A DNA stretch of 64,000 nucleotides, from positions 5,208,001 to 5,272,000 of the forward strand of contig AP026073.1 in NCBI GenBank assembly GCA_024349765.1. Reading direction: 5' to 3'. A model generated the notes under the pieces. The model searched no databases and was not told the origin of the DNA. It saw only the letters and a program-made list of their open reading frames with translations. The translations under genes were made by a program, and so were the position numbers. This DNA comes from Streptomyces nigrescens (GTDB taxonomy: Bacteria > Actinomycetota > Actinomycetes > Streptomycetales > Streptomycetaceae). Below are positions 1 to 64,000 of this stretch, one piece after another. Within the stretch, counting starts at the first letter, position 1, and each line of letters opens with the position of its first letter.

Positions 1-836
1 TGGTCGGGTTCAGCAGCGAGGCGGTGGGCATCGCGGTCCGGCGGGCGGTGGCGGACGCCGCCGACTGGACGGATTTCGGCTGGCAGATCATCCATGAGGG
101 TCCGCAGTCGCCCGCGCTGCACATGGCGCTGGACGAGGTGCTGACCGATGAGGTCGCGGCGGGACGGCGGCCGCCGACGCTGCGGGTGTGGGAGTGGGAC
201 CGGCCGGCCGTGATCATCGGCAGCTTCCAGTCGCTGCGCAACGAGGTCGACGGAGCGGGCGCCGAGCGGCACGGGGTGACCGTGGTGCGGCGGATCAGCG
301 GGGGCGGCGCGATGTTCGTCGAGCCGGGGAACACCATCACCTACTCGCTGTGTGTGCCGCAGTCGCTGGTGCAGGGGCTGACCTTCGCCGAGAGTTACGC
401 GTATCTGGACGACTGGGTGCTGGCGGCGCTGGGCGACATGGGGGTCAGGGCCTGGTACAAGCCGCTGAACGACATCGCGACGGAGGCCGGGAAGATCGCC
501 GGGGCCGCGCAGAAGCGCGTGGTGGTGGGGGCCGGCGCGGTGCTGCACCACGTGACGATGTCGTACGACATCGACGCGCAGAAGATGACCGAGGTGCTGC
601 GGATCGGCAAGGAGAAGCTCTCCGACAAGGGCATCCGCAGCGCGAAGAAGCGGGTGGACCCCTTGCGGCGGCAGACCGGGCTGTCCCGCGCCGAGGTCAT
701 CACCCGGATGATCGCCTCCTTCCGGTCCCGCTACGGCGGGACGGACGGCACGGTCAGCGAGCAGGAGCTGGTCCGGGCGCGGGAGTTGGCGGAGGGGAAG
801 TTCAGCTCGGCACGGTGGCTGGCACGGGTGCCCTGA
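1..836 (+). CDS. Lipoate-protein ligase A family protein, 5' end outside window
   Basis: This is the C-terminal catalytic part of a biotin/lipoate A/B ligase-fold protein, which attaches lipoate or a related acyl cofactor to a lysine of a carrier domain. The reading frame is open to base 3, so the gene starts before the window. A GTG at 24 is probably internal, because related actinobacterial proteins carry an extra N-terminal lipoate-ligase-like domain. Visible motifs are RRISGGGAMF (the RRxSGGG substrate loop), NDIATEAGKIAG (the family NDI-x(n)-KI-G lysine region) and GAGAVLHH. It ends 9 bp before the convergent LLM oxidoreductase gene. Family assignment is firm; the acyl substrate cannot be told. 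Confidence 0.85.
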   Translation, partial: VGFSSEAVGIAVRRAVADAADWTDFGWQIIHEGPQSPALHMALDEVLTDEVAAGRRPPTLRVWEWDRPAVIIGSFQSLRNEVDGAGAERHGVTVVRRISGGGAMFVEPGNTITYSLCVPQSLVQGLTFAESYAYLDDWVLAALGDMGVRAWYKPLNDIATEAGKIAGAAQKRVVVGAGAVLHHVTMSYDIDAQKMTEVLRIGKEKLSDKGIRSAKKRVDPLRRQTGLSRAEVITRMIASFRSRYGGTDGTVSEQELVRARELAEGKFSSARWLARVP

Positions 837-845
837 GGCACGCCG

Positions 846-1853
846 CTACGACTCGGTGAACGCCGGGATGATGTCCGTCCCGTAGGCGTCGAGGGTGGCT
901 TCCTTGGCGTCGTGCATGGCGTAGACGGCGAACTGGTCGACGCCCAGGGCCTTGAGCGCCCGGAGCTTCTCGCGGTGGGCGGCGGGCGGGCCGAGGAGGC
1001 AGAAGCGGTCGACGATGGTGTCGGGCACGAAGGCGGTGTCGGGGTTGTCGGCGCGGCCGTGGTGCGCGTAGTCGTAGCCCGTGCGGGCCTTGATGTAGTC
1101 GGTCAGTTCGTCGGGGACCATGCCGGAATGCTCGCCGTAGCGGGCGACGAGGTCGGCGACGTGGTTGCCGACCATGCCGCCGAACCAGCGGCACTGCTCG
1201 CGGGCGTGGTCGAGGTCCTCGCCCACGTACGCGGGGGCGGCGACGCAGATCGTCACGGCGGCCGGGTCGCGGCCGGCGTCCACCGCGGCCTGGCGCACCG
1301 CCTTGATCATCCACTCGGTGAGGAAGGGGTCGGCGAGCTGGAGGATGAAGCCGTCGGCCAGCCGCCCCGCCATGGCCAGGGCCTTCGGGCCGTACGCGGC
1401 CATCCACACCGGGAGGCGGCCGCCCCGGATCCACGGGATGCGGACGCGGTGGCCGCCCCCCAGGTCCGCCTCGCGGCCCTCGGCCAGGTCGCGGATGATG
1501 CCGATCGATTCACCCAGCCGGGCCAGCGTGTTGGGCCGCCGGCCCGCCACCCGCATCGCGGAGTCGCCGCGCCCGATGCCACAGACGGTGCGGTTGCCGT
1601 ACATCTCGTTGAGGGTGGCGAAGGTGGAGGCGGTGACCTCGGGGGCGCGGGTGGAGGGGTTGGTGACCATCGGGCCGACGATCAGTCGGTCGGTGTGTTC
1701 CAGGATGCGGCTGTAGAGCACGAACGGTTCCTGCCACAGGACGACCGAGTCGAAGGTCCAGCCGTAGCGGAAGCCGTTGCGCTCGGCGCGCCGCATCAGG
1801 GACACGACGGCGGAGGAGGGCGGGTCGGCCTGCAGGACAACTCCGAAGTCCAC
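846..1853 (-). CDS. LLM class F420-dependent oxidoreductase (TIGR03842-like)
   Basis: A 335-residue luciferase-like monooxygenase-fold protein that probably uses reduced F420 or a flavin. The family is often found with dihydropyrimidinase genes, so a redox step in pyrimidine or hydantoin breakdown is likely but not shown. I chose the GTG at 1853 because AAGGAG lies seven bases upstream and the protein then begins VDFGVVLQADPP; a longer frame to 1883 has no such site. The barrel sequence runs intact through REQCRWFGGM to the C terminus. It lies 11 bp downstream of the hydA1 remnant, the same spacing as the hydA2 copy and its ruined LLM partner, so they were once co-transcribed. With hydA1 broken, its present promoter is unclear. 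Confidence 0.85.
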   Translation of the reverse strand: MDFGVVLQADPPSSAVVSLMRRAERNGFRYGWTFDSVVLWQEPFVLYSRILEHTDRLIVGPMVTNPSTRAPEVTASTFATLNEMYGNRTVCGIGRGDSAMRVAGRRPNTLARLGESIGIIRDLAEGREADLGGGHRVRIPWIRGGRLPVWMAAYGPKALAMAGRLADGFILQLADPFLTEWMIKAVRQAAVDAGRDPAAVTICVAAPAYVGEDLDHAREQCRWFGGMVGNHVADLVARYGEHSGMVPDELTDYIKARTGYDYAHHGRADNPDTAFVPDTIVDRFCLLGPPAAHREKLRALKALGVDQFAVYAMHDAKEATLDAYGTDIIPAFTES

Positions 1854-1864
1854 GGCGGCGCTCC

Positions 1865-2370
1865 TTAGATGAGGTACTGGCACGTGCCACGCGGGATGTA
1901 CTGGCCGTGTCCCGCGTGTCCGGTGAACTCCCGGCGGTCAATGACGAGTTCGCCGCGCGAGAGGGCCGTCTCGACCCGTCCGGTGAGCTGCTTGCCCTCG
2001 TAGGCCGAGTAGTCGACGTTCATGTGGTGGGTCCGGGCGGAGACCGTCTGCTCGGCCGCGGGGTCGTAGATGACGAGGTCGGCGTCGGCGCCGGGGGCGA
2101 TGGTGCCCTTCTTCGGGTAGCGGCCGAACATCCCGGCCGGGGTGGCGCAGGCGATCTCGATCCAGCGGCGGCGGCTGATCCGGCCCTCGACGACGCCCTG
2201 GTGGAGGAGGTCCATCCGGTTCTCGATGCCCGGCATACCGTTGGGGATCTTGGTGAACTCGCCGCGGCCGAGTTCCTGCTGGCCCTTGAAGACGTGGACG
2301 ACGTAGAGCGGGGCGCCGGCGACGCGGGCGAGCTGGATGGTGCGGTGGGTGGCGGTGAAGAGCTTGAAAA
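1865..2370 (-). pseudogene. Dihydropyrimidinase (hydA1) C-terminal remnant with internal deletions
   Basis: The frame reads as the C-terminal third of a D-hydantoinase/dihydropyrimidinase (ENRMDLLHQ, RRRWIEIACATPA, KKGTIAPGADAD, THHMNVDYSAYEGK). Compared with the intact copy at 13108-14499 it has two in-frame losses: FKLFTA jumps directly to THRTIQ, and YVVHV jumps to F.GQQELG. The second removes roughly 70 residues that include metal-ligand and substrate-loop regions. Homology stops at about 2370, where unrelated recombinase-derived sequence begins. The matching 5' part of a hydA gene is about 12 kb away at 14650-14941 on the same strand. It cannot encode an active hydantoinase. Confidence 0.85.
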
Positions 2371-2429
2371 ACGTGCAGCTGTGCCGCCGCGTGTCGTCTG
2401 GTGACCCACTCCTGTGGTGTCGAATCCTG

Positions 2430-3228
2430 TGGTGTCGGATTCGTTCCCCAGAGGCTCCGGCGGGGTGCACAGGCGCGGGTCGAAGGTGCCCGTGAGGTGG
2501 AGATCCGGCAGCTTGTAGAGCGGGGGGACAGGGGTACCTGCACAGTCGCCCCGTGCGCTTACCGCCCTCTCCCATGCCCCCATCTTGAGGTACACCAGGG
2601 CACGTTGGTAGATGGCCTGCGGGCGCTGCCCCTGTGTGATGCTCTCCGGCAGGTCCGCCCACGGCAAGCCGTGTCGAACCTTGTGCAGCGAAGCCGCGAA
2701 GGCGAGGCGCGGTGGAACAACTCTCGACTTCTTCGGCTCGGTCTTCCCGCTGCTGAGCCTCAAGGAGCCACTCCATGGTGCCGTCGCGCATCACACGGAG
2801 GTGCTGCTCCTTCTCCCTGATCTCGTCCTTCACCTCTGCGATAGCCGCTTGGAGGTCCGCTTCCGTTGCGGTGTCGTCGCCTTCATCGGCAGCCACCACA
2901 GCTGCGAGTACGACGAGCTTCTTCTTGCGCATGCGAGGGTTCTCTTCGATCTGGGAATCCAAATCAGCGATGCGCTCACGATACGCCTCGCCCCTGTTCG
3001 GGACGTCGCCCAGCCATTCTTCGGCGAGCCCCTTGAGCCCCTTGAGTTTCTCCTGGGCTCCGAGAATCTTCGTGATCTCCGCCCATACCGAGTCTTCGAG
3101 CGGTCCGACCAAGACCTCCTGGCAGCTGCACGGGTTCGCGGCGCGGTGACCAGTACAGCGATAGGTGGCTCGATCGCGAGTCTCACGGTACGTGCCCACA
3201 GAGTGGTGTCCGCGCAGCCCGTGGACAC
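2430..3228 (-). pseudogene. Large serine recombinase C-terminal remnant, frameshifted
   Basis: Minus-strand reading gives a zinc-ribbon-like stretch (RCTGHRAANPCSCQEVLV), then GPLEDSVWAEITKIL, then a long charged coiled-coil segment containing AYRERIADLDSQIEE and VKDEIREKEQHLR. This is the order seen in the C-terminal half of large serine integrases. The catalytic N-terminal domain is absent, and near 2760 the frame shifts so that the tail (LHLTGTFDPRL) continues in another frame. It directly abuts the broken end of hydA1. That position suggests, but does not prove, that an integrative element once inserted there. The family call rests on the ribbon-plus-coiled-coil pattern. Confidence 0.6.
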
Positions 3229-3234
3229 GGTGGG

Positions 3235-3370
3235 TCACTGTTGGCCGTCAGGGTCGGAGGCGGTGACGGGAGTGTTGTTGGCGTAGGCGTAGGCGTTGGA
3301 CTGCTGGGGGTCGTCGGGGTCGAGGAGCGGGTCGACGGAGAGGAAGGTCCCTAAGGGTTGTCCCGTAACG
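3235..3370 (-). pseudogene. RHS repeat-associated core domain remnant
   Basis: The minus strand encodes a short in-frame tail ending at the TGA at 3235-3237 with GTFLSVDPLLDPDDP followed by SNAYAYANNTPVTASDPDG. This is the classic RHS/YD-repeat core signature (LG-x-F-x-S-x-DP and NxYxYxxNNPVxxxDPxG). RHS proteins are very large polymorphic-toxin shells in which this core precedes the variable toxin tip. Only about 40 codons remain, with a stop immediately after the core, so neither shell nor toxin is left. It was too short to stand out as a gene. It marks the region as one that once carried polymorphic-toxin DNA. Confidence 0.75.
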
Positions 3371-3414
3371 TCATGCAGGACGGTGTCGCAGCCGGTTGTC
3401 GACCAGCTGTGGAA

Positions 3415-3963
3415 TCAGCCAAGGTCGGTTGCCCATGCCGTCAGGGCGACAAAGTCTTCCGCGGTTAGGCCACGTCGTGGGTCGACCCGGTGCAGTAGGG
3501 CAGGACCGTCGTGGTGGTTCTTCACCCAGGTGCGGTCCGCCTCCGTGATTTCATCGTCCACCCAGGCGAACGCACGGCCTTTCGCCCACGCGACGATCTC
3601 AGGTGTCTTCCAGAAAACGCCGTCCCCGGGTTCGGGTCGCGGCGAGGGCCAGGGAATGAAGGGCAGCTCGGGCAAACCCAGGACTGGGGCGACGAAGGCG
3701 TTGGCTTCTTCCTCCCACGTCGTCGCCCATACGAGGTCGAAGGGAAGCGCGTCCAGCGCCGGGCCGTGATTCGGGTTGAGCCACACCCGCAGCGGCTTCA
3801 CGGGCTTGTTCGGCAACCCCCACTCAGTCAGCCGGCGCCGCTCGGCGGTCTCCCAGCGAGGGGGCAGCAGGCGGTGCGTCTGATAGCCCTCGGGACGACG
3901 GTGCGGCTTCGCGGCATACGGGTTCAGCGGTCCGTCCACATCCACCAACAGCACTGGGCGCAC
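3415..3963 (-). CDS. HAD-domain hypothetical protein
   Basis: A 182-residue protein with an N-terminal LLVDVDGPLNPY motif, the DxDG nucleophile block of haloacid dehalogenase-fold phosphatases. The later FAWVDDEI segment supplies the distal acidic DD pair, and WATTWEEEAN is typical of this actinobacterial subfamily. The substrate is unknown. I chose the GTG at 3963 because a GAGGGGG lies eight bases upstream and the conserved sequence starts there. The frame extends to a TTG at 4092 through low-complexity residues not expected in the family. It stands alone among mobile-element debris and has normal high-GC codon use. Confidence 0.65.
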   Translation of the reverse strand: MRPVLLVDVDGPLNPYAAKPHRRPEGYQTHRLLPPRWETAERRRLTEWGLPNKPVKPLRVWLNPNHGPALDALPFDLVWATTWEEEANAFVAPVLGLPELPFIPWPSPRPEPGDGVFWKTPEIVAWAKGRAFAWVDDEITEADRTWVKNHHDGPALLHRVDPRRGLTAEDFVALTAWATDLG

Positions 3964-4085
3964 CAGCTCAGCCCCCTCGGTCCCGTATCGCACGGTACCG
4001 GCCGGTGACGAGGCCGCCCAGCGAAATTCAGGCAGGTACTGATCTGCGTAAGTCTGCGCTCCGGGGGTGGTGGGACGATCTCGAT

Positions 4086-4190
4086 GTGGCAACAGTGATC
4101 ACGGCGTCACAGCCGTCCTGGACAGGCCCGTTCACGGGGCTGAGCCCGCGTTGCTTCGGCAAGCTGGTGAACGCCCTGCGCCGTGAGTCG
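4086..4190 (+). pseudogene. Transposase N-terminal fragment (IS5-type HTH/DDE family)
   Basis: From a GTG at 4086 the plus strand reads VITASQPSWTGPFTGLSPR followed by CFGKLVNALRRE. This closely resembles the first 30 or so residues of Streptomyces transposases that start with an S-x-P-F-T-GLSPRxF-x-KLV block before a helix-turn-helix and DDE domain. After about 4190 the similarity stops and the frame reaches a stop at 4250. No catalytic domain and no obvious terminal repeats remain. It is one of several mobile-element relics between the halves of hydA1. Confidence 0.55.
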
Positions 4191-4357
4191 CGCTCGCCGG
4201 ATAACCGGCTCGAGACGGCCACCCCGACGCCGACGTGTCGACTCCGTTGATCCTTACGGGACAGCCCTTAGACCGCTTTCGGCCACGGTGCAAGCACGAG
4301 AGGGGGCGATTACGGCTCAGCCGACATGGGACTGCAGCCGGCCGGGTGGGGAGACCG

Positions 4358-4789
4358 TCATTCGGCCGGATCGACCGGATGCTTGCCCTTCGCACGGGTG
4401 TAGTTCGCTGAGGAGGCGGCGTATGTAATGCCGCCAAGCGCGCTCAACAGCGAGAATTTGCCGCCCAGTTCACCGCGAACCAGCTCATAGAAGGTGCCGC
4501 ACACAAGCACGAGCATCAGCACGTTCGCGGTTGTCGCCCCCGCCCTCCAGTTGATCAAACGGCGACGTTCGTCCTCGTCGTGCCCGCTGAGCTGTGCGGC
4601 GACGTCGCTGCGCTCCGCGGAAAAGGTGACGGCCAGCCCGTACCCGATGATGATCACCGGCAACACGATGGCCAGGGCGACCTCACCCCGCACTGCCATG
4701 ATGACCGCCATCGCTGCACCCCCGACCAGGGTCACTGCGAGAACGGCCCACCGGTTCGCCGCGCGGCTGATGCTATGCATCGTCAACAT
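4358..4789 (-). CDS. Small membrane protein paired with an XRE regulator
   Basis: A 143-residue protein with four predicted membrane segments: two back-to-back hydrophobic stretches (WAVLAVTLVGGAAMAVIMAV and ALAIVLPVIIIGYGLAVTF), then after a charged loop (HDEDERRRLINWRAGA) two more (ANVLMLVLVCGTFY and LLSALGGITYAASS). This resembles the DUF2178-like membrane proteins commonly paired with tiny Cro/CI-type regulators; function is unknown. The ATG at 4789 has GGAG seven bases upstream and overlaps the end of the regulator gene by 17 bp, indicating translational coupling. Expression should follow the regulator's promoter at 4972-5005. Confidence 0.75.
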   Translation of the reverse strand: MLTMHSISRAANRWAVLAVTLVGGAAMAVIMAVRGEVALAIVLPVIIIGYGLAVTFSAERSDVAAQLSGHDEDERRRLINWRAGATTANVLMLVLVCGTFYELVRGELGGKFSLLSALGGITYAASSANYTRAKGKHPVDPAE

Positions 4790-4970
4790 GGAAGATCTCC
4801 TCAACGGTGAGTCCGAAGTGCCGGGCGATTCGTATGGCCAGCGGTAGCGACGGGTCGTAGCGGTCCTGCTCGATTGCGTTCACTGTCTGCCGGGAAACTC
4901 CCAGTGCCACACCCAGTGCTTGCTGGGAGAGGCCTCGGGCGGCGCGCAGGCGGCGAACCTCATTTCGCAT
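4773..4970 (-). CDS. XRE-family helix-turn-helix regulator
   Basis: A 65-residue protein that is almost entirely one Cro/CI helix-turn-helix (RRLRAARGLSQQALGVALGV then SRQTVNAIEQDRYDPS), followed by LAIRIARHFGLTVEEIF, typical of the small YozG-like group. I chose the ATG at 4970 (MRNEV); further upstream the frame is not helix-turn-helix-like. The -10 hexamer ends six bases before this ATG, so the mRNA should be leaderless. A perfect 9-bp inverted repeat lies inside the promoter, so autorepression is the likely control. It forms an operon with the membrane protein just downstream. Confidence 0.85.
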   Translation of the reverse strand: MRNEVRRLRAARGLSQQALGVALGVSRQTVNAIEQDRYDPSLPLAIRIARHFGLTVEEIFHVDDA

Positions 4971-4971
4971 G

Positions 4972-5005
4972 GATGTAAAGTAAGCTTTACATCTCCAACT
5001 GTCAA
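4972..5005 (-). promoter_or_regulatory. Promoter with internal operator, XRE/membrane-protein operon
   Basis: On the minus strand TTGACA (5000-5005) is followed after 17 bp by TACTTT (4977-4982), a near-consensus vegetative promoter. A perfect inverted repeat GATGTAAAG-taag-CTTTACATC covers 4972-4993, overlapping the -10 element and spacer. The ATG begins six bases after the -10, so no leader with a ribosome site is possible. Repression by the adjacent XRE protein is inferred. Confidence 0.75.
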
Positions 5006-5553
5006 AGGTGACTTGCGTGTTCAGGTAACCGACATGCAACTGGGTGTTGGCCGGTCACTTTCAGGCAGCGGCTCAGGCCGGCCGTATGCCTGTCCTTGAC
5101 GGGATGAGCGGCGCGTCGAGGCCGCTGGCTGCGCGACCCCGCGTGGCCTGGCCACGGCAGGTGCGGCCACGATGACCGAGTCGGCAACTGAGCCGTGTTG
5201 CGCATAGCCCCCAGCGGGACCGGAATGCTTGGACGATCGCCGCACTACCAGCCCCGGGTGCCGGGCGACAGCAACGAGAGCTGCCATTGATGAGCATGGC
5301 CAGTGACCTTTAGCAGGCCGATCCCACGGAAGAACTCTGAGGCCGCAGCCAGCCGGTGCACCGCTGCATAGATGCCATGGACTACATCGCCGTCGAAGAG
5401 CGGTTGCTGCGCAACCCTCCGCCGATACCTCCTGGCCTCATATTGCTCGACGCACAGCCCGGCGCGGGCCAAGTTCCCTGCGGCCGCCGGGCCGTTGGCC
5501 CTGTGCGCACAAGCGCCGCATCGGAGCGACTCAAGGATGCCTTGCACCTTCCC
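5006..5553. other. Intergenic region without a convincing gene
   Basis: About 550 bp between the XRE promoter and the 3' end of the serine hydrolase gene. Open frames exist on both strands but have no recognisable motifs, no ribosome sites and overlapping alternatives. GC content is lower than in the flanking chromosome, as in the SDP-like operon beside it. I see no RNA gene or clear terminator here. Confidence 0.5.
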
Positions 5554-7098
5554 TCAGAGCTCGGCGGCGATGACGAGCAGGAGAAGCGACAGAAGGACGA
5601 CTCCGTATCGGGCTGCCGACAGAGCCGTTCTGACATCCAGCCGTTGATCGCGGTGTGGTGCGGGACATCGGTGGATGCCAACGAGGGAGCCAACGGACAA
5701 AAGTGCGCTACCCAATGCCCACGCCAATGGCGGAACAGAGAGCCAGTCGCCGATGCGCTGCAAGAGGACAAGAAGCATGGCCCCGAAAGCGACACTGAAG
5801 CCGAAATATACGTAGTAGATCTTCCTTGAAAATCCACGCCAGGCTACGTAGAAGACTGGGCCTGCTGCCCCCACGCTGCACAGTACCGTCAGCGCTATTT
5901 GAAATAGGTCAGGCTCAGGTCCCTCCCTTTCGGGAGTAAGGCCCAGCAAACTTTTCCCGATAGCGTCGACAGGCTGATCCGTATTGGAGAGGATAACTAC
6001 GCCCCGACGACCAGATCGGTCGAAACCCATATAGGAAGTGAATCCCCCGGTTGAGCCGTCGTGCCAGGTGATTTCTCGGCCCTGAGCATGGGTGGTGTAC
6101 CAACCCAACCCGATCTTCCCAGCACCCGCGGCATCGAACCGTGGTACAGCCGCTTCGGCACCTGGAGCCGTGCCGTGCAGCTCGGCCAGTACGAGGCGTG
6201 CAAGATCTTCACTTGTCGACCAGATATCGCCGGCCGGTGTATAGCCTGATGCCAGCCAGTGTTGCATGACAGGGCCGGTGGCTCTATAACCCGTCGCACT
6301 GTTACGTGGCACAGCCGTGTCCGAGTGGACAAATCGAGTACTTCTCATTGTCAACGGCTCAAGCACGTACTGCCGTAGGAGCGCTTCATATTTCTTTCCT
6401 GCGACCCGAGCAGCCGTCTGGCCTGCAAGCGCCATACCAAGATTTGAGTACCGAAATCTTCCCGTTCCGCTGGACGCAGCATTCCGCCCGGCCGTAAAGA
6501 CGTCCTCTTCAGTCATCCCACGGTAGGGGTCCTGCCCCATAATTCGCAGCTCCGCGCCACGCATGAACACATGAAGGTTCGACGGCATCAGGTCGAGTCC
6601 GGCCCGATGGCTGGCCAGATCCCGGAGCGTGGCCGAGCCCAATGCAGGATCGCCAAAGCGCATGTCGGGCAGGAGCCGCTGCAGGGGCATGTCAAGGCGT
6701 AGGGCATTGCGGGAGGCGAGTTCTGCGAGCAGCATCCCCGTCATCGGCTTTCCGAGCGAGCCGGCCTCAAAAACTGTGGTCTTGTCGACATTGGGGTGCT
6801 CGGGGTTGCCTGATTCGCCCAGTCCCGCAAAACGAATCCGGTTGCGGTCGATGACGGCTACGGCGAGCCCCCTATATCCGTGGGCGTTGCCCGCCGCCGC
6901 GCGTACTTGATTGGCGAGCGTGCGGTCGCCGGTCGTCGCGCTGCTGAGAGTGGGCGGACGCGGTATGAAGAAGATCCAGGAGGCCAGCACGGCCATGACT
7001 GCAATGCACAACAGAAGGGGACCGCGACGCTGGTACCGCCATGTGCGTGCCAATGCTATGCCAGCCTGCCTGGAAGCCTTGCCTACCTCAGCCGGCAT
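5554..7098 (-). CDS. Membrane-anchored serine hydrolase, class C beta-lactamase fold
   Basis: A 514-residue protein. An N-terminal membrane segment (LLLCIAVMAVLASWIFFI) is followed by an extracytoplasmic beta-lactamase/esterase domain with SLGK (SxxK nucleophile and base), YSNLG (YxN) and WHDGSTGG (HxG). The C terminus holds about four further membrane segments. Family members include D-aminopeptidases, esterases and penicillin-binding-like hydrolases. The ATG at 7098 overlaps the end of the HTTM gene by 11 bp, so translation is coupled. As last gene of the SDP-like operon it could process the peptide, modify the wall or give self-protection; none of these is demonstrated. GC content is below the chromosomal norm. 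Confidence 0.8.
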   Translation of the reverse strand: MPAEVGKASRQAGIALARTWRYQRRGPLLLCIAVMAVLASWIFFIPRPPTLSSATTGDRTLANQVRAAAGNAHGYRGLAVAVIDRNRIRFAGLGESGNPEHPNVDKTTVFEAGSLGKPMTGMLLAELASRNALRLDMPLQRLLPDMRFGDPALGSATLRDLASHRAGLDLMPSNLHVFMRGAELRIMGQDPYRGMTEEDVFTAGRNAASSGTGRFRYSNLGMALAGQTAARVAGKKYEALLRQYVLEPLTMRSTRFVHSDTAVPRNSATGYRATGPVMQHWLASGYTPAGDIWSTSEDLARLVLAELHGTAPGAEAAVPRFDAAGAGKIGLGWYTTHAQGREITWHDGSTGGFTSYMGFDRSGRRGVVILSNTDQPVDAIGKSLLGLTPEREGPEPDLFQIALTVLCSVGAAGPVFYVAWRGFSRKIYYVYFGFSVAFGAMLLVLLQRIGDWLSVPPLAWALGSALLSVGSLVGIHRCPAPHRDQRLDVRTALSAARYGVVLLSLLLLVIAAEL

Positions 7099-8104
7099 GA
7101 GCCGCTGGTTCGAGGTTGCCACGCTTACCGAATAGCTTTTGCGCCTGGTCGACAAGACGATGATAGTGCTCATCTCCCATGATGAGCAGCTCCAATGCAA
7201 TCATAGTCGCCGAGAATGTAAGGAGCCCGCTCATGAAAACGGCTATTCCCAGATGCAGGAGAACTCCACAGGTGACAGCGAAGGGTCGCAAGGAGCGTTT
7301 CAACAGAAGGAATGCGAAGGCAATCTGGAAAAATACGGTCGCGTATGTCATCGCCACCACCAGGGTGGCGTGCTCGTAGACGAAGTGGTTGACGCCCGGC
7401 CACCCGAACTCGCCCACCCGGAGGATGTAATAGAGCGCGGTCCCGTTCTGCCAGCGTTCACCCTGAACCTTGTACATTCCCGAAACAAGGTAGATCGTGC
7501 ACACCTGAAGAATGACGGCCAGTACGCCAGCGTGGTGCAGAAGCGATCCGATCCGGTACCGCATTGAGCCGGCATCCGGCTTCACTTGCTTCCGCCGACG
7601 CGACCGGGCGTCGAGTGAGAAGCGGGAACCGGAATCAATGAACACGAAGAAGAAAAGCGCGATGGCGGTTGCGTTGTCGCCACCGTCCAGAAGCAGGGGA
7701 TTCCTTTGCTGAAGGGACCACAGGAAGATGTAGTGCAGCACTGTCATCGCCCTGGTCTTCCATCCCAGCATGAACAGCAGGGCTATCACTGCGCCGGCGT
7801 GAAAAACCAGCTGGAACCATGTTTCGGACTTGCTGAGCGAGTACAGGGAGAGCGCGTCGTTGTCCGGTCCGGTGATGTTCTGCCAGGGCCACACTCCTTC
7901 CGGGCCCCACAGAAAGCTTCGGTGGAGATAGTCCCGCAGGTAGTAGTAGAGCCCGATGGCCCCCAACATAATTCTGGTGAGAGCTGCTCCAACAAGTGCA
8001 TGGCGTCTGCCACTGAAGCTCTCAAGCCAGGAGTACGCCAGCGCCTTCATATTGGCCAGCACGGTGTTGCTCCTGGTTCCGATTCGGAGACCTTTTTCCG
8101 TCAT
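7088..8104 (-). CDS. HTTM-domain membrane protein (SdpB-like)
   Basis: A 338-residue polytopic membrane protein of the HTTM (vitamin K-dependent carboxylase-like) family. The N-terminal region has the family pattern RIMLGAIGLYYYLRDYLHRS followed by a WGPEGVWPW loop, then repeated membrane helices with LWSLQQRNPLLLDGGDN, a strongly conserved HTTM segment. In Bacillus the relative SdpB is needed, with SdpA, to make the SDP toxin from SdpC. The ATG overlaps the previous gene's TGA by four bases (ATGA), and its own end overlaps the serine hydrolase start, so the three genes form one tight operon. Family membership is clear; the SdpB role is inferred from context. Confidence 0.8.
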   Translation of the reverse strand: MTEKGLRIGTRSNTVLANMKALAYSWLESFSGRRHALVGAALTRIMLGAIGLYYYLRDYLHRSFLWGPEGVWPWQNITGPDNDALSLYSLSKSETWFQLVFHAGAVIALLFMLGWKTRAMTVLHYIFLWSLQQRNPLLLDGGDNATAIALFFFVFIDSGSRFSLDARSRRRKQVKPDAGSMRYRIGSLLHHAGVLAVILQVCTIYLVSGMYKVQGERWQNGTALYYILRVGEFGWPGVNHFVYEHATLVVAMTYATVFFQIAFAFLLLKRSLRPFAVTCGVLLHLGIAVFMSGLLTFSATMIALELLIMGDEHYHRLVDQAQKLFGKRGNLEPAAHAG

Positions 8105-8835
8105 CGTTCAACCTTTACCGGCTTCATCCACGCCAGGTCGTAGTAAGAAACCTTGCCCTTGGCGTCTCGTGCGTAGCGTTGCGAGAACCTGGGAAATATG
8201 TTGGTCACGATCCGCACCTGCACGTATTCGATGTCTGACCCCCACAACTTGCCGGCCTGAGCGGTCGCGAATGACTGGGCGAATCGGATCGCTGCGTCCC
8301 GGGAGTCTTTTTCGCCCTGACTGAGGGGAGGATTCTCAACTTCCTTCTTCCCTTTTCGCACCCCTTTACCTGGAGTGTCGGCGACCTGATTCTTCTTTCT
8401 CATCTTTTCGAGTTCAGGGTCGCGCCAGGTTTCGAGCAACTGCGGCAATCCGGAGGTGACGCGGAATCCTCTCGAAGGCCAGAGCCGCTCTCCATAGAGT
8501 TGCTGCAGGGACGGCGATGTCACATCAGTCCACTTCGTGGTAATTACCGAGCCGTCCGGCTGGCGCTTTTTAGCTCGCACAAGGACGCCATTGTCCCTAT
8601 CTATAGGGTCGGGTGCAAACAGATGCCAATCCTGTACGAAATACGGCAACATGTAGGAAGTGATTTCCTCGCCATACTTCTCCTTGACCGGGTTGAACGG
8701 CATTTCATAAAGTGCCGTCATGCCGAAGTGAAGGGACAATGCCAGGGGGATAACAGCTCCGACTGCCAGCAGAATACGTCTCCTGGTTCTACTCCATTGC
8801 GCGAGCGGCGCACTTTCGGGACTCGTATCTTCCAC
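8101..8835 (-). CDS. DUF5819 family protein (SdpA-like)
   Basis: A 244-residue protein with one N-terminal membrane anchor (RRILLAVGAVIPLALSLHF) and a mostly extracytoplasmic body. PYFVQDWHLFAPDPIDRDNG is the diagnostic DUF5819 block, also resembling SdpA. A lysine-rich stretch near residues 140-165 (RKKNQVADTPGKGVRKGKKE) looks like a flexible insertion. The start is a GTG at 8835; the upstream ribosome site is weak. It sits between the peptide gene and the HTTM gene and overlaps the latter by four bases. DUF5819 and HTTM genes are commonly adjacent in actinobacteria, which supports joint work on a secreted substrate. The biochemical activity is unknown. Confidence 0.75.
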   Translation of the reverse strand: MEDTSPESAPLAQWSRTRRRILLAVGAVIPLALSLHFGMTALYEMPFNPVKEKYGEEITSYMLPYFVQDWHLFAPDPIDRDNGVLVRAKKRQPDGSVITTKWTDVTSPSLQQLYGERLWPSRGFRVTSGLPQLLETWRDPELEKMRKKNQVADTPGKGVRKGKKEVENPPLSQGEKDSRDAAIRFAQSFATAQAGKLWGSDIEYVQVRIVTNIFPRFSQRYARDAKGKVSYYDLAWMKPVKVER

Positions 8836-8922
8836 CGTTCAAGGTGCCTTTCGGTCGAGGCTGTGCGGCGGGCCCGGCATACGGGCCCGCCGCACAGGAC
8901 TAATTAAGGTGATCTTCTATCG

Positions 8923-9282
8923 TTAGTCGAAAGCGCGAGACATTCCAGACGCGCCGACCTCCGAAGGAGCAGGAATTCCGCCCCGCCGGAACATCTTCTC
9001 CTGAGCCTTTACAGGGTGATTCGCCGCATACTTCAGGCCTTCATAGGCGGCATTACCCACGACGCCCTGGGCAATGCCCTTGGCGAAACTGGCCCAGCCA
9101 CAACGCGGTTCCACACGGCCTTCGCCACCGACAACCTTCTCCGGCTTGGTGGACGCCTCCTGGAAGGCGACTGCAGTGGTTTCGGACTTGACGGAAGATT
9201 CCGCAGATGCGCTGGTCGCCGTAACGGCGGTGGCGCAAACGGCCACAGCGGCTCCCGCGATAACGAGCTTGACTCTGTTCAT
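8923..9282 (-). CDS. Small secreted peptide precursor, candidate SDP-like toxin
   Basis: A 119-residue preprotein. I chose the ATG at 9282 because GAGGGG lies seven bases upstream; it yields a clean Sec signal peptide (MNRVKLVIAGAAVAVCATAV then TATSASA, cleavage expected near residue 27). The mature part has an acidic/polar pro-segment, a single cysteine at residue 61 (EPRCGW), then an amphipathic Gly/Ala-rich stretch GWASFAKGIAQGVVGNAAY, a basic FRRGG and a tail ending SRAFD. No known domain is recognised. Position at the head of a DUF5819-HTTM operon matches that of SdpC-type toxin precursors, so an antimicrobial or signalling peptide is likely but unproven. The 87-bp gap to the next gene may hold a processing or attenuation site. 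Confidence 0.7.
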   Translation of the reverse strand: MNRVKLVIAGAAVAVCATAVTATSASAESSVKSETTAVAFQEASTKPEKVVGGEGRVEPRCGWASFAKGIAQGVVGNAAYEGLKYAANHPVKAQEKMFRRGGIPAPSEVGASGMSRAFD

Positions 9283-9362
9283 TTTTGTTCCCCTCTTTGA
9301 ATGATGCACTTACGGTCAGGGGTTGAGAATTCATCCCCGTGGTCGTAAGCGGCGCTCATGAC

Positions 9363-9391
9363 TTTATAAGAGGGAGCGATCTTGGCAAGTG
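9363..9391 (-). promoter_or_regulatory. Possible promoter of the SDP-like operon
   Basis: In the AT-richer region upstream of the peptide gene the minus strand has TATAAA at 9363-9368. Candidate -35 elements are TTGCCA (14-bp spacer, short) or CACTTG (17-bp spacer, weak). The leader to the ATG would be about 75 bases. No inverted repeat stands out. Confidence 0.3.
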
Positions 9392-9469
9392 TTCGAAATC
9401 ACAAATCAATCGAAGTTCACGGCAAAAGCTCGTTAAAGTGCCGTGCTCATTCGCGATTTTATTTGAGCA

Positions 9470-9931
9470 TTAATCCATCAACGAGTCGGCGCTGATTCTC
9501 CGGATAAGCGCTGACTGAATGAGGGATGATTTCGTGCGCTCAACGAAAGGTTCGTCGGCGATGCGCTGTAGCACCTGCTCGAAGTGCCTGGTTCCTGACA
9601 CGGCGACATGCACCAGGGCGTCGGCATCCCCGGTGACAGTGGACGCAGATACCACTTCGGGATGGTTCGAAATTCCGCGTCGGATCATCTCGGGTGTCGT
9701 GTTGCGGTGGCAGTAGAGCTCGATGATCCCCTCGGTCTGCCGGCTGGCCGAGTTTGGATCGGTCCGGATGGTGAAGCCCAGGATCGCGCCTTCCGCGCAC
9801 AGCTTGTCCACACGGCGCTTGACGGCTGGGGCGGAGCGGCCGACCTCGACGCCGATGTCCGCATAGGATCGACGAGCATCCCCGGACAACGCCCGCACTA
9901 TGCACTCGTCAATGTCGTTCGTCTTGCGCAT
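9470..9931 (-). CDS. Lrp/AsnC family transcriptional regulator
   Basis: A 153-residue protein with an N-terminal winged helix-turn-helix (DECIVRALSGDARRSYADIG then RSAPAVKRRVDKL) and a C-terminal RAM ligand-binding domain (VVSASTVTGDADALVHVAV). Lrp/AsnC proteins sense amino acids and usually control their own or neighbouring transport and catabolic genes. It lies 13 bp downstream of the amino-acid permease on the same strand, so the two are probably co-transcribed and the permease substrate is the likely ligand. A TTGA-N8-TCAA palindrome upstream of the permease may be its site. The ribosome site before the ATG is weak, consistent with coupling to the permease. Confidence 0.9.
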   Translation of the reverse strand: MRKTNDIDECIVRALSGDARRSYADIGVEVGRSAPAVKRRVDKLCAEGAILGFTIRTDPNSASRQTEGIIELYCHRNTTPEMIRRGISNHPEVVSASTVTGDADALVHVAVSGTRHFEQVLQRIADEPFVERTKSSLIQSALIRRISADSLMD

Positions 9932-9944
9932 GATTGGTGGCTTG

Positions 9945-11393
9945 TTATCCCGCTGCAGCCAGCCTGGAGCGACGTCTGCCGTACGCGGAATAGAAGGCGA
10001 GCCCCGCTGCCATCCACATCCCGAAGACCTTCCAGGTCACGGCGTCAAGGTCGAACATCCTCCAGATGCACAGGATGAAGCCAACGGCCGGGACGAAGGG
10101 GAACAGGGGGGCGCGAAAGGCGCGCGGCATATCGGGGCGGGTCCGCCGCAGGACGATCACAGCGACGTTGACGAGGGCGAAGGCAAACAGGGTGCCGATG
10201 CTCGTGGCCTCGGCGAGTTGCCCCAGAGGGACTGCTGCGGCGAGGAGGCCGCAGAAGAGCGACACGATCACCGTATTCGCGCGCAGGGCACCCGTGCGTG
10301 GGTGAACCCGGGCGAACGCCCTGGGGACCAAGCCGTCCCTCGACATCGCGAAGAGGATGCGGGTCTGTCCGTACAACACTGTCAGGACCACGCTTGCGAT
10401 GGCTACGACAGCTCCGGCTGCCAGCAGCACGGCCCAGAAACTCTGGCCGGTGACGCTCTTCATGATCCCGGCAAGCGCGGCTTCAGAGCCCTTGAAGCCT
10501 TGCCAGGGCATCGCGCCTACAGCGGCCGCGGCCACAAGGCAGTACAGCAACGTGACGATCGCCAGGGAGAGCATGATGGCACGCGGAAGGTCCCGTTGCG
10601 CGTTGCGTGCTTCCTCACCCGCCGTGGACGCGGCGTCGAAGCCGACGTACGAGAAGAAGAGCGTGGTGCTTGCGGCACTGACGCCGGCCATGCCAAGCGG
10701 CATGAACGGCGCATAGTTGCCGGCCCGGACGCCCAGGAAGGCCACGGCACAGAAGAGCGCGAGCGTCGCGATCTTCACGACGACCATGACGGTGTTCGCG
10801 CGGGCGCTTTCCTTCGCGCCGCCCAGCAGGAAGCCCATGGCGAGCAGCACAACCAGCAAGGCAGGAAGGTTGAAGTAGCCGCCGTCACCTGGCGATGAGG
10901 CCAGGGCCGCAGGGATCGTCACCCCAAGGGTTCCGTCCAGCAGCTCGTTCAGATACTGCCCCCAGCCCACGGCTACGGCCGCGACCGACACCCCGTATTC
11001 GAGGATCAGGCACCATCCGCAGACCCAGGCGACGAGCTCCCCGAGGGTGACGTACGCGTACGAGTAGGAGGACCCGGACACCGGCACGGCGCCGGCCAGC
11101 TCCGCATAGGAGAGCGCCGAGAACAAGGCCGTGAGTCCCGCGATGACAAAGGAAATGACGACCGCAGGGCCTGCCTCGGGTACGGCTTGCCCGAGCACGA
11201 CGAATATTCCGGTGCCCAGCGTCGCGCCGACGCTGAGCATCGTCAGTTGCCACACGCCCAACGAGCGGTGCAGCGAGCCCCCTTGGCCTTGGCCGCCTTC
11301 CGAGATGAGTTGTTCGACTTGCTTGCGCCGAAAGAGCGCAGAGCTTCTTGACGTAGTGGCCAGAGTGGTCAGCTCTGAACCTGGTTCTGACAC
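9945..11393 (-). CDS. APC-family amino acid permease
   Basis: A 482-residue transporter of the amino acid-polyamine-organocation superfamily. The first helix carries the substrate loop GATLGTGIFVVLG; AGAVPVSGSSYSYAYVTLGE and FFSYVGFDAASTAGEEARN are characteristic of the cationic amino acid transporter-like branch. About 12 membrane helices can be drawn. It would import an amino acid in symport or exchange at the cytoplasmic membrane. It heads a two-gene operon with the Lrp regulator. The substrate cannot be told from sequence. It is native-looking in GC, unlike the SDP-like genes downstream. Confidence 0.9.
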   Translation of the reverse strand: MSEPGSELTTLATTSRSSALFRRKQVEQLISEGGQGQGGSLHRSLGVWQLTMLSVGATLGTGIFVVLGQAVPEAGPAVVISFVIAGLTALFSALSYAELAGAVPVSGSSYSYAYVTLGELVAWVCGWCLILEYGVSVAAVAVGWGQYLNELLDGTLGVTIPAALASSPGDGGYFNLPALLVVLLAMGFLLGGAKESARANTVMVVVKIATLALFCAVAFLGVRAGNYAPFMPLGMAGVSAASTTLFFSYVGFDAASTAGEEARNAQRDLPRAIMLSLAIVTLLYCLVAAAAVGAMPWQGFKGSEAALAGIMKSVTGQSFWAVLLAAGAVVAIASVVLTVLYGQTRILFAMSRDGLVPRAFARVHPRTGALRANTVIVSLFCGLLAAAVPLGQLAEATSIGTLFAFALVNVAVIVLRRTRPDMPRAFRAPLFPFVPAVGFILCIWRMFDLDAVTWKVFGMWMAAGLAFYSAYGRRRSRLAAAG

Positions 11394-11526
11394 GGAAGTG
11401 CCCCCGTTAACGCCGCGCCATCAAAGATCAACAGCGCTCAGCCTAAGAGCGTCCCGAGGGCGGCGTAACGCGCCTTCGTTGCAAACATGTGGCTGATCGT
11501 TGCGTCTCGCGAAGAATGAAGCATAA

Positions 11527-12682
<1,156 letters not shown>

Positions 12683-12687
12683 CCCTG

Positions 12688-12714
12688 CCGCAGGCCCGCC
12701 CGACGGGCCTGCGG
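12688..12714 (+). terminator. Hairpin after hydrolase remnant
   Basis: A perfect 11-bp stem CCGCAGGCCCG / CGGGCCTGCGG with a 5-base loop begins six bases after the hydrolase stop codon. There is no U-run, as is usual for Streptomyces terminators. Confidence 0.6.
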
Positions 12715-12811
12715 CCCGAGGCTGCGTGCCGCGCCTTCACAGGAGTGGCGGTCTCGCAATCATGTCTGTCCATCCATGACACCCCTGACGTGCGGCGCGC
12801 TGACAGGAGTG

Positions 12812-12848
12812 CCCCCGGGCGGGGTTATGGCGCCCATCCGCCCGGGGG
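12812..12848 (-). terminator. Hairpin downstream of the hydA2-LLM2 remnant
   Basis: A perfect 11-bp stem CCCCCGGGCGG / CCGCCCGGGGG with a 15-base loop lies just beyond the 3' end of the LLM2 remnant on the minus strand. It probably ends transcripts from hydA2, and as a symmetric stem could also act on the plus strand. Confidence 0.5.
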
Positions 12849-12927
12849 AGGCAGCAGGCGCCTTTGTGCCGGCGCAGGCTCGGTATCCCCCGTAACCGGG
12901 TCTGCGCCCCCTGCATGCAATGCCCCG

Positions 12928-13096
12928 CAATGGCACGCGACGTGTTCGCCGACCATGCCGCCGAACCAGCGGCACTGCTCGCGCGCGTGAACGAGCGCGG
13001 CGGGCGAGGTGTCGTCGGTCAGGTACGCAGGTGCCGCATCAGGTCGACGACCGTCGACGCGGGCGGGTCCGTCCGCAGGACCAGTCCCAAATCCAC
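12928..13096 (-). pseudogene. Second LLM oxidoreductase copy, reduced to two fused fragments
   Basis: From a GTG at 13096 with GGAGG upstream the minus strand reads VDLGLVLRTDPPASTVVDLM, matching the first 20 residues of the intact LLM protein at 846-1853. It then hits a stop. A few bases on, in another frame, it reads HAREQCRWFGGMVGEHVA, matching a segment from the middle of that protein. Most of the coding sequence between and after is missing. It lies 11 bp after hydA2, the same arrangement as the hydA1-LLM1 pair. The protein is dead; the reciprocal decay with hydA1 is the interesting point. Confidence 0.8.
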
Positions 13097-13107
13097 GGTG
13101 GAGCCTC

Positions 13108-14499
13108 CTAGCTCAGGTACTGGCAGGTGGCGCGCGGCATGTACTGGCCATGGCCGGCACGCCCGACGAACTCCCGCTGCTCGATGACGAGTTCGCCGCG
13201 TGACAGAACCGTTTCCACCCGGCCCGTGACGCGCTTGCCCTCGTACGCCGAGTAGTCGACGTTCATGTGGTGCGTCGCTGCCGACATGACCTGCTCGGCG
13301 GTCGGGTCGTAGATGACCACGTCCGCGTCCGCGCCCGGCGCGATCGTGCCCTTCTTGCCGTACAGCCCGAACATGCGCGCCGGGCTGGCGCACGCGATCT
13401 CGATCCAGCGGCGGCGGCTGATGTTCCCGTCCACGACCGCCTGGTGGAGCAGGTCCATACGGTTCTCCACTCCGGGAAGACCGTTGGGGATCTTGGAGAA
13501 GTCGTCGCGGCCCAGCTCTTTCTGGCCCGCGAAACAGAACGGGCAGTGGTCGGTGGAGACCACTTGGAGGTCGTTGGTGCGCAGGGCTCGCCACAGAGCG
13601 GCCTGGTGCTCACGTGGCCGCAAAGGCGTGCTGCACACGTACTTCGCACCCTCGAAGTCGGGCTCGGCCAGATTGTCGGTGGACAGGTACAGGTACTGCG
13701 GGCAGGTCTCCCCGAAGACCGGCAGCCCCATGTCCCTGGCCGCCGTCAGCTCCGCGACGGCCTCCTGAGCCGCCACATGCACCACGTACAAGGGGGAACC
13801 CGCGACCCGGGCGAGCTGGATCGTTCGGTGCGTCGCCTCCGCCTCCAGCAACGCCCTGCGCACCTCACCGTGGTACCGCGGCTCTGTGTCGCCCCGCTCC
13901 AGCGCCTGTCGCACCAGCACGTCGATCGCGATGCCGTTCTCCGCGTGCATCATGATCAGTCCGCCGTTGTCCGCGGCCTGCTGCATCGCCCGCAGAATCT
14001 GCCCGTCGTCGCTGTAGAAGACTCCCGGGTACGCGGTGAAGAGCTTGAACGAGCTCACTCCTTCACCCACGAGCCGGTCCATCTCCCTCAGCGTTGATTC
14101 GTTCACGTCGGAGAGAATCATGTGGAAGCCGTAGTCGATCGCGCACTGGGCGTCGGCCTTCGCGTGCCAGAGATCCAGCCCCTGCCGCAGCGACTGGCCG
14201 ACCGACTGGATCGCGAAGTCGATGATCGTGGTGGTGCCGCCCCACGCGGCGGCACGCGTGCCCGATTCGAACGTATCGGAAGCGGTCGTGCCGCCGAACG
14301 GCATTTGCATGTGCGTGTGGGCGTCGACACCGCCCGGGATGACGTACTTGCCGGAAGCGTCGATGACCCGCTCGGCGGTCCACGCCTGCGTTCCGGTGGA
14401 AGCGATGGCGACAATACGGCTGTCTTCGATCAAGACATCCGCGTGGATCTCTTCGGCGGACGTGATGACGAGGCCACCGGTGATCAGAGTGCGGGTCAT
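13108..14499 (-). CDS. hydA: Dihydropyrimidinase / D-hydantoinase (hydA2)
   Basis: A 463-residue amidohydrolase that opens dihydrouracil, dihydrothymine or hydantoin rings to N-carbamoyl amino acids, the second step of reductive pyrimidine breakdown. Metal ligands are visible: GVDAHTHMQMP (His61, His63), SSFKLFTAYPG (Lys152, expected carboxylated), YVVHV, and VVSTDHCPFCF with the late Asp. The ATG at 14499 gives MTRTLITGGLVI and has a GGGAGG site; the open frame continues upstream but encodes no family sequence. It is the only intact hydA here and differs clearly in sequence from the hydA1 relics, so it looks like a paralogue or an acquired replacement. The product would feed the hydrolase at 17917-18759. 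Confidence 0.9.
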   Translation of the reverse strand: MTRTLITGGLVITSAEEIHADVLIEDSRIVAIASTGTQAWTAERVIDASGKYVIPGGVDAHTHMQMPFGGTTASDTFESGTRAAAWGGTTTIIDFAIQSVGQSLRQGLDLWHAKADAQCAIDYGFHMILSDVNESTLREMDRLVGEGVSSFKLFTAYPGVFYSDDGQILRAMQQAADNGGLIMMHAENGIAIDVLVRQALERGDTEPRYHGEVRRALLEAEATHRTIQLARVAGSPLYVVHVAAQEAVAELTAARDMGLPVFGETCPQYLYLSTDNLAEPDFEGAKYVCSTPLRPREHQAALWRALRTNDLQVVSTDHCPFCFAGQKELGRDDFSKIPNGLPGVENRMDLLHQAVVDGNISRRRWIEIACASPARMFGLYGKKGTIAPGADADVVIYDPTAEQVMSAATHHMNVDYSAYEGKRVTGRVETVLSRGELVIEQREFVGRAGHGQYMPRATCQYLS

Positions 14500-14649
14500 C
14501 CTTCGCGCCTCCCTGCGCTCACCGGGCACTTCCGTGATCCCGGTGCGGTCGTCGAGTCGAACGTGGCCCCACGTGCCCGGAGCTGGCGGCGCAGTAAGGG
14601 CAAGGGTGGTGGAGCCGGTCGTGCCCCGGGCTCGTAGGTGCGAGTCGGG

Positions 14650-14941
14650 ACCGGACGGCGAAGTCGACGAGGGTGGTGGTGCCGCCCCAGGCCGCCGCGC
14701 GGGTGCCGGTCTCGAAGGTGTCGGAGGAGGCCGTCCCGCCGAACGGGAAGTCCAGATGGGTGTGGGCGCCGACACCGCCCGGGATGACGTACTTGCCGGT
14801 GGCGCCCGGCGTGCGGTCGGCGGTCGGACTGCCGTGGGCGGCGAGGGCGGCGATCCGCCCGTCCTCCACCAGGACATCGGCGTGGACCTCATCGGCGGCG
14901 GTGATCACCAGCCCGCCCCGGACGACCGTACGGCTCACCAT
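14650..14941 (-). pseudogene. Dihydropyrimidinase N-terminal remnant (hydA1 5' part)
   Basis: From an ATG at 14941 the frame reads VVRGGLVITAADEVHADVLV, then GKYVIPGGVGAHTHLDFPFG (metal-binding HxH) and AAAWGGTTTLVDFAVRS, after which similarity to hydantoinases ends at about 14650. About 92 residues of a roughly 465-residue enzyme remain. It is on the same strand as the C-terminal relic at 1865-2370, and the two do not overlap in sequence, consistent with one gene split by about 12 kb of inserted DNA. The sequence differs from hydA2, so it is not a simple recent duplicate. The promoter region with a 14-bp operator-like motif is still present upstream. Confidence 0.85.
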
Positions 14942-15245
14942 GTCGGCTCCCTGCCTGTCTACCCGTGCCTGCCTGACGCCATGTCATGACCGGTCTACAC
15001 CCGTAGATTCCGCTCGAGAAGGAGACACCGTAGAAGCATGTCACCATCCGTGGCAATACCGTGACGCTCGATCAGTGCGCCGGGTGCGTGTTGCGCCGGC
15101 GATCAGCCGGTCGGTTCACCACGGGCCGCGGCGGTCCCGGAGGGGTGCGGGAGTGGCGCGATGGGCAGGTATCCGCCGACGCCGGCGGGCAACCCTCGCG
15201 AGCGGCACGACCTCATGGCGGACGACACAGAGAGGGCGGCAGGTC
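14942..15245. other. Intergenic, hydA1 promoter side to binding-protein gene
   Basis: About 300 bp between the divergent hydA1 5' relic and the binding-protein gene. It contains the TCTAC-N4-GTAGA motif at 14994-15007. Short frames here have no recognisable motifs. The plus-strand promoter of the binding-protein gene must lie here, but I cannot pick convincing hexamers. Confidence 0.4.
14994..15007. promoter_or_regulatory. Operator-like palindrome upstream of hydA1
   Basis: TCTAC-accc-GTAGA is a perfect 5-4-5 inverted repeat about 55 bp upstream of the hydA1 start. Read on the minus strand it matches the motif upstream of the beta-ureidopropionase-like gene (18804-18817) at 12 of 14 positions. 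A shared regulator of the pyrimidine/hydantoin genes is the likely meaning; its identity is unknown. Confidence 0.5.
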
Positions 15246-16118
15246 ATGGAGCAGCGCACACCGTGGGAGTTCTCCGACGACCGAGGGCGCCTGGTGGTGG
15301 CCGGACAGCGGCCGGAACGGCTCGTGACGTACATACAGGCCGGAGCGACCCTGTGGGACCACGGCATACGCCCGGTGGGCCTGTTCGGGTCGCAGCACGA
15401 CGGCACCGCCCCCGACCCCGCCAAGGGCGGTGAGCTGCCGCTGACTGAGATCCCCTACCTGGGCGCGGGCGCCGCGCTGCACCCCGACGCCCTGCTGGAG
15501 GCCGAGCCGGACCTCGTGGTGGCGGTGACGTACGACGGCGAGCAGCTCTACGGCCTGGAGCAGAAGACCGCGCTGGAGCTGGAGGCGCACGTACCGGTCG
15601 CCACCGTCGCGGTGGGCCCGGGCCGGAGCCTGGCCGAGGTCCGCGAACGGTTCGCGGCGCTGGCCGGCTCCCTCGGACGCGGCGAACCGCAGGGCCTGGC
15701 ACGGGAGTTGGACGCCGCGGAGGACGCCCTGCGGCAGGCGGCCGGCGGCCCGTCCCGGCCCCGGGTCCTGGCCCTGTCACCCGCCGGCCCCGACCGCGTG
15801 CATCTGGCCCGCCCCAGCTCCTGGCCGGACCTGCGGGCACTCGCCGAGCACGGCGTGAACCTGGTGGAGCCGCCCGCCGGCGCGGGCATCAACTGGTCCA
15901 CGGTCGGCTGGGCGGAGGCGGCCGGGCTGACCCCCGACATCTTCCTCATCGACGTCCGGGCCAACGCGACCCGACCCGAGGCACTGCGCGCCGACGCGCA
16001 CTGGCGCGCGCTGGAGACACACGTACGCCTCCTCCCGTGGAACCCGGAGGCACCGTGCAGCCGCCGCGCGCACAGCCGCTTCTTCTCCCAACTGGCGGTG
16101 ACCCTGCGGGCCGTTTGA
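15246..16118 (+). CDS. ABC transporter substrate-binding-type protein without signal peptide
   Basis: A 290-residue protein with the two-lobed periplasmic binding fold of the iron-siderophore/cobalamin class (GRLVVAGQRPERLVTYIQA at the N-terminal lobe, LLEAEPDLVVAVTYDGE, then a long helix and DIFLIDVRANATR in the C-terminal lobe). Chosen start is the ATG at 15246. No signal peptide or lipobox precedes the fold, and the open upstream sequence does not supply one, so the protein seems cytoplasmic. No permease or ATPase gene is adjacent. Signal-less proteins of this family do occur in Streptomyces; their ligand is unknown. It is divergent from the hydA1 relic and convergent with the aminotransferase. 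Confidence 0.75.
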   Translation: MEQRTPWEFSDDRGRLVVAGQRPERLVTYIQAGATLWDHGIRPVGLFGSQHDGTAPDPAKGGELPLTEIPYLGAGAALHPDALLEAEPDLVVAVTYDGEQLYGLEQKTALELEAHVPVATVAVGPGRSLAEVRERFAALAGSLGRGEPQGLARELDAAEDALRQAAGGPSRPRVLALSPAGPDRVHLARPSSWPDLRALAEHGVNLVEPPAGAGINWSTVGWAEAAGLTPDIFLIDVRANATRPEALRADAHWRALETHVRLLPWNPEAPCSRRAHSRFFSQLAVTLRAV

Positions 16119-16618
16119 CTCCCACGTACCCGTCTGTCCCGCCGCAGGTCTTGCTCGCCGTTGCGCGCTTTGCGGCGCCCCGCACGTACCCGGCCGTCCC
16201 GCCGCGGGTGTTGTTCGCCGTTGCGCCTGGCGGCGGGCGTTTGTGTGTCGGGTGCGGTGCCGGCCCTCCAGACTTCGTCCTCCGGTCCAGCCCCTCCCGT
16301 GAGTGGGAGATTCTGAGCTGGTTGGGGGCGGGCCTGATCTGTTGCCTGCGCGCACGTGGGCATTACGTGCACCCCCACCATCGTTCCCTTCCCCCCAACG
16401 GGAGGGGACGGGCCGGAGGGGCCGGTTGTGTGGACGTAAAGCGTCAGCAGTCCACACAACCGGCCCCGGAGGCCCGTCACCGCACCCAACAACCACCCAG
16501 CCCGCCGCAGGCGCAACGGCGAGAACAACCGCGGCGCCGCAGACAGGCACGTGCGGGGCGCCGCAAAGCGCGCAACGACGAGCAACAACCACGGCGGGAC
16601 AGCCAAAAACGTGGGGCG
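16119..16618. repeat. 500-bp intergenic block with long imperfect inverted repeat
   Basis: Between two convergent genes. The left part (about 16130-16235) contains TTGCTCGCCGTTGCGCGCTT followed by TGCGGCGCCCCGCACGT, and a second TTGTTCGCCGTTGCG. The right part (about 16500-16612) contains the near reverse complements (ACGTGCGGGGCGCCGCAAAG, CAACGACGAGCAA and CGCAACGGCGAGAACAA). A perfect 18-bp hairpin sits between them. Within each arm the module is itself repeated, so the block looks like nested copies of a dispersed Streptomyces intergenic repeat. No gene is supported. Confidence 0.7.
16418..16467. terminator. Strong bidirectional hairpin between convergent genes
   Basis: A perfect 18-bp stem GGGGCCGGTTGTGTGGAC / GTCCACACAACCGGCCCC with a 14-base loop; GGGCC/GGCCC outside it can extend the stem across a small internal loop. 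It lies between the convergent binding-protein and aminotransferase genes and would terminate both transcripts. Confidence 0.8.
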
Positions 16619-17920
16619 TCAAACAGCCCGTAGCGCCGCCGCGAGGGCTTCCGCCCCCGCCTCCGCCTCCGCCACCGTCAAAGACATCGGCGGGGCGATC
16701 CGCAGCGCCGCGCCGCCCTGGCCGCCCTTGCCGACCAGGAGGCCGCGTTCGCGGGCGGCCTCCAGGACCTGGGTGGCGGCTTCCGGGGACGGGACGTCCG
16801 TGCCGGGGTGGACCAGCTCGACGCCGATCATCAGGCCCCGGCCGCGTACCTCACGGACCACGTCGAGGCCGGCCGCGACCGCCCGTAGGCGCTCGATGAG
16901 CAGGCCGCCGACCCGTCGGGCGTTGCCCTGGAGGTCGTGTTCGAGGAGGTAGGTGAGGTTGGCCAGGCCGGCGGCCATCGTGACGGGGCTGCCGCCGAAG
17001 GTGGAGATGGAGTTGGCGGGCATCGCGTTCATGACGTCGGCGCGGGCCACCACCCCGCCGATGGACATGCCGTTGCCGATGCCCTTGGCGAACGTGAGCA
17101 GGTCCGGCGGGCCGTTGTCCGCGTGGGCCTGCCAGCCCCAGAAGTGGTCGCCGGTGCGGCCCCAGCCGGTCTGCACCTCGTCGCTGATCCAGAGGATGCC
17201 GTGCCGGTCGAGGACCTCGCGGAAGGCGGCGTAGAGGCCGTCCGGCGGCAGGGTGAAGCCGCCGACGCCCTGGACCGGTTCGGCGATCAGCGCGGCGACG
17301 CCGCCGGCCGCCTGCTGGAGCATGTCCTCCAGGTCGGCGACGCAGGCCGCGATGTACGCCCGGTCGTCCAGGCCGGCGTAGGGGCCGCGGCTGCGCACCC
17401 CGCCGTGGACGTAGAGCGTCTGGAGGGGCGAGAGGCTGGTCGGCGACCAGCTGGTGTTCCCGGTGACGCCGACGGTCGAGAAGGACCGGCCGTGGTAGCT
17501 GTTGCGCATCGCCAGGATCTGGTTGGAGCGGCGGTGATTGGTGGCCAGCAGGAGGGCCGCGTCGTTGGCCTCGGTCCCCGAGGTGGTGAAGAAGACCCGG
17601 GCGTCGGGGATGCCGGAGAGCGCCGCGATCCGCTCGGCCAGCTCGATCATGGGCCGGGAGAGGTAGAGCGTCGAGGTGTGGATGATGCGGCCGGCCTGTT
17701 CGCCGACGGCCTTGGTGACCTCGGGCAGCGCGTGGGCCGTCATGGTGGTGAGGATGCCGCCGAAGAAGTCGAGGTAGCGGTTGCCCTCGGCGTCCCAGAC
17801 GTACCGGCCCTCGCCGTGGGTGAGCTCCAGGGGCCGCTCGTAGTAGAGGCTGAGCCAGGAGGGCAGCACGGCCTGGTGGCGGGCGTGCAGCTCCGCCGCG
17901 TCATGGGGGTGGTGGGTCAC
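16619..17920 (-). CDS. Class III aminotransferase (beta-alanine/4-aminobutyrate type)
   Basis: A 433-residue PLP enzyme of the acetylornithine/4-aminobutyrate/beta-alanine aminotransferase group. Visible are FFTTSGTEANDAALLLA (phosphate loop), SYHGRSFSTVG, WISDEVQTGWGRTG (Asp-Glu near the pyridine nitrogen) and LLTFAKGIGNG, with Lys279 forming the Schiff base. Given its partner hydrolase it most likely converts beta-alanine, or the 2-methyl form from thymine, to malonate semialdehyde. The GTG at 17920 overlaps the hydrolase TGA by four bases (GTGA), so the pair is translationally coupled. Substrate choice is inferred from context. Confidence 0.9.
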   Translation of the reverse strand: MTHHPHDAAELHARHQAVLPSWLSLYYERPLELTHGEGRYVWDAEGNRYLDFFGGILTTMTAHALPEVTKAVGEQAGRIIHTSTLYLSRPMIELAERIAALSGIPDARVFFTTSGTEANDAALLLATNHRRSNQILAMRNSYHGRSFSTVGVTGNTSWSPTSLSPLQTLYVHGGVRSRGPYAGLDDRAYIAACVADLEDMLQQAAGGVAALIAEPVQGVGGFTLPPDGLYAAFREVLDRHGILWISDEVQTGWGRTGDHFWGWQAHADNGPPDLLTFAKGIGNGMSIGGVVARADVMNAMPANSISTFGGSPVTMAAGLANLTYLLEHDLQGNARRVGGLLIERLRAVAAGLDVVREVRGRGLMIGVELVHPGTDVPSPEAATQVLEAARERGLLVGKGGQGGAALRIAPPMSLTVAEAEAGAEALAAALRAV

Positions 17921-18759
17921 GGCTGCACCAGCCCGTCGTAGGCGTCGGGGCGGCGGTCGCGGTAGAACGCCCACTGCTGGCGGACCTCGTCGATCAGCGC
18001 GAAGTCCAGGTCGCGGACGACCAGTTCCTCCTTGGAGTCGCTGGCGACCTCGCCGACGAACTGGCCGCGGGGGTCGACGAAGTAGCTGGTGCCGTAGAAG
18101 TCGTTGTCGCCGTACTCCTCGACGCCGACCCGGTTGATCGCCGCGATGAAGTACTCGTTGGCGACCGCGGCCGCGGGCTGCTCCAGCTTCCACAGGTAGG
18201 CGGACAGGCCGCGGGAGGTGGCGGAGGGGTTGTAGACCAGCTGGGCGCCGTTCAGGCCCAACTGCCGCCAGCCCTCCGGGAAGTGGCGGTCGTAGCAGAT
18301 GTAGACCCCGACCTTGCCGACGGCGGTGTCGAAGACCGGCCAGCCGGTGTTGCCCGGTTTGAAGTAGTACTTCTCCCAGAATCCCTTGACCTGCGGGATG
18401 TGGTGCTTGCGGTAGCTGCCCAGGACCGTGCCGTCGGCGTCGATGACGGCCGCGGTGTTGTAGTAGAAGCCGGACTGCTCGACCTCGAAGACCGGGACGA
18501 CGATGACCATGCCGGTTTCGCGGGCGAGTTCCCGCATGCGCCGTACGGTCGGGCCGTCGGGCACCGGCTCGGCCCAGCGGTAGTGCTCCGGCTCCTGGAC
18601 CTGGCAGAAGTACGGAGCGTTGAAGACCTCCTGGAAGCCGATCACCTTCGCGCCCTGCGCGGCCGCCGCCCTGGCGTATTCCTCGTGCTTCGCGATCATC
18701 GATTCGGTGTCGCCGGTCCAGGTCGCCTGGACCAGTGCGGCACGCACAACATCGGCCAT
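17917..18759 (-). CDS. Nitrilase-superfamily hydrolase, probable beta-ureidopropionase
   Basis: A 280-residue carbon-nitrogen hydrolase. The catalytic triad is clear: Glu44 (GFQEVFNAPYFCQ), Lys118 (YRKHHIPQ) and Cys155 (VYICYDRHFPEGWR). The HHIPQ and CYDRHFPE blocks are typical of N-carbamoyl-beta-alanine amidohydrolases, which release beta-alanine, CO2 and ammonia from the product of HydA. It is first gene of a two-gene operon with the aminotransferase, so three successive steps of reductive pyrimidine breakdown lie in this region. A TCTAC-GCGT-GTGGA motif 45 bp upstream matches one at the hydA1 promoter, suggesting common control. A D-carbamoylase role is the alternative. Confidence 0.88.
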   Translation of the reverse strand: MADVVRAALVQATWTGDTESMIAKHEEYARAAAAQGAKVIGFQEVFNAPYFCQVQEPEHYRWAEPVPDGPTVRRMRELARETGMVIVVPVFEVEQSGFYYNTAAVIDADGTVLGSYRKHHIPQVKGFWEKYYFKPGNTGWPVFDTAVGKVGVYICYDRHFPEGWRQLGLNGAQLVYNPSATSRGLSAYLWKLEQPAAAVANEYFIAAINRVGVEEYGDNDFYGTSYFVDPRGQFVGEVASDSKEELVVRDLDFALIDEVRQQWAFYRDRRPDAYDGLVQP

Positions 18760-18803
18760 GAGCTGCTCCCTCGTCCGTAAGTCAGCCTGCAGCCCACGCG
18801 GGA

Positions 18804-18817
18804 TCTACGCGTGTGGA
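18804..18817. promoter_or_regulatory. Operator-like motif upstream of beta-ureidopropionase gene
   Basis: TCTAC-GCGT-GTGGA, a 5-4-5 near-palindrome with one mismatch, lies 45 bp upstream of the minus-strand hydrolase. It shares 12 of 14 bases with the reverse complement of the motif upstream of hydA1 (14994-15007). Confidence 0.5.
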
Positions 18818-18893
18818 GGTGACCGTAGGCCCCGCCATGGGCGCTGGCAAGACCATCTCCAGCGTGGCGCGTCCGCAGCGGAACGGCGATTTC

Positions 18894-18921
18894 GACAGGC
18901 AATCTTGCAAGTTTGCCTGTC
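18894..18921. promoter_or_regulatory. Nested palindrome, probable MarR operator overlapping promoter
   Basis: GACAGGCA-at-CTTGCAAG-tt-TGCCTGTC is a perfect 28-bp palindrome with perfect 8-bp outer arms and an inner palindromic CTTGCAAG. It ends 20 bp before the MarR ATG and overlaps a candidate -35 (TTGCAA, 18905-18910). With TACGGT after an 18-bp spacer, transcription would begin at or next to the ATG, so the mRNA is probably leaderless. Binding by the adjacent MarR protein is the obvious inference. Confidence 0.75.
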
Positions 18922-18940
18922 GATCTCGTACGGTGGCGGC

Positions 18941-19372
18941 ATGCCGGACAAAGAACAGGAGCGGCTCGCGACGGACCTGCGGGCGGCCCTCTCCCAGCTG
19001 ATGCGCCATCTGCGTGTGGCTTCGTCGGACGGCGAGTTCACGCCCTCCCAGCGCGCCGCGCTCTCCCGGATCGAGACCGACGGTCCGGCCACGATCGCGG
19101 CGCTGGCCCGCGCCGAGCTGGTCCGGCCGCAGTCGATGCGGCTGACCGTCGGCGCGCTGGAGGAGCGGGGCATCCTCGCCCGCAGCCCGCATCCGACGGA
19201 CGGCCGTCAGGTGGTCTTCTCGCTCACCGAGGAGGGCCGCCGGCTGATCCACGCGGTACGCCAGGCCAAGCACAACTGGCTCGCCGTGGCGATCGCCGAC
19301 CGGCTGACCCCCGAGGAGCAGCAGACCCTGACCGAGGCGACCGGGCTGATACGGCGGCTGACGCAGGAATGA
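18941..19372 (+). CDS. MarR family transcriptional regulator
   Basis: A 143-residue MarR protein: dimerisation helix, a winged helix-turn-helix with TIAALARAELVRPQSMRLTV as recognition region, and the wing motif RSPHPTDGRQVVFSLTEEG. MarR proteins usually repress a neighbouring efflux or detoxification gene and release on binding small aromatic or lipophilic ligands. I chose the ATG at 18941, 20 bp after a 28-bp palindrome that is its likely operator. The stop codon overlaps the start of the downstream exporter (ATGA), so the regulator and the exporter are co-transcribed and autoregulated. The ligand is unknown. Confidence 0.9.
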   Translation: MPDKEQERLATDLRAALSQLMRHLRVASSDGEFTPSQRAALSRIETDGPATIAALARAELVRPQSMRLTVGALEERGILARSPHPTDGRQVVFSLTEEGRRLIHAVRQAKHNWLAVAIADRLTPEEQQTLTEATGLIRRLTQE

Positions 19373-20868
19373 CCGATTCCGCGTCCAGGGAAGGGGCCGG
19401 CGCCCGCGCGGCGGACGCCTCGCCGGCCCGCTCCGCCCGGCCCGCGCGCCCCGACGACCGGGCCTTCGGCGCGCGGCTGATGGCGCCGCTGCTGCTCGGC
19501 TCGCTGCTCAATCCCGTCAACTCGACGATGATCGCCACCTCGTTGGTGGCCATCGGCCGGGACTTCCGCGTCGGCGCCGCGGACACCGCCTGGCTGGTCT
19601 CCGCGCTCTACCTCTCCAGCGCGGTGGGCCAGCCCTGCATGGGGCGGCTGGCCGACCGGATCGGACCGCGCCGGGTGTTCCTCGCCGGAACGCTCACCGT
19701 CTGCGCGGCGGGGCTCATCGGGGCGCTGGCGACCGGCTTCACCCTGCTGGTCGTCTCCCGGGCCGTGCTCGGCATCGGTACCGCGGCGGCCTATCCCGCC
19801 GCGATGGCCCTGCTGCGCGCCGAGTCCCGCCGGCTGGGCCGGCCCACGCCCCGGTACGTCCTGGGCCGGCTGTCGCTGGCCACGCTGGGCAGCGCGGCGG
19901 TCGGTCCCACGCTCGGCGGGCTACTGGTCGCGACGGCGGGCTGGCGCGCGGTGTTCGCGGTCAACGTCCCGCTGGCGCTGCTGGCCGGGGCGGGGGCGCT
20001 GGCCTGGCTGCCGGGGGACGGCCGGCGCGGTGGTGCACGTGATGGTGAACGGGGCGGTGGACGGAGCGCCGCCGTCGGGAGCGCCGGGCCCGGCGGCGGT
20101 TCGCTCGACCCGCTGGGCATCGGGCTGTTCGCCGGCGCGCTGACCTGCGCGATGTTCTTCCTGCTGCGGTTGCGGGACCCGCAGTGGCTGCTGCTGGCGC
20201 CGACCGCCGTGCTGGGCGCCGTCCTGGTGTGGTGGCAGTTGCGCCATCCGGAGCCGTTCATCGATCTGCGGATGCTCGCCCGCAACCGCCCGCTGGTGCT
20301 GACGTATCTGCGGCAGGGGCTGACGTACCTGGTCATCTACTGCGTGCTCTACGGCTTCAGCCAGTGGCTGGAGGAGGCGCACGGCTACTCGTCCTTCCAC
20401 GCCGGACTGGTCATGCTGCCGATGTCCGGCGCGGCCGCCCTCTGCTCGATCGTGGGCGCCCGGACGAAGGGCATCCGCGCGCCGCTGACCGTCGCCGCGG
20501 GCTGTCTCACCGCCGGCAGCGCGGTCTTCTCGCTGCTCCACGGGACCAGTCCGCTGCTGGTGCTGCTGTGCGCGGGGGCGCTCTTCGGCATCCCGCAGGG
20601 CCTGGCCTCGACCGGCAACCAGGCGGCGGTCTACGCCCAGGCCCCGGCCGACGGCGTGGGCGCGGCGGCCGGGCTGCAGCGCACCGCCCAGTACCTCGGC
20701 GCGATCACCGCCTCCAGCCTGATCGGGCTGCTCTACGGGCAGCAGGCCGCGGACCCCGGGCTGCACCGGATCGCCCTGATCGGCGTCGTCCTGGGCCTGT
20801 TGCTGATCGTCCTGACCGCCGCCGACCGGACGCTGCGCCGCGGCGGCACCACCCCGACCGACGGCTAG
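19369..20868 (+). CDS. MFS drug exporter (DHA2/EmrB-QacA type)
   Basis: A 499-residue major facilitator with an N-terminal Ala/Arg/Pro-rich cytoplasmic tail of about 35 residues. NPVNSTMIATSLVAIGRDF followed by WLVSALYLSSAVGQPCMGRL is the first-helix and motif A region (GRLADRIGPRRVFLAG). About 14 helices can be drawn, as expected for DHA2 drug:proton antiporters, although the typical motif C is weak. A Gly-rich charged loop occurs mid-protein (GDGRRGGARDGERGGGR). The ATG at 19369 overlaps the MarR stop by four bases. It probably exports the ligand sensed by the MarR protein. Confidence 0.88.
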   Translation: MTDSASREGAGARAADASPARSARPARPDDRAFGARLMAPLLLGSLLNPVNSTMIATSLVAIGRDFRVGAADTAWLVSALYLSSAVGQPCMGRLADRIGPRRVFLAGTLTVCAAGLIGALATGFTLLVVSRAVLGIGTAAAYPAAMALLRAESRRLGRPTPRYVLGRLSLATLGSAAVGPTLGGLLVATAGWRAVFAVNVPLALLAGAGALAWLPGDGRRGGARDGERGGGRSAAVGSAGPGGGSLDPLGIGLFAGALTCAMFFLLRLRDPQWLLLAPTAVLGAVLVWWQLRHPEPFIDLRMLARNRPLVLTYLRQGLTYLVIYCVLYGFSQWLEEAHGYSSFHAGLVMLPMSGAAALCSIVGARTKGIRAPLTVAAGCLTAGSAVFSLLHGTSPLLVLLCAGALFGIPQGLASTGNQAAVYAQAPADGVGAAAGLQRTAQYLGAITASSLIGLLYGQQAADPGLHRIALIGVVLGLLLIVLTAADRTLRRGGTTPTDG

Positions 20869-20950
20869 ATCCGGCCACCGGTCACTCGTCTCACCCGTGC
20901 CACACCAACCTCACCGATGTCCTCAACCCCTCTACGTACAAGGAGTGTTC

Positions 20951-21505
20951 ATGTCCGTCACCATCCTCGACCCGCAGACCGCCCTGGTCCTGATCGACCT
21001 GCAGAAGGGGATCACCGGGCTGCCCGTCGTCCCGGTGCCCGCCGCCGACGTCGTCGGGCGGGCCGCCCGGCTGGCCGCCGCGTTCCGCGCCCGGGACCTG
21101 CCGGTCGTCCTGGTGAACGTCACCGGCGGCGCACCCGGCCGTACGGAGTTCCCGTCGGGTGGCGGCACGCCGCCGGCCGACTGGGCGGAGCTGGTGCCCG
21201 AACTGGACCGGCAGCCCGGCGACCTGACCGTCAGCAAGCAGCGGTGGGGCGCCTTCCACGGCACCGGGCTGGACCGGGAGCTGCGCGACCGCGGGGTGAC
21301 CCAGATCGTGCTGGCCGGCATCGCCACCAGCATCGGCGTGGAGTCCACCGCCCGCGCCGCGCACGAGCACGGCTACCACGTCACCCTGGTCACCGACGCC
21401 ATGGCGGACCTGGACGAGGCGGCGCACCGCAACAGCCTGGAGAAGGTCTTCCCGCGGCTGGGCGAGACCGGCACCACCGAGGCGGTCCTCACTCTCCTCG
21501 GCTGA
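20951..21505 (+). CDS. Isochorismatase-family cysteine hydrolase
   Basis: A 184-residue protein of the isochorismatase/nicotinamidase fold. ALVLIDLQKGI supplies the catalytic Asp, SKQRWGAFHGTGLD the Lys region, and GIATSIGVESTARAAHEHGY sits at the position of the nucleophile block. That block usually holds a Cys after the GIATS or GxxTxxCV stretch; here the corresponding site reads S-I-G-V, so catalytic cysteine and activity are uncertain. AGGAG lies six bases before the ATG. It follows the MFS gene by 82 bp and may belong to the same detoxification unit. Its 3' end overlaps the convergent amidase gene by 17 bp. Confidence 0.8.
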   Translation: MSVTILDPQTALVLIDLQKGITGLPVVPVPAADVVGRAARLAAAFRARDLPVVLVNVTGGAPGRTEFPSGGGTPPADWAELVPELDRQPGDLTVSKQRWGAFHGTGLDRELRDRGVTQIVLAGIATSIGVESTARAAHEHGYHVTLVTDAMADLDEAAHRNSLEKVFPRLGETGTTEAVLTLLG

Positions 21506-22985
21506 CCACGGCGCCGTCGACCCGGGCCGGGTGGGCGGGCGGCCGGTGCTCGTACCAGCGGAGTTCGGCTTCGAGCTGGGCGGCCAGCGAGATCAGCCGC
21601 GGCTCGCCGTGGGCCGGGCCGAGGAGCTGGGCGCCCAGCGGCAGGCCGTCCGCGCTGAACCCGGCCGGCACGCTCACGCCCGGCCAGCCGAGGACGTTCC
21701 ACGGCCAGGCGTACGGGCAGGCCGCGATCATGGCCTGATCCGTGCGCCAGCCGCTCATCTTGGCGAGGGTGCCGATGCGCGGCGGCGGGGTCGCGGTGGT
21801 GGGCGTGAGCAGGACGTCGTAGGGGCCGAACAGGGCGCCGACGCGCTGCTGTTGGCGCCTCTCGGCGGCGCGGGCGCGGCGCAGCACGGGCCCGCTCAGC
21901 AGCCGGCCCAGCCGCGCCGACCCCCGCGTCCGGCGGTCCAGCAGGGAGCGGTCGGGGACCCGGGCGGCCCACTCCCCCACCCCGACCGTGGCCCGCGGGA
22001 CGAAGGCCAGCCCCACCAGCCCGTAGTCCGGCTCGGCCTCCTCGACGAAGTGGCCGAGCCGGACCAGGGTGCGGGCCACGTCGGTGACCGCGGCCCGGAC
22101 GTCGGGGTGCAGTGGTTTGCGGGTGAAGGTGGTGGCCGCCTTCCAGGACAGCGCGATCCGCAGCCGGCCCGGGTCGCGGCGGACCGCTTCGTGGGCCGCG
22201 ATGGCGGGCGGGCGGTGCAGGTCGCCGGCGTGGTTGCCGGCGGCCACGTCCAGCAGCAGCGCCGCGTCCTCGACCGTACGGGCGAGCGGGCCGATGCCGG
22301 TGATCCCCTGGAACGCCTCGGGGTCCGGCCAGGTGGAGATGCGGCCGCGCTGGGGTTTGATGCCGACCAGGTGGGACCAGGCGGCGGGGATCCTTACCGA
22401 GCCGGCGCCGTCGGTGCCGAGGGCCGCGGCCACCAGGCCGGCGGCGACCGCGGCGGCCGAGCCGCCGGAGGATCCGCCCGGGGTGTGCGCGAGGTTCCAG
22501 GGGTTGCAGGTGTTGCCGAAGGCCGGGCCCTCGGTGAACGGCCACTGGCCCAGTTCGCAGGCGTTGGTCTTGCCGACGATGACCGCGCCGGCCGCGCGCA
22601 GCCGCCGGACCACCTCCGAGTCGCGCTCCTTCGGCGGGAATTCACCGGCGCAGCCGAACGCGGTGGGCTCGCCGGCCACGTCGGTGTCGTCCTTGACGGC
22701 GACCGGCACGCCGAGCAGCGGCAGCCGCTCGCCGGCGGCGAGTCTGCGGTCGGCCTCGGCGGCCTCCGTGAGCGCCGCCTCCGGGCGTACCCGCCGGAAG
22801 GCGTTGACGGTGCCCTGGGTGGCCTCGATGCGCTCCAGCGAGCGCCGGACCAGCGCGGTGGAGGTCACGCTGCCGGCGGCCAGCGCCCGGGACTGCTCGG
22901 CGAGCCCTTCCAGTTCCCCGGCCGCGGTCCCGGTGCGCCGGGCCGGGGCCCCGGTCGCACTGTCCTGGCTCTCGTCAACGCTCAC
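21489..22985 (-). CDS. Amidase (amidase signature family)
   Basis: A 498-residue amidase signature enzyme. The Ser-cisSer-Lys triad is visible as VPVAVKDDTDVAG (Lys) and HTPGGSSGGSAAAVAAG (cis-Ser and nucleophile region), followed by DGAGSVRIPAAW. Family members hydrolyse varied amides and include allophanate hydrolase-like, indoleacetamide and glutamyl-tRNA amidotransferase A relatives. It is a stand-alone gene, so not a GatCAB subunit. The C-terminal part (LGWPGVSVPAGFSADGLPLG) is intact. It converges on the isochorismatase gene with a 17-bp overlap. Substrate unknown. Confidence 0.87.
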   Translation of the reverse strand: MSVDESQDSATGAPARRTGTAAGELEGLAEQSRALAAGSVTSTALVRRSLERIEATQGTVNAFRRVRPEAALTEAAEADRRLAAGERLPLLGVPVAVKDDTDVAGEPTAFGCAGEFPPKERDSEVVRRLRAAGAVIVGKTNACELGQWPFTEGPAFGNTCNPWNLAHTPGGSSGGSAAAVAAGLVAAALGTDGAGSVRIPAAWSHLVGIKPQRGRISTWPDPEAFQGITGIGPLARTVEDAALLLDVAAGNHAGDLHRPPAIAAHEAVRRDPGRLRIALSWKAATTFTRKPLHPDVRAAVTDVARTLVRLGHFVEEAEPDYGLVGLAFVPRATVGVGEWAARVPDRSLLDRRTRGSARLGRLLSGPVLRRARAAERRQQQRVGALFGPYDVLLTPTTATPPPRIGTLAKMSGWRTDQAMIAACPYAWPWNVLGWPGVSVPAGFSADGLPLGAQLLGPAHGEPRLISLAAQLEAELRWYEHRPPAHPARVDGAVVSRGE

Positions 22986-23268
22986 GCTGCGTGCCCTCCC
23001 TGGGACCGCTCATTCGAACGAACGGTCCCAGGAGGCTAATCGGCGCCGCCGCGCCCATCAACGACGCCGCGCGGGACGGTACATCGACGACACACGGACG
23101 GCACACAGCGGCCGCGGGACGGCGGTGGCGTGACGTTCCGGACATCCGGCGGACATCCCGGGCGGTGGTGTACGACGGGACGACGGCGGGCCGGCGGAGC
23201 CGCTGTCCGCGGGCGTCCGGTGCCCCGCCCTCGAACACGCGGGCGGGCAGCCGCTACGCTCCCCGGCC

Positions 23269-24012
23269 ATGGATGACACCCTGCTGCTCCTGACCGTGGC
23301 GGCCGCGGCCCTCGTCGTGGGGCTGGTGGCGGGCTGGGCCGGCCAAGCGGCCGCGGCGCGCCGGAAGCTGGCCCGCGAACAGAGCTTCTTCGGGCTGCCG
23401 GGCGGTTCGGAGTGCGTGCTGGTCACCCACCGCGACAGCTCCTCGCCGCACTGGTCGATCCCGCGCCATGACGCGCTGGCGCTGCTGGGGCTGGCCGCGG
23501 TGGTCGAGAACTGCGGTGCGCACCCGGAGGTGGCCCCGCACGACACCGGGCTCCAGGGGTTCGGGGCGCGCACCGAGTTCTGCGTCGGCGACCCCACCGC
23601 GCACCGCCGGCTGGCGGCCCATGTGGCCAGTCTGCTGCCGGGGGTCGCGGTGCACCCGGGCGACGAGTCCGGGGCCGGCCGCGGCACCTTCACCATCGGC
23701 GGTACGGCGTACCGGATGGAGCCGGGGGCGGTGGAGTACGTGCTGCTGGCCCGGCTGACGGCGGGCGAGGGCGGCCGTCCGGTGTTCCTGGCGGCCGGGC
23801 AGCGTCCGGTCACCCACCGGGCCGCGGTCCGCCATCTCGTCCGCAACCGGGCCCGGCTGGCGCGCCGGCACGGTGCCGACGGCCAGTTCTGCCTGCTGCT
23901 GAAGGTGGTCAACTCGCAGGCGTACGGGCCGGACGTGGTCGAGCTGGTCGCGGACGTCACCAAGGCCGCGACCGCGCCGGCGGAGCCGAAGGGGCATCGG
24001 GCGGCGGTCTGA
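23269..24012 (+). CDS. Membrane-anchored hypothetical protein
   Basis: A 247-residue protein that I do not recognise. It starts with one hydrophobic segment (LLLLTVAAAALVVGLVAGWA) and then has a soluble domain of about 210 residues with regular alpha/beta character (SECVLVTHRDSSSPHWSIP, FCLLLKVVNSQAYGPDVVEL). The anchor is followed by AAARRKLAR, so the body may be cytoplasmic. It is in normal codon use and stands between the amidase and the ChaA gene, the latter about 100 bp downstream on the same strand. No catalytic motif is evident. Confidence 0.7.
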   Translation: MDDTLLLLTVAAAALVVGLVAGWAGQAAAARRKLAREQSFFGLPGGSECVLVTHRDSSSPHWSIPRHDALALLGLAAVVENCGAHPEVAPHDTGLQGFGARTEFCVGDPTAHRRLAAHVASLLPGVAVHPGDESGAGRGTFTIGGTAYRMEPGAVEYVLLARLTAGEGGRPVFLAAGQRPVTHRAAVRHLVRNRARLARRHGADGQFCLLLKVVNSQAYGPDVVELVADVTKAATAPAEPKGHRAAV

Positions 24013-24109
24013 GCGCGGTGCCGCGGCGGGCTTGAGAGCGGTGCCGCGGCGGGCCTGAGAGCGGTGCTTTTGCCGGGATATGTCCGGCTGATCTGCGAAG
24101 CTCGTCGGC

Positions 24110-25210
24110 ATGATCGCATCTCTCCGTTCGCCCCTCCTGCACTGGACGACGGTGGTGCCGGTGCTGGCGGCGGTGCTGCTGGTCCTGACGTGGGGGCGGT
24201 CGCTCCCGCCCCCACTGATCGGGCTGGTGTCGTACTTCCTGGCCGGGGCGGTGCTGTCCGCGGTGCACCACGCGGAGGTGATCGCGCACCGGGTGGGCGA
24301 GCCGTTCGGGTCGCTGGTGCTGGCGGTCGCGGTGACCGTCATCGAGGTGGCGCTGATCGTCACGTTGATGGCGGACGGCGGGGAGAAGAGCGCCGCGCTG
24401 GCCCGGGACACCGTCTTCGCGGCGGTGATGATCACCTGCAACGGGATCGTCGGGCTGTGTCTGCTGGTCGGCGCGCTCAAGCGGAAGGTGGCCGTCTTCA
24501 ACGCCGAGGGGACCGGGGCCGCGTTGGCGTCGGTCGCGACGGTGGCCGGGCTGAGCCTGGTGCTGCCGACGTTCACCACGTCCACGCCGGGCCCGCGGTT
24601 CTCCACCCCGCAGCTGGTCTTCGCGGCGCTGGCCGCGCTGGTGCTCTACGGCCTGTTCGTGACCACCCAGACGGTCCGGCACCGGGACTACTTCCTGCCG
24701 GTGACCTCGTCCGGCGAGGTGATCGACACCGAGGACCATGCCGACCCGCCGACCGCGCGGGTCGCACTGCTCAGCCTGGGGCTGCTGGCGCTGGCGCTGA
24801 TCGCGGTGGTCGGGCTGGCCAAGGGGGTGTCGCCGGCCATCGAGTCCGGGGTGGCCGCGGCCGGTCTTCCGTCGTCGGTCGTGGGCATCGTGATCGCGCT
24901 GCTGGTGCTGCTGCCGGAGACCATCGCGGCGGTCCGCGCGGCCCGCCGCGACCGCGTGCAGACCAGTCTGAACCTCGGTCTCGGCTCGGCGATGGCCAGC
25001 ATCGGCCTGACCATCCCCGCGGTCGCGCTGGCCACGATCTGGCTGCCGGTGCCGCTGGTCCTGGGCCTGGGGGCCAGCCATATGGTGCTGCTCGCGCTGA
25101 CCGTGATCGTGGGAACCCTGACGGTGATCCCCGGCCGGGCCACCCCGCTGCAGGGCGGCATCCACCTCACCCTGCTGGCCGCGTACATCGTGCTGGCGGT
25201 CAGCCCGTAG
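24110..25210 (+). CDS. chaA: Calcium/sodium:proton antiporter ChaA
   Basis: A 366-residue cation antiporter of the CaCA superfamily. Two repeated acidic membrane motifs are visible: VAVTVIEVALIVTLM in the first half and LLVLLPETIAAVRAARRDR in the second, the E-containing alpha-1/alpha-2 type repeats of ChaA. About 11 membrane helices span the protein with a hydrophilic loop near residue 205 (SGEVIDTEDHADPP), where ChaA proteins carry an acidic loop. It exchanges Ca2+, Na+ or K+ for protons at the cytoplasmic membrane in salt or alkaline stress. Confidence 0.88.
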   Translation: MIASLRSPLLHWTTVVPVLAAVLLVLTWGRSLPPPLIGLVSYFLAGAVLSAVHHAEVIAHRVGEPFGSLVLAVAVTVIEVALIVTLMADGGEKSAALARDTVFAAVMITCNGIVGLCLLVGALKRKVAVFNAEGTGAALASVATVAGLSLVLPTFTTSTPGPRFSTPQLVFAALAALVLYGLFVTTQTVRHRDYFLPVTSSGEVIDTEDHADPPTARVALLSLGLLALALIAVVGLAKGVSPAIESGVAAAGLPSSVVGIVIALLVLLPETIAAVRAARRDRVQTSLNLGLGSAMASIGLTIPAVALATIWLPVPLVLGLGASHMVLLALTVIVGTLTVIPGRATPLQGGIHLTLLAAYIVLAVSP

Positions 25211-25452
25211 GCCCGTCGGGCGCCCCGCGTTCGGTGGTACCGCGCCCGCATCGAGCCGTGAGCCACGCGGACCGCAGGCGCGAGGCGGCGGCCGGCGGCC
25301 GGCGGCCGGCGGCCGGCGGCCGGCTTCGACCCCGTCACCGAACGATCACAAAAAGGTACCAATGGGTGAGAACGGTCACTTCGCAGCGCGTTGCTCTCCC
25401 CTATGGTTTACCGTTCAATTGGAAGCGGCGCCGAGCGCCCTCCCCCAAGCTG
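25211..25452. repeat. Intergenic region with GGCGGCC tandem tract
   Basis: About 240 bp between convergent genes. Near 25285-25325 the heptamer-like unit GGCGGCC is repeated in tandem five or more times. A short AT-richer stretch near 25395-25425 follows. No gene is supported. Confidence 0.55.
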
Positions 25453-25482
25453 CCCCGGCCGAATTCCCCCGTTCGGCCGGGG
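25453..25482 (-). terminator. Hairpin after SDR gene
   Basis: A perfect 11-bp stem CCCCGGCCGAA / TTCGGCCGGGG with an 8-base loop lies 18 bp beyond the stop of the minus-strand SDR gene and could also serve the convergent ChaA transcript. Confidence 0.7.
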
Positions 25483-25499
25483 CTTCCCCGTTCCCGGGC

Positions 25500-26237
25500 T
25501 CACCTCAGATGCGAGGCACCGTTCACGTCCAGTACGGCCCCCGAGGACCAGACCGCCTCCGGTGAGGCGAGGTAGTGGACGGCCGACGCCACGTCCAGGG
25601 GCGCGGCGACCCGCCCGAACGGACTCTGCTGCCGCACCTCCTCCGTCAGCCGGTCCGCGACCCGCTCGGTGGTCACGAAGCCCGGCGCCACCGACGCCAC
25701 CGCGATCCCGTACGGCGCGAGGTGCACCGCCAGCGACTGGCCCATCGCGTGCAGCGCCGCCTTCGTCGCGCCGTACGCCGGATGGTCCGGCTCGCCGCGG
25801 AACGCGCCGCGCGAGCCGATGTTGACGATCCGGCCCTCCACCTCGCGCTCGATCATGTTCCGCGCCGCGCAGTAGCTCACGTGCGCCGCACCGAGCAGGT
25901 TGACGTCCACGATCCGCCGCCAGGCCCGCTGCCAGTCCTCGAACGGGGTGCGGTCCAGCGGGTGCGGCTCGTTCGCCGCGGCGTTGTTGACCAGCACGTC
26001 GACGCCGCCCAGCCCCTCCACGGCGGCCGCGACCACCGCCTCGGCCCCCTCCGGCGTGCTCACGTCCCCGTGCACCAGCACGTGTCCGCTCCCCGCGAGC
26101 CCGGCGAAGGCCTCCTCCGCCGCCTCGCGCCGGGTCGCGTAATGCAGCGCGACCCGGTCCCCGTCCGCGGCGAACCGCTCGGCAACCGCCCGCCCGATCC
26201 CCCGCGAGGCCCCCGTGACCAGCACTCCCCGACTCAT
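25500..26237 (-). CDS. SDR family oxidoreductase
   Basis: A 245-residue classical short-chain dehydrogenase. It has the Rossmann glycine motif TGASRGIGRAVAERF, the structural VLVNNAA block (NNAG variant), an active-site region with the serine in IVNIGSRGAFRGEP and YGATKAAL (YxxxK), and PGFVTT after the last strand. The ATG at 26237 has GGAGGGG six bases upstream. Similarity to 3-oxoacyl-ACP reductase-type SDRs is general and does not fix the substrate. It stands alone and is divergent from the methyltransferase. A terminator hairpin follows at 25453-25482. Confidence 0.88.
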   Translation of the reverse strand: MSRGVLVTGASRGIGRAVAERFAADGDRVALHYATRREAAEEAFAGLAGSGHVLVHGDVSTPEGAEAVVAAAVEGLGGVDVLVNNAAANEPHPLDRTPFEDWQRAWRRIVDVNLLGAAHVSYCAARNMIEREVEGRIVNIGSRGAFRGEPDHPAYGATKAALHAMGQSLAVHLAPYGIAVASVAPGFVTTERVADRLTEEVRQQSPFGRVAAPLDVASAVHYLASPEAVWSSGAVLDVNGASHLR

Positions 26238-26390
26238 CGGCACCCCTCCGTCGCTTCCGTCGCTCGCTCGGTCCACGCCTCTCGGCATACCGCAAACGAT
26301 CTTAGGGAACAGGGCGGGGGCCGGCTGCGCCCGGGGGCACCCGCACCTCGGGGCGACATCCCTGCCGTGGGGGCCCCGTACAGTCACCCC

Positions 26391-27017
26391 ATGCCGTTCG
26401 ATCACAACGACCACTACCACCGACTGCTGTTACGGCAGCTGCCCCCGGGCTGTCGTACGGCCCTCGACGTGGGGTGCGGCACCGGGCGGTTCGCGCGGCG
26501 GCTGGCGGCGCGGGGCCTCGACGTCCATGCGGTCGATCCGTCGGCCGAGGCGCTCGACCGGGCCCGCGCGGCGACCGCGGGAACGCCCGGCGGACCGCCG
26601 GTGCGCTACCAGCAGGCGGACGCGGCCCGGCTCCAACTCCCGCCGGGGCACTACGACTTCATCTCCTGCCTGGCGAGCCTGCACCACATGCCCTTCGAGA
26701 CGGTGAGCACACTGCGGGCGTCGCTCGCGCCCGGTGGTGTGCTGGCCGTCCTCGGTTGCTATCCGGAGCGGACGACGGCCGACTACGCCTGGAGCCTGGC
26801 CGCCGTACCGGCGAACGCCGCCGCCCGGCTCGCGCTCGGCGCGGCGGAGGCGCTCCGGCCGTCCGGCGCGGCGGACCCGGTACGGGCGCCGACCGCCCCG
26901 CCGACCGTGCCGCTCTCCCGGATCCGTCGGCAGGCCGCGGAGCTGCTCCCCGGGTGCCGCATCCGCCGGCTGCTCTTCTGGCGCTATCTGCTGGTCTTCC
27001 GGCGGCCCGACGACTGA
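26391..27017 (+). CDS. Class I SAM-dependent methyltransferase
   Basis: A 208-residue methyltransferase. TALDVGCGTGRFARRLAARG is motif I for SAM binding, HAVDPSAEALDRAR is the acidic end of strand 2, and YDFISCLASLHHMPFET fits motif post-II/III. The rest is a short C-terminal substrate region ending FWRYLLVFRRP, as in small-molecule methyltransferases of the UbiE/ArsM-like group. It lacks clear pathway neighbours: the divergent SDR and the downstream DNA ligase are unrelated. No ribosome site is obvious before the ATG, and a leaderless start is possible. Confidence 0.83.
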   Translation: MPFDHNDHYHRLLLRQLPPGCRTALDVGCGTGRFARRLAARGLDVHAVDPSAEALDRARAATAGTPGGPPVRYQQADAARLQLPPGHYDFISCLASLHHMPFETVSTLRASLAPGGVLAVLGCYPERTTADYAWSLAAVPANAAARLALGAAEALRPSGAADPVRAPTAPPTVPLSRIRRQAAELLPGCRIRRLLFWRYLLVFRRPDD

Positions 27018-27097
27018 TCCGGCCGGCGGACGAGGGCCCCGCTCAGGCGGTTCGGCGTCGTTCTGCGAACCCCTGCCCGTCGGCCGATGATCGAACC

Positions 27098-28069
27098 ATG
27101 GCCCCCACCACCGGGCGCGGCCCGGCCCCGTACCCCGTGATCGAGCCGATGCTGGCCTCGGTCGGGCCGCTGCCCGCCCCGCACGAGGAGGCGGCCTGGG
27201 CGTTCGAGGCCAAATGGGACGGCGCGCGGTGCATCGTCAACACCGCGGGCGACGGCACGATCCGGCTGGTCACCCGGGCGGGCAACGACGCCACGACCAC
27301 GTATCCGGAGCTGGCGCCGCTCGGGGAGCAGCTGCGGGGCCGGATCGCGGTGCTGGACGGCGAGGTCGTGGTCCTCGATCCGCGCGGCCGGCCGGACTTC
27401 GGGCTGCTGCAGCGCCGGATGGGCGTGGTGAATCCGCGCCGCACCGCCCGGCTGGCCATGGAGCACCCGGTCCACCTGGTCCTGTTCGACCTCATGTTTC
27501 TGGAGGGGCCGCTGCTGGGCGCGCCGTACTTCGAGCGGCGCACCGCACTGGCCGGGCTGGGACTGCGCGGCCCCAACTGGTCGGTGCCCGGCTTCGTGGA
27601 GGGTCACGGTCAGCAGGCCTGGGAGGCCTCGCTGCAGGGCGGCCTCGAAGGCGTGGTGGCCAAGCGGCTCACCTCCGTGTACCTGCCCGGGGTCCGGTCA
27701 CCCGAGTGGCGCAAGACCAAGCATCTGGAGACCCTCGACGTGGTCATCGGCGGCTGGCTGGAGGGGCACGGCACGCTGGCCGGACTGCCCGGTTCCGTGC
27801 TCGCGGGGGTGGCGGAACCGTCCGGGCTGCGGTACGTCGGTTCGGTCGGCTCGGGGCTGTCCGAACGGGAGCGCCGCGAACTGGCGCAGTACCTGGGGGT
27901 GATCCCGCTCGACCGCTCCCCGTTCGTCAACCCGGTGGACGCGTCGGACGCCCACTGGGCCGAGCCCCGGCTCGTCGCCGAGATCGCCTTCAGCGGCTGG
28001 ACCTCGGCCGGCCGGCTGCGCCACCCGATCTGGCACCGACTGCGGCCGGACCTGACCCACTTGGGGTGA
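27098..28069 (+). CDS. ATP-dependent DNA ligase (LigC-like)
   Basis: A 323-residue minimal ATP-dependent DNA ligase. Motif I is EAKWDGARC with Lys39 as the adenylated residue; VLDGEVVVLD is motif III; LEGVVAKRLTS is motif IV; EWRKTKHLETLDVVIGG is motif V leading into the OB domain (VGSVGSGLSERERREL). There is no polymerase or nuclease domain, so it resembles the stand-alone LigC/LigD-ligase proteins that join breaks in repair, often with Ku in end joining. No Ku gene is in the window. An IS110-type element lies only a few bases after the stop codon but leaves the gene intact. Confidence 0.88.
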   Translation: MAPTTGRGPAPYPVIEPMLASVGPLPAPHEEAAWAFEAKWDGARCIVNTAGDGTIRLVTRAGNDATTTYPELAPLGEQLRGRIAVLDGEVVVLDPRGRPDFGLLQRRMGVVNPRRTARLAMEHPVHLVLFDLMFLEGPLLGAPYFERRTALAGLGLRGPNWSVPGFVEGHGQQAWEASLQGGLEGVVAKRLTSVYLPGVRSPEWRKTKHLETLDVVIGGWLEGHGTLAGLPGSVLAGVAEPSGLRYVGSVGSGLSERERRELAQYLGVIPLDRSPFVNPVDASDAHWAEPRLVAEIAFSGWTSAGRLRHPIWHRLRPDLTHLG

Positions 28070-28095
28070 GGCGGGGGGTGCCTCTATGTCTTTGG

Positions 28096-29298
28096 TCAAG
28101 CGAGGCGTGGGGTTCTGGGTTCGTAGAAGGTGCCGTCGCGGAGCATCGCGAACAGCACATTGATCCGCTGGCGGGCCAGGCGGAGAAGTGCCTGGGTGTG
28201 GGTTTTCCCTCGGGCCCGGCATTTGTCGTAGTAGGTGCGGGAGGCGGGATCGTGCAGGGCGGCGAACGCGGACAGGAACATCGCGCGTTTGAGCTGTCGG
28301 TTGCCGCCTCTGGGTGCGTGTTCGCCATGGATCGAGGTCCCCGACGATCTGGTGGCCGGGGCGAGGCCGGCGTAGGAGGCGAGATGGGCGGCGGTGGGGA
28401 AGCTGGTGCCGTCGCCGACGGTGACCAGCAAAGTAGCGGCGGTCCTGACCGCGACCCCCGGCATCGAGGTCAGGACCTGGGAAAGAGGGTGTGCCTCCAG
28501 CAGGGCAGCGATCTGGGCTTCCAGAGCCCGACGTTGCTCGTGCACGGCTGCGAGCGAGCGGGCCAGGGAGGGGATCACGACGTCGAGGGTGCCGGTCCCG
28601 GGAACGACGACGGTCTGCTCGTCGAGCGCGTTGAAGACCTCCTCGATCAGTCGCTGGGCCATGCGCGGGGCTTTGGGTCTGATCACCTCGACGAGTCTGC
28701 GGCGTCCGGCTTTGCGCAGCGCGGCCGGGGATCCGTAGCGTTCCAGCAGCCAGGTGACGGCCTGGTGGTCCAGGCGGGGGCCCAGGACGCGTTCCAAGCT
28801 GGGGTGGAACTGGGTGAGCAGGCCGCGTATGCGGTTGGAGGTGCGGGTGGCCTCGGCCGCGAGGTCCTGGTCGAAGCCGACCAGAACGGTCAGCTCGGCG
28901 GTGATCTCGTCGGTCAGTTCCAGCGAGCGCAGGGTGTGCGGCATGGTGCGGGCAGCATCCGCGATCACGGCCGCGTCCTTCGCGTCGGTTTTCGCCTCGC
29001 CGGGATACAGGTCGGCGATCCGCCGCATGGCAAGTCCCGGCAGATAGGCGACCTTGCAGCCGGCGTCCCGGGCGACCGTCAGGGGCAGGGCGCCGATCGA
29101 GGCGGGCTGGTCCACGATCACCAGTACGGTGCCGAACTTCGCGGCCAGCTTGTCGAAGACGGCCCGCAGCTTCGGCTCGCTGTTGGGAAGCTGCTTATCG
29201 AAGACCTTCTTGCCGGCCGGGGTCAGCCCGTGCCCGTGATGGGCACTCTTGCCGACGTCCAAGCCTAGGAAGACGCCCACGTCGCCGGTGTCGAACAT
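28096..29298 (-). CDS. IS110-family transposase
   Basis: A 400-residue DEDD transposase. The N-terminal RuvC-like domain shows GVFLGLDVGKSAHHGH (first Asp), VIVDQPASIGALPL and ADLYPGEAKTDAKDAAVIA (DAKDA acidic block). The C-terminal Tnp_20 domain shows VLTSMPGVAVRTAATLL, HLASYAGLAPATRSSG (with the serine nucleophile expected here) and GGNRQLKRAMFLSAFA. The ATG at 29298 has GGGGAG four bases upstream. In this family recombination is guided by a structured bridge RNA from the element's non-coding end. The frame is full length with no frameshift. Confidence 0.93.
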   Translation of the reverse strand: MFDTGDVGVFLGLDVGKSAHHGHGLTPAGKKVFDKQLPNSEPKLRAVFDKLAAKFGTVLVIVDQPASIGALPLTVARDAGCKVAYLPGLAMRRIADLYPGEAKTDAKDAAVIADAARTMPHTLRSLELTDEITAELTVLVGFDQDLAAEATRTSNRIRGLLTQFHPSLERVLGPRLDHQAVTWLLERYGSPAALRKAGRRRLVEVIRPKAPRMAQRLIEEVFNALDEQTVVVPGTGTLDVVIPSLARSLAAVHEQRRALEAQIAALLEAHPLSQVLTSMPGVAVRTAATLLVTVGDGTSFPTAAHLASYAGLAPATRSSGTSIHGEHAPRGGNRQLKRAMFLSAFAALHDPASRTYYDKCRARGKTHTQALLRLARQRINVLFAMLRDGTFYEPRTPRLA

Positions 29299-29451
29299 CG
29301 TGCTCCCCACTACTTCGGTGCAGTGCCGGCCAGGGCGATGGTGCCGTACTCGCGCATCCACGTTATGCAGACCTGCCGCCCGCACGGTGCCGGGCATTGC
29401 GCCAGGCCAGGCGGTGGTCGGACCTCTCATCAGCGTCTCCAACGGCACCCC
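29299..29451 (-). ncRNA. Candidate bridge RNA region of the IS110 element
   Basis: The longer non-coding end of the element lies 5' of the transposase, the side where IS110-group elements encode the bridge RNA that base-pairs with target and donor DNA. The region is about 150 bp, GC-rich and able to fold. I identify it by position only and have not resolved the loops. Confidence 0.35.
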
Positions 29452-29658
29452 ACGGACCCGGTGACACCACCCCCCAGGTCATGCGCTCGACAGGGGGACA
29501 CAGTCATGCCGGGCCCGCAGGCCAGCGGTCCTCTTGCAGGACCGCGAAGAACATAACGGGGAGAGGGGGCGGGGGCACGAGGTGGGGCGGTGGTGGGGCA
29601 GGGACGGCTGCCCCGTAACGCCACTACGGACGGCGGAACTCCGTCACGGACGGCAGGA

Positions 29659-29780
29659 GGCGCCCGTCACGGACGGCAGAAGGCCACCGTCACCGACGAC
29701 AAGTGGCGCCCCTCACGGACGGCAGAAGGCCACCGTCACCGACGACAAGAGGCGCCCGTCACGGACGGCAGAAGGACGCC
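29659..29780. repeat. 46-bp tandem repeat overlapping the 3' end of the secreted-protein gene
   Basis: Two full 46-bp units (29659-29704, 29705-29750) differ at two positions, and a partial third (29751-29780) runs into the 3' end of the gene at 29759. The shared core GTCACGGACGGCAGAAGG contains the gene's stop codon and last codons (FCRP). A further half unit lies at about 29640-29658. The repeats look like duplications of the gene's tail. Confidence 0.8.
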
Positions 29781-30658
29781 TCGGTGATCGAGCCGCCGGC
29801 GTTCTCGTCGTCCGAGCCGAGGACGCCCTTGTGGGACTTCGGCAGACAGGCCAGCGCCTCTATCTTGTGCCCGGAGAAGGTGGCGAGCCGCTTCGGTGCG
29901 TCGGACACCTTCAGCCGGACGGCGCCGTGCTTGCCGACGGAGAGGTGCCCGGCGGCGTAGAGCGCGGAGTCGAACGGCCCGTCGTCGCCCGGATCCGAGG
30001 TGGACGACACGGTGAGCGCGCCGTCGGCGGAGAGCTTCACGTCGGAGATCTGCCGGACGTCCTTCTTGGGGTACGGTGCCCGGAATTTCGCGGAATCCCG
30101 GGAACCGAATGCATTGGTGGCCGAGTTCCATTCCGCCGCGGTGAGCTTCCCGGGGTGATCATCGCTTCCCCGGTCCGCCCAGACCGCGGCTATTTTCCCG
30201 TGCCCGACGGCAGCCAGCGCAAATCCTTCGTAGTTTCCGTCAGACGAAACACCGGGCAGCCGGAAGGTACGCAGTACCTGGACGGTGGTGTTCTCGCGGC
30301 GAATGCGGTACGCCGTTCCGTCGCTCGCCAGGGCCACGTACTCATGGGCCCGGCCCGGTACGGCGTCGATCGCCTCGAGGTCGACGGGCAGGGTGCCGCG
30401 CCAGGTCACGGGGGTCACCCGGGGTGCCGCGCCGGGACGGTAGGCGACCGCGACCAGGCGGTTCTCGCCGGGCTTCTTGTTGTCGCGGACGGCGAGGGTG
30501 TCCACCGTGTCGCCGTGCCGGCCGTCGACCACGATGCCGCTGAGACCGGCCGTGATGCCGTCCCCGACGCGATGCCAGCCCTGCGCCGCGCCGGCGGTCG
30601 CGGACGGTGTCAGGAGTGCGGCGCCCACCAGGGCGACGCTGAATGCTTTCTTGATCAT
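29759..30658 (-). CDS. Secreted protein, probable beta-propeller-like, function unknown
   Basis: A 299-residue preprotein with a Sec signal peptide (MIKKAFSVALVGAALLTPSA then TAGAA). The mature part alternates short beta-strand-like stretches with polar loops (ITAGLSGIVVDG, LEAIDAVPGRAHEYVALAS, YEGFALAAVGHGKIAAVWAD, HKIEALACLPKSHKGVLGSDDE). The pattern recalls the phytase-like/SdiA-regulated esterase-like propellers, where strands containing D/E-x-E motifs recur. Two cysteines near the C terminus (ALACLP, SFCRP) may pair. Its 3' end lies inside a 46-bp tandem repeat. I do not assign an activity. Confidence 0.7.
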   Translation of the reverse strand: MIKKAFSVALVGAALLTPSATAGAAQGWHRVGDGITAGLSGIVVDGRHGDTVDTLAVRDNKKPGENRLVAVAYRPGAAPRVTPVTWRGTLPVDLEAIDAVPGRAHEYVALASDGTAYRIRRENTTVQVLRTFRLPGVSSDGNYEGFALAAVGHGKIAAVWADRGSDDHPGKLTAAEWNSATNAFGSRDSAKFRAPYPKKDVRQISDVKLSADGALTVSSTSDPGDDGPFDSALYAAGHLSVGKHGAVRLKVSDAPKRLATFSGHKIEALACLPKSHKGVLGSDDENAGGSITEASFCRP

Positions 30659-31013
30659 CGGGCGATGGTAGGCAGTGCCCCGGGTCGCTGAACAGGTCCG
30701 GTAGGACACCTCTCTCACATTCCATCCCGCATTTTTCAGGAATTCCACCACAAGGCACCCGACCTTTCGTAAGCGCGCGGCTTGGTGCAAGGAACGCGAC
30801 CTGCGGCAAGGGGCGCGAAATGCGGAATTCCGGCGCGGCCGCGGACGCGGGTGCGGGTGCGGCCGCGGGTGCGGGTGCGGGTGCCCACCGGAATCACCGC
30901 ACGGGCCCCGGATCCCCGCCATGAGGTCCGGTCCCGGAGGGCACACGATGGAGAACACGAGGGGCACGCAATGGCCCGGGGGTCCGCGCCACCGCAGACG
31001 GAAGGAGCCGACG
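30659..31013. other. Divergent intergenic region with GCGGGT hexamer array
   Basis: About 355 bp between the secreted-protein gene and the plus-strand GST gene. At 30847-30882 the hexamer GCGGGT occurs five times with one variant (GCGGCC). A plus-strand frame begins at 30921 upstream of the GST start but adds only Arg/Gly-rich residues. Both promoters must lie here but I cannot name the elements. Confidence 0.45.
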
Positions 31014-32138
31014 ATGCCCGGCAACGGCAGGGGAAGTGGCAACGACAGCGGGAACGGCAAGGGAAGCGGCAGCGGGAGCGGCACGGGAAGCGGCAGCGGC
31101 AGCGGCAGCAGTGGCAAGGGCGACGGCAACGCCGCGTACGGCAGCAAGCCCTTCAAGCGCTCGAAGAGCCACTTCGCCGACCGCATCACGGCGGACGGCC
31201 GCGACGGGTGGCCGGTCGAAGCCGGCCGCTACCGCCTGGTGGCCAGCCGTGCCTGCCCGTGGGCGAGCCGCGCCGTGATCTCCCGGCGGCTGCTCGGGCT
31301 GGAGGACGCGCTCTCGCTCGCCATCGCCGACCCCATCCAGGACGACCGCAGCTGGCGCTTCACCCTGGATCCGGACGGCCGCGACCCCGTGTTGGGCATC
31401 GGCTACCTCAGGGAGGCGTACGACGCCCGGGAGAAGGACTACCCCGGTGGGGTCAGCGTGCCCGCCATCGTGGACATCCCCAGCGGCCAACTGGTCACCA
31501 ACGACTTCCAGCAGATCACGCTGGACCTCGCGACGGAGTGGACGGCACTGCACCGGCCCGGCGCGCCGGACCTCTATCCGGAGCCGTTGCGCGAGGAGAT
31601 CGACGTGGTCATGGCGGGCGTCTACCGCGACGTCAACAACGGGGTCTACCGGGCCGGATTCGCCACCGGGCAGAGCGAGTACGAGTCCGCCTTCCACGAT
31701 CTCTTCCGGCGCCTGGACCTGCTGTCCGAGCGGCTCGCGGACCGCCGCTACCTCGTGGGCGACACGATCACCGAGGCCGACATCCGGCTGTTCACCACGC
31801 TGGTCCGCTTCGACGCCGTCTACCACGGTCACTTCAAGTGCAACGGGTTCAAGCTGGCCGAGGACCCGGTGCTGTGGGCGTATGCCAAGGACCTCTTCCA
31901 GACCCCGGGCTTCGGCGACACCGTCGACTTCCACCACATCAAGCAGCACTACTACCGGGTGCACACGGGCATCAATCCGACCGGCCTGGTCCCGGTCGGG
32001 CCGGACCTGTCCGGCTGGCTGACCCCGCACCACCGCGCGGAGTTGGGCGGCCGGCCGTTCGGCGACGGCACGCCGCCGGGCCCGGTGCCACCGGCCGAGG
32101 AAGTACCGCCCACCGGCCGCCCCGAGCCGCTGCACTGA
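31014..32138 (+). CDS. Glutathionyl-hydroquinone reductase-type GST (Xi class)
   Basis: A 374-residue Xi-class glutathione transferase relative. The catalytic motif is SRACPWASRAVI with Cys81; the second domain has LVTNDFQQITLDLATEW and the long C-terminal helices DRRYLVGDTITEADIRLFTT and KDLFQTPGFGDTVDFHHIK typical of these enzymes. They reductively remove a thiol adduct from quinones. Streptomyces make mycothiol rather than glutathione, so mycothiolyl-hydroquinones are the likely substrate. The first 38 residues are almost pure Gly/Ser/Asn/Lys repeats, not part of the fold. The ATG at 31014 follows GAAGGAG. The stop is at 32138, with a repeat-rich spacer after it. Confidence 0.85.
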   Translation: MPGNGRGSGNDSGNGKGSGSGSGTGSGSGSGSSGKGDGNAAYGSKPFKRSKSHFADRITADGRDGWPVEAGRYRLVASRACPWASRAVISRRLLGLEDALSLAIADPIQDDRSWRFTLDPDGRDPVLGIGYLREAYDAREKDYPGGVSVPAIVDIPSGQLVTNDFQQITLDLATEWTALHRPGAPDLYPEPLREEIDVVMAGVYRDVNNGVYRAGFATGQSEYESAFHDLFRRLDLLSERLADRRYLVGDTITEADIRLFTTLVRFDAVYHGHFKCNGFKLAEDPVLWAYAKDLFQTPGFGDTVDFHHIKQHYYRVHTGINPTGLVPVGPDLSGWLTPHHRAELGGRPFGDGTPPGPVPPAEEVPPTGRPEPLH

Positions 32139-32438
32139 CCGCGGGGCGGCCACAGCCCCGGCCGTCGGCCCGACTTCCTGGTTGCCGGGCTGCCGGGCTG
32201 CCTGATCGCCGGGCCGTCCTGATCGCCGGGCTGCCTGGCCTGACCGTCACGCCGTGCCGTGAGACGCTGAAACAAACAGGACGCTGGCGCAAATACGGGG
32301 ACAGACAGACGGGCCCCAGAGTCAGACACAGGTACACGCACAGGCACGTACACAGGCATACGCACACGAACACGCACAGACACAGACACAGGGACAGACG
32401 GGGACGGGGACTCCACAGTCAGCCGAGGAGTGAGTCCG
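32139..32438. repeat. Spacer with CA-rich microsatellite-like tract
   Basis: Downstream of the GST gene, 32160-32240 contains several copies of a GCCGGGCTGCC-like unit. From about 32320 to 32400 the plus strand becomes a tract of irregular CACAG/CACG/ACAGA steps (for example CACAGGCACGTACACAGGCA), unusual in composition for this chromosome. No gene is supported. Confidence 0.6.
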
Positions 32439-32738
32439 ATGAGGATGGTCCTGAAGGCCCGGATACCGACCGAGGCGGGCAACGCGGTACTCAGGAACGG
32501 CACCCTGTTGAAGATCATGGAGGCGGCGTACGCCGCCCTGCAGCCCGAGGCGTCGTACTTCACCCTCGAAGACGGCGAGCGCACCTGCTTCTTCTATTTC
32601 GACATGCAGCAGTCCTCCCAGATGCCGCCGGTCCTCGAATCGTTCTTCATGGACCTGAACGCGAAGGTCGCGCTCCAGCCGGTGATGAACGCCGACGACC
32701 TCCGCACCGGCCTCGGGGACATGATGAGCGGCACCTAA
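32439..32738 (+). CDS. Small hypothetical protein
   Basis: A 99-residue acidic protein with no family I can name. It opens MVLKARIPTEAGNAVLRNG, has an aromatic patch EASYFTLEDGERTCFFYFDM, and ends with a helix-like MNADDLRTGLGDMMSGT. The alpha-beta-beta-alpha pattern suggests a small ferredoxin-like fold, perhaps similar to antibiotic-biosynthesis-monooxygenase or DUF3303-like dimers, but this is a guess. GAGGAG lies eight bases before the chosen ATG at 32439. It stands between two repeat-rich spacers and may be co-transcribed with the GST gene. Confidence 0.65.
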   Translation: MRMVLKARIPTEAGNAVLRNGTLLKIMEAAYAALQPEASYFTLEDGERTCFFYFDMQQSSQMPPVLESFFMDLNAKVALQPVMNADDLRTGLGDMMSGT

Positions 32739-33211
32739 GCAGGGTCGATGAGCTGAACCTGAACCGAGGGGCGATGAACTGCACCTGAGCGCCACCAGAG
32801 CGGAGGGGCGATGAGCTGAACCTGAGCGCCACCGGAGCGGAGGGACCGGAGCAGAGGGACCGGAGCGGCTCCCGACGACCGTTCCGACTGCCCCAGGTGC
32901 CCTGACCCGTCTTGGCCGTGCCCATCCGTCTGGGCCACCCCGTCTCGGCCGTCCCGGCCGTCCCGGCCGTCCTCACCCGCAGCGGCCTTCCCGACCGTCC
33001 GCACCCGCCTTGGTTGCCCCTGCCGCCCTCACACGTCCCGGCCATCCCGACCGTCCGCACACTTCCTGGCCGTCCCGACCGTTCGCACACTTCCTGGCCG
33101 TCCCAGCCGGTTCCACGCGTCTCGGCTGTCCCGACCGGCCCCACGCGTCCTGGCCATCCCAATCCGGCCCCGCGCCTCATGGCCGTCCGAGCCACCGTCC
33201 CGACCGCCCGC
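32739..33211. repeat. Repeat-rich spacer downstream of MocR gene
   Basis: At 32758-32860 a unit containing GGGCGATGAGCTGAACCTGA and GCGCCACCRGAGCGGAGGG is repeated two to three times. From about 32950 to 33190 a degenerate unit of roughly 31-33 bp, CCTGGCCRTCCCGACCGKYC with CGCACACTT or CACGCGT endings, recurs about seven times. Open frames through it on both strands encode only low-complexity peptides and are not supported as genes. Confidence 0.65.
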
Positions 33212-34543
33212 TCACTCCCCCGGACCGCTGTCCTCCGGTACGCCCCGGGCCAGCCCGGCCAGGACGTCGAGCGCCTCGGCCAGGGCGTCGAGCGGCGGAG
33301 AGGCGAGCGCCAGGCGTACGGCGTTGGGGGCGTGCCCCGTGCCGACGGCGAACGCTCCGGCCGGGGTGACCGCGATCCCCCGCCGCGCGGCAGCCGCGAC
33401 GAACGTGTCGGCCCGCCACGGCTCCGGCAGGTCCCACCAGCAGTGGTACGCCTGCGGATCCGCCCGGATACGGAAGCCGCCCAGCCGGTCGGCGACGATC
33501 CGCTGGCGCTCGGCCGCATCGGTGCGCTTGGCCTCCTCAAGGGCCGCCGCGGTCCCGTCGGCCATCCAGCCGGTGGCCGCCTCCAGCGCGAAGCGGGACG
33601 CGGTCCAGGTCCCCGACCGGAGGGCGGCCGCCAGTTCGCGGGTGAGGCCGTCGGGCACCGTGAGGAACCCGAGGGACAGGCCGGGCGCCAACCGCTTGGA
33701 CAGGCTGTCGATCACCACGGTACGTTCCGGCGCCAGAGCCGCCAGCGGCGGGAGGTCGGGGCGCAGAAAACCGTAGATCGCGTCCTCGACGATCCGCAGG
33801 TCCAACTCCCGTGCGGTGAGGACCAGTTCATCTCGTCGTCGATCGGGCATCGTGATGCCGAGGGGGTTGTGCAGCGCCGGTTGGAGGTAGACGGCGCGCA
33901 GCGGGGCGGCGGCCCGGACCGCGGCGGGCGTCAGACCGTACTCGTCCATGGCGAGCGGAACGAGGGTGACGCCCAGCCGGGCCGCGATGCCCTTGACCAC
34001 CGGGTACGTCAGCGCTTCGACGCCCAGCCGTTCGCCGGCCGGCACCAGCGCGGCGATCGCGGCGGCCACCGCCTGCCGCCCGTTGCCCGCGAAGAGCAAC
34101 TGGCCGGGATCCGGGGCCCAGTCGGCCCGAACGAGATGGGCCGCCGCAACCTGCCGCGCCGCGGCCGTACCGGCCGGACCCATCGAACGGAGCGCGGCGC
34201 CCAAGGCGTCGGGACGCACCAGGCGTTCGAGGCTCTTGGCGAGCAGCGCGGGATGCTCGGGCAGGACCGGGAAGTTGAGCTCCAGGTCGATCCGGGCCTC
34301 CGCCGGTTCGGCCAGGGCGGCTTCGGCGCGCGGTGCGGCGGTACGGACGTAGGTGCCGCGGCCGACCTCGCCGACGGTCAGGCCGCGACGGCCCAGTTCG
34401 CGGTACACCCGGGCCGCGGTGGAACTGGCGATCCGCCGGTCCCGGGCGAACCGCCGCAACGGCGGCAACCGGTCCCCGGGCCGCAACCGCCCCGCCGCGA
34501 TATCCGCCGCCAACCCATCGGCCAGCACTCGATAGTCGTCCAT
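33212..34543 (-). CDS. MocR-type GntR regulator with aminotransferase domain
   Basis: A 443-residue MocR/PdxR-type regulator. The N-terminal GntR winged helix includes GRLRPGDRLPPLRRFARDRR then IASSTAARVYRELGRRGL. The C-terminal class I aminotransferase-like domain has YLQPALHNPLGITMPDRRR, IVEDAIYGFLRPD (the Asp) and VIDSLSKRLAPGLSLGFL with the PLP lysine (SLSKR). Such proteins use PLP as a cofactor or sensor and often control B6, GABA or taurine genes. The ATG at 34543 is preceded by AAGG; the open frame upstream to 34636 is low-complexity Arg/Glu. The target genes are not evident next to it. Confidence 0.88.
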   Translation of the reverse strand: MDDYRVLADGLAADIAAGRLRPGDRLPPLRRFARDRRIASSTAARVYRELGRRGLTVGEVGRGTYVRTAAPRAEAALAEPAEARIDLELNFPVLPEHPALLAKSLERLVRPDALGAALRSMGPAGTAAARQVAAAHLVRADWAPDPGQLLFAGNGRQAVAAAIAALVPAGERLGVEALTYPVVKGIAARLGVTLVPLAMDEYGLTPAAVRAAAPLRAVYLQPALHNPLGITMPDRRRDELVLTARELDLRIVEDAIYGFLRPDLPPLAALAPERTVVIDSLSKRLAPGLSLGFLTVPDGLTRELAAALRSGTWTASRFALEAATGWMADGTAAALEEAKRTDAAERQRIVADRLGGFRIRADPQAYHCWWDLPEPWRADTFVAAAARRGIAVTPAGAFAVGTGHAPNAVRLALASPPLDALAEALDVLAGLARGVPEDSGPGE

Positions 34544-34931
34544 CGTCACCTTTTCCCCGCTCCCCGTCTTCCCATCTTCCCGTCCTCCCGTTTTCCGTCT
34601 CTCGTCTTCCGCCTCTCGTCTTCCGTCTCTCGTCATCCGCCTTCCAGGTCCCCGGGTTCGGGCCTGGCCCCGGCCTCAGGCCCGGCGCACCCGCCCACCC
34701 TCCCCCTCACCCTCGCCCTCACCTTCGCCCTCGGCGTCACCTGCCGCGACGGCATTCAACATTCGACATTCGACATTGGGCATTGGGCATTGGGCATTGG
34801 GCATTGGGCATTGGGCATTGGCAGCATCACGCATGCCCCCACATTGCACCGAGCACATTATCCCTATTGTGCCGAGTAATTGCACCCCATAGCATCGAGG
34901 GCGTCACATTGCCGTAGAGGGGATGTCCAGC
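34544..34931. repeat. Spacer with pyrimidine-rich repeats and heptamer array
   Basis: The MocR upstream region. At 34560-34640 TCTTCC/TCTCGTCTTCCG units recur on the plus strand. At 34753-34822 ten heptamers stand head to tail (see separate entry). The remainder up to the hydrolase start is AT-richer (CATTATCCCTATTGTGCCG) and may hold the hydrolase promoter. Confidence 0.55.
34753..34822. repeat. Heptamer tandem array (CATTGGG)
   Basis: Ten consecutive 7-bp units: CATTCAA, CATTCGA twice, CATTGGG six times, CATTGGC, with no interruption. Perfect 7-bp microsatellites of this length are rare in Streptomyces and are prone to slippage. Confidence 0.9.
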
Positions 34932-35774
34932 ATGGGATCGGTCGTCATAGGCGAAATCACCGTCGGCTACGAGGATGCGGGCGAACAGCAGGAGGGCCGC
35001 CAAAACGGGGACGGCGGCGAGCCGCTGGTACTCATCCACGGGCACCCCTTCGACCGCTCCATGTGGCGCCCGCAAATCGACCACCTCAGCCGGGCCGGCC
35101 GACGGGTGATCGCTCCTGACCTGCGGGGTTACGGTGAGAGTTCGGTCGTCCCGGGCATCACTCCGCTGGAGACCTTCGCCCGCGACATCGCCGGACTGCT
35201 GGACCACCTGGGCATCGAGCGCTGCGTACTGGGCGGGCTCTCCATGGGCGGCCAGATCGTCATGGAGTGCTACCGCCTCTTCCCCGAGCGGATCCGCGGC
35301 GTGGTACTCGCCGACACCTTCGCGGCGCCCGAAACCGACGAGGGCAAAGCAGGTCGCCGGGCGATGGCCGAGCGCCTGCTGCGCGAGGGGATGGCTGGCT
35401 ACGCACAAGAGGTGCTCGACAAGATGATTGCACCGAGCACGATCGAAGCCCGGCCGGAGGTCGCCGCACACGTCCTGGGCATGATGACCGGCACCCCGCC
35501 CGAGGGCGCGGCGGCCGCCCTGCGCGGCCGCGCCGAACGCCCCGACTACCGGGAGCTGCTCACGCGGATGTCCGTACCGGCACTGGTGGTCGTCGGCACG
35601 GAAGACGCGTACACCCCCGTGAGCGACGCCCGCGACCTGCACCGTCGCATCCCGGACAGCACCCTGGAGATCATCCCCGAGGCAGCCCACATGCCCAATC
35701 TGGAGCGGGAGGACGACTTCAACGCCGCCCTGTCCGCCTTCCTGACCACCCTCTCCACCGCCACCGCAAGGTAG
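34932..35774 (+). CDS. Alpha/beta fold hydrolase
   Basis: A 280-residue alpha/beta hydrolase. LVLIHGHPFDRSMWRPQ is the oxyanion HGxP block, LGGLSMGGQIVMECY the nucleophile elbow (Ser in GLSMGG), VVVGTEDAYTPVSDARD supplies Asp, and PEAAHMPNLEREDDF the His. It is of the 3-oxoadipate enol-lactonase/haloperoxidase-like type, but no pathway partner is adjacent. Two ATGs are possible; I prefer 34932 because GAGGGG then sits nine bases upstream, whereas it touches the ATG at 34923. A repeat-rich spacer lies on each side. Confidence 0.87.
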   Translation: MGSVVIGEITVGYEDAGEQQEGRQNGDGGEPLVLIHGHPFDRSMWRPQIDHLSRAGRRVIAPDLRGYGESSVVPGITPLETFARDIAGLLDHLGIERCVLGGLSMGGQIVMECYRLFPERIRGVVLADTFAAPETDEGKAGRRAMAERLLREGMAGYAQEVLDKMIAPSTIEARPEVAAHVLGMMTGTPPEGAAAALRGRAERPDYRELLTRMSVPALVVVGTEDAYTPVSDARDLHRRIPDSTLEIIPEAAHMPNLEREDDFNAALSAFLTTLSTATAR

Positions 35775-36204
35775 GACGCCGTCACGCCTCCCGCTCATCC
35801 CGCTCTTCCCGCTCAGTGTGCGTCGTAGAGGCCGCGGTAGTGGCCGAGTGCGGTCTCACTCACCTCGTGGTCGGCTCAGTCGTCGAATCGCCCCGGCGCC
35901 AGCCGGTCCGGGGCCACGACCGGAGACACGTCGCTGCCCAGCAACTGCTGCGCCGGCTGCCGGCCGACGCCGCCGGCGTACGTGACCCAGCTGGCCTCGG
36001 TGACCACAAACCGACCACCACCCGGACCGGGCCGACCCTCGCCATCTCATCGGGGGCGAGGGCGAACACTCCGTAGAGTCGCTGTCTCGTCCGGGCCTTC
36101 GAAGGTCGGGGCGAGACAGCGGGCCTTGGCGATGGCCATCCGAAGTCTCTTGCCCGGCAGGACAGTTCAGCACTGTACGACGACAGATCGGTACTGGGCG
36201 GCGG
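35775..36204. other. Spacer containing decayed gene sequence
   Basis: About 430 bp after the hydrolase. Most of it is accounted for by the frameshifted oxidoreductase relic on the minus strand (35876-36085). The rest shows no motif. It leads into a 35-bp tandem repeat. Confidence 0.4.
35876..36085 (-). pseudogene. FAD-dependent oxidoreductase (dimethylglycine dehydrogenase-like) C-terminal relic
   Basis: Minus-strand reading gives LYGVFALAPDEMARVGP in one frame, then after a shift GRFVVTEASWVTYAGGVGRQ and a tail ending VVAPDRLAPGRFDD with a stop at 35876. The order G-V-F-A-x-x-PD...GP...F-V-x-E-A-x-WVTxAGGVGR...P-x-RF matches the end of the FAD domain of dimethylglycine/sarcosine dehydrogenase-like enzymes. 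Only about 70 codons remain, and the frame is broken. The family call is from pattern memory and moderately secure. Confidence 0.45.
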
Positions 36205-36343
36205 TTCGCCGCCCGCGCCACTCGGAAGGGGACCCTCGTTCGCCGCCCACGCGACGCGGAAGGGGCCCTGCGGTTCGCTCTCCGCGCCACACGGAAGGGG
36301 CCCTGCGGTTCGCAGTCCGTGCCACGCGGAAGGGTCCTCTCAC
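36205..36343. repeat. 35-bp tandem repeat, four copies
   Basis: Four head-to-tail units of 34-35 bp sharing TTCGC...CGC..CGGAAGGGGCCCT and ending at the 3' end of the methyltransferase gene. Copies diverge at the middle but keep the CGGAAGGG core. Frames through it give low-complexity peptides. Confidence 0.85.
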
Positions 36344-37197
36344 GCTGCCGGGCGGCGCACTCGCCCATACGCCAGCAACGCCCGGTGCGGCAGCACCAGA
36401 TCACCGCCCCCGTCCATGAACTCCTCGGCCAGCAGGGCAAAGTGCCGCCGAACCCGCTCGACTCCCGCCACCCCCTGACTGGTAACCACCCGTCCAATCG
36501 TGGCCACCCCCGCCGCGGGCCCCTGCCACCATTCCTCCGCCGTCGTGTGATGGTCCCAGGCCAGCGAACGACACCCCGTCTCCGTCAGCCCGGCCTCATC
36601 CAGCAGCGCCGTGAGCCCCTCCTCCGTACGCGGGAAGTCGTCCTCCGGAGCGAGCGCGGGCACATCGGCCGGCCGGGGTACCCCGGCTGCCGCTGCGGCC
36701 CGCCCGAGCAGCGCCTGCCCGGACGCCGCCGGCACCGCCCAGATGGTGAGCGCGATCCAGCCGCCCGGCCGGGTCACCCGACGCAACTCCGCGAGCGCCA
36801 CCCGCGGCCGCCCCACATGATTGAGCACGAAGTTGCCCACGGTCGCATCGAACTGGTCGGAGCGAAAGGGCAGTTGAGGCAGCGCGGCTACGTATACCGA
36901 AGCATCCGGAACCGCCTGGGCCGCACGCTGAGCCATCCCGGCTTCGGCATCCACCGCCACCACCTGCGCACCACACGCACCCGCCGCCGCGGCGACCGAC
37001 CCCGGGCCCGTCCCCACGTCGAGCACCCGCAGGCCCGGCCCCACTCCAGCAGCGTCGAGCAGCGCGGGCACCGGATACGCACACAGCCTGCCGAACCCGG
37101 CCTCGTAGACGGCTGCACTCCCCGCCCAGGCACGCCGCTCACTCACATCAAACGGCGTCCGCACCTCCGCCGCCCCAACCTTCCCAGCCGCCTCCAT
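36340..37197 (-). CDS. Class I SAM-dependent methyltransferase
   Basis: A 285-residue methyltransferase with motif I RVLDVGTGPGSVAAAAGACG, acidic VVAVDAEAGM, and LPFRSDQFDATVGNFVLNHV (motif II/post I). PGGWIALTIWAVP is motif III. The N-terminal DVSERRAWAGSAAVYEAGFG and C-terminal EEWWQGPAAGVATIG are typical of the UbiE-like small-molecule methyltransferases. There is no pathway gene next to it. Its 3' end touches the last copy of the 35-bp repeat, and a long low-complexity region lies upstream, so the promoter is not evident. Confidence 0.85.
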   Translation of the reverse strand: MEAAGKVGAAEVRTPFDVSERRAWAGSAAVYEAGFGRLCAYPVPALLDAAGVGPGLRVLDVGTGPGSVAAAAGACGAQVVAVDAEAGMAQRAAQAVPDASVYVAALPQLPFRSDQFDATVGNFVLNHVGRPRVALAELRRVTRPGGWIALTIWAVPAASGQALLGRAAAAAGVPRPADVPALAPEDDFPRTEEGLTALLDEAGLTETGCRSLAWDHHTTAEEWWQGPAAGVATIGRVVTSQGVAGVERVRRHFALLAEEFMDGGGDLVLPHRALLAYGRVRRPAA

Positions 37198-38298
37198 GAA
37201 CTGCCCCTCCCCAACTCATCGCCTTCCAACTACCCTCCCATCCTTGACTCCCCCCGTCCCCCGTCCCCGCCCCTCCCCACCCCGCCACTCCTCCCCCGAC
37301 CCCAACTCGCCCCGGCTCACCCCCGACTCACCCCAACCGGACCCGCCGCAACCAGAGGCAGCCAGACCTGCCCCGGTCCCGCCCAACCCACGCAACTTCC
37401 CCCGCCGCACCCACTCAGCCCACGCCCCAACCTGCACCAACTCATCGCGGTGCAGCGCAACCCGCTGCGCCGCAGCCACACGCAGCCACACGCAGCCAGA
37501 CGCGGCCACACGCGACCCAACGCCGCCCGCTTCACCCAACTCAGCCCGTCACCCCGCCCCTCCTACTCGCGCCAACTCGTCTGGGCCCAGCCGAACTTGA
37601 CCCACAGCGGCCAGACGAGGCCAGCCCGCACAAACTCACCCCGCCACGACTGAACTCATCCCGACACGACCTCGACGCGGCCGGAAACAACCCGACGCGA
37701 CCCCGACGCGACCGGAAACGACCCGATGCGGCCTGACGCAGCCGGACACGGGCCCGACGTCGCCCGCACTCGACCGCCCCGGCCCGGCCCGCCCGCCCCA
37801 CCTCCTCCCCCCAACTCGGTCCAGCACCACCCAACACACCCCACAGCGGCCGCGATTCCCCTCCCCACGCAGCTCGACATGGCCGAACACGCCCACGTGA
37901 CCGCCCCGGCCCGACGATTGGCCGGAGCCGGCCCGGATTCGCCGAAGCCGGCCCGACATGACCGAACACGGCCCGGACGCGGCTGGCGCCGCCCGGCTCC
38001 GCCGCGGCCCCCCCGGAGCTGGCGTCGCCCGGCTCCGTCGGGGGAGCGCAACCCGCCCCCGAGCCGAACAGTCTCACCCCAACTCGCCCACCCTCGCCCG
38101 GAGTCAGCCGTACCTCTCCCGGACTCACTCCAACTCACCCTGACTCACCCCCGACCCAAGGCTGTTACCCACCCGTAACCTACCGATGGGTTACCTTCGG
38201 TAAGGGTCGGACTTTACTCTCCAGTCACCTCGGGCCGGGCGTATGCCCCCTCCTGTCCCAGACAGCGTGCGGCCGGCTCGCATCGAGATCTGGAGCAG
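37198..38298. other. 1.1-kb low-complexity, C-rich intergenic region
   Basis: No gene is supported. The plus strand is strikingly C-rich and T/G-poor, with short motifs recurring irregularly (CCCAACTC, ACTCACCCC, GACGCGACC, CACACGCAGC, GGCCGGA). Frames are open on both strands only because of composition and encode Pro/Arg/Ala/Ser-rich peptides. From about 38155 the sequence becomes ordinary again and includes a short near-palindromic ACCCGTAACCTACCGATGGG followed by TTACCTTCGG, possibly the promoter region of the CocE-like gene. Confidence 0.6.
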
Positions 38299-39906
38299 AT
38301 GATGACCCCCTCCCGTACGACCCTGCGCGCCGCGATCGGCACCGTTTCGGCGGCGGTGCTGGCCACGACCGTGCTCACCGGCGCACCGGCCACCGCCCAG
38401 GCGGCGACCCCGGAAGCCGCCCCCGCGGCCACGGCATCCGCCGGCTCTGCCTCCGTGCGGTTCGTCGACATCAAGGGCGACGGCGGGATCACCCTCAAGG
38501 CCAATGTCTTCACCCCGGCCGGTGCGGACGGGACCCGGCGCTACCCGGTCATCGTGCTGCCCACCAGCTGGGCGATGCCGCAGGTCGAGTACATGGCGCA
38601 GGCCAAGAAGCTGGCCGACGCGGGATATGTGGTCGTCGGATACAACTCGCGCGGCTTCTGGCAGTCCGGCGGGCAGATCGAGACCGCCGGGCCGGAGGAC
38701 ATCGCCGATGCCTCGAAGGTCATCGACTGGGCGCTGGCGAACACCCCTGCCGATCCGCAGAAGGTCGGTATGGGTGGCGTCTCGTACGGGGCCGGGATCA
38801 GTCTGCTGGCCGCCGCGTTCGACAAGCGGATCAAGGTGGTTGCGGCGCTCAGCGGCTGGGCCAACCTGATCGACTCGATCTACAGCGAACGGACCCAGCA
38901 TCTGCAGGCGGCGGCGATGCTCGGCGGCGCGGGTGAGCTGACCGGGCGGCCGAGCCCCGAACTCCGTACCGTCCTCAAGGACTTCCTGGCCTCCAACCTC
39001 TCCAAGGAGAAGGACCTGATCGCCTGGGGGAAGAAGCGCTCCCCCGCCACCTATCTCGACCGGATCAACGCCAACGGCGCGGCGATCATGCTGGGCAACG
39101 CGTGGGGCGATTCGCTCTTCCCGCCCAACCAGTACGCCGACTTCTTCGAGAAGCTCAAGGGGCCGAAGCGGCTGGAGTTCCGGCCCGGCGACCATGCGAC
39201 CGCTGAGGGCCTCGGGTTGTTCGGGCTGCCCAACGACACCTGGACCGACACCAAGCGGTGGTTCGACCACTACCTCAAGGGCGCCGACAACGGGATCGAC
39301 AAGGAATCTCCGGTGCTGCTCAAGTCCCGTTCCACCGGCGCCTACGAGGGCTACAAGAGCTGGAAGGACGTGCCGTCCGCGCACCGGAAGATCGCGCTGG
39401 ACGGCAGCCGGCAGATCAACACCAACTGGGACTCCGGCGCCGACGGCGGACTGATCTTCCTCTCCAGCATGCTGGACCAGTTCTTCCGGCTGCCGCCGAT
39501 GGCCTCGATCCCGCTGCTGCCGCGCTCGCTGGCCGCCGTCTGGCAGACCGAGCGCTACGAGACCGGGCAGCGGGTCCGCGGCACCACCCGTCTGCACACC
39601 ACCGTCACCAGCACCGCCGAGAGCGGTACCGCGATCGCGTACCTCTACGACGTCGGCCCGCTCGGCGTCGGCAAGTTGGTCACGCACGCGCCGTTCACCT
39701 TCCACGGCAAGACGCCCGGGCAGCCCTTCGGCGTGGACATGGAGCTGTTCTCCACCGCGTACGACGTCCCGGCCGGGCACAAGCTGGCGGTGGTCGTGGA
39801 CACCGTCGATCCGCTGTACATCGAGCACAATCCGTCCGGCGCCCGGCTGACGTTCTCCTCGCCCGCGGACGATCCGTCGTACGTCTCCGTGCCGGTGCGC
39901 GACTAG
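38299..39906 (+). CDS. Secreted CocE/NonD-type (S15-like) hydrolase
   Basis: A 535-residue secreted hydrolase. A signal peptide with Ala-rich end (VLTGAPATAQAA) is followed by an alpha/beta hydrolase domain: VIVLPTSWAMPQ, VVVGYNSRGFWQSGGQ (CocE-type YNxRGxxxSGG), GMGGVSYGAGISLLAA (nucleophile Ser in GVSYG), LGNAWGDSLFPP (acid) and RPGDHATAEG (His). A C-terminal beta-jelly-roll of the X-Pro dipeptidyl-peptidase type occupies the last 180 residues (SGTAIAYLYDVGPLGVG). Such enzymes cleave ester or acyl-peptide bonds outside the cell. Two adjacent ATG codons exist at 38299 and 38302. Confidence 0.87.
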   Translation: MMTPSRTTLRAAIGTVSAAVLATTVLTGAPATAQAATPEAAPAATASAGSASVRFVDIKGDGGITLKANVFTPAGADGTRRYPVIVLPTSWAMPQVEYMAQAKKLADAGYVVVGYNSRGFWQSGGQIETAGPEDIADASKVIDWALANTPADPQKVGMGGVSYGAGISLLAAAFDKRIKVVAALSGWANLIDSIYSERTQHLQAAAMLGGAGELTGRPSPELRTVLKDFLASNLSKEKDLIAWGKKRSPATYLDRINANGAAIMLGNAWGDSLFPPNQYADFFEKLKGPKRLEFRPGDHATAEGLGLFGLPNDTWTDTKRWFDHYLKGADNGIDKESPVLLKSRSTGAYEGYKSWKDVPSAHRKIALDGSRQINTNWDSGADGGLIFLSSMLDQFFRLPPMASIPLLPRSLAAVWQTERYETGQRVRGTTRLHTTVTSTAESGTAIAYLYDVGPLGVGKLVTHAPFTFHGKTPGQPFGVDMELFSTAYDVPAGHKLAVVVDTVDPLYIEHNPSGARLTFSSPADDPSYVSVPVRD

Positions 39907-40119
39907 GCACCGCGGCGGCGCCGGCCCCGGTTCGTCGGCATGGTGGTGAGAGCCGGGGCGGGTAGGGCGAACATCGAGGGAGCGGACGCCGAGGAAGCGG
40001 GGATCGAGGGGGAGGGCATCGAGGGGGCGGGGGTCGACGGGGTGGGTGAAGGCGGTGAGCGTGGACATGGGGAGCCTCCCGGAGGGGATAGGGACGTCGT
40101 CTGACGTGCTGTTCGGCCT

Positions 40120-40183
40120 GACCGGCTGCTGAGCCGACCGGCTGCTGAGCCGACCGGCTGTTGAGCCGACCGGCGGTTCAGCC
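40120..40183. repeat. 16-bp tandem repeat, four copies
   Basis: GACCGGCTGCTGAGCC twice perfect, then GACCGGCTGTTGAGCC and GACCGGCGGTTCAGCC, directly head to tail. Confidence 0.9.
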
Positions 40184-40259
40184 TGACTGGCTGTTCGTGT
40201 CCTCAACGGTTCCATGAATGCCCGCCCCGGTCATCGCACCACGGGTTGACCCCACCTCA

Positions 40260-40315
40260 ACCCGTGGTTCTCAACCCCTGGTTCTCACCTCGTGGTTCGC
40301 AACTCGTGGTTCTCC
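40260..40315. repeat. 14-bp tandem repeat, four copies
   Basis: ACCCGTGGTTCTCA, ACCCCTGGTTCTCA, CCTCGTGGTTCGCA, ACTCGTGGTTCTCC; a related ATCGTGGTTCTGC follows after 12 bp. The core is CGTGGTTCTC. Confidence 0.85.
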
Positions 40316-40458
40316 CGAGGCCGGCAAATCGTGGTTCTGCTGCGGTGGATGCGCTCGGGCCACCCCACCCGCCCGCGGCCCCGCGAACCGGTCCTAGGCC
40401 CCAGGGCGTACAGCGCGGGCCCGAGGCGGCGAGAGGGGTGGATCGCTAGCCTCAGCGC

Positions 40459-40914
40459 ATGGCCACCACCCCACCGGCCCGCGACGCCGGGCAGCGGAAG
40501 CGCGATGCGCTCGCACGGCTGACCACGGACGAGGACGCCTGGGTCTCCTCGGCGTCCACCGACGGCACGCCCTGGCTTGTGCCGCTGTCCTTCGTCTGGC
40601 ACGACGAACGGCTGGTGATGGCCACGAAGAAGAACAACCCGACGGCCCGCAACCTCCGGGCCAACGGTGCCTGCTGGGTGGCGCTCGGCCCCACCCGGGA
40701 CGTGGTCCTCATCGAGAGCACGGCCGAGACCGTCGCCTCCGACGCGCTGCCCGACGACACGGGCAAGGCGTTCGCCGAGAAGCTCGGCTGGGACCCGCGC
40801 GGCCGGGAGGCCTGGGTGTTCCTCGTCTTCCGGCCGCGCCGGATCCTGGCGTGGCGCGAGGTGAACGAGATCGCGGGGCGGGAGCTGATGCGGGACGGGG
40901 TGTGGCGGGTGTAG
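40459..40914 (+). CDS. Pyridoxamine 5'-phosphate oxidase-family protein (F420/flavin type)
   Basis: A 151-residue split-barrel protein. TDEDAWVSSASTDGTPWLVP followed by LSFVWHDERLVMATKKNNPT is the standard PPOX-fold N-terminal sheet, and ARNLRANGACWVALGPTRDV matches the conserved second block. In actinobacteria many members bind F420 rather than FMN and act as small reductases. The ligand cannot be told here. Start at the ATG 40459. A short hypothetical gene follows 54 bp downstream on the same strand. Confidence 0.82.
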   Translation: MATTPPARDAGQRKRDALARLTTDEDAWVSSASTDGTPWLVPLSFVWHDERLVMATKKNNPTARNLRANGACWVALGPTRDVVLIESTAETVASDALPDDTGKAFAEKLGWDPRGREAWVFLVFRPRRILAWREVNEIAGRELMRDGVWRV

Positions 40915-40968
40915 TCGTGCGCGGCCGTGCGTCCGGGCCCGGGAGCGGCCGGTGGCATGATCGGGGGT

Positions 40969-41445
40969 ATGGGAAATTCCACCCCGGGCCCGCGGCAGCG
41001 GCCGCATCTGCCCACCACCGAGTCCGCCGTCACGGCCGTCCGGGAGGTCGCCGAGGAGTACCGGCTCGAGGTGACCGTCACGGACGACATCGGTGCGGAC
41101 GTGACCTCCCGGCGCACCTCAGCCGGGGCGTTCGCCGTGCTGGACCCGGACGGCTCGCTGCCGCACGAGGCGTTCGTGGAGCTGGGCGGGGACCCGGCGG
41201 TCACCGTCCAGTTGTTCCCGGAGGACGATGCGAAGATCACCGTGGACGGGGTGGAGTTCGCGGATGTGCCGCGGGATGCGGTGCCGGCGTTCCTGCGGTC
41301 CGTTCACGGCGGCCTGGCCCACGTCAAGACGCGGTTCTTCCCGCCGGGGCAGTGGCTGGTCGTCCCGCTGCCCGGCGATGAGACGTACAAGGAGCTGATC
41401 CTGGGCGGGGCGCTCAGCCCCTGGCTCGCGCGCCGCATCCGCTGA
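40969..41445 (+). CDS. Hypothetical protein
   Basis: A 158-residue protein I do not recognise. After a Pro/Arg-rich first 15 residues it has an alpha helix (ESAVTAVREVAEEYRLEVTV), then a beta-rich body (FAVLDPDGSLPHEAFVELGG, ITVDGVEFADV) and a C-terminal KTRFFPPGQWLVVPLPGDETY then KELILGGALSPWLARRIR. No catalytic pattern is evident. I took the ATG at 40969; an upstream ATG at 40957 and a GTG are also in frame. It may be co-transcribed with the PPOX gene. The end converges on the gluD-like gene, 31 bp away. Confidence 0.7.
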   Translation: MGNSTPGPRQRPHLPTTESAVTAVREVAEEYRLEVTVTDDIGADVTSRRTSAGAFAVLDPDGSLPHEAFVELGGDPAVTVQLFPEDDAKITVDGVEFADVPRDAVPAFLRSVHGGLAHVKTRFFPPGQWLVVPLPGDETYKELILGGALSPWLARRIR

Positions 41446-41476
41446 CCGCGGTCACGGAAGGACCACCACGCAGGTC

Positions 41477-42346
41477 TCAGAGCGCCGGCCGCTGGTGGTC
41501 GCCCGGCAGGAGGTTCCCGGGTTCCGCGGCGGCCACCTCGGCGGACTCGACCTTGGGGTTGCGCATTTGGCGCCGGGAGACCCAGTTGGCGAACCAGGAA
41601 AGCAGCATGCACATCCCGATGTAGATCGGCGCGATGATCATGACGACGGGGATGAACGGCAGGTCGTAGTCGAGGTTGGAGGCGATGAGTTTGCCGGCGT
41701 GCAGGAACTCCTCATAGGTGATGAGGAATCCCAGCGAGGTGTCCTTGAGCGCGACGACCAGCTGGCTGATGATCGCCGGCAGCATCGCCCGGACCGCCTG
41801 CGGCACCAGCACGTACGTCATGACCTGCGTCTTGCGCATGCCGAGCGCGTAGGCGGCCTCGCCCTGGCCGCGTTCGACGGCGTTGATGCCGCTGCGGAAG
41901 ACCTCGGCGAGGACCGAGCCGTTGTAGAGGGTCAGGCCGGCGACCAGGGCGGGCAGCGGCGCCACCTGGAGCGCGACGTAGATGAAGAAGATCATGACGA
42001 GCAGGGGCATCGCGCGGAAGAACTCCACGATCAGCGTGCACAGCCAGCGGATCGGCCGGTGGACGGAGAGCCGCCCGGTGGCGAGTACCGCGCCGAAGGC
42101 CAGCGACAGCACCGCGGCGAATCCGAACGCCCGCAGGGTGTTGGCCAGTCCGGTCAGCAGGAGTTCCTGGATGCCGACGTAGGTGAAGGGGCTCCATTTC
42201 GCGGCGGTGAACTGGCTGGTGACGAAGAGCAGGTAGAGGATCCAGCCGATCAGGGCGAGGATCACGACGGTCCCGGCGAGTCCGTAGGCCCGGTGGCGGG
42301 TCCTGGCCCGGGGGCCGGGGACGTCGTAGAGGGCGTTGGCGGTCAT
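41477..42346 (-). CDS. gluD: Glutamate-type ABC transporter permease GluD
   Basis: A 289-residue polar amino-acid ABC permease of the HisM/GluD group. An N-terminal helix (GLAGTVVILALIGWILYLLF) precedes the permease core with LANTLRAFGFAAVLSLAFGA and the ATPase-contact EAA loop GQGEAAYALGMRKTQVMTYV followed by LVPQAVRAMLP. The C-terminal tail (VESAEVAAAEPGNLLPGD) is hydrophilic. It is the last gene of a four-gene operon and its ATG overlaps the gluC stop by four bases. It forms a heterodimeric channel with GluC for import of glutamate or a related amino acid. Confidence 0.88.
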   Translation of the reverse strand: MTANALYDVPGPRARTRHRAYGLAGTVVILALIGWILYLLFVTSQFTAAKWSPFTYVGIQELLLTGLANTLRAFGFAAVLSLAFGAVLATGRLSVHRPIRWLCTLIVEFFRAMPLLVMIFFIYVALQVAPLPALVAGLTLYNGSVLAEVFRSGINAVERGQGEAAYALGMRKTQVMTYVLVPQAVRAMLPAIISQLVVALKDTSLGFLITYEEFLHAGKLIASNLDYDLPFIPVVMIIAPIYIGMCMLLSWFANWVSRRQMRNPKVESAEVAAAEPGNLLPGDHQRPAL

Positions 42347-42987
42347 CGGGCGACTCCGTAGTGCTTCTCCAGCACGTGGAAGATCGCGCTGATGGACAGG
42401 GTCACGATCAGGTAGCCGACGGCGATCCAGACGAAGGTCCAGATGATGCTGTAGCCCAGCTCGTTGAGCGGTTTGTAGACGCCGAGCAGTTCGACGACGC
42501 TGAAGGCGCCGGCGATCGCGGAGTTCTTGGCGAGCGCGATCAGGGTGGACCCGATGGGCGGGATGACGGAACGGAACGCCTGGGGCAGGACAACGATGCC
42601 GAGGGTCTGCGGGAAGGTCATGCCGAGGCTGCGGGCCGCCTCGCCCTGTCCGGTCGGCACGGTGTTGATGCCGGAGCGGACCGCCTCGCAGATGAAGGCG
42701 GAGGTGTAGCAGCCGAGGGCCAGGATGGCGAAGAGCTTGAAGGGCAGGACCAGGCCGAATCGCGGCAGGCCCAGCACCACGGCGAAGAACAGCAGGGTCA
42801 GCGGCGTGTTGCGGAGGACCGTCACCCACGCGGTGCCGAAGGCCCGCAGCGAGCGGACCGGGGCGACGCGGAAGGCCGCCATGAGGAAGCCGATGGCGAG
42901 CGCCAGCAGGGAGGAGTAGACGGTGAGTTCGACGGTGCCGAGCAGCCCCTCCGCGTAGAGGGAGAGGTTGTCGAGGAGAACGTTCAT
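42343..42987 (-). CDS. gluC: Glutamate-type ABC transporter permease GluC
   Basis: A 214-residue amino-acid ABC permease, close to the normal length for the family. LLGTVELTVYSSLLALAIGF is the first core helix, VLRNTPLTLLFFAVVLGLP the typical RNTPL segment, and GQGEAARSLGMTFPQTLGIV then VLPQAFRSVIPP the EAA loop that docks the ATPase. It pairs with GluD. It lies 19 bp after the binding-protein gene and overlaps gluD by four bases. Confidence 0.88.
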   Translation of the reverse strand: MNVLLDNLSLYAEGLLGTVELTVYSSLLALAIGFLMAAFRVAPVRSLRAFGTAWVTVLRNTPLTLLFFAVVLGLPRFGLVLPFKLFAILALGCYTSAFICEAVRSGINTVPTGQGEAARSLGMTFPQTLGIVVLPQAFRSVIPPIGSTLIALAKNSAIAGAFSVVELLGVYKPLNELGYSIIWTFVWIAVGYLIVTLSISAIFHVLEKHYGVAR

Positions 42988-43006
42988 CGGTCGGTTCCTT
43001 GGCGGC

Positions 43007-43945
43007 TCAGGTCGCCGGGTAGCGGTCGATCGGGGGCGGCTCGGGGGCGAGCACCCCGGACAGGCCGAGGGTCGCGTCGTAGGCCTTCTTCCAGTTGCCG
43101 TTCTTCTCGTTCACGGCGAGCGCGTCGTCCAGGGCGAAGCGCAGGGCGTTGTCGGCGCGCGGGACGCCGATGCCGTAGGGCTCCTCGGAGAAGGGTTTGC
43201 CGACGACCTTGAGTTCGCGGGGGACCTTGGCGGCGTAGCCGAGCAGGATCGCGTCGTCGGTGGTGACCGCGTCGACCTGGTAGGTGAGCAGGTTGTCCAC
43301 GCACACCGAGTAGGTGTCGTAGGCGACGAGGACGGCCTTGGGGTACTCGGACTGGATGCGCTGGTACGGGGTCGAACCGGCCGCCGAGCAGACGCGTTTG
43401 CCGGCCAGGTCCTGCGGCCCGTGGATGTCGTGTTCGTCGGTGCGCACCAGCAGGGACTGGCCGGCCATGTAGTACGGGCCGGCGAAGCCGACCAGCTTCT
43501 TGCGCTTGTCGTTGATCGTGTAGGTGCCGACGTAGAGGTCGATCTGGCCGTTCTGGAGGGCGGTCTCGCGGTTGGCGGAGGCGATGGTCCGGAACTGGAT
43601 GGTGCGGGGCGGGAAGCCGAGGGCGGCGGACATCATCTTGGCGATCTCGATGTCGAAGCCGGTGTAGACGCCGGTGGCGGGGTCCTTCTCGCCGAGGTAG
43701 GGCTGGTCCTCCTTGACGCCGATGATGAGGTGGCCGCGGCGCTTGGCCGCCACCCAGGTCGGGGAGGACGGCAGGCGGAAGTTCTTGACGACCGGGTACT
43801 GGGGCAGTTCGCTGCCCTTGGGGCCCTTGACCGGTGGGCTGCCGGCGCGGCCGCAGCCCGCGAGGAGCAGTGCGAGGGCGCCCACTACGGCGAGCAGGAG
43901 GGCGGTGCGGGTACGGGGCAGGCGCGCGGAGTGTCGGTATGGCAT
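43007..43945 (-). CDS. gluB: Glutamate-type ABC transporter binding lipoprotein GluB
   Basis: A 312-residue solute-binding lipoprotein. The signal peptide ends in LALLLAGC with the lipidated Cys31, so it is anchored outside the membrane. The body is a PBPb/SBP_bac_3 type-II fold: LIIGVKEDQPYLGEKDPATG then YTGFDIEIAKMMSAALGF, then RETALQNGQIDLYVGTYTIN, and VCSAAGSTPYQRIQSEYP in the second lobe. It binds an acidic or polar amino acid for the GluCD channel. It follows gluA by 14 bp in the operon. The ligand is inferred from gene order, not proven. Confidence 0.88.
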   Translation of the reverse strand: MPYRHSARLPRTRTALLLAVVGALALLLAGCGRAGSPPVKGPKGSELPQYPVVKNFRLPSSPTWVAAKRRGHLIIGVKEDQPYLGEKDPATGVYTGFDIEIAKMMSAALGFPPRTIQFRTIASANRETALQNGQIDLYVGTYTINDKRKKLVGFAGPYYMAGQSLLVRTDEHDIHGPQDLAGKRVCSAAGSTPYQRIQSEYPKAVLVAYDTYSVCVDNLLTYQVDAVTTDDAILLGYAAKVPRELKVVGKPFSEEPYGIGVPRADNALRFALDDALAVNEKNGNWKKAYDATLGLSGVLAPEPPPIDRYPAT

Positions 43946-43959
43946 GGCGGCACCCCCGT

Positions 43960-44703
43960 TCAGTGCTTGAGGATCTTGGAGAGGAAGTCCTTCGCCCGCT
44001 CGCTGCGCGGGGCGGTGAAGAATTCCTCGGGGGTGCGGTCCTCGACGATCCGGCCGTCGGCCATGAACACCACGCGGTTGGCGGCGGACCGGGCGAAGCC
44101 CATTTCGTGGGTGACCACAACCATGGTCATGCCCTCCCGGGCGAGCTGGCGCATGACCTCCAGCACCTCGTTGATCATCTCCGGGTCGAGTGCGGAGGTC
44201 GGCTCGTCGAAGAGCAGCGCCTTGGGGTCCATGGCGAGCGCGCGGGCGATGGCGACGCGCTGCTGCTGGCCGCCGGAGAGCTGCGCGGGGAATTTCTCGG
44301 CCTGGGAGACCAGTCCGACCCGGTCCAGGAGCTCACGGGCGCGCCGCGCGGCCTCGTCCTTCCGCTTCTTCCGGACCTTGACGGGGGCCAGCATGATGTT
44401 GTCGAGCACGGTCCTGTGGGCGAAGAGGTTGAACGACTGGAAGACCATGCCGACCTCGGCGCGCAACTGGGCGAGCGCCCGGCCCTCTTCGGGCAGCGGT
44501 CTGCCGTCGAGGGTGATCGTGCCCGATTCGATGGTTTCCAGGCGGTTGATGGCCCGGCACAGGGTGGACTTCCCGCCCCCGGAGGGCCCGATGACCACGA
44601 CCACCTCCCCACGGCCGACGGTGAGGTCGATGTCCTGGAGGACGTGCAGTTTTCCGTAGTGCTTGTTGACCCCGCGCAGTTCAATCAGCGCCTCACCGGC
44701 CAT
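43960..44703 (-). CDS. gluA: Glutamate-type ABC transporter ATPase GluA
   Basis: A 247-residue ABC ATPase. Walker A is [19 protein letters not shown], the Q-loop [10 protein letters not shown], the signature [20 protein letters not shown], Walker [15 protein letters not shown] and the switch histidine [11 protein letters not shown]. It matches the polar amino-acid transporter class. First gene of the gluABCD operon. I took the ATG at 44703 ([11 protein letters not shown]); upstream in-frame ATGs at 44724 and 44781 have no better ribosome site. The promoter should lie in the next 200 bp but no elements are clear. Confidence 0.9.
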
Positions 44704-44934
44704 GTCCGATCTGCCCACTCTCATCCGTACTGCGGAGAGCCCGCAAACTACCGGGGAGATTGCGGCGGTACGCCCTGACACGCACGCCCAGGCGGGTTCC
44801 AGGGGATAAATCGGGTAAGTCAGTCTGGGGGTGTTCAGGGTCCGACGACGCCTCGGCGGCGGGTGCGGGACAGCACGTACGGCCCGGGTGCATAGGGGCC
44901 GGTACGGCGCGCAGGCGAGTCCCGGGCTCGCGGG

Positions 44935-45375
44935 TCAGCTCTCCGCGGCCTCGGCGTACACCTGGGAGAGTTCCGGCGCGCCGTCGTCGGCCCACTGGTG
45001 GCCGGCCGCCACGACGTCGATCTCGCGCCCGGACGCCAGCCGGACCACCGGCTGCCCGTCCGGCCAGACGTGCCAGACCGCGCCGCGGACGGTACGCACC
45101 AATACGGTGCCCAGATACAGGCCCGCGTCGTTGCCGAGCCAGGGCGCCACCTCGGGGTCGTCCCGCCAGACCGGCTGGAGCTGGTCCAGCCGCTCCAACG
45201 ACCGTACCGAGTCGTCGAGTTCGACGCCCGCGGTGGCGGCATGGGACCGCAGCAGCTCGCACTCGGACAGCAGCTCGATGACGCTCTCCGGGTCGGCGCG
45301 CACCGACTCCGCGAGCGGCACGGACCGGTGGGCCGGCGGTCGCTTGCGCCACTTGTCCAGGAAAGACATGTTCAT
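44935..45375 (-). CDS. DUF6278-like hypothetical protein
   Basis: A 146-residue protein common in Streptomyces, likely the DUF6278 group. It begins MSFLDKWRKRPPAHRSV, has a helical middle (LLSECELLRSHAATAGVELDD) and a conserved beta-rich C-terminal half (WLGNDAGLYLGTVLVRTVRG then AVWHVWPDGQPVVRLASGRE and IDVVAAGHQWADDGAPEL). Function unknown. Two starts are possible, ATG 45375 or 45369. It stands alone, divergent from the SGNH hydrolase gene. Confidence 0.7.
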   Translation of the reverse strand: MNMSFLDKWRKRPPAHRSVPLAESVRADPESVIELLSECELLRSHAATAGVELDDSVRSLERLDQLQPVWRDDPEVAPWLGNDAGLYLGTVLVRTVRGAVWHVWPDGQPVVRLASGREIDVVAAGHQWADDGAPELSQVYAEAAES

Positions 45376-45521
45376 GGTGTGCAGGGTCCCACCCGACCTG
45401 TGGTCGGGGCCACAGGCGCGCGGCGTGACCCGGCGCGGTTCGCCACCTTGACGCGCCCCCGTCGGCTCCCTACCTTCGGTGCGCCCGGAGCGGATCTGCG
45501 GCCGGAGGGGGACACGGACCG

Positions 45522-47342
45522 ATGCGTCTACGCCGATGGGGCACCGCCCTGACACTGCTGCTCCTGATGACCGCGCTGCCGGGCACCGCCCTCGCGCCGG
45601 CGGCCGCGGCAACCACGGCGCCGCCCGCGCCCCGCCCGCTGCCCCGGCTCTTCGACAACACGGCGGTGAGCGACAACTCCCGCCCCGGTGCGGCCGATTT
45701 CGACGGCGCGGGCCGCTCGCTGTCCGCGCAGGACCTGGCGGCGGCCGGCTGGTCGCCGGGGACCGTGCTGACCCTCGACGGCGCACGGCTGGGCTGGCCG
45801 CGCGGCGCGGCCGGGACGCCGGACAACGTCCGGGCCGACGGCCAGGCGGTCGCGGTGCGCGGCCGGGGCGATGCGCTGACCTTCCTGGTGGCCGGTACGG
45901 GTGGCCAGGTGACCGGCCGTGGAACCGTCCGCTACCGGGACGGCTCGCACAGCACCTATGAACTCACCGCTCCCGATTGGCGCTCCGGGCCGCTGAGCAC
46001 CAAGGCGGTGGCGCTGCCGCACGTCAACGGCCCGGACGGGCAGTCGGCCGGTCCGGCGCGGCTGTACGCGGTGACCGTACCGCTGCGGCCGGGCCGGGCG
46101 GTGGCGTCGGTGGTGCTGCCGCCCGCGCCCCCGGCCGCGGCCGCCGCCCTGCATGTCTTCGCGCTGTCGGTGCGGGACAACGGGCGTGGCCGCACCGGGA
46201 GTTGGGCGGCGAGCACGGCCGGCTACCGCGCCGTCGGCCCCTGGCGGGACCGTACGGTACGGCTGGTCGTGCACAGCGGCGCGGGCGGGCCACGGGCGCG
46301 GATCCGGATCGCCAACACCTTCGCGGCGGCACCGGTCGCCATCGGGGCAGCGAGCATCGCGGTGCGCGGCGCGGGAGCGGCGGCCGACGGCCGGCCCGTG
46401 GCGCTGACCTTCCGAGGGCGGGCCGGAGCCCGGATACCGGCCGGCGCGGAGCTGTTCAGCGACCCCGCGGCCTTCACCGTCCCCGCGGACACCGATCTGC
46501 TGGTGAGCCTGCATCTGCCCGGGACGGTGACCGCGGCGCCGGTGCACCAGGAGGCGGCGCAGCTCTCGTACGTGAGCGCCGACGGCAGCGGCGACCGCAC
46601 GCGGGACCCGGACGGTGGCGCCTATCCGCAGACCATGGCGTTCTGGCCGTTCCTGACCGGTCTGGAGACCGACGGCGGGCCCGGTTCGATCGTCGCGCTG
46701 GGCGATTCGATCACCGACGGGGTGAAGTCGACGAGCGGCGCCGATCGCCGCTGGCCGGACGTCCTCGCCCGCCGCTTCCAGGCCCAGCACACGCTGCCGC
46801 GTTACGGCGTGCTCAACCACGGCATCTCGGCGAACCGCATCGTCACCGACCGCTATCAGGGCGACGGGGTGAGTACGGACACCGGAGGGGTGAGCGCCCA
46901 GCACCGGCTGGAACGGGACGTGTTGGCCCAGGCCGGGGCGCGGACCGTGGTGGTCTTCGAGGGCATCAACGACGTCCGCTCGGGCACCCCGGCCGACGAC
47001 GTCATCGCCGGTCTGCGGGCGCTGGCGGGGCGGGCGCACGAGCGGGGGCTGCGGGCGGTCGCGGCCACCCTCACGCCGTGCGGGGGCTACCCCGACTGCA
47101 CCCCGGCCGTGGAAGCCCGCCGGCAGGCCGTCAACGCCTTCCTGCGCGACGGCGCCGGGCAGGGCGCCTTCGACGCGACCCTGGACTTCGACGCCGTACT
47201 CCGCGACCCGGCCGCTCCGGCCCGCATGCTGCCCGCCTACGACAGCGGCGACCATCTCCACCCGGGCGACGCGGGGCTGCGCGCGCTGGGCGAGTCGATC
47301 GAGCTGAGGACGCTGGTGCCCGGGAGGACACTCGCGCCCTGA
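45522..47342 (+). CDS. Secreted SGNH/GDSL-family hydrolase
   Basis: A 606-residue exported protein. The signal peptide ends near ALAPAAAA. Residues about 40-385 form beta-rich accessory domains. The SGNH hydrolase follows: IVALGDSITDGVKSTSG (block I Ser), NHGISANRI (block II/III Gly), FEGINDVRSG (block III/IV Asn) and DSGDHLHPGDAG (block V Asp-x-x-His). The enzyme should act on ester bonds outside the cell, for example acetyl groups on polysaccharides or lipids. The domain order resembles large Streptomyces SGNH esterases. Normal GC; no operon partners. It is convergent with the exonuclease III gene. Confidence 0.87.
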   Translation: MRLRRWGTALTLLLLMTALPGTALAPAAAATTAPPAPRPLPRLFDNTAVSDNSRPGAADFDGAGRSLSAQDLAAAGWSPGTVLTLDGARLGWPRGAAGTPDNVRADGQAVAVRGRGDALTFLVAGTGGQVTGRGTVRYRDGSHSTYELTAPDWRSGPLSTKAVALPHVNGPDGQSAGPARLYAVTVPLRPGRAVASVVLPPAPPAAAAALHVFALSVRDNGRGRTGSWAASTAGYRAVGPWRDRTVRLVVHSGAGGPRARIRIANTFAAAPVAIGAASIAVRGAGAAADGRPVALTFRGRAGARIPAGAELFSDPAAFTVPADTDLLVSLHLPGTVTAAPVHQEAAQLSYVSADGSGDRTRDPDGGAYPQTMAFWPFLTGLETDGGPGSIVALGDSITDGVKSTSGADRRWPDVLARRFQAQHTLPRYGVLNHGISANRIVTDRYQGDGVSTDTGGVSAQHRLERDVLAQAGARTVVVFEGINDVRSGTPADDVIAGLRALAGRAHERGLRAVAATLTPCGGYPDCTPAVEARRQAVNAFLRDGAGQGAFDATLDFDAVLRDPAAPARMLPAYDSGDHLHPGDAGLRALGESIELRTLVPGRTLAP

Positions 47343-47395
47343 CGGAAGCCGTCTCGCGCCCCGGGCGAAGCCGTCTCGTGCTCTGCGGGGAGCGG

Positions 47396-48190
47396 CTACG
47401 CCGTGGTGGGCCGGACGTCCAGGTCCACGACGACCGGGGCGTGGTCCGAGGCGCCCTTGCCCTTGCGCTCCTCGCGGTCGACGTAGGCGTCGGAGACGGC
47501 CTTGGCGAAGGGGGCGTTGCCGTAGACGAGGTCGATGCGCATACCGCGGTTCTTGGGGAACGCGAGCTGGCGGTAGTCCCAGTAGGTGTACGGGCGGTCG
47601 TACTTGAGGGGGCGCGGGACGACGTCCGACAGGCCCGCCTCGCGGAGGGCCTGGAGGGCGGCGCGCTCGGCGGGGGTGACGTGGGTGGAGCCGACGAAGA
47701 CGGCGGGGTCCCAGACGTCCTCGTCCGTGGGGGCGACGTTGAAGTCCCCGAGGACCGCGAACGGGCGGTCGGCCGCCGCGTCCTCGGCGACCGCGGTCCT
47801 CAGGGCCTCGAACCAGCCGAGCTTGTAGGTGTAGTGCGCATGGTCGACCTCGCGGCCGTTGGGGACGTACACCGACCAGACCCGGGCCGCGCCGCAGGTC
47901 GCCGAGACGGCCCGGGGCTCCTCCACGCCGTCGTACTGCGGCCCGCCGGGGAGGCCGATGACGACGTCCTCCAGTCCGACCTTGGACAGCAGGGCCACGC
48001 CGTTCCACCTGCCGTTGGCGTTGACCGCGGCCTCGTAGCCGAGCTCGCGGAGCTGCTCGTACGGGAACTGCTCGGCGGTGCACTTGGTCTCCTGGAGGCA
48101 CAGCACGTCCGTGCCGGAGCTCTCCAGCCAGGCCAGCAGCCGCGGCAGGCGGGCGGTGATCGAATTGACGTTCCAGGTCGCGATGCGCAT
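47396..48190 (-). CDS. xthA: Exodeoxyribonuclease III
   Basis: A 264-residue EEP-fold AP endonuclease/exonuclease. MRIATWNVNSITARLPRLLA is the start, VLCLQETKC carries the metal-binding Glu34, YVPNGREVDHAHYTYKLGWF is the conserved Tyr region, VLGDFNVAPTDEDVWDP holds the Asp-Asn pair, and GASDHAPVVVDLD the terminal catalytic Asp-His. It cuts DNA at abasic sites and degrades 3' ends in base excision repair. The ATG at 48190 is chosen because the family starts exactly there. A duplicated CCGGTTCCGGCCCTGGTC lies upstream at about 48241-48283. Confidence 0.93.
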   Translation of the reverse strand: MRIATWNVNSITARLPRLLAWLESSGTDVLCLQETKCTAEQFPYEQLRELGYEAAVNANGRWNGVALLSKVGLEDVVIGLPGGPQYDGVEEPRAVSATCGAARVWSVYVPNGREVDHAHYTYKLGWFEALRTAVAEDAAADRPFAVLGDFNVAPTDEDVWDPAVFVGSTHVTPAERAALQALREAGLSDVVPRPLKYDRPYTYWDYRQLAFPKNRGMRIDLVYGNAPFAKAVSDAYVDREERKGKGASDHAPVVVDLDVRPTTA

Positions 48191-48310
48191 GTCTGCAAAC
48201 CTACCGCCCGCCACTGACAACCCGGGTCCGGTCCCGACTGGGGCCGGTTCCGGCCCTGGTCACAGCCGGTTCCGGCCCTGGTCGGTGGGGGCGCGGTCAC
48301 CCGTCGGGGT

Positions 48311-48952
48311 TCAGCCCAGCGCGGTGTGGCTGCCAGGGGTGAGCCGGCCGTGGTCCGTGCCGCCGAGCTTGTCGATCATGGAGTCGTAGATCGGGCGGGC
48401 GTGGTCCTGGAGCAAGCTGTCGTGGATGTCGATGGCCCGCCGGGGCGCGACCTCGCGGACGTAGTCGATCACCTCGGCGACCTTGTTCCAGGGCGCGTGG
48501 ACGGGCAGCAGCAGGGTGTCGACCGTACGGCCCTCGGGGACCGTGAGGGCGTCGCCGGGGTGGAACACCGCGCCGCCGTCGAGGAGATAGCCGACGTTGG
48601 TGACGCGCGGGATGTCGGGGTGGATCACGGCGTGCAGCTGACCGTGCACCTCCACCTCGAAGCCGGCGGCGGTGAAGGTGTCACCCTCGCCGACGGTGTG
48701 CACGCGGCCCGGGAAGGCCGCCGAGAGCTGCTCGGCGACGCTGGCGAGGGTCCAGATCTCGGCGCCGGGGTTGGCCTCCATGCCCGCCCGCAGCCGGTCC
48801 TCGTGGAAGTGGTCCATGTGCTCGTGGGTGACCAGGATCGCGTCCGCGCCGACGGCCGCGTCCTCCTCGCTGAAGACACCCGGGTCGATGACGAGCGTCT
48901 GCCCGTCCTTCTCCAGCCGGACGCAGGCATGGGTCTTCTTGGTGAGTTCCAT
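48311..48952 (-). CDS. MBL-fold metallo-hydrolase
   Basis: A 213-residue metallo-beta-lactamase-fold protein of the UlaG-like small group. MELTKKTHACVRLEKDGQTL begins the fold; ILVTHEHMDHFHED is the HxHxDH metal motif; HVVIHP-like HAVIHPDI, VFHPGDAL and LLLPVHAPWNK give further ligands. Such proteins hydrolyse phosphodiesters or lactones, but the substrate here is unknown. I start at the second ATG (48952), where homologues start; an ATG at 48961 is nine bases upstream. It is co-oriented with the exonuclease gene, 120 bp upstream of it. Confidence 0.85.
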   Translation of the reverse strand: MELTKKTHACVRLEKDGQTLVIDPGVFSEEDAAVGADAILVTHEHMDHFHEDRLRAGMEANPGAEIWTLASVAEQLSAAFPGRVHTVGEGDTFTAAGFEVEVHGQLHAVIHPDIPRVTNVGYLLDGGAVFHPGDALTVPEGRTVDTLLLPVHAPWNKVAEVIDYVREVAPRRAIDIHDSLLQDHARPIYDSMIDKLGGTDHGRLTPGSHTALG

Positions 48953-49160
48953 GCCTGCCATCTTGCCGCGCCGGGGGGTGGGCGGGGCCCCGGCATGCTC
49001 CCCCGGCTCATGTCTCTGACACGCGCGGCCGCGTCACCTGACCCGCCCACCCCCCGAAGGGGGGTGGGCGGCGGGGAAAAACCAAGGCGCGGGTGGGCGG
49101 CGGGGAAGGGGCGCGCAGGCGATGCGCCCCGCAACCACGGGGGCGAAGGCCCCCGGCCCC

Positions 49161-50444
49161 TCACTCCTCCGGTGTCGTTTCCTCGCGGATCACCTGCTGG
49201 GCGACCGCGAAGGCGGAGTTGGCGGCCGGGACGCCGCAGTAGATGGCGGTGTGGAGGAGGACTTCCTTGATCTCCGACGGGGTGAGGCCGTTGCGGAGGG
49301 CCGCGCGGGTGTGCAGGGCCAGCTCCTCCTTGTGGCCGCGGGCGGTCAGTGCGGTGAGCGTGATGATGCTGCGGGTGCGGCGGTCCAGGCCCGGGCGGGT
49401 CCAGGTCTCGCCCCAGGCGTAGCGGGTGATGAAGTCCTGGAAGTCGCCGGTGAAGTCGTCGGCGGCGGCCTGGGCGCGGTCGACGTGGGCGTCGCCGAGG
49501 ACCTCCCGGCGGACCTTGATTCCCGCCTCGTACGTGGCGCCGCGGTCCTGCTCGGGCTGGGCGAGGCCGGACTCTATGGCGGCGGGCGGCGCCTGCGGAG
49601 GCGGCGGGGGTGCGATCTGCGGCTTGGGGGCGGCGGCGCCGATGGCCGCCTGGCCGCCGGGGCCGGGCTTGTCGTGCCAGGCGTTGGTGAAGTGCCGGAT
49701 CAGCAGTTCGGTGACGGCCGCGGGCTGCTCGACGGGCGCCAGGTGGGAGGTGCCGGGCACCAGGGCGAGGCTCGCGTCGGGTATGCCGGCGACCAGGGTG
49801 CGGGCGTCGGTGGTCGGCGTGACCTGGTCCTCGGAACCGACGACGACGAGCGTGGGCACGCCGATCCGGCCGAGCGAGGAGCGGACGTCGAACGAGGCCA
49901 GTGCCTCGCAGGCGGCGATGTAGCAGCCGGGGTCGGTGGTCCGCACCATCTGGACGGCCCATTCGACGATGGCGGGCTGGGCGCCGGCGAAGCCCGGGGT
50001 GAACCAGTGCTCGGGGGCGGTGCGGGCGATCGGGTCGAGTCCGTTGGTGCGGATGACGACGCCGCGCTGCCGCCAGGCGTCGGCGGTCCCGTAGCGCGGT
50101 GAGGAGGACACCAGTGCCAGGGAGGTGACGCGGTGCGGGCGGGTGAGCGCCAGCTGGGTGCCGATGGCGCCACCGATGTTGCAGCCGGCGTAGCCGAAGC
50201 GGTCCACGCCGAGGCCGTCGAGCGTGGCGATCAGCCGGTCGGCCAGCTCGGCGACGGAGGGCGCCGCGTGGGCGGGGGAACCGCCGTGTCCGGGCAGGTC
50301 GAAACGGATGACCCGCCAGTGGCGGGTCAGCTCGGGGATCTGCCGGTCCCACATGTGCCAGGTGGTCCCGAGGGCGGCGCCCAGTACGAGTACAGGGGCG
50401 TCGTCGGGACCGTCGATCCGGTGCTGCAGGCTCTTCTCACTCAC
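49161..50444 (-). CDS. PcaDC-like fusion: enol-lactonase domain plus carboxymuconolactone decarboxylase domain
   Basis: A 427-residue fusion. Residues 1-260 form an alpha/beta hydrolase like 3-oxoadipate enol-lactonase (DLPGHGGSP, VVVGSEDQVTP Asp, GTSHLAPVEQP His). A Pro/Ala linker (residues about 265-300) leads to a carboxymuconolactone decarboxylase domain (RREVLGDAHVDRA, YAWGETWTRPGLDRRTRSI, LLHTAIYCGVPAANSAF with the Cys). In the protocatechuate branch these catalyse the last ring-derived steps. Odd point: the nucleophile elbow reads G-C-N-I-G at residues 87-91, with Asn89 where the serine belongs, so the lactonase half may be inactive. No other pca genes are near. Confidence 0.85.
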   Translation of the reverse strand: MSEKSLQHRIDGPDDAPVLVLGAALGTTWHMWDRQIPELTRHWRVIRFDLPGHGGSPAHAAPSVAELADRLIATLDGLGVDRFGYAGCNIGGAIGTQLALTRPHRVTSLALVSSSPRYGTADAWRQRGVVIRTNGLDPIARTAPEHWFTPGFAGAQPAIVEWAVQMVRTTDPGCYIAACEALASFDVRSSLGRIGVPTLVVVGSEDQVTPTTDARTLVAGIPDASLALVPGTSHLAPVEQPAAVTELLIRHFTNAWHDKPGPGGQAAIGAAAPKPQIAPPPPPQAPPAAIESGLAQPEQDRGATYEAGIKVRREVLGDAHVDRAQAAADDFTGDFQDFITRYAWGETWTRPGLDRRTRSIITLTALTARGHKEELALHTRAALRNGLTPSEIKEVLLHTAIYCGVPAANSAFAVAQQVIREETTPEE

Positions 50445-50855
50445 CCGGCCACGCTATCCAACTCCCTGACGCGATCCTGACACCCGGGTCAGGAAGAGCC
50501 GGTACGAGGTCCGCCCGGGCGCGGCCACCGACCACACCCGGGACGGGATCTGCGCAGGTCAGAGCCTCACCGTGGAGACGACACAGACGACCGGGTGGCC
50601 CGACTCGTCGTAGCTCACCATGATCCGCTGGTACGGATGCGAGGCCTTGCTCGCGATCAGGACCGAGGTCGTCCGGCCCGGAGAAGCGGCGTTGCAGGGT
50701 GTCCGTCGACATCTCACCCACGCCCTGCCGACATCTCACCCACGCCCTGCGCGCTCTGACATCTCCGTCTGCCCGAGGACGTCACGCACTGACGAGGAGA
50801 TCTCAGCCGCGGTGACCCGGCCACTTTCCACAGCCGTGCACCGCCTCTTTGCGTG
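50445..50855. other. Spacer holding a dispersed repeat copy and a possible short frame
   Basis: About 410 bp. The 195-bp dispersed repeat is at 50475-50668. Within it a minus-strand frame ending at 50559 reads TSVLIASKASHPYQRIMVSY then DESGHPVVCV, which looks protein-like but has no clear start. At about 50702-50755 CGACATCTCACCCACGCCCT occurs twice in tandem. Nothing else is supported. Confidence 0.5.
50475..50668. repeat. Dispersed repeat, copy A
   Basis: From TCCTGACACCCGGGTCAGGA to GATCAGGACCGAGG this stretch is about 85 percent identical by eye to 55829-56026 in the same orientation. The best conserved part is AGCTCACCATGATCCGCTGG with GTACGGATGC following. It includes a short inverted CCTGAC-ACCCGG-GTCAGG hairpin at its start. 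Confidence 0.85.
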
Positions 50856-51251
50856 TCAGGCCGCCTGGGTGAGCTCGGCGCGGCCGAACAACAGGGCGTA
50901 GCCGGAGGGGAGTTGGGCGAGGATGCGGGTGAGGAGTTCCTCGCCGGCGAGCTGGGCCACGATGTGCAGGACGGTACCGGTGTCCCAGCGGGTGGTGGCC
51001 ATCGTGCCGCCGGTGCGGGAGGCGATGTCCTTGACGAAGCCCCAGCCGGTGAGGGGTTCGGTGGCGGGGATCTGGGAGGTGAAGGTGAGTGCGGCCTCGT
51101 GCGGCAGTCCGGCCGCGAGTTCCACGCGCTCATCGCCGGTGAGCTGGCGCCCGAGGGCGGCCAGCACGGCGTGCACGGCTTCCTCCGCCCGTGCGCGGGT
51201 GGGGTACGCGCCTTCGTACCGCACCCTTTCCAGCATCTGCTCGAACGTCAT
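50856..51251 (-). CDS. DUF2267 domain protein
   Basis: A 131-residue DUF2267 protein (TFEQMLERVRYEGAYPTRAR then AEEAVHAVLAALGRQLTGDE, and ELAAGLPHEAALTF), the same length and arrangement as its neighbour at 51397-51792. The family is a small all-helical domain, frequently encoded beside stress genes such as Hsp20; no activity is known. I took the ATG at 51251 by analogy with the neighbour; an ATG at 51290 adds 13 residues with no better ribosome site. It lies 145 bp downstream of the second DUF2267 gene and probably belongs to the same stress unit. Confidence 0.8.
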   Translation of the reverse strand: MTFEQMLERVRYEGAYPTRARAEEAVHAVLAALGRQLTGDERVELAAGLPHEAALTFTSQIPATEPLTGWGFVKDIASRTGGTMATTRWDTGTVLHIVAQLAGEELLTRILAQLPSGYALLFGRAELTQAA

Positions 51252-51396
51252 GCCCACGGTGGAGCGGCACGGCTGCTGCTGGGAAATCATCGGTGACGCG
51301 GTTGCCTTTCTCGTCCGAGGTGGTCGCGAGGCGGTGGCCGGCTCGCCGCCGGCCACCGGTGTCGCTAGGTCAGGGGAAGGGTGGGCCGCTCCTGCG

Positions 51397-51792
51397 CTAT
51401 GCGCGCTGGGGACGGCCGAACAGCAGGTCGTAGCCTGCCGGGAGCTGGAGCAGGAGCTGGCGGGTGAGCTCTTCGCCCGCGGCGTCCGCGGCCACGCTGA
51501 GCACAGCGCCCACGTCCCACGCCGCGGTCTGTTCGGTGGCTCCCTCGATCCATGCCGCGGTGGCCCGTACGAACCGCTCGGGGGACAGCGGCTCGTGCGC
51601 CTGGAGTGGATTGAGCAGGATGAGTGCCAATTCCTCCGGCAGGTGGGCGGCCAGTTCCGCCCGTACCTGACCCACCACGTGCGCGCCCAGCAGTGCCAGC
51701 ACCGTGCGGGCCGCCCGCTCGGCTTCCTCGGTGGTCTCGTACTCGCCGCGTTCCTTGACCTGGTCCAGGAACGCCTCCCATCGCATGGCCAT
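51397..51792 (-). CDS. DUF2267 domain protein
   Basis: A 131-residue DUF2267 protein (WEAFLDQVKERGEYETTEEA then ERAARTVLALLGAHVVGQVR, AELAAHLPEELALILLNPL). It shares the overall pattern and the C-terminal LLQLPAGYDLLFGR with the adjacent DUF2267 protein (LAQLPSGYALLFGR), so the two arose by tandem duplication and have since diverged. GGGAG lies five bases before the ATG at 51792. It sits 90 bp downstream of the Hsp20 gene on the same strand, fitting a heat or osmotic stress operon. Function unknown. Confidence 0.83.
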   Translation of the reverse strand: MAMRWEAFLDQVKERGEYETTEEAERAARTVLALLGAHVVGQVRAELAAHLPEELALILLNPLQAHEPLSPERFVRATAAWIEGATEQTAAWDVGAVLSVAADAAGEELTRQLLLQLPAGYDLLFGRPQRA

Positions 51793-51881
51793 CGCTGCTC
51801 CCTTGCGTAGGCGGCGGCCGGCGGAGGACGGGGCAGTCGGAGGGGAGGCCGTCCCGTCCTCCGGCGCGGCCGGAAGGGGAC

Positions 51882-52316
51882 TCAGCCGCTGATCTCCTTG
51901 TGCGCGGAGCCGCCGCCGATGGCGATCTTGCGGGGCTTGGCGCGCTCGGCGATCGGGATCCGCAGGGTCAGCACACCTGCGTCGTAGTCGGCCTGGATGC
52001 GCTCGGTGTCGAGGGTGTCGGCCAGCATGACCTGGCGGGAGAAGACGCCCAGAGGACGCTCGGAGAGCTCCATCTGCACGTCGTCCGCCTTGGCGACGGG
52101 CCGCCGCTCGGCCTTGACGGTCAGCATGTTCCGCTCGACATCGATGTCGATCGCGTCCTTGGAGACGCCGGGCAGGTCGAGGGCGATCACGTACTCCTCG
52201 CCCGCACGATAGGCGTCCATCGGCATCGGCGACGGCCGCGACCAGGTGCCGGACGTGCCAAGGAGCTGCTGGGTGAGTCGGTCCAGCTCACGGAACGGGT
52301 CGGTACGCATCAACAT
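51882..52316 (-). CDS. Hsp20/alpha-crystallin small heat-shock protein (Hsp18 type)
   Basis: A 144-residue small heat-shock protein. The alpha-crystallin core runs from [20 protein letters not shown] through [10 protein letters not shown] to the conserved [20 protein letters not shown] (A-x-x-x-x-GVL motif). Such proteins bind unfolding proteins as large oligomers in the cytoplasm. The ATG at 52316 has GGAGG nine bases upstream; the longer open frame to 52349 lacks that. It is divergent from an HSP18-type regulator, with the TGTCATC palindrome between them as a probable operator. Two DUF2267 genes follow. Confidence 0.92.
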
Positions 52317-52387
52317 CGTGAAACACCTCCAGCGTTTCGGGTCAGGCACTTAGCTGCCAATGCGCTTCACCTGCCATCGTTGTAACA

Positions 52388-52406
52388 TGTCATCCAAGCG
52401 ATGACA
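52388..52406. promoter_or_regulatory. Palindrome between hsp20 and its divergent regulator
   Basis: TGTCATC-caagc-GATGACA is a perfect 7-bp inverted repeat midway between the two divergent starts. It would suit a dimeric repressor controlling the hsp20 gene and itself. The identity of the binder is inferred from the neighbouring HSP18-type regulator. Confidence 0.55.
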
Positions 52407-52450
52407 AGTGAGACGTCGTCCATCAGGCGACAGTACGTGCTGGAGACTCC

Positions 52451-53131
52451 ATGACCGTCGACGATCAGCCCAGCCCCCGCGCCCGCGGCCTCACCCCCAC
52501 GTCCTTCCTCTCCGCCGCAGCAGCGCTGAACACGATCCACGAAGCCCTGCACACCGCCCGGACATCGCACGACCGGGAGCGGTCCGAGCCCGGCCGGGCC
52601 AGCTCGGAGCACGCACTCGCCACACTCCTGCTGCTCCGCGAAGTGCGCGATCAGCTCGCCGAGTGGGAACCGGGCCTGATCGAAGCGGCGCGGGAGGCGG
52701 GCGCCAGCTGGGCGGACCTCGCCCACCCCCTCGGCGTCTCCAGCCGCCAGGCCGCCGAACGCCGCTACCTGCGTGTACGCCCCGGAAGCCCGGGATCCAC
52801 CGGTGAGCAGCGGGTACAGGCCACCCGAGACCGCCGCGCCGCCGACCGCACCGTCACCACCTGGGCCCGCGCCAACGCCGCGGACCTGCGTCAGCTCGCC
52901 GGCCAGATCACCGCGCTCACCGACCTCCCCGCCGCCGCCCGGACCCCGCTCGCCGAGCTCGCCCACGCCCTCGCCGACAACGACGCGTCCGCCCTCATCG
53001 GCCCCCTGACGGTCACGCACGCCTATCTGGCGTCCGACCATCCCGACCTCGCAGCGCGCGTCGATGACGTCGCCCGCCACACCGACCGACTCCGCCGACA
53101 CAGCGGCGACCAGCGCCGGAACCGAGCGTGA
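52451..53131 (+). CDS. HSP18 transcriptional regulator-like protein
   Basis: A 226-residue protein of the type annotated in Streptomyces as HSP18 transcriptional regulator, always near the small heat-shock gene. It contains a helix-turn-helix-like stretch, WADLAHPLGVSSRQAAERRY, followed by LRVRPGSPGS; the rest is helical and rich in Arg, Ala and Asp. GGAG lies five bases before the ATG at 52451. Divergent orientation and the palindrome at 52388-52406 support a role in repressing hsp20 and perhaps itself. The name comes from context and family memory rather than a recognised domain with known chemistry. Confidence 0.75.
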   Translation: MTVDDQPSPRARGLTPTSFLSAAAALNTIHEALHTARTSHDRERSEPGRASSEHALATLLLLREVRDQLAEWEPGLIEAAREAGASWADLAHPLGVSSRQAAERRYLRVRPGSPGSTGEQRVQATRDRRAADRTVTTWARANAADLRQLAGQITALTDLPAAARTPLAELAHALADNDASALIGPLTVTHAYLASDHPDLAARVDDVARHTDRLRRHSGDQRRNRA

Positions 53132-53447
53132 TCTCCGCGACTTCGGGATCTTCCCGCGCGACCCGTTCCAAGAGGCCGACACCGGACCGCGCGGACGGTC
53201 ACCGCTGTGCCAACGCCTGAGGGGTCGACAGGCCCCTATCGGGAAGCGAACCTGCGCTCCGATCTTGCGAATCAGGGGCTTGCACGTGCCTCATACCTGC
53301 CTGACCAGGGGAGACGTCTCGGCGGGAGTGGGGGTTCGCGGCGGAATCGCTGACCGCAAAGAGATCAGCCCCAGGCTGTTGGCCTGGGGCTTTCCTCCGG
53401 GGCGGGCTGCGGGATCGACGTCGCGCTCTCGCAGGCCGACACGTCGC
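53132..53447. other. Intergenic region
   Basis: About 315 bp between convergent genes. It holds the strong terminator at 53367-53394. Upstream of that the sequence (53200-53340) shows no coding signal or RNA fold that I can support. Confidence 0.45.
53367..53394 (+). terminator. Rho-independent-type terminator
   Basis: A perfect 10-bp stem AGCCCCAGGC / GCCTGGGGCT with a TGTTG loop, followed by TTCC after the stem's final T, lies in the space between the convergent regulator and DUF5994 genes. The T-run is on the plus strand. Confidence 0.8.
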
Positions 53448-54038
53448 TCAGACACAGTTCGTCACCTCCGGTGCCTGGGCAATGACTGCTTGGACGGGAG
53501 AACGTGAGGCCGGAAGGCCTGCTCCATGGCCGCCTTCAGAGTCCCAGACCGATAGCAGGGAGAGCTCTGTCTCCTCCGCGATCCGGCGTTCCTCCGCTGC
53601 GTTCATCAGGGCACTCGCGGTGAGGGTGCCCAGCGGATCGGCGGCCTCGATCATGAGCCGCGCGGCGGTGGCCGGGGCGGTCTCCGGAGGGATGACCAGC
53701 AGGTCCCAACGGCCGACGGTGTAGGAGAACAGCAGCAGCTTGTGGGGATCTTGCTCGGCCTTGAACCAGCCGACACCCACCACATGCCCGTCGACGGGCA
53801 CCTTTCGTGGGATGACCGGCCAGAAGGTGGGGTTCACCGTGACGCGCGTGATCCGCCCCCACAGGGGGTCGAGGACGGCCGTCAGGGCGGGAAGTTCCAC
53901 CGTGAGGTCACGGGAGCGGGGCCACCATGCACCGTCGAGCAGAGCCGGAGCGGTGCCGGCCGGCGCCAGCATGAGTCGGAGGGGTAGCGAAGCGGTCCGG
54001 TCCTCGACCGCAGGCGTGTACGGAATGGTCGTGGTCAT
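53448..54038 (-). CDS. DUF5994 family protein
   Basis: A 196-residue protein of the actinobacterial DUF5994 group. LPLRLMLAPAGTAPALLDGA then WWPRSRDLTVELPALTAVLD is the diagnostic N-terminal block, followed by ITRVTVNPTFWPVIPRKVPV and a beta-rich part (LLLFSYTVGRWDLLVIPPET). The C-terminal helix (LMIEAADPLGTLTASALMNA) is intact. Function unknown; members cluster with stress genes. The ATG at 54038 starts MTTTIPYTP; a GTG six bases upstream is also possible. Confidence 0.8.
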   Translation of the reverse strand: MTTTIPYTPAVEDRTASLPLRLMLAPAGTAPALLDGAWWPRSRDLTVELPALTAVLDPLWGRITRVTVNPTFWPVIPRKVPVDGHVVGVGWFKAEQDPHKLLLFSYTVGRWDLLVIPPETAPATAARLMIEAADPLGTLTASALMNAAEERRIAEETELSLLSVWDSEGGHGAGLPASRSPVQAVIAQAPEVTNCV

Positions 54039-54328
54039 GACGCGGACCCTGCCCCGGGCCCACCGTGTCCGGCCCGGTGTCGTGAATCGCCGAAAACGAC
54101 ACGAGCATGGGAGCTGGTGTACGGAGTGCCCTCGGTAGTTCCAGCTTACTCCCGGTAGGACCCTCCGGACCGAAGCGGAACGACGGGGTGAAAGGCACGT
54201 GCGACCTGAGGGCCGCCGGCCAGAGGATGTCGAAGAGGCAGCGCCTCCCGCGCGGGCAGCCGGACACTCTCGTGCGCCATCGGCTGCCAACGGGGGCCGT
54301 CAGTCGCACGACCGCGTGGGCCGTCCGG

Positions 54329-54751
54329 TCAGCTGAGGAAGGACAGCCTGACTGCGCGCTCGGAGCTGTCCCGGTCGGAGTTCACCAGTACGACGGACTG
54401 CGAGGGCCCCAGCCGCAGCTCGCCGTCCACTACGGGCAACGTGGCGTGTGGCGGGACCAGAGCCGGGAGCACGTGACCGCCGCCGCGGCCTGGACCGCCG
54501 TGGCGGTCCTGCCAACGACCGTCCGCGGGAAGGATGTCGCGAAGCGCCGCCAGCAGGTCGTCGTCACTGCCCGCGCCGGTCTCGATGACGGCCAGGCCGG
54601 ACGTCGCGTGGGGGGTGAAGACATTCAGCAGCCCGTTTCGCCCGTGAGCGACCTCCCGGAGGAAGGCGGAGCATGCGTTCGTCAGGTCGTGCATGGTCTC
54701 AGTAGCGCCGGTTGCGAGGGTGACGGTGCGGGTGGTGAAGGTGCCAGCCAT
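54329..54751 (-). CDS. YjbQ/UPF0047 family protein
   Basis: A 140-residue UPF0047/YjbQ protein, annotated elsewhere as secondary thiamine-phosphate synthase enzyme. NVFTPHATSGLAVIETGAGS is the family signature with a metal-binding His, and LPADGRWQDRHGG then HVLPALVPPHATLPVVDGEL supply the other His residues; GPSQSVVLVNSD completes the fold. The physiological role is not established. Start at the ATG 54751. It stands in the stress-type cluster with about 100 bp to the next small gene. The 290 bp on its 3' side show nothing. Confidence 0.85.
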   Translation of the reverse strand: MAGTFTTRTVTLATGATETMHDLTNACSAFLREVAHGRNGLLNVFTPHATSGLAVIETGAGSDDDLLAALRDILPADGRWQDRHGGPGRGGGHVLPALVPPHATLPVVDGELRLGPSQSVVLVNSDRDSSERAVRLSFLS

Positions 54752-54857
54752 GGTTCACCGGTACCCATCGCGGAGGAACGGCCATAACGGCCGGATGGGT
54801 TGTTCCTCCGGGCCTCCGCCGGCGGTCGCACGGTTCGGACGCCGCCCGAGCAGGGCG

Positions 54858-55130
54858 TCAACCGTGCTTTTCTTCTTCGGCCTCCATGCGCCGGATGCCT
54901 TGGTGCGTCAGCGTGACCATGGCCGGCACATTGCCCGCGGCCCAGTCGACCGTGATCAGGTCCTCGCCCACCAGATACGTGCAGGCGGCAGCCAGGTCCT
55001 CTTCCGGGATCGCGAGGTCTCGCGCCAGCTTGGTTCCGGTGACACCCAGAAGGCGGTTGCCTTCGGTGGCCTCGTACAGAGCCTGCATGATCTTCTCGCG
55101 GTACGCCTTCCGCTCGGTCAGTGATGCCAT
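54858..55130 (-). CDS. Small winged-helix-like hypothetical protein
   Basis: A 90-residue protein with the layout of a compact winged helix: helix (RKAYREKIMQALYEATEGNR), GVTGTKLARDLAIPEEDLAA as the helix-turn-helix-like pair, TYLVGEDLITVDWAAG as the wing, and a helix VTLTHQGIRRMEAEEE. The LTHQGIRRMEAE end recalls MarR- or PadR-type wings. A regulatory role is plausible, with no target evident. I start at the ATG 55130, preceded by GAGGTGG; the open frame upstream is unlike the family. Confidence 0.65.
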   Translation of the reverse strand: MASLTERKAYREKIMQALYEATEGNRLLGVTGTKLARDLAIPEEDLAAACTYLVGEDLITVDWAAGNVPAMVTLTHQGIRRMEAEEEKHG

Positions 55131-55240
55131 GACTGCCACCTCAGGGGAGAACTGTGGCGCGCGCATCGCGGCGGAGAAGTGCCGGATGCCCGGTCCGGGG
55201 GCCGGCACCGTCGCAGCCGCGTACCCGAGGCCCGGCTTCC

Positions 55241-55513
55241 TCAGACCTCGTCCGCATGCGGACGGTCACGCGCGGCCGACTCGCTGGTCGCCAGCCACGG
55301 CCGGGCCGCCGCGTCGGGCTCGGAGGTGTGCGTGGTGTCCACCGTGATGTGGAGCCGGGTCCCGCCGTCGTGGCCGGCCGGGTAGCTGCGCTGTTCGGTG
55401 GCGGGGAAACGGTGCCGGAGAACTTCTGCGACCCGGCGCGCGGCCTCGGGGGACGCGGCGACGATACGGACCTCGGCCATCCCTGCCGAAGGCATCGGTT
55501 CTGCAGGTCTCAT
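55241..55513 (-). CDS. Small hypothetical protein
   Basis: A 90-residue protein I do not recognise. It has an alpha/beta start (AEVRIVAASPEAARRVAEVL then RHRFPATEQRSYPAGHDGG), and TRLHITVDTTHTSEP as a second strand. The pattern resembles a small ferredoxin-like fold of the type seen in short stress-associated proteins. GAGG lies five to six bases before the ATG at 55513. It stands upstream of the small winged-helix gene, 110 bp away on the same strand, and they may share a transcript. Confidence 0.6.
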   Translation of the reverse strand: MRPAEPMPSAGMAEVRIVAASPEAARRVAEVLRHRFPATEQRSYPAGHDGGTRLHITVDTTHTSEPDAAARPWLATSESAARDRPHADEV

Positions 55514-56592
55514 GCTGGCCTCTCTGTCAAGCGTATGAGGTGGTCACGGGGTGATTGCTCACGCACCGCCGCCGGTCATGGAACGGTTGGAGTGTCCTCA
55601 TCGCCCCGTCGTGCTGTCCGCGGCACGTTGCCGACGGGCGGGGAGATGAGCTGGCCAGGCCCACCGCCGGCCTTCCGGCTCCGGCAAGGAGCGCTCGAAA
55701 TGTCCCGACCTGTTCACCGTACTCCGGGCGGCGGTCCACCGGCCCCATGCGAGACCAGGCGTTCGCGGAGGCGGGCGGTGCGCCTCCTGGGCACACCCGC
55801 CGCCGCTGACGACGACCGCGTGACGTGGTCCTGACACCCGGCGGGTCAGGAAGAGGCGGTACGAGGACCGCCCGGGCGTGGTCACCGACGGCACCCGAAG
55901 CGGAACCTGCGCAGGTCAGAGCCTCACCGCGGAAGCAGACACAGACGACCGGGCGACCCGACTCGTGGTAGCTCACCATGATCCGCTGGTACGGATGCGG
56001 TGCCTTGCTCGCGATCAGGACCGAGGCCTTTCCGGGCCTGTCGTGGCGCGTCTACCAGCGGACGCACGGTGGTCGGGAGGGCCGAGGGGGCACCGTGTCC
56101 ATGCCCGAGAATGCCCGGGAAGGCGGGAGGAACGCCTCACCGGGTAGTGCGGGTGGAGAGCGGGGCAGTGCTGGCCGGCCGCGCGTGCGGGGGCGGCGTG
56201 CGGGGCTCAGGATCGGGGAGAAAGGACGGAGGCGGGGAGCAGCTGCCGATGAGGGAGTGGTGCGCGGCGACGTACTTCCCGACGGCACGGCCCAGTTCTC
56301 CCATGCCCGGCGCCAGGTCCTCCCGCGCCCGGCCCAGGTTCTCCCGCGCCCGGCGCGGGATTACGTAGATGCCGCGCTACGTAGTTTCTGCCGACGCGAC
56401 GGTTCCCTTCCCGGCGGCATGGTCGGTACCGCAGTCACGTAACGGCCCCGGACACGAGGGGCAGACACGATGACCACGAGGGCAGTGCTGCCAGGCATCC
56501 AGGCATCGCCGAACCCCCGGGTCTGCGACCGCGCACGCGTCCCACAGCGACAGTTCCGGCCGGGGACGCGCCAGTACACAAAGGGGGAACAC
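55514..56592. other. 1.1-kb spacer before the contractile injection locus
   Basis: No gene is supported; frames on both strands are compositional. The dispersed repeat copy B lies at 55829-56026. At about 56290-56362 a unit of 21-22 bp containing CTCCCGCGCCCGGC recurs three times, and the sequence then becomes AT-richer (GATTACGTAGATGCCGCGCT), a candidate promoter region for the LuxR-type gene. Confidence 0.5.
55829..56026. repeat. Dispersed repeat, copy B
   Basis: Second copy of the repeat at 50475-50668, same orientation, with scattered substitutions and a few small indels. A minus-strand frame conserved in both copies reads SVLIASKAPHPYQRIMVSYH then ESGRPVVCV; in this copy it runs on past the stop of copy A. 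Confidence 0.85.
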
Positions 56593-57249
56593 TTGTTCAG
56601 CTCGCATCCGGCCGCCACAGTCTCCGTCCCTCCCACGAGCCGGGTGCGGGTAGCCGTCACAGCCCCCGATCCGATCAGCCAAGAGGGTGTCCTCAGCCAG
56701 CTGCGTCGGCACCCGGAGGTCGACCTGTGTGAGGACCTCGGCTCCGCGACGGTGGCCCTGCTGGTCGAGGACGTTCTCGACGAGACCGCGCTCGTCCGGC
56801 TGCGGCGGATGGTGCGCAGCGAGGGGGCGCGGGTGGTGCTCGTCGTGGGGACGATCCGGGAGAGCGAACTGCTGGACGTCATCGAGTGCGGCGCCGGAGC
56901 CATCGTCTGGCGCCGCGAGGCCACCGCACACCGGCTGGTGCAGGCGGTGCTGACCGCGGCCGAGGGCGGGGGCGATCTGCCCGCGGACCTGCTGGGCCGG
57001 CTCATCAGCCAGGTGGGGCAGCTGCACCGGGGCGGCGCCGACCGGACGGGGACCTTCCTGGGCCTCACTCCGCGCGAGGCGGACGTCATGCGGCTGGTGG
57101 CCGACGGCCTCGACACCACAGAGATCGCGACCAAGCTCTCCTACTCCGAACGCACCATCAAGAACGTCATGCATGGACTCACCACCCGCCTGCACCTGCG
57201 CAATCGTGCGCACGCGGTGGCGTACGCGGTCCGCGAGGGCTACATCTGA
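56593..57249 (+). CDS. LuxR-type regulator of the contractile injection locus
   Basis: A 218-residue protein with an N-terminal receiver-like domain (RVRVAVTAPDPISQEGVLSQ then LRRHPEVDLCED, ARVVLVVGTIRESELLDVIE, CGAGAIVWRREATAHRLVQA) and a C-terminal LuxR helix-turn-helix (LGLTPREADVMRLVADGLDT then TEIATKLSYSERTIKNVMHG). The receiver lacks the usual phospho-Asp and Lys pattern, so it may be unphosphorylated. I chose the TTG at 56593, preceded by AAGGGGGA; the frame upstream is low-complexity. Position at the head of the eCIS genes suggests control of that locus; such regulators are common in Streptomyces eCIS clusters. Confidence 0.8.
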   Translation: MFSSHPAATVSVPPTSRVRVAVTAPDPISQEGVLSQLRRHPEVDLCEDLGSATVALLVEDVLDETALVRLRRMVRSEGARVVLVVGTIRESELLDVIECGAGAIVWRREATAHRLVQAVLTAAEGGGDLPADLLGRLISQVGQLHRGGADRTGTFLGLTPREADVMRLVADGLDTTEIATKLSYSERTIKNVMHGLTTRLHLRNRAHAVAYAVREGYI

Positions 57250-57406
57250 CCGGACGGGCGACGGAGGGGCCCCTTCAGGCAAGAAGCGCTGCCCCGCCGT
57301 CGTCCCCACGGTGCGTGCACCCGGGACGGCGCAGGGAGCACGATCGATGACAGGGCGTCGAGGAGCCACCCTCGGCGGGTGGCGGCGGGCGGGAGCGCGG
57401 AAAGTG

Positions 57407-58054
57407 ATGCATGAGGTGGACGAGGTCCTCAAAGAGGTCCTCGGCAGCGGGGCACTGGACGGCTCGGGTATCGAGGTGTCCTTCGACGTCCCCACCCGTG
57501 ACTGGGCGGCCCGGCGCAACGCTCCGGTGATCAACGCCTACCTGTACGACATCCGGGAGGACGTGTCCCGGCGGCAGGGCGGTCGCGCGCCGGTGGTCGA
57601 CGACCGGGACATCGTCGTCCGACGCCGCCGGGCTCCGCGCTGGTTCCGGCTGTCCTACCTGGTGACGGCCTGGACGAAGACTCCGCAGGACGAACACCGG
57701 CTGTTGTCGGCGGTGCTGGCGACACTGCTGCCTCATGAGCTGCTCCCCCCTCAGCGGCTTCCGGGCGCGCTGGGGCTCCTCGGCCTGCCGGTGCCGGTGA
57801 CGGTGGGCAGCGTCCCTGCGGAATCCCGTTCCCTCGCCGACATCTGGTCCGCGCTGGGCGGCGAACTCAAGCCTTCCCTGGACGTCGTGGTGACCGTGCC
57901 GTTCCCGGCGTACCCGGAATACGACGCGGGGCCCCCGGTCACGGAGGGCGCGGTGGTCCGGGTACGCGATGTGGACGGCGACTCCCTCCGGTCGGCGGAA
58001 CGCGCCCACCGGCCCCGTCACGTGGCGGCGGCCCGCGCCGCGCGCGAGCAGTAG
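57407..58054 (+). CDS. DUF4255 / Pvc16-like cap protein of contractile injection system
   Basis: A 215-residue DUF4255 (Pvc16_N-type) protein. HEVDEVLKEVLGSGALDGSG, the INAYLYDIREDVSRRQ block and APRWFRLSYLVTAWTKTPQD then EHRLLSAVLATLLPHELLP are the family signature. In eCIS particles this protein caps or terminates the sheath-tube. The ATG at 57407 starts MHEVDE; a GTG three bases upstream is equally possible. It follows the regulator by 157 bp and precedes the AAA+ ATPase by 23 bp, the usual eCIS order. Confidence 0.85.
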   Translation: MHEVDEVLKEVLGSGALDGSGIEVSFDVPTRDWAARRNAPVINAYLYDIREDVSRRQGGRAPVVDDRDIVVRRRRAPRWFRLSYLVTAWTKTPQDEHRLLSAVLATLLPHELLPPQRLPGALGLLGLPVPVTVGSVPAESRSLADIWSALGGELKPSLDVVVTVPFPAYPEYDAGPPVTEGAVVRVRDVDGDSLRSAERAHRPRHVAAARAAREQ

Positions 58055-58077
58055 TCGGCCCACCGCACGGAGCAGCC

Positions 58078-60123
58078 ATGACCACCTCGTCCCCGGACAG
58101 CACCACAGCCACGGCCGCCCGGCCCCGGGACCCCGGGGCCGCGGGCCCGGCCGGCGCCCTCCTCGACCGGCTGGCCGGACTGCGGCAGACGGTGACCGCC
58201 CTGGTCGAGCACCGGTCCGTCGACGACCCCACCGCGAACGACCCGTTGCGCGGCCTGTATGTGTCCGAGGAAGCCGTGCGCCGTTTGCTGCGCACCCGGC
58301 CGCACCCGGTACCGGACGCGGCCGGGCGGCCGGCCGGGCCGACGGGGTGGCCGCAGGACACCGACGACCGGCTGGCCCGGACGGCCGGCCGGCTGCGGCT
58401 GACCGAACTCGATACCGCCGTGGTGCTCATCGCCCTCGCCCCCGACCTCGACCGCGCCTTCGAACCGCTCTACGGCTACCTCAACGACGACGTGAGCCGC
58501 CGCCGCGCCACCGTGGGACTCGCCCTCGACCTGTGCGGGGTGCCCGCGCATCTGCCGGAGGCCCGCGCCCGCTTCCACCTCTCGGCGCCGCTGCGCGCCC
58601 TCGGTCTGCTGACCGTCGAGGAGGCCGACCGCCCGCTCCTCACCCGTTCGTTGTGCGTGCCCGATCGCCTCACCGCCCACTTGCTGGGCGACGACACCCC
58701 GGATGCCGCGCTCCTCGGCCGGCTGCTGCCGATGCCGGACGCGCTGCCCACCGCGGAGCACGACGAGGCCTTCGTCCAACGGCTGGCCACCCGGCTCGGC
58801 GAGGGACCGTTCACCGCCTACCTACGGGAACACCGCGAGGGCGACGCCCTGCCCGCCCTCGCGTCCGCTCTGCACACGGCGGGCGTCGACGCACTGCGCT
58901 TCTCCGGTTCCGCGGACCACGTCCCCGAGCTGCTGCGGGAGGCCCGGCTGAGCGGCCGGGCGGTCGTGGTGTGCGGTCTGCCCGAGCAACCGGGCCCGAT
59001 GGTGGGTGAGTTGACGAGGGCGACGGACGTGACGGTGCTGCTGGCCGATCCTCGACCCTACGATCCGCAGTGGTCCGCGCACGACCCGCTGGTGCTGCAG
59101 GCGCCCCGGCATCCGGCAGGGGGTGCGGCCGCCTGGCGGACCGCGCTGGGGCCGGCCGCCGACGGCTTCGACGTGGCCGGCACCGTGGCCCCGTACCACC
59201 TCGGTGGTGAGCGCATCCGGCGCGCCGCCCGGGCCGCCGCGGCGCTCGCCGCCTTCGACGGGACCCCGCTCACCGCCGCCCACGTCCGGCTCGCCGCCCG
59301 GCAGCAGTCGGCCTCGGGCCTCGAACGGCATGCCCGCCGGATCCGGCCCGCGGTGGACTGGCGGGACCTGGTCCTGCCCGACGGGCCTCTCACCCAGCTA
59401 CGGGAACTCGCCCTGCGCGCCCGCCACCGCGACCGTGTCCTCGGCGACTGGCGGCTCAGTGCCGGTGGCGGCCGCGGCCGCGGAGTCCTCGGACTGTTCG
59501 CGGGAGAGTCCGGCACCGGCAAGACGCTGTCCGCGGAGGTACTCGCCGCCGATCTGGGCGTCGATCTGTACGTGGTCCAGCTGTCCTCGATCGTGGACAA
59601 GTACGTCGGCGAGACCGAGAAGAACCTGGAACGGATCTTCACGGAGGCCGACCGCACGGACGCGGTGCTCCTCTTCGACGAAGCCGACGCCGTTTTCGGC
59701 AAGCGCTCGGAGGTCAAGGACTCGCACGACCGGTACGCCAACATGGAGAGTGCGTACCTGCTGCAGCGCCTGGAGTCCTTCGACGGCATCGCGCTGCTGA
59801 CCACCAACCTGCGGGCCAACATCGACGACGCCTTCACCCGCCGTCTCGACCTGGTGGTCGACTTCCCCTTCCCGGACGCCGGACAGCGTCTGGCCCTGTG
59901 GCGGCACGGCCTGTCGCACGTGCCCCGCGCCGAGGACATCGACGTCGACGCCCTCGCCCGGGACTTCGAGCTGGCCGGCGGTGCGATCCGCAGTGCGGTG
60001 GTCACCGCCGCCTACCTCGCGGCCGGCCGGGACCGGTCGGTCGGGGCGAGCGACCTGTGGGAGGGCGCCCGCCGCGAGTACCGCAAGGCGGGCCGGCTGG
60101 TCCCGGGCGAAGCGAACTGGTGA
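58078..60123 (+). CDS. AAA+ ATPase of contractile injection system (Cis15-like)
   Basis: A 681-residue ATPase. The N-terminal 400 residues contain a winged/helical region typical of eCIS ATPases (VSEEAVRRLLRT, LRLTELDTAVVLIALAPDLD then RAFEPLYGYLNDD). The AAA+ module has Walker A GESGTGKT at residues 476-483, Walker B VLLFDEADAVFGKRSEVKDS, and sensor-1/arginine-finger region LLTTNLRANIDDAFTRRLDL. In related systems it is needed for assembly or disassembly. The gene lies 23 bp after the DUF4255 gene on the same strand. Full-length and intact. Confidence 0.88.
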   Translation: MTTSSPDSTTATAARPRDPGAAGPAGALLDRLAGLRQTVTALVEHRSVDDPTANDPLRGLYVSEEAVRRLLRTRPHPVPDAAGRPAGPTGWPQDTDDRLARTAGRLRLTELDTAVVLIALAPDLDRAFEPLYGYLNDDVSRRRATVGLALDLCGVPAHLPEARARFHLSAPLRALGLLTVEEADRPLLTRSLCVPDRLTAHLLGDDTPDAALLGRLLPMPDALPTAEHDEAFVQRLATRLGEGPFTAYLREHREGDALPALASALHTAGVDALRFSGSADHVPELLREARLSGRAVVVCGLPEQPGPMVGELTRATDVTVLLADPRPYDPQWSAHDPLVLQAPRHPAGGAAAWRTALGPAADGFDVAGTVAPYHLGGERIRRAARAAAALAAFDGTPLTAAHVRLAARQQSASGLERHARRIRPAVDWRDLVLPDGPLTQLRELALRARHRDRVLGDWRLSAGGGRGRGVLGLFAGESGTGKTLSAEVLAADLGVDLYVVQLSSIVDKYVGETEKNLERIFTEADRTDAVLLFDEADAVFGKRSEVKDSHDRYANMESAYLLQRLESFDGIALLTTNLRANIDDAFTRRLDLVVDFPFPDAGQRLALWRHGLSHVPRAEDIDVDALARDFELAGGAIRSAVVTAAYLAAGRDRSVGASDLWEGARREYRKAGRLVPGEANW

Positions 60124-60197
60124 CGGCGGGCGCCGTCGCCCTACCTGCCATGTTCCGCCCCGCGTACCGGCATCCGCCCCGGCACGCGGCGGCTCGG

Positions 60198-61580
60198 TCA
60201 CACGGTGAAACGGACCGCCTCCATCTGGAGGTTCAGCTCCATCGGGCTTCCGCCGTACTTCCACCCGCCGGGGTCGGTGCACGTCTGGCCCATCCACTGC
60301 CGGTCCTTGACATAGGCGTCCTGGCACACCGAGCCGTCGAAGACCTTGAAGGTCATCCCCTCCATGGGAGGGTCCGCCACCTTGTCGCTGCCGATGACCA
60401 TGTCCTGCTCGTCGACCGCCGACGCCCACTCGTCGCCCTTCCGCCAGCCCGCGCCGACATAGGCGCTGGCGCCGGTGACGCCCTTGGTGCCGGACACGGC
60501 GATGTTGACGGCCTTGATGGGCGTGCCACTGCCCACCGCCCCGGCCTCGGCCCCGTCGCACACCGGGTCCTGCCAGCCGCCGTCCGCGACGTAGACGCGG
60601 TAGCAGATGTGGCGGCCCTGGCTGCCGGCGGCGAGCTCACGCACCGCGGTGGCCGCGGTCCGCTCCTGGGGCTTCTCGGGCTGCTCTTCGCCACCGCCGC
60701 CATCGCCGCCCCCCGAGTCGTCGGGCTTGGCGGCGTCGGTCGGCTTCGTGTCGGGTTGGGGAGGCGCGCTGCTGATCGGTGCGGACGGTTTGGTCGGCGC
60801 GATGTTGTGGGCCGCCAGGGGCTTTTCCCGCGCCGCACTCTTCACCTGCGGCTGGAACGTCAGCCAGATGGTGACGAATGCGATGGTCAGCGCGAGGAGG
60901 AGACCGAAGCTGGTGGCCAGCCAGCCGGGCAGGACCCCGCGCTGCACATAGGTTCCGTCCACCTTCATCGGATCGGTGCCGGAACGTCGCACGGTCAGCG
61001 CATACGGCTGCTCCTGCTTGGAACCGAACCAGGTGATCTGCCGCGGCCGCAGTGTCGCCTTCACGAACGCGGCCCGGCCCGGCTCGATCTGGACGTTGGC
61101 CGGCTGGAGGTCGTACGACAACCGGTCGCCGGTGTCACTGCCGCTGAGCGAGGCGGTGACCTTGGTGTTGCCGAGGTTGTCCACGGCGAGTTGTGGCCGC
61201 CCCCGGAACCGCCCCTTCACCGTCGGCGGCACCAGCTCGGCGCGTAGCTCGGTGAAGGGGGTGATGGTGAGGTTGCCCTCGGGGACGGCGGGCGCGTCGG
61301 GATGTTCGGTCGGGGTGATCCGTACGGCATACGGATTCGGGCCGGCGGTCGCGTCCGGCGTACGCGGCGGCGCGAACGTCAGCTCCACCGTGCCGGTCGT
61401 CCCCGGATAGAGCCGCAGCGTTTGCGGCTCCACCGTGGTCCAGGGGGCGAGGGCACCGACCGGTTCGAAGCGGTACTCGTCGACGATGTCACCGGTGTTG
61501 CGCACCTTCAGCCGCACGGTGGTGCTGCTGCCGGGGTCGACGGTCGCGGAGGCAGGTTCCAAGGAAGTCCAAAGGCTCAC
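60198..61580 (-). CDS. Bitopic membrane protein in the eCIS locus (CisA-like candidate)
   Basis: A 460-residue protein on the strand opposite the eCIS genes. Residues 1-215 form two or three Ig-like beta-sandwich domains (ASATVDPGSSTTVRLKVRNT then GDIVDEYRFEPV, LDNLG-type AVDNLGNTKVTASLSG). One membrane helix follows at about 219-242 (WLATSFGLLLALTIAFVTIW). A Pro/Gly/Lys-rich linker (250-325) leads to a C-terminal domain with four cysteines (HICYRV, DPVCDG, GSVCQD, GQTCTD). This is the shape of the membrane factors found in Streptomyces contractile injection loci. Identity with the CisA protein is inferred from context and layout. Confidence 0.75.
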   Translation of the reverse strand: MSLWTSLEPASATVDPGSSTTVRLKVRNTGDIVDEYRFEPVGALAPWTTVEPQTLRLYPGTTGTVELTFAPPRTPDATAGPNPYAVRITPTEHPDAPAVPEGNLTITPFTELRAELVPPTVKGRFRGRPQLAVDNLGNTKVTASLSGSDTGDRLSYDLQPANVQIEPGRAAFVKATLRPRQITWFGSKQEQPYALTVRRSGTDPMKVDGTYVQRGVLPGWLATSFGLLLALTIAFVTIWLTFQPQVKSAAREKPLAAHNIAPTKPSAPISSAPPQPDTKPTDAAKPDDSGGGDGGGGEEQPEKPQERTAATAVRELAAGSQGRHICYRVYVADGGWQDPVCDGAEAGAVGSGTPIKAVNIAVSGTKGVTGASAYVGAGWRKGDEWASAVDEQDMVIGSDKVADPPMEGMTFKVFDGSVCQDAYVKDRQWMGQTCTDPGGWKYGGSPMELNLQMEAVRFTV

Positions 61581-62227
61581 GCCTCGACGCTAGGAGGGGA
61601 GGCGGGTTCCGTCAGGAGGCTGCCGGGCAGAGCTGGTTGCCCTGATGGGCGGCGGCGATGTCCTCCGGTCCTGACGGGTCGAAGGACCTTCATTCTGCCG
61701 ACGACCTCATCCTTGGTCTTCTCATCCGCTTGCCGGGCCTGCTTCGGTTCCTTGGCCAGTTTTTTCCACTGTTTCGGTAGCGCCGCCGGTGCGATGCCGA
61801 ACCATGTGGCGATGGCCGACTTGCTGGTTTGCCGCGTGGGGCAGGGGCACCCCGGCCCTGGCCGGATGTATGCGTGCGCCAGCCGGACTGACCCCCGAGG
61901 CTTACCCGGCCCGTTCCGGCCGTCAGCTCGTGGACCGATCCCGCTTCGGCGTCCGCCCCTCTCACGGCCAAGAGGCGACCAGCACCGGGCCGGGCCGCTT
62001 CCGTCCCGCCGTTGTACCCGCCCGCACCCGGGGCCGGCAGGGCCGCGAGGGCAGCCTCGCGGGCAATGAGCCGGGCGGGAACGGCGGGCGCCCGGAGCCG
62101 GTCCACGGCGAAGTGCCCTTGAGGGCAGCGACGTTGCCCGGTCACCGGCCCCCTGGGCCGTTACGGCGGCGCGGCGCGCACGCCAGGGTGAGGAGTGTCC
62201 CGTCTCGTACCCGGAGGAGAGCACAGC
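61581..62227. other. 650-bp spacer upstream of the sheath gene
   Basis: Between the divergent membrane-protein gene and the sheath gene. At about 61690-61850 the minus strand reads SKSAIATWFGIAPAALPKQW then KKLAKEPKQARQADEKTKDE, a plausible protein remnant with no start and a later shift of frame (PEDIAAAHQGNQLCPAAS then stop). I cannot name it. The remainder is GC-rich leader of the sheath gene. Confidence 0.4.
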
Positions 62228-63823
62228 ATGCCGTCCTACCTGTCGCCCGGCGTCTACGTCGAGGAGGTGGCCAGTGGTTCGCGCCCGATCGAGGGGGTGG
62301 GCACCTCCGTGGCGGCCTTCGTCGGGCTCGCGCCGACCGGGCCGCTGAACGAGCCCACGCTGGTGACGAACTGGAGTCAGTACGTCTCCTCCTTCGGCGA
62401 CTTCACCGACGGGTACTACCTCGCCCACTCCGTCTACGGCTTCTTCAACAACGGCGGTTCCGCCGCGTACGTGGTGCGGGTCGGCGGTTCCGCCGAGGGC
62501 AGCACCGGTGCGGGCCCGGCCCCCGCCGAGGTGTCCGGCCCGGTCCCGCCGGTGGCCATGCCCGCCGCCGAGCCGAAGCAGCTCGGCACGTTCGCCGTGG
62601 CGGCCACGGCACCGGGCGCCGCCGGCCCCCTGACCGTGGAGGTCGCCGACCCCGAGGGCGAGGGCCCGGCAGAACGTTTCAAGCTGATCGTCAAGGACGG
62701 TGACAAGCCGGTCGAGACGTTCGACGTCACCGCCAAGAAGAGCTCCCGGTCCTACGTCGTCACTCAGGTCAAGGAGCGCTCCAAGCTCATCAGCGTGACG
62801 GAGGCGGCGCCGGCGGCACAGCTCGCCCGACCGGAGAACCAGACCGTCACCCTGGCCACGCCGTCGGCCCCGGCCCCCGCACCCGCGCCGGCGGAGCGGG
62901 ACCAGGCCGCGCACCCCGGCCCGGCCCAGTACCTCGGCGACTCCGCGGACCGCACCGGCTTCGGCGGCCTGGAGGCCATCGACGAGATATCCATGGTGGC
63001 CGTGCCCGACCTCATGGCCGCCTACCAGCAGGGCACGCTCGACCTGGAGGCCGTCAAGGCCGTGCAGCTCGGGCTCATCGCCCACTGCGAGCTGATGGGC
63101 GACCGGGTCGCGGTCGTCGACCCGCCGCCCGGTCTGAATGCCCGTCAGATACGGGTGTGGCGCCAGGAGACGGCGGGCTACGACTCCAAGTACGCGGCCC
63201 TTTATTACCCCTGGCTGAAGTCCTTCGACCCGGCGACGGGCCAGGCCCGCATGGTCCCGCCCAGCGGCCACGTCGCCGGCATCTGGGCCCGCAACGACTC
63301 CGAGCGCGGCGTGCACAAGGCCCCCGCCAACGAGGTCGTACGCGGCGCCGTCGATCTGGAGCTGCAGATCACCCGCGGCGAGCAGGACCTGCTCAACCCC
63401 ATCGGCGTCAACTGCATCCGCGCCTTCCCCGGCCGGGGCGTCCGCGTCTGGGGAGCCCGCACCCTCTCCTCCGACCCCGAGTGGCGCTACCTCAACATCC
63501 GCCGGTACTTCAACTACCTGGAGGAGTCGATCCTGATCGGCACCCAATGGGTGGTGTTCGAGCCGAACGACCACGCGCTGTGGGCCCGCATCCGGCGCAA
63601 CGTCTCGGCGTTCCTGGTCAACGAGTGGCGCAGCGGCGCACTCTTCGGCCAGCGGCCCGAGGAGGCCTACTACGTCAAGTGCGACGAGGAGACCAACCCG
63701 CCGGAGTCGGTCGACCTCGGCCGGGTCGTGTGCGAAATCGGCATCGCGCCGGTCAAGCCGGCGGAGTTCGTGATCTTCCGGTTGTCCCAGTTCTCCAGTG
63801 GCAACGGGGAGTTGGAGGAGTAG
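62228..63823 (+). CDS. Contractile tail sheath protein
   Basis: A 531-residue phage-tail-sheath-like protein. The N terminus YLSPGVYVEEVASGSRPIEG is the universal sheath start, followed by TSVAAFVGLAPTGPLNEPTL. Residues about 100-240 are an extra domain of Ala/Pro/Glu-rich sequence with a TLATPSAPAPAPAPAERDQA linker. The conserved C-terminal core includes VNCIRAFPGRGVRVWGARTL, SSDPEWRYLNIRRYFNYLEE and SILIGTQWVVFEPNDHALWA, ending in KPAEFVIFRLSQF. It polymerises around the tube and contracts to drive it. GGAGGAG lies nine bases before the ATG. Confidence 0.93.
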   Translation: MPSYLSPGVYVEEVASGSRPIEGVGTSVAAFVGLAPTGPLNEPTLVTNWSQYVSSFGDFTDGYYLAHSVYGFFNNGGSAAYVVRVGGSAEGSTGAGPAPAEVSGPVPPVAMPAAEPKQLGTFAVAATAPGAAGPLTVEVADPEGEGPAERFKLIVKDGDKPVETFDVTAKKSSRSYVVTQVKERSKLISVTEAAPAAQLARPENQTVTLATPSAPAPAPAPAERDQAAHPGPAQYLGDSADRTGFGGLEAIDEISMVAVPDLMAAYQQGTLDLEAVKAVQLGLIAHCELMGDRVAVVDPPPGLNARQIRVWRQETAGYDSKYAALYYPWLKSFDPATGQARMVPPSGHVAGIWARNDSERGVHKAPANEVVRGAVDLELQITRGEQDLLNPIGVNCIRAFPGRGVRVWGARTLSSDPEWRYLNIRRYFNYLEESILIGTQWVVFEPNDHALWARIRRNVSAFLVNEWRSGALFGQRPEEAYYVKCDEETNPPESVDLGRVVCEIGIAPVKPAEFVIFRLSQFSSGNGELEE

Positions 63824-63897
63824 CCCCGAAGGAGCGGGCCGCCCACGCCCCAGCCCCCGTACGTCACCGTCAAGAAGCCTAGAAGGACAGCGAACAC

Positions 63898-64000
63898 ATG
63901 AGTCTCATGCAGGGCGACTCCCTCACCGCACACAATTTCGGTCTGCAGATCGACGGTGTGATGGTCGAGTACCTCGCGGAGGTCAGCGGTCTCACCATCG
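63898..64000 (+). CDS. Contractile tail tube protein, truncated by window end
   Basis: From the ATG at 63898 (GAAGGA ten bases upstream) the frame reads MSLMQGDSLTAHNFGLQIDG then VMVEYLAEVSGLTI and continues past the window. The pattern H-N-F-x-L-x-I-D-G-V-x-x-x-x-x-x-EVSGL is that of T4 gp19-like tube proteins of eCIS. It follows the sheath gene by 74 bp, the normal order. It forms the inner tube that the sheath drives out. Confidence 0.85.
   Translation, partial: MSLMQGDSLTAHNFGLQIDGVMVEYLAEVSGLTI

Follow-up and report, generated by a model that had tools for sequence, protein, structure and literature searches.

A four-gene operon in the window, by which we mean the whole 64,000-nucleotide stretch of Streptomyces nigrescens DNA analysed here, is conserved, evolves under purifying selection as a unit and has relatives outside Streptomyces. 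This is probably an SDP-like system: it would produce a small secreted peptide, which is most likely a toxin that acts on membranes, either antibacterial or of the cannibalism type. The features of the region are as follows.

8923-9282, minus strand: secreted peptide precursor, 119 aa, Sec-type
8861-8897, minus strand: stem-loop with a 16-bp stem, after the peptide stop and ahead of the DUF5819 start
8101-8835, minus strand: DUF5819 protein (PF19136), one N-terminal TM segment by hydropathy
7088-8104, minus strand: HTTM / SdpB-like multi-TM protein (TIGR04033 7.8e-25, below cut-off)
5554-7098, minus strand: class C / S12-type serine hydrolase (PF00144), membrane-anchored; alternative TTG start at 7200
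5314-5496, minus strand: FAD-dependent (CrtI/CrtO-like) oxidoreductase gene, remnant (56% identity over 62 aa)

An earlier note on this DNA had described the four-gene set, and all four ORFs were found, all on the minus strand. We read them as one operon in the order peptide precursor, DUF5819, SdpB/HTTM and serine hydrolase. The gene overlaps given in that note are exact: the DUF5819 and HTTM genes share 4 bp (8101-8104), and the hydrolase ATG at 7098 lies 11 bp inside the HTTM gene, whose stop codon ends at 7088. A longer reading of the hydrolase ORF begins at the TTG at 7200. The lower GC content noted before was also reproduced (0.589 in the operon vs 0.668 upstream and 0.652 downstream). 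The FAD-dependent oxidoreductase gene, of which the window keeps only a remnant, adjoins several related operons. The genes scanned between 3418 and 11393 encode HAD-like, DUF2178-like (below cut-off), HTH, AsnC and permease proteins, and neither SdpI nor SdpR was found among them. Of 15 loci searched, only two, the window and L005, have the XRE/DUF2178-like pair, and immunity conferred by this pair was therefore rejected.

The putative secreted peptide and its conservation

The precursor is built, in order, of a Sec-type signal (residues 1-27), a variable pro region with ETTAxAF, a Gly/Ala-rich central segment, FRRGG and a C-terminal SRAFD. The signal proposed earlier was recognised by eye, ending in ASA at residues 25-27. 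The single Cys at residue 61 is present in the window peptide as described, but it is kept in only 2 of the 8 clade-A peptides defined below (the window peptide and its nearest relative), and a Cys-based peptide was rejected on this ground. The amphipathic helix suggested in the earlier note did not hold up, because 16-17% of shuffles equalled or bettered the native sequence; a generic amphipathic helix was thus rejected for the window peptide. Amphipathicity at or below 1% of shuffles was reached by one of 8 clade-A and 4 of 7 clade-B peptides. Neither Pfam nor NCBIfam gave the peptide a meaningful match that would make it an SdpC-family precursor, and hhalign against two SdpC-type toxins scored 9.5.

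Searches of 295 Streptomyces genomes, in which the best 15 candidates per genome were scored for peptides and the best 7 for A6, matched the peptide model in at least 8 genomes (clade A). All 8 of these loci have the four genes, ordered as in the window; in one of them (L006) the HTTM gene is frameshifted. A second Streptomyces peptide clade, clade B, was matched in at least 17 of the 295 genomes, with DUF5819 directly downstream in at least 15. Clade-A and clade-B peptides resemble each other barely above shuffles (17.4 vs 16.6). Both carry a C-terminal F-D tail: F-D is found in 8 of 8 clade-A peptides, and all 15 clade-B peptides preceding DUF5819 end in [VIA]FD[KR], the other two matches ending otherwise. 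The four-gene unit is under purifying selection, with a peptide dN/dS of 0.14 against the nearest relative and 0.14-0.45 across five pairs.

Cousin peptides were seen in the same gene position on Virgibacillus and Macrococcus plasmids and on a viral-type contig. The Macrococcus peptide matched the window peptide at a BLASTP E of 6e-6 in a single comparison, and at hhalign scores of 35-37 where the shuffle maximum was 16.5 (n=40). Two of the three Bacillota-type peptides, those of Macrococcus (EFAR) and the viral contig (IFNK), are without the F-D tail. A plasmid search with the window peptide and a search of phage records with two HTTM queries found nothing.

The stem-loop, which was missing from the earlier note, has a perfect 16-bp stem and a folding z of -5.4 against a background of random stretches of the window rather than intergenic gaps. 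A hairpin was found in 12 of 12 peptide-DUF5819 gaps folded, where the 328-nt gap of L060 was represented by its last 110 nt; in the L008 gap, 8 of 200 shuffles fold as well. There is no T-run and no terminator-like site was found, so an intrinsic terminator after the peptide gene was rejected; instead of being a classical terminator, the hairpin may be an attenuator or may stabilise the mRNA. It would probably let more of the peptide be produced than of the membrane proteins.

The DUF5819 and HTTM membrane pair

The DUF5819 protein of the window, which carries a QDWHLFAP motif, matched PF19136 (1.8e-34) and no other Pfam family; it gave no match to SdpA (PF17418), for which no match was found elsewhere in the genome either. 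The two families are nevertheless distantly similar at the level of profiles, in line with the SDP-like reading of the earlier note. DUF5819 against SdpA scored 38.5 with hhalign, the maximum among 34 controls being 20.8 (20 column shuffles, 10 TM-keeping shuffles, one reversal and 3 other families). The score was 38.8 with 60 and 14 sequences, of which the program kept 43 of the 60. A structure model of the DUF5819 protein was poor (mean pLDDT 59). On the profile similarity, we propose that DUF5819 may be the counterpart of SdpA.

The third protein matched the SdpB model TIGR04033 with an E of 7.8e-25 and 88 bits, the cut-off being 178.4, and Pfam HTTM with 2.8e-6 and 27.6 bits against a cut-off of 27.7. 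These matches bear out the description of this protein as SdpB-like and, by sequence, make it an SdpB relative outside the curated subfamily. A 16-row HTTM profile that includes three SdpBs also matched the chains of human gamma-carboxylase (GGCX) in the PDB at 7e-11, whereas a profile of four clade-A HTTMs alone matched no PDB chain. The homology extends over the TM core, and K212 of the window protein aligns with GGCX K218, which we take to be the carboxylase base; the lysine is invariant in 16 of 16 rows, the three SdpBs included. The window protein and GGCX thus share a superfamily, although the former has 338 aa and the latter about 758.

This relation raises the question of whether the HTTM protein modifies the peptide chemically, perhaps in a quinone-dependent manner like GGCX, rather than aiding its cleavage. 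The GGCX homology and the invariant lysine are consistent with such a role, as is the occurrence of a DCC1 thiol-disulfide oxidoreductase, which in four cousins is either fused to HTTM or lies near it and which in Niallia accompanies SdpA-SdpB. However, the operon of the window showed no DCC1 gene, no Glu is invariant across the 8 clade-A peptides, and we know of no carboxylation of SDP. We regard chemical modification as unlikely, even though linaridin clusters also pair an HTTM protein with a hydrolase, both of which are presumed to aid maturation, in a way that is not clear (available part of PMC9927463).

DUF5819 itself is present in 291 of the 295 Streptomyces genomes. When 30 of these common loci were read with flanks of up to 1.5 kb, as were the DUF5819-linked clade-B loci, the peptide model matched at 0 of 30. 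The idea in the earlier note that a short secreted gene is conserved beside DUF5819-HTTM pairs consequently fails for the common pair. It stands for a distinct branch, found in at least 8 and at least 15 of the 295 Streptomyces genomes, on Bacillota plasmids and on a viral-type contig. In the HTTM tree, clade-A and clade-B HTTMs that are linked to a peptide fall into one group (97/92), which those of Virgibacillus and the viral contig join (85/85), apart from the core pairs. (Two rows of this tree, L107 and L109, are labelled 'big'; no large protein was found at either locus.)

In other Actinomycetes, a large secreted protein precedes the pair at 4 of the 12 non-peptide loci examined, one of them a choice-of-anchor G protein (8.3e-50) and the others with LPxTG-like tails. 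At three plasmid loci the pair also follows large proteins, with ice-binding annotations or a repeat protein. These loci resemble the window in having the same membrane pair downstream of a secreted protein, but their substrate is a large protein, their HTTMs belong to other branches, and no S12 hydrolase match was found in L107-L116. Together with the near-universal DUF5819 and its peptide-free loci in Streptomyces, they could indicate that DUF5819 and HTTM generally serve as a pair to mature secreted surface proteins, and that the peptide has a surface, developmental or signalling role rather than that of a toxin. We think this rather unlikely, because HTTMs linked to a peptide, whether from Streptomyces, Virgibacillus or the viral contig, make up a group of their own. 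In addition, the patchy distribution of the peptide (at least 20 of 295 genomes), the partly different flanks and the carriage on plasmids or viral-type contigs are more in keeping with a competitive weapon than with housekeeping.

The serine hydrolase

Pfam Beta-lactamase (PF00144) matched the hydrolase at 1.6e-48. The protein has an N-terminal TM segment, a catalytic domain with SxxK, YSN and HDG motifs and, by hydropathy, 4 C-terminal TM segments (3-4 across the 8 loci). The SxxK, YxN and HxG motifs are invariant in 5 of 5 aligned hydrolases, placing the protein in class C / S12. All 8 clade-A loci carry the gene, as do 6 of the 7 clade-B loci for which long flanks were read; it is not peculiar to one genome.

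ClbP, a membrane S12 prodrug peptidase with three C-terminal TM helices, activates colibactin (available part of PMC9889268). The window hydrolase shares with it the S12 fold and, by prediction, an outside catalytic domain and C-terminal TM helices. However, 3-4 helices are predicted here against three in ClbP, and ClbP is not the nearest relative by sequence, since a DD-peptidase and class C beta-lactamases score above it. A role in activating the peptide is suggested by this resemblance. The type of hydrolase varies, being a membrane-anchored S12 protein in clade A, a soluble S12 protein in clade B and a PF13354 protein on the viral contig. Neither of the two clade-B hydrolases tested has a TM segment or a signal at its start, which fits poorly with a cleavage step outside the cell.

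Such differing types and topologies would suit protection of the producer more than stereotyped processing. Apart from the hydrolase, the neighbourhood of the operon has no conserved immunity-like gene, the XRE/DUF2178-like pair being present at two of the loci searched. The hydrolase may therefore be an immunity factor that inactivates the peptide or alters the envelope, rather than a maturation enzyme. We hold this to be a serious possibility but not the favoured one: the predicted architecture resembles that of the activating peptidase ClbP, and the Virgibacillus and Macrococcus cassettes, which have no hydrolase annotated beside them, would lack that immunity.

Comparison with named systems and a proposed mechanism

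The SDP system of Bacillus subtilis is encoded by sdpABC and has a paralogue, yitPOM. As far as the available part of PMC6818787 describes it, the window cassette resembles it in having one operon with a Sec-type precursor, a single-TM protein and an SdpB/HTTM protein, in the adjacency of the SdpA-like and SdpB-like genes, and in that each toxin group has its own C-terminal domain. It differs from the system described there in that the peptide is unrelated to SdpC by sequence and its gene comes first, not last; DUF5819 stands in place of SdpA, a serine hydrolase is added, and the genes scanned include no SdpI or SdpR. A true sdpABC operon was rejected, as SdpA gave no match and the SdpB score (88 vs 178.4 bits) is below the cut-off. 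The best reading is that the cassette works like SDP; that it is SDP was rejected for want of SdpC similarity, of scores above the family cut-offs and of SdpI among the genes scanned.

There is a precedent in Actinomycetes: linaridin clusters such as corynaridin encode a ribosomal peptide precursor next to an HTTM-domain protein and a hydrolase (PMC9927463). In the available part of that source, however, the linaridin hydrolase has an alpha/beta-fold, where ours is S12; LinL and a PxxxTP cleavage motif are linaridin features, and the motif is absent by eye from the window peptide; and DUF5819 is unmentioned. The four operon proteins matched families other than LinL in the Pfam search.

We propose that the precursor, judging from its sequence, would be exported by Sec and its signal removed. 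The single-TM DUF5819 protein and the SdpB/HTTM protein would then cooperate at the membrane to mature the peptide, in the way that SdpA and SdpB mature SdpC. For recognition, the likeliest element in the Streptomyces peptides may be their C-terminal F-D tail. The hydrolase, with its catalytic domain predicted outside, would most likely contribute to a last cleavage or activation step, by analogy with ClbP, or else protect the producer. A bolder and quite improbable reading is that the cassettes represent a new class of modified ribosomal peptides in Streptomyces (with the F-D tag) and Bacillota, combining a distinct DUF5819-HTTM branch, GGCX-like quinone chemistry and an activating hydrolase of beta-lactamase fold, and carried on chromosomes, plasmids and possibly phages.

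To our knowledge, the mechanism by which SdpA and SdpB mature SDP is unsolved, and a full-text search of the open literature, which leaves most subscription papers out of scope, found no paper on DUF5819. If DUF5819 is the SdpA counterpart, it would provide many diverged pairs of substrate and machine to compare and a C-terminal tag open to mutation, and it would make the relation of bacterial HTTM proteins to the vitamin K carboxylase fold testable. Streptomyces and Bacillota would then also be expected to hold a group of secreted peptides that has yet to be mined.

The operon and its surroundings in Streptomyces

The operon under study lies on the minus strand of the window:

9282 to 5554, minus strand: four genes encoding a 119-aa secreted precursor (8923-9282), a DUF5819 protein (8101-8835), an HTTM/SdpB-like protein (7088-8104) and a class C-type serine hydrolase (5554-7098)

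The gene overlaps of 4 bp and 11 bp claimed in the earlier note are both present, given a hydrolase start at the ATG at 7098. A search with the DUF5819 protein returned four named Streptomyces loci, all with the peptide gene upstream and the remaining genes downstream. A model made from five peptides matched at least 8 of 295 Streptomyces genomes, counting the window's own, a lower bound because the best 15 first-look candidates were scored per genome. In these window-type loci (clade A) the order of the four genes was identical (8/8) and the HTTM gene was intact in seven; in S. triculaminicus (L006, 6732-7755) it is split by a frameshift, or by a sequencing error. The clade-A peptides kept ETTAxAF-like, FxRG and C-terminal (S/D/N)R(A/S)FD segments, and the remainder was variable. 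Peptide dN/dS in five pairs was 0.14, 0.45, 0.41, 0.20 and 0.15, and that of the other operon genes, where computable, was 0.12-0.30.

The upstream permease neighbourhood is common to the window, L005 and L006 and absent from the other five clade-A loci. An AsnC gene beside the permease is shared by the window and L005, and a match to an upstream 80-residue ORF by L008 and L053. The GC content of the operon was below that of both flanks in 7 of the 8 loci, the exception being L007. It is likely that the operon was transferred as a cassette. Downstream of the operon, at 4358-5039 on the minus strand of the window, are an XRE regulator and a DUF2178-like membrane protein, which among 15 loci searched only L005 also has. 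Nearer to the operon is a gene remnant:

5314-5496, minus strand: what is left (62 aa) of a CrtI/CrtO-like FAD oxidoreductase, immediately downstream of the operon

Longer copies of this oxidoreductase adjoin related operons of both Streptomyces clades, in variable orientation: in clade A the gene is common to L006, L053 and L054 (3/8), and in the S. parvus-type clade B it was found in five genomes (L104, L105/L132, L106, L134 and L144). Close orthologues (at least 64% identity) occurred in 9 of 61 Streptomyces genomes, beside a clade-B operon in at least two (G009 and G034), and the intact copy of the window's own genome is located elsewhere. Chance is an unlikely cause of this adjacency, which may reflect function or a shared insertion site alike; the oxidoreductase is possibly a fifth operon gene.

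Between the peptide stop and the DUF5819 gene a stem-loop was found in all 12 gaps folded (z -2.0 to -7.8), those of the eight clade-A loci and of S. avidinii, Macrococcus, Virgibacillus and a viral-type contig. A perfect stem of 12 bp or more stood in nine of the first 11 gaps; among 3000 random 87-nt segments of the window, 0.37% had one. The peptide and DUF5819 genes overlap, leaving no such gap, in S. parvus and in L103, L105 and L106 at least. No T-run was found at the window's stem-loop, and we read the structure as a putative device lifting expression of the peptide above that of the membrane proteins.

The DUF5819 and HTTM proteins

In the Bacillus SDP toxin system the precursor SdpC is matured by SdpA and SdpB. 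In both DUF5819 and SdpA a TM helix precedes a motif of the form QDWHLFAPDP / PQGWxFFTKxP. Their hhalign score was 38.5, with all 34 controls at 20.8 or less, and 38.8 when 60 and 14 sequences were used; the stated probability was 63-72%, so the evidence for similarity is good, not final. DUF5819 is present in 291 of 295 Streptomyces genomes, and across the class its model had hits in 75 of 394 genomes, spread over 11 of 137 genera. At the best 30 Streptomyces loci an HTTM match adjoined DUF5819 in 29 and a peptide match was found in none. A large secreted protein lay upstream in 4 of 12 non-peptide pairs whose long flanks were read, and also in three plasmid loci. The DUF5819-HTTM pair alone is no toxin marker. 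In four Actinomycetes loci (L107, L108, L113 and L116) two such pairs are closely spaced, in some cases with large wall-anchored proteins nearby.

The SdpB model matched the HTTM protein at 7.8e-25, under the model's cut-off. A 16-row HTTM profile including three SdpBs matched structures of the vitamin K-dependent gamma-glutamyl carboxylase (GGCX) at 7e-11; a four-row profile from clade A alone matched no structure. HTTM K212, invariant in 16/16 rows, aligned with the second lysine of GGCX AGVKKLDADW (K218, numbered by its offset in the 758-residue chain), which we take to be the catalytic base.

In a 43-row HTTM tree, for which the program warned of long branches, clade A (100/99), clade B (100/100) and A+B (97/92) were recovered. 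A+B grouped with Virgibacillus and the viral contig at 85/85, not among the strongest supports, and this group stood apart from core Streptomyces pairs and SdpB (100/100). Macrococcus was a long branch and unplaced. The pair of L064 (CP123774.1), a plasmid entered under Bacillus subtilis, clustered with Curtobacterium (99/94), and its species assignment may be wrong. In Niallia (L069, 1777-2740) sdpA-sdpB is directly preceded by a gene for a DCC1-like thiol oxidoreductase. Members of this family are fused to HTTM in Virgibacillus and lie near it in Macrococcus, S. avidinii and S. parvus, a placement that suggests a shared redox step.

The serine hydrolase

Hydrophobic segments lie at both ends of all eight clade-A hydrolases, one N-terminal and 3-4 C-terminal, and the catalytic motifs were invariant in 5/5 aligned. 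Relatives identified by profile among solved structures included a DD-peptidase, class C beta-lactamases, a D-peptidase and ClbP. An excerpt of PMC9889268 describes ClbP as an enzyme that activates a precursor once it has been exported, with the catalytic domain outside and three C-terminal TM helices. Six of seven clade-B loci encode a shorter S12 protein, and the two tested had no TM segment.

The wider peptide family and known systems

A tblastn search of plasmids with the HTTM protein gave 23 records, and 12 neighbourhoods were read. Three held true sdp genes; four of the other nine (S. parvus, S. avidinii, Virgibacillus and Macrococcus bovicus) had a short secreted gene ahead of DUF5819-HTTM. 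Clade-B peptides matched at least 17 of 295 Streptomyces genomes; 15 had DUF5819 directly downstream and, in all 15, a C-terminal [VIA]FD[KR], and the other two had neither. Three genomes (G034, G157 and G199) carry both clades, and at least 20 of 295 carry either. The viral-type contig (L118) encodes a peptide, DUF5819 and HTTM, together with a small protein and a serine hydrolase of PF13354. On the Virgibacillus plasmid (L060, 2003-3192) DUF5819 is preceded by two near-identical tandem peptide genes and by what visual inspection suggests is a decayed third.

A 61-residue alignment joined the window and Macrococcus peptides (single-comparison BLASTP E 6e-6; hhalign 35-37, shuffle maximum 16.5). 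For the remaining pairs, scores against the maximum of 40 shuffles were 17.4/16.6 (A-B), 16.6/12.8 (A-Virgibacillus), 13.8/11.9 (B-Virgibacillus), 20.5/11.3 (B-viral), 12.6/16.0 (A-viral) and 12.0/13.7 (B-Macrococcus). Thus some pairs are genuinely linked and others weakly or not at all, and the case for a common origin of the peptides draws, besides these scores, on the HTTM tree and the order of the genes. An F-D tail occurs in both Streptomyces clades and, as SFDL, in Virgibacillus; the Macrococcus and viral-contig peptides, which lack it, end in EFAR and IFNK.

Linaridin clusters, as described in an excerpt of PMC9927463, are a precedent for HTTM, a hydrolase and a ribosomal peptide together, but differ from the window's operon in hydrolase fold, precursor motif and DUF5819. 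SDP-like genes are reported in Brevibacterium (PMC5719810, in excerpt). The window's operon probably works like SDP but is not SDP itself, and its peptide is a plausible candidate antimicrobial.
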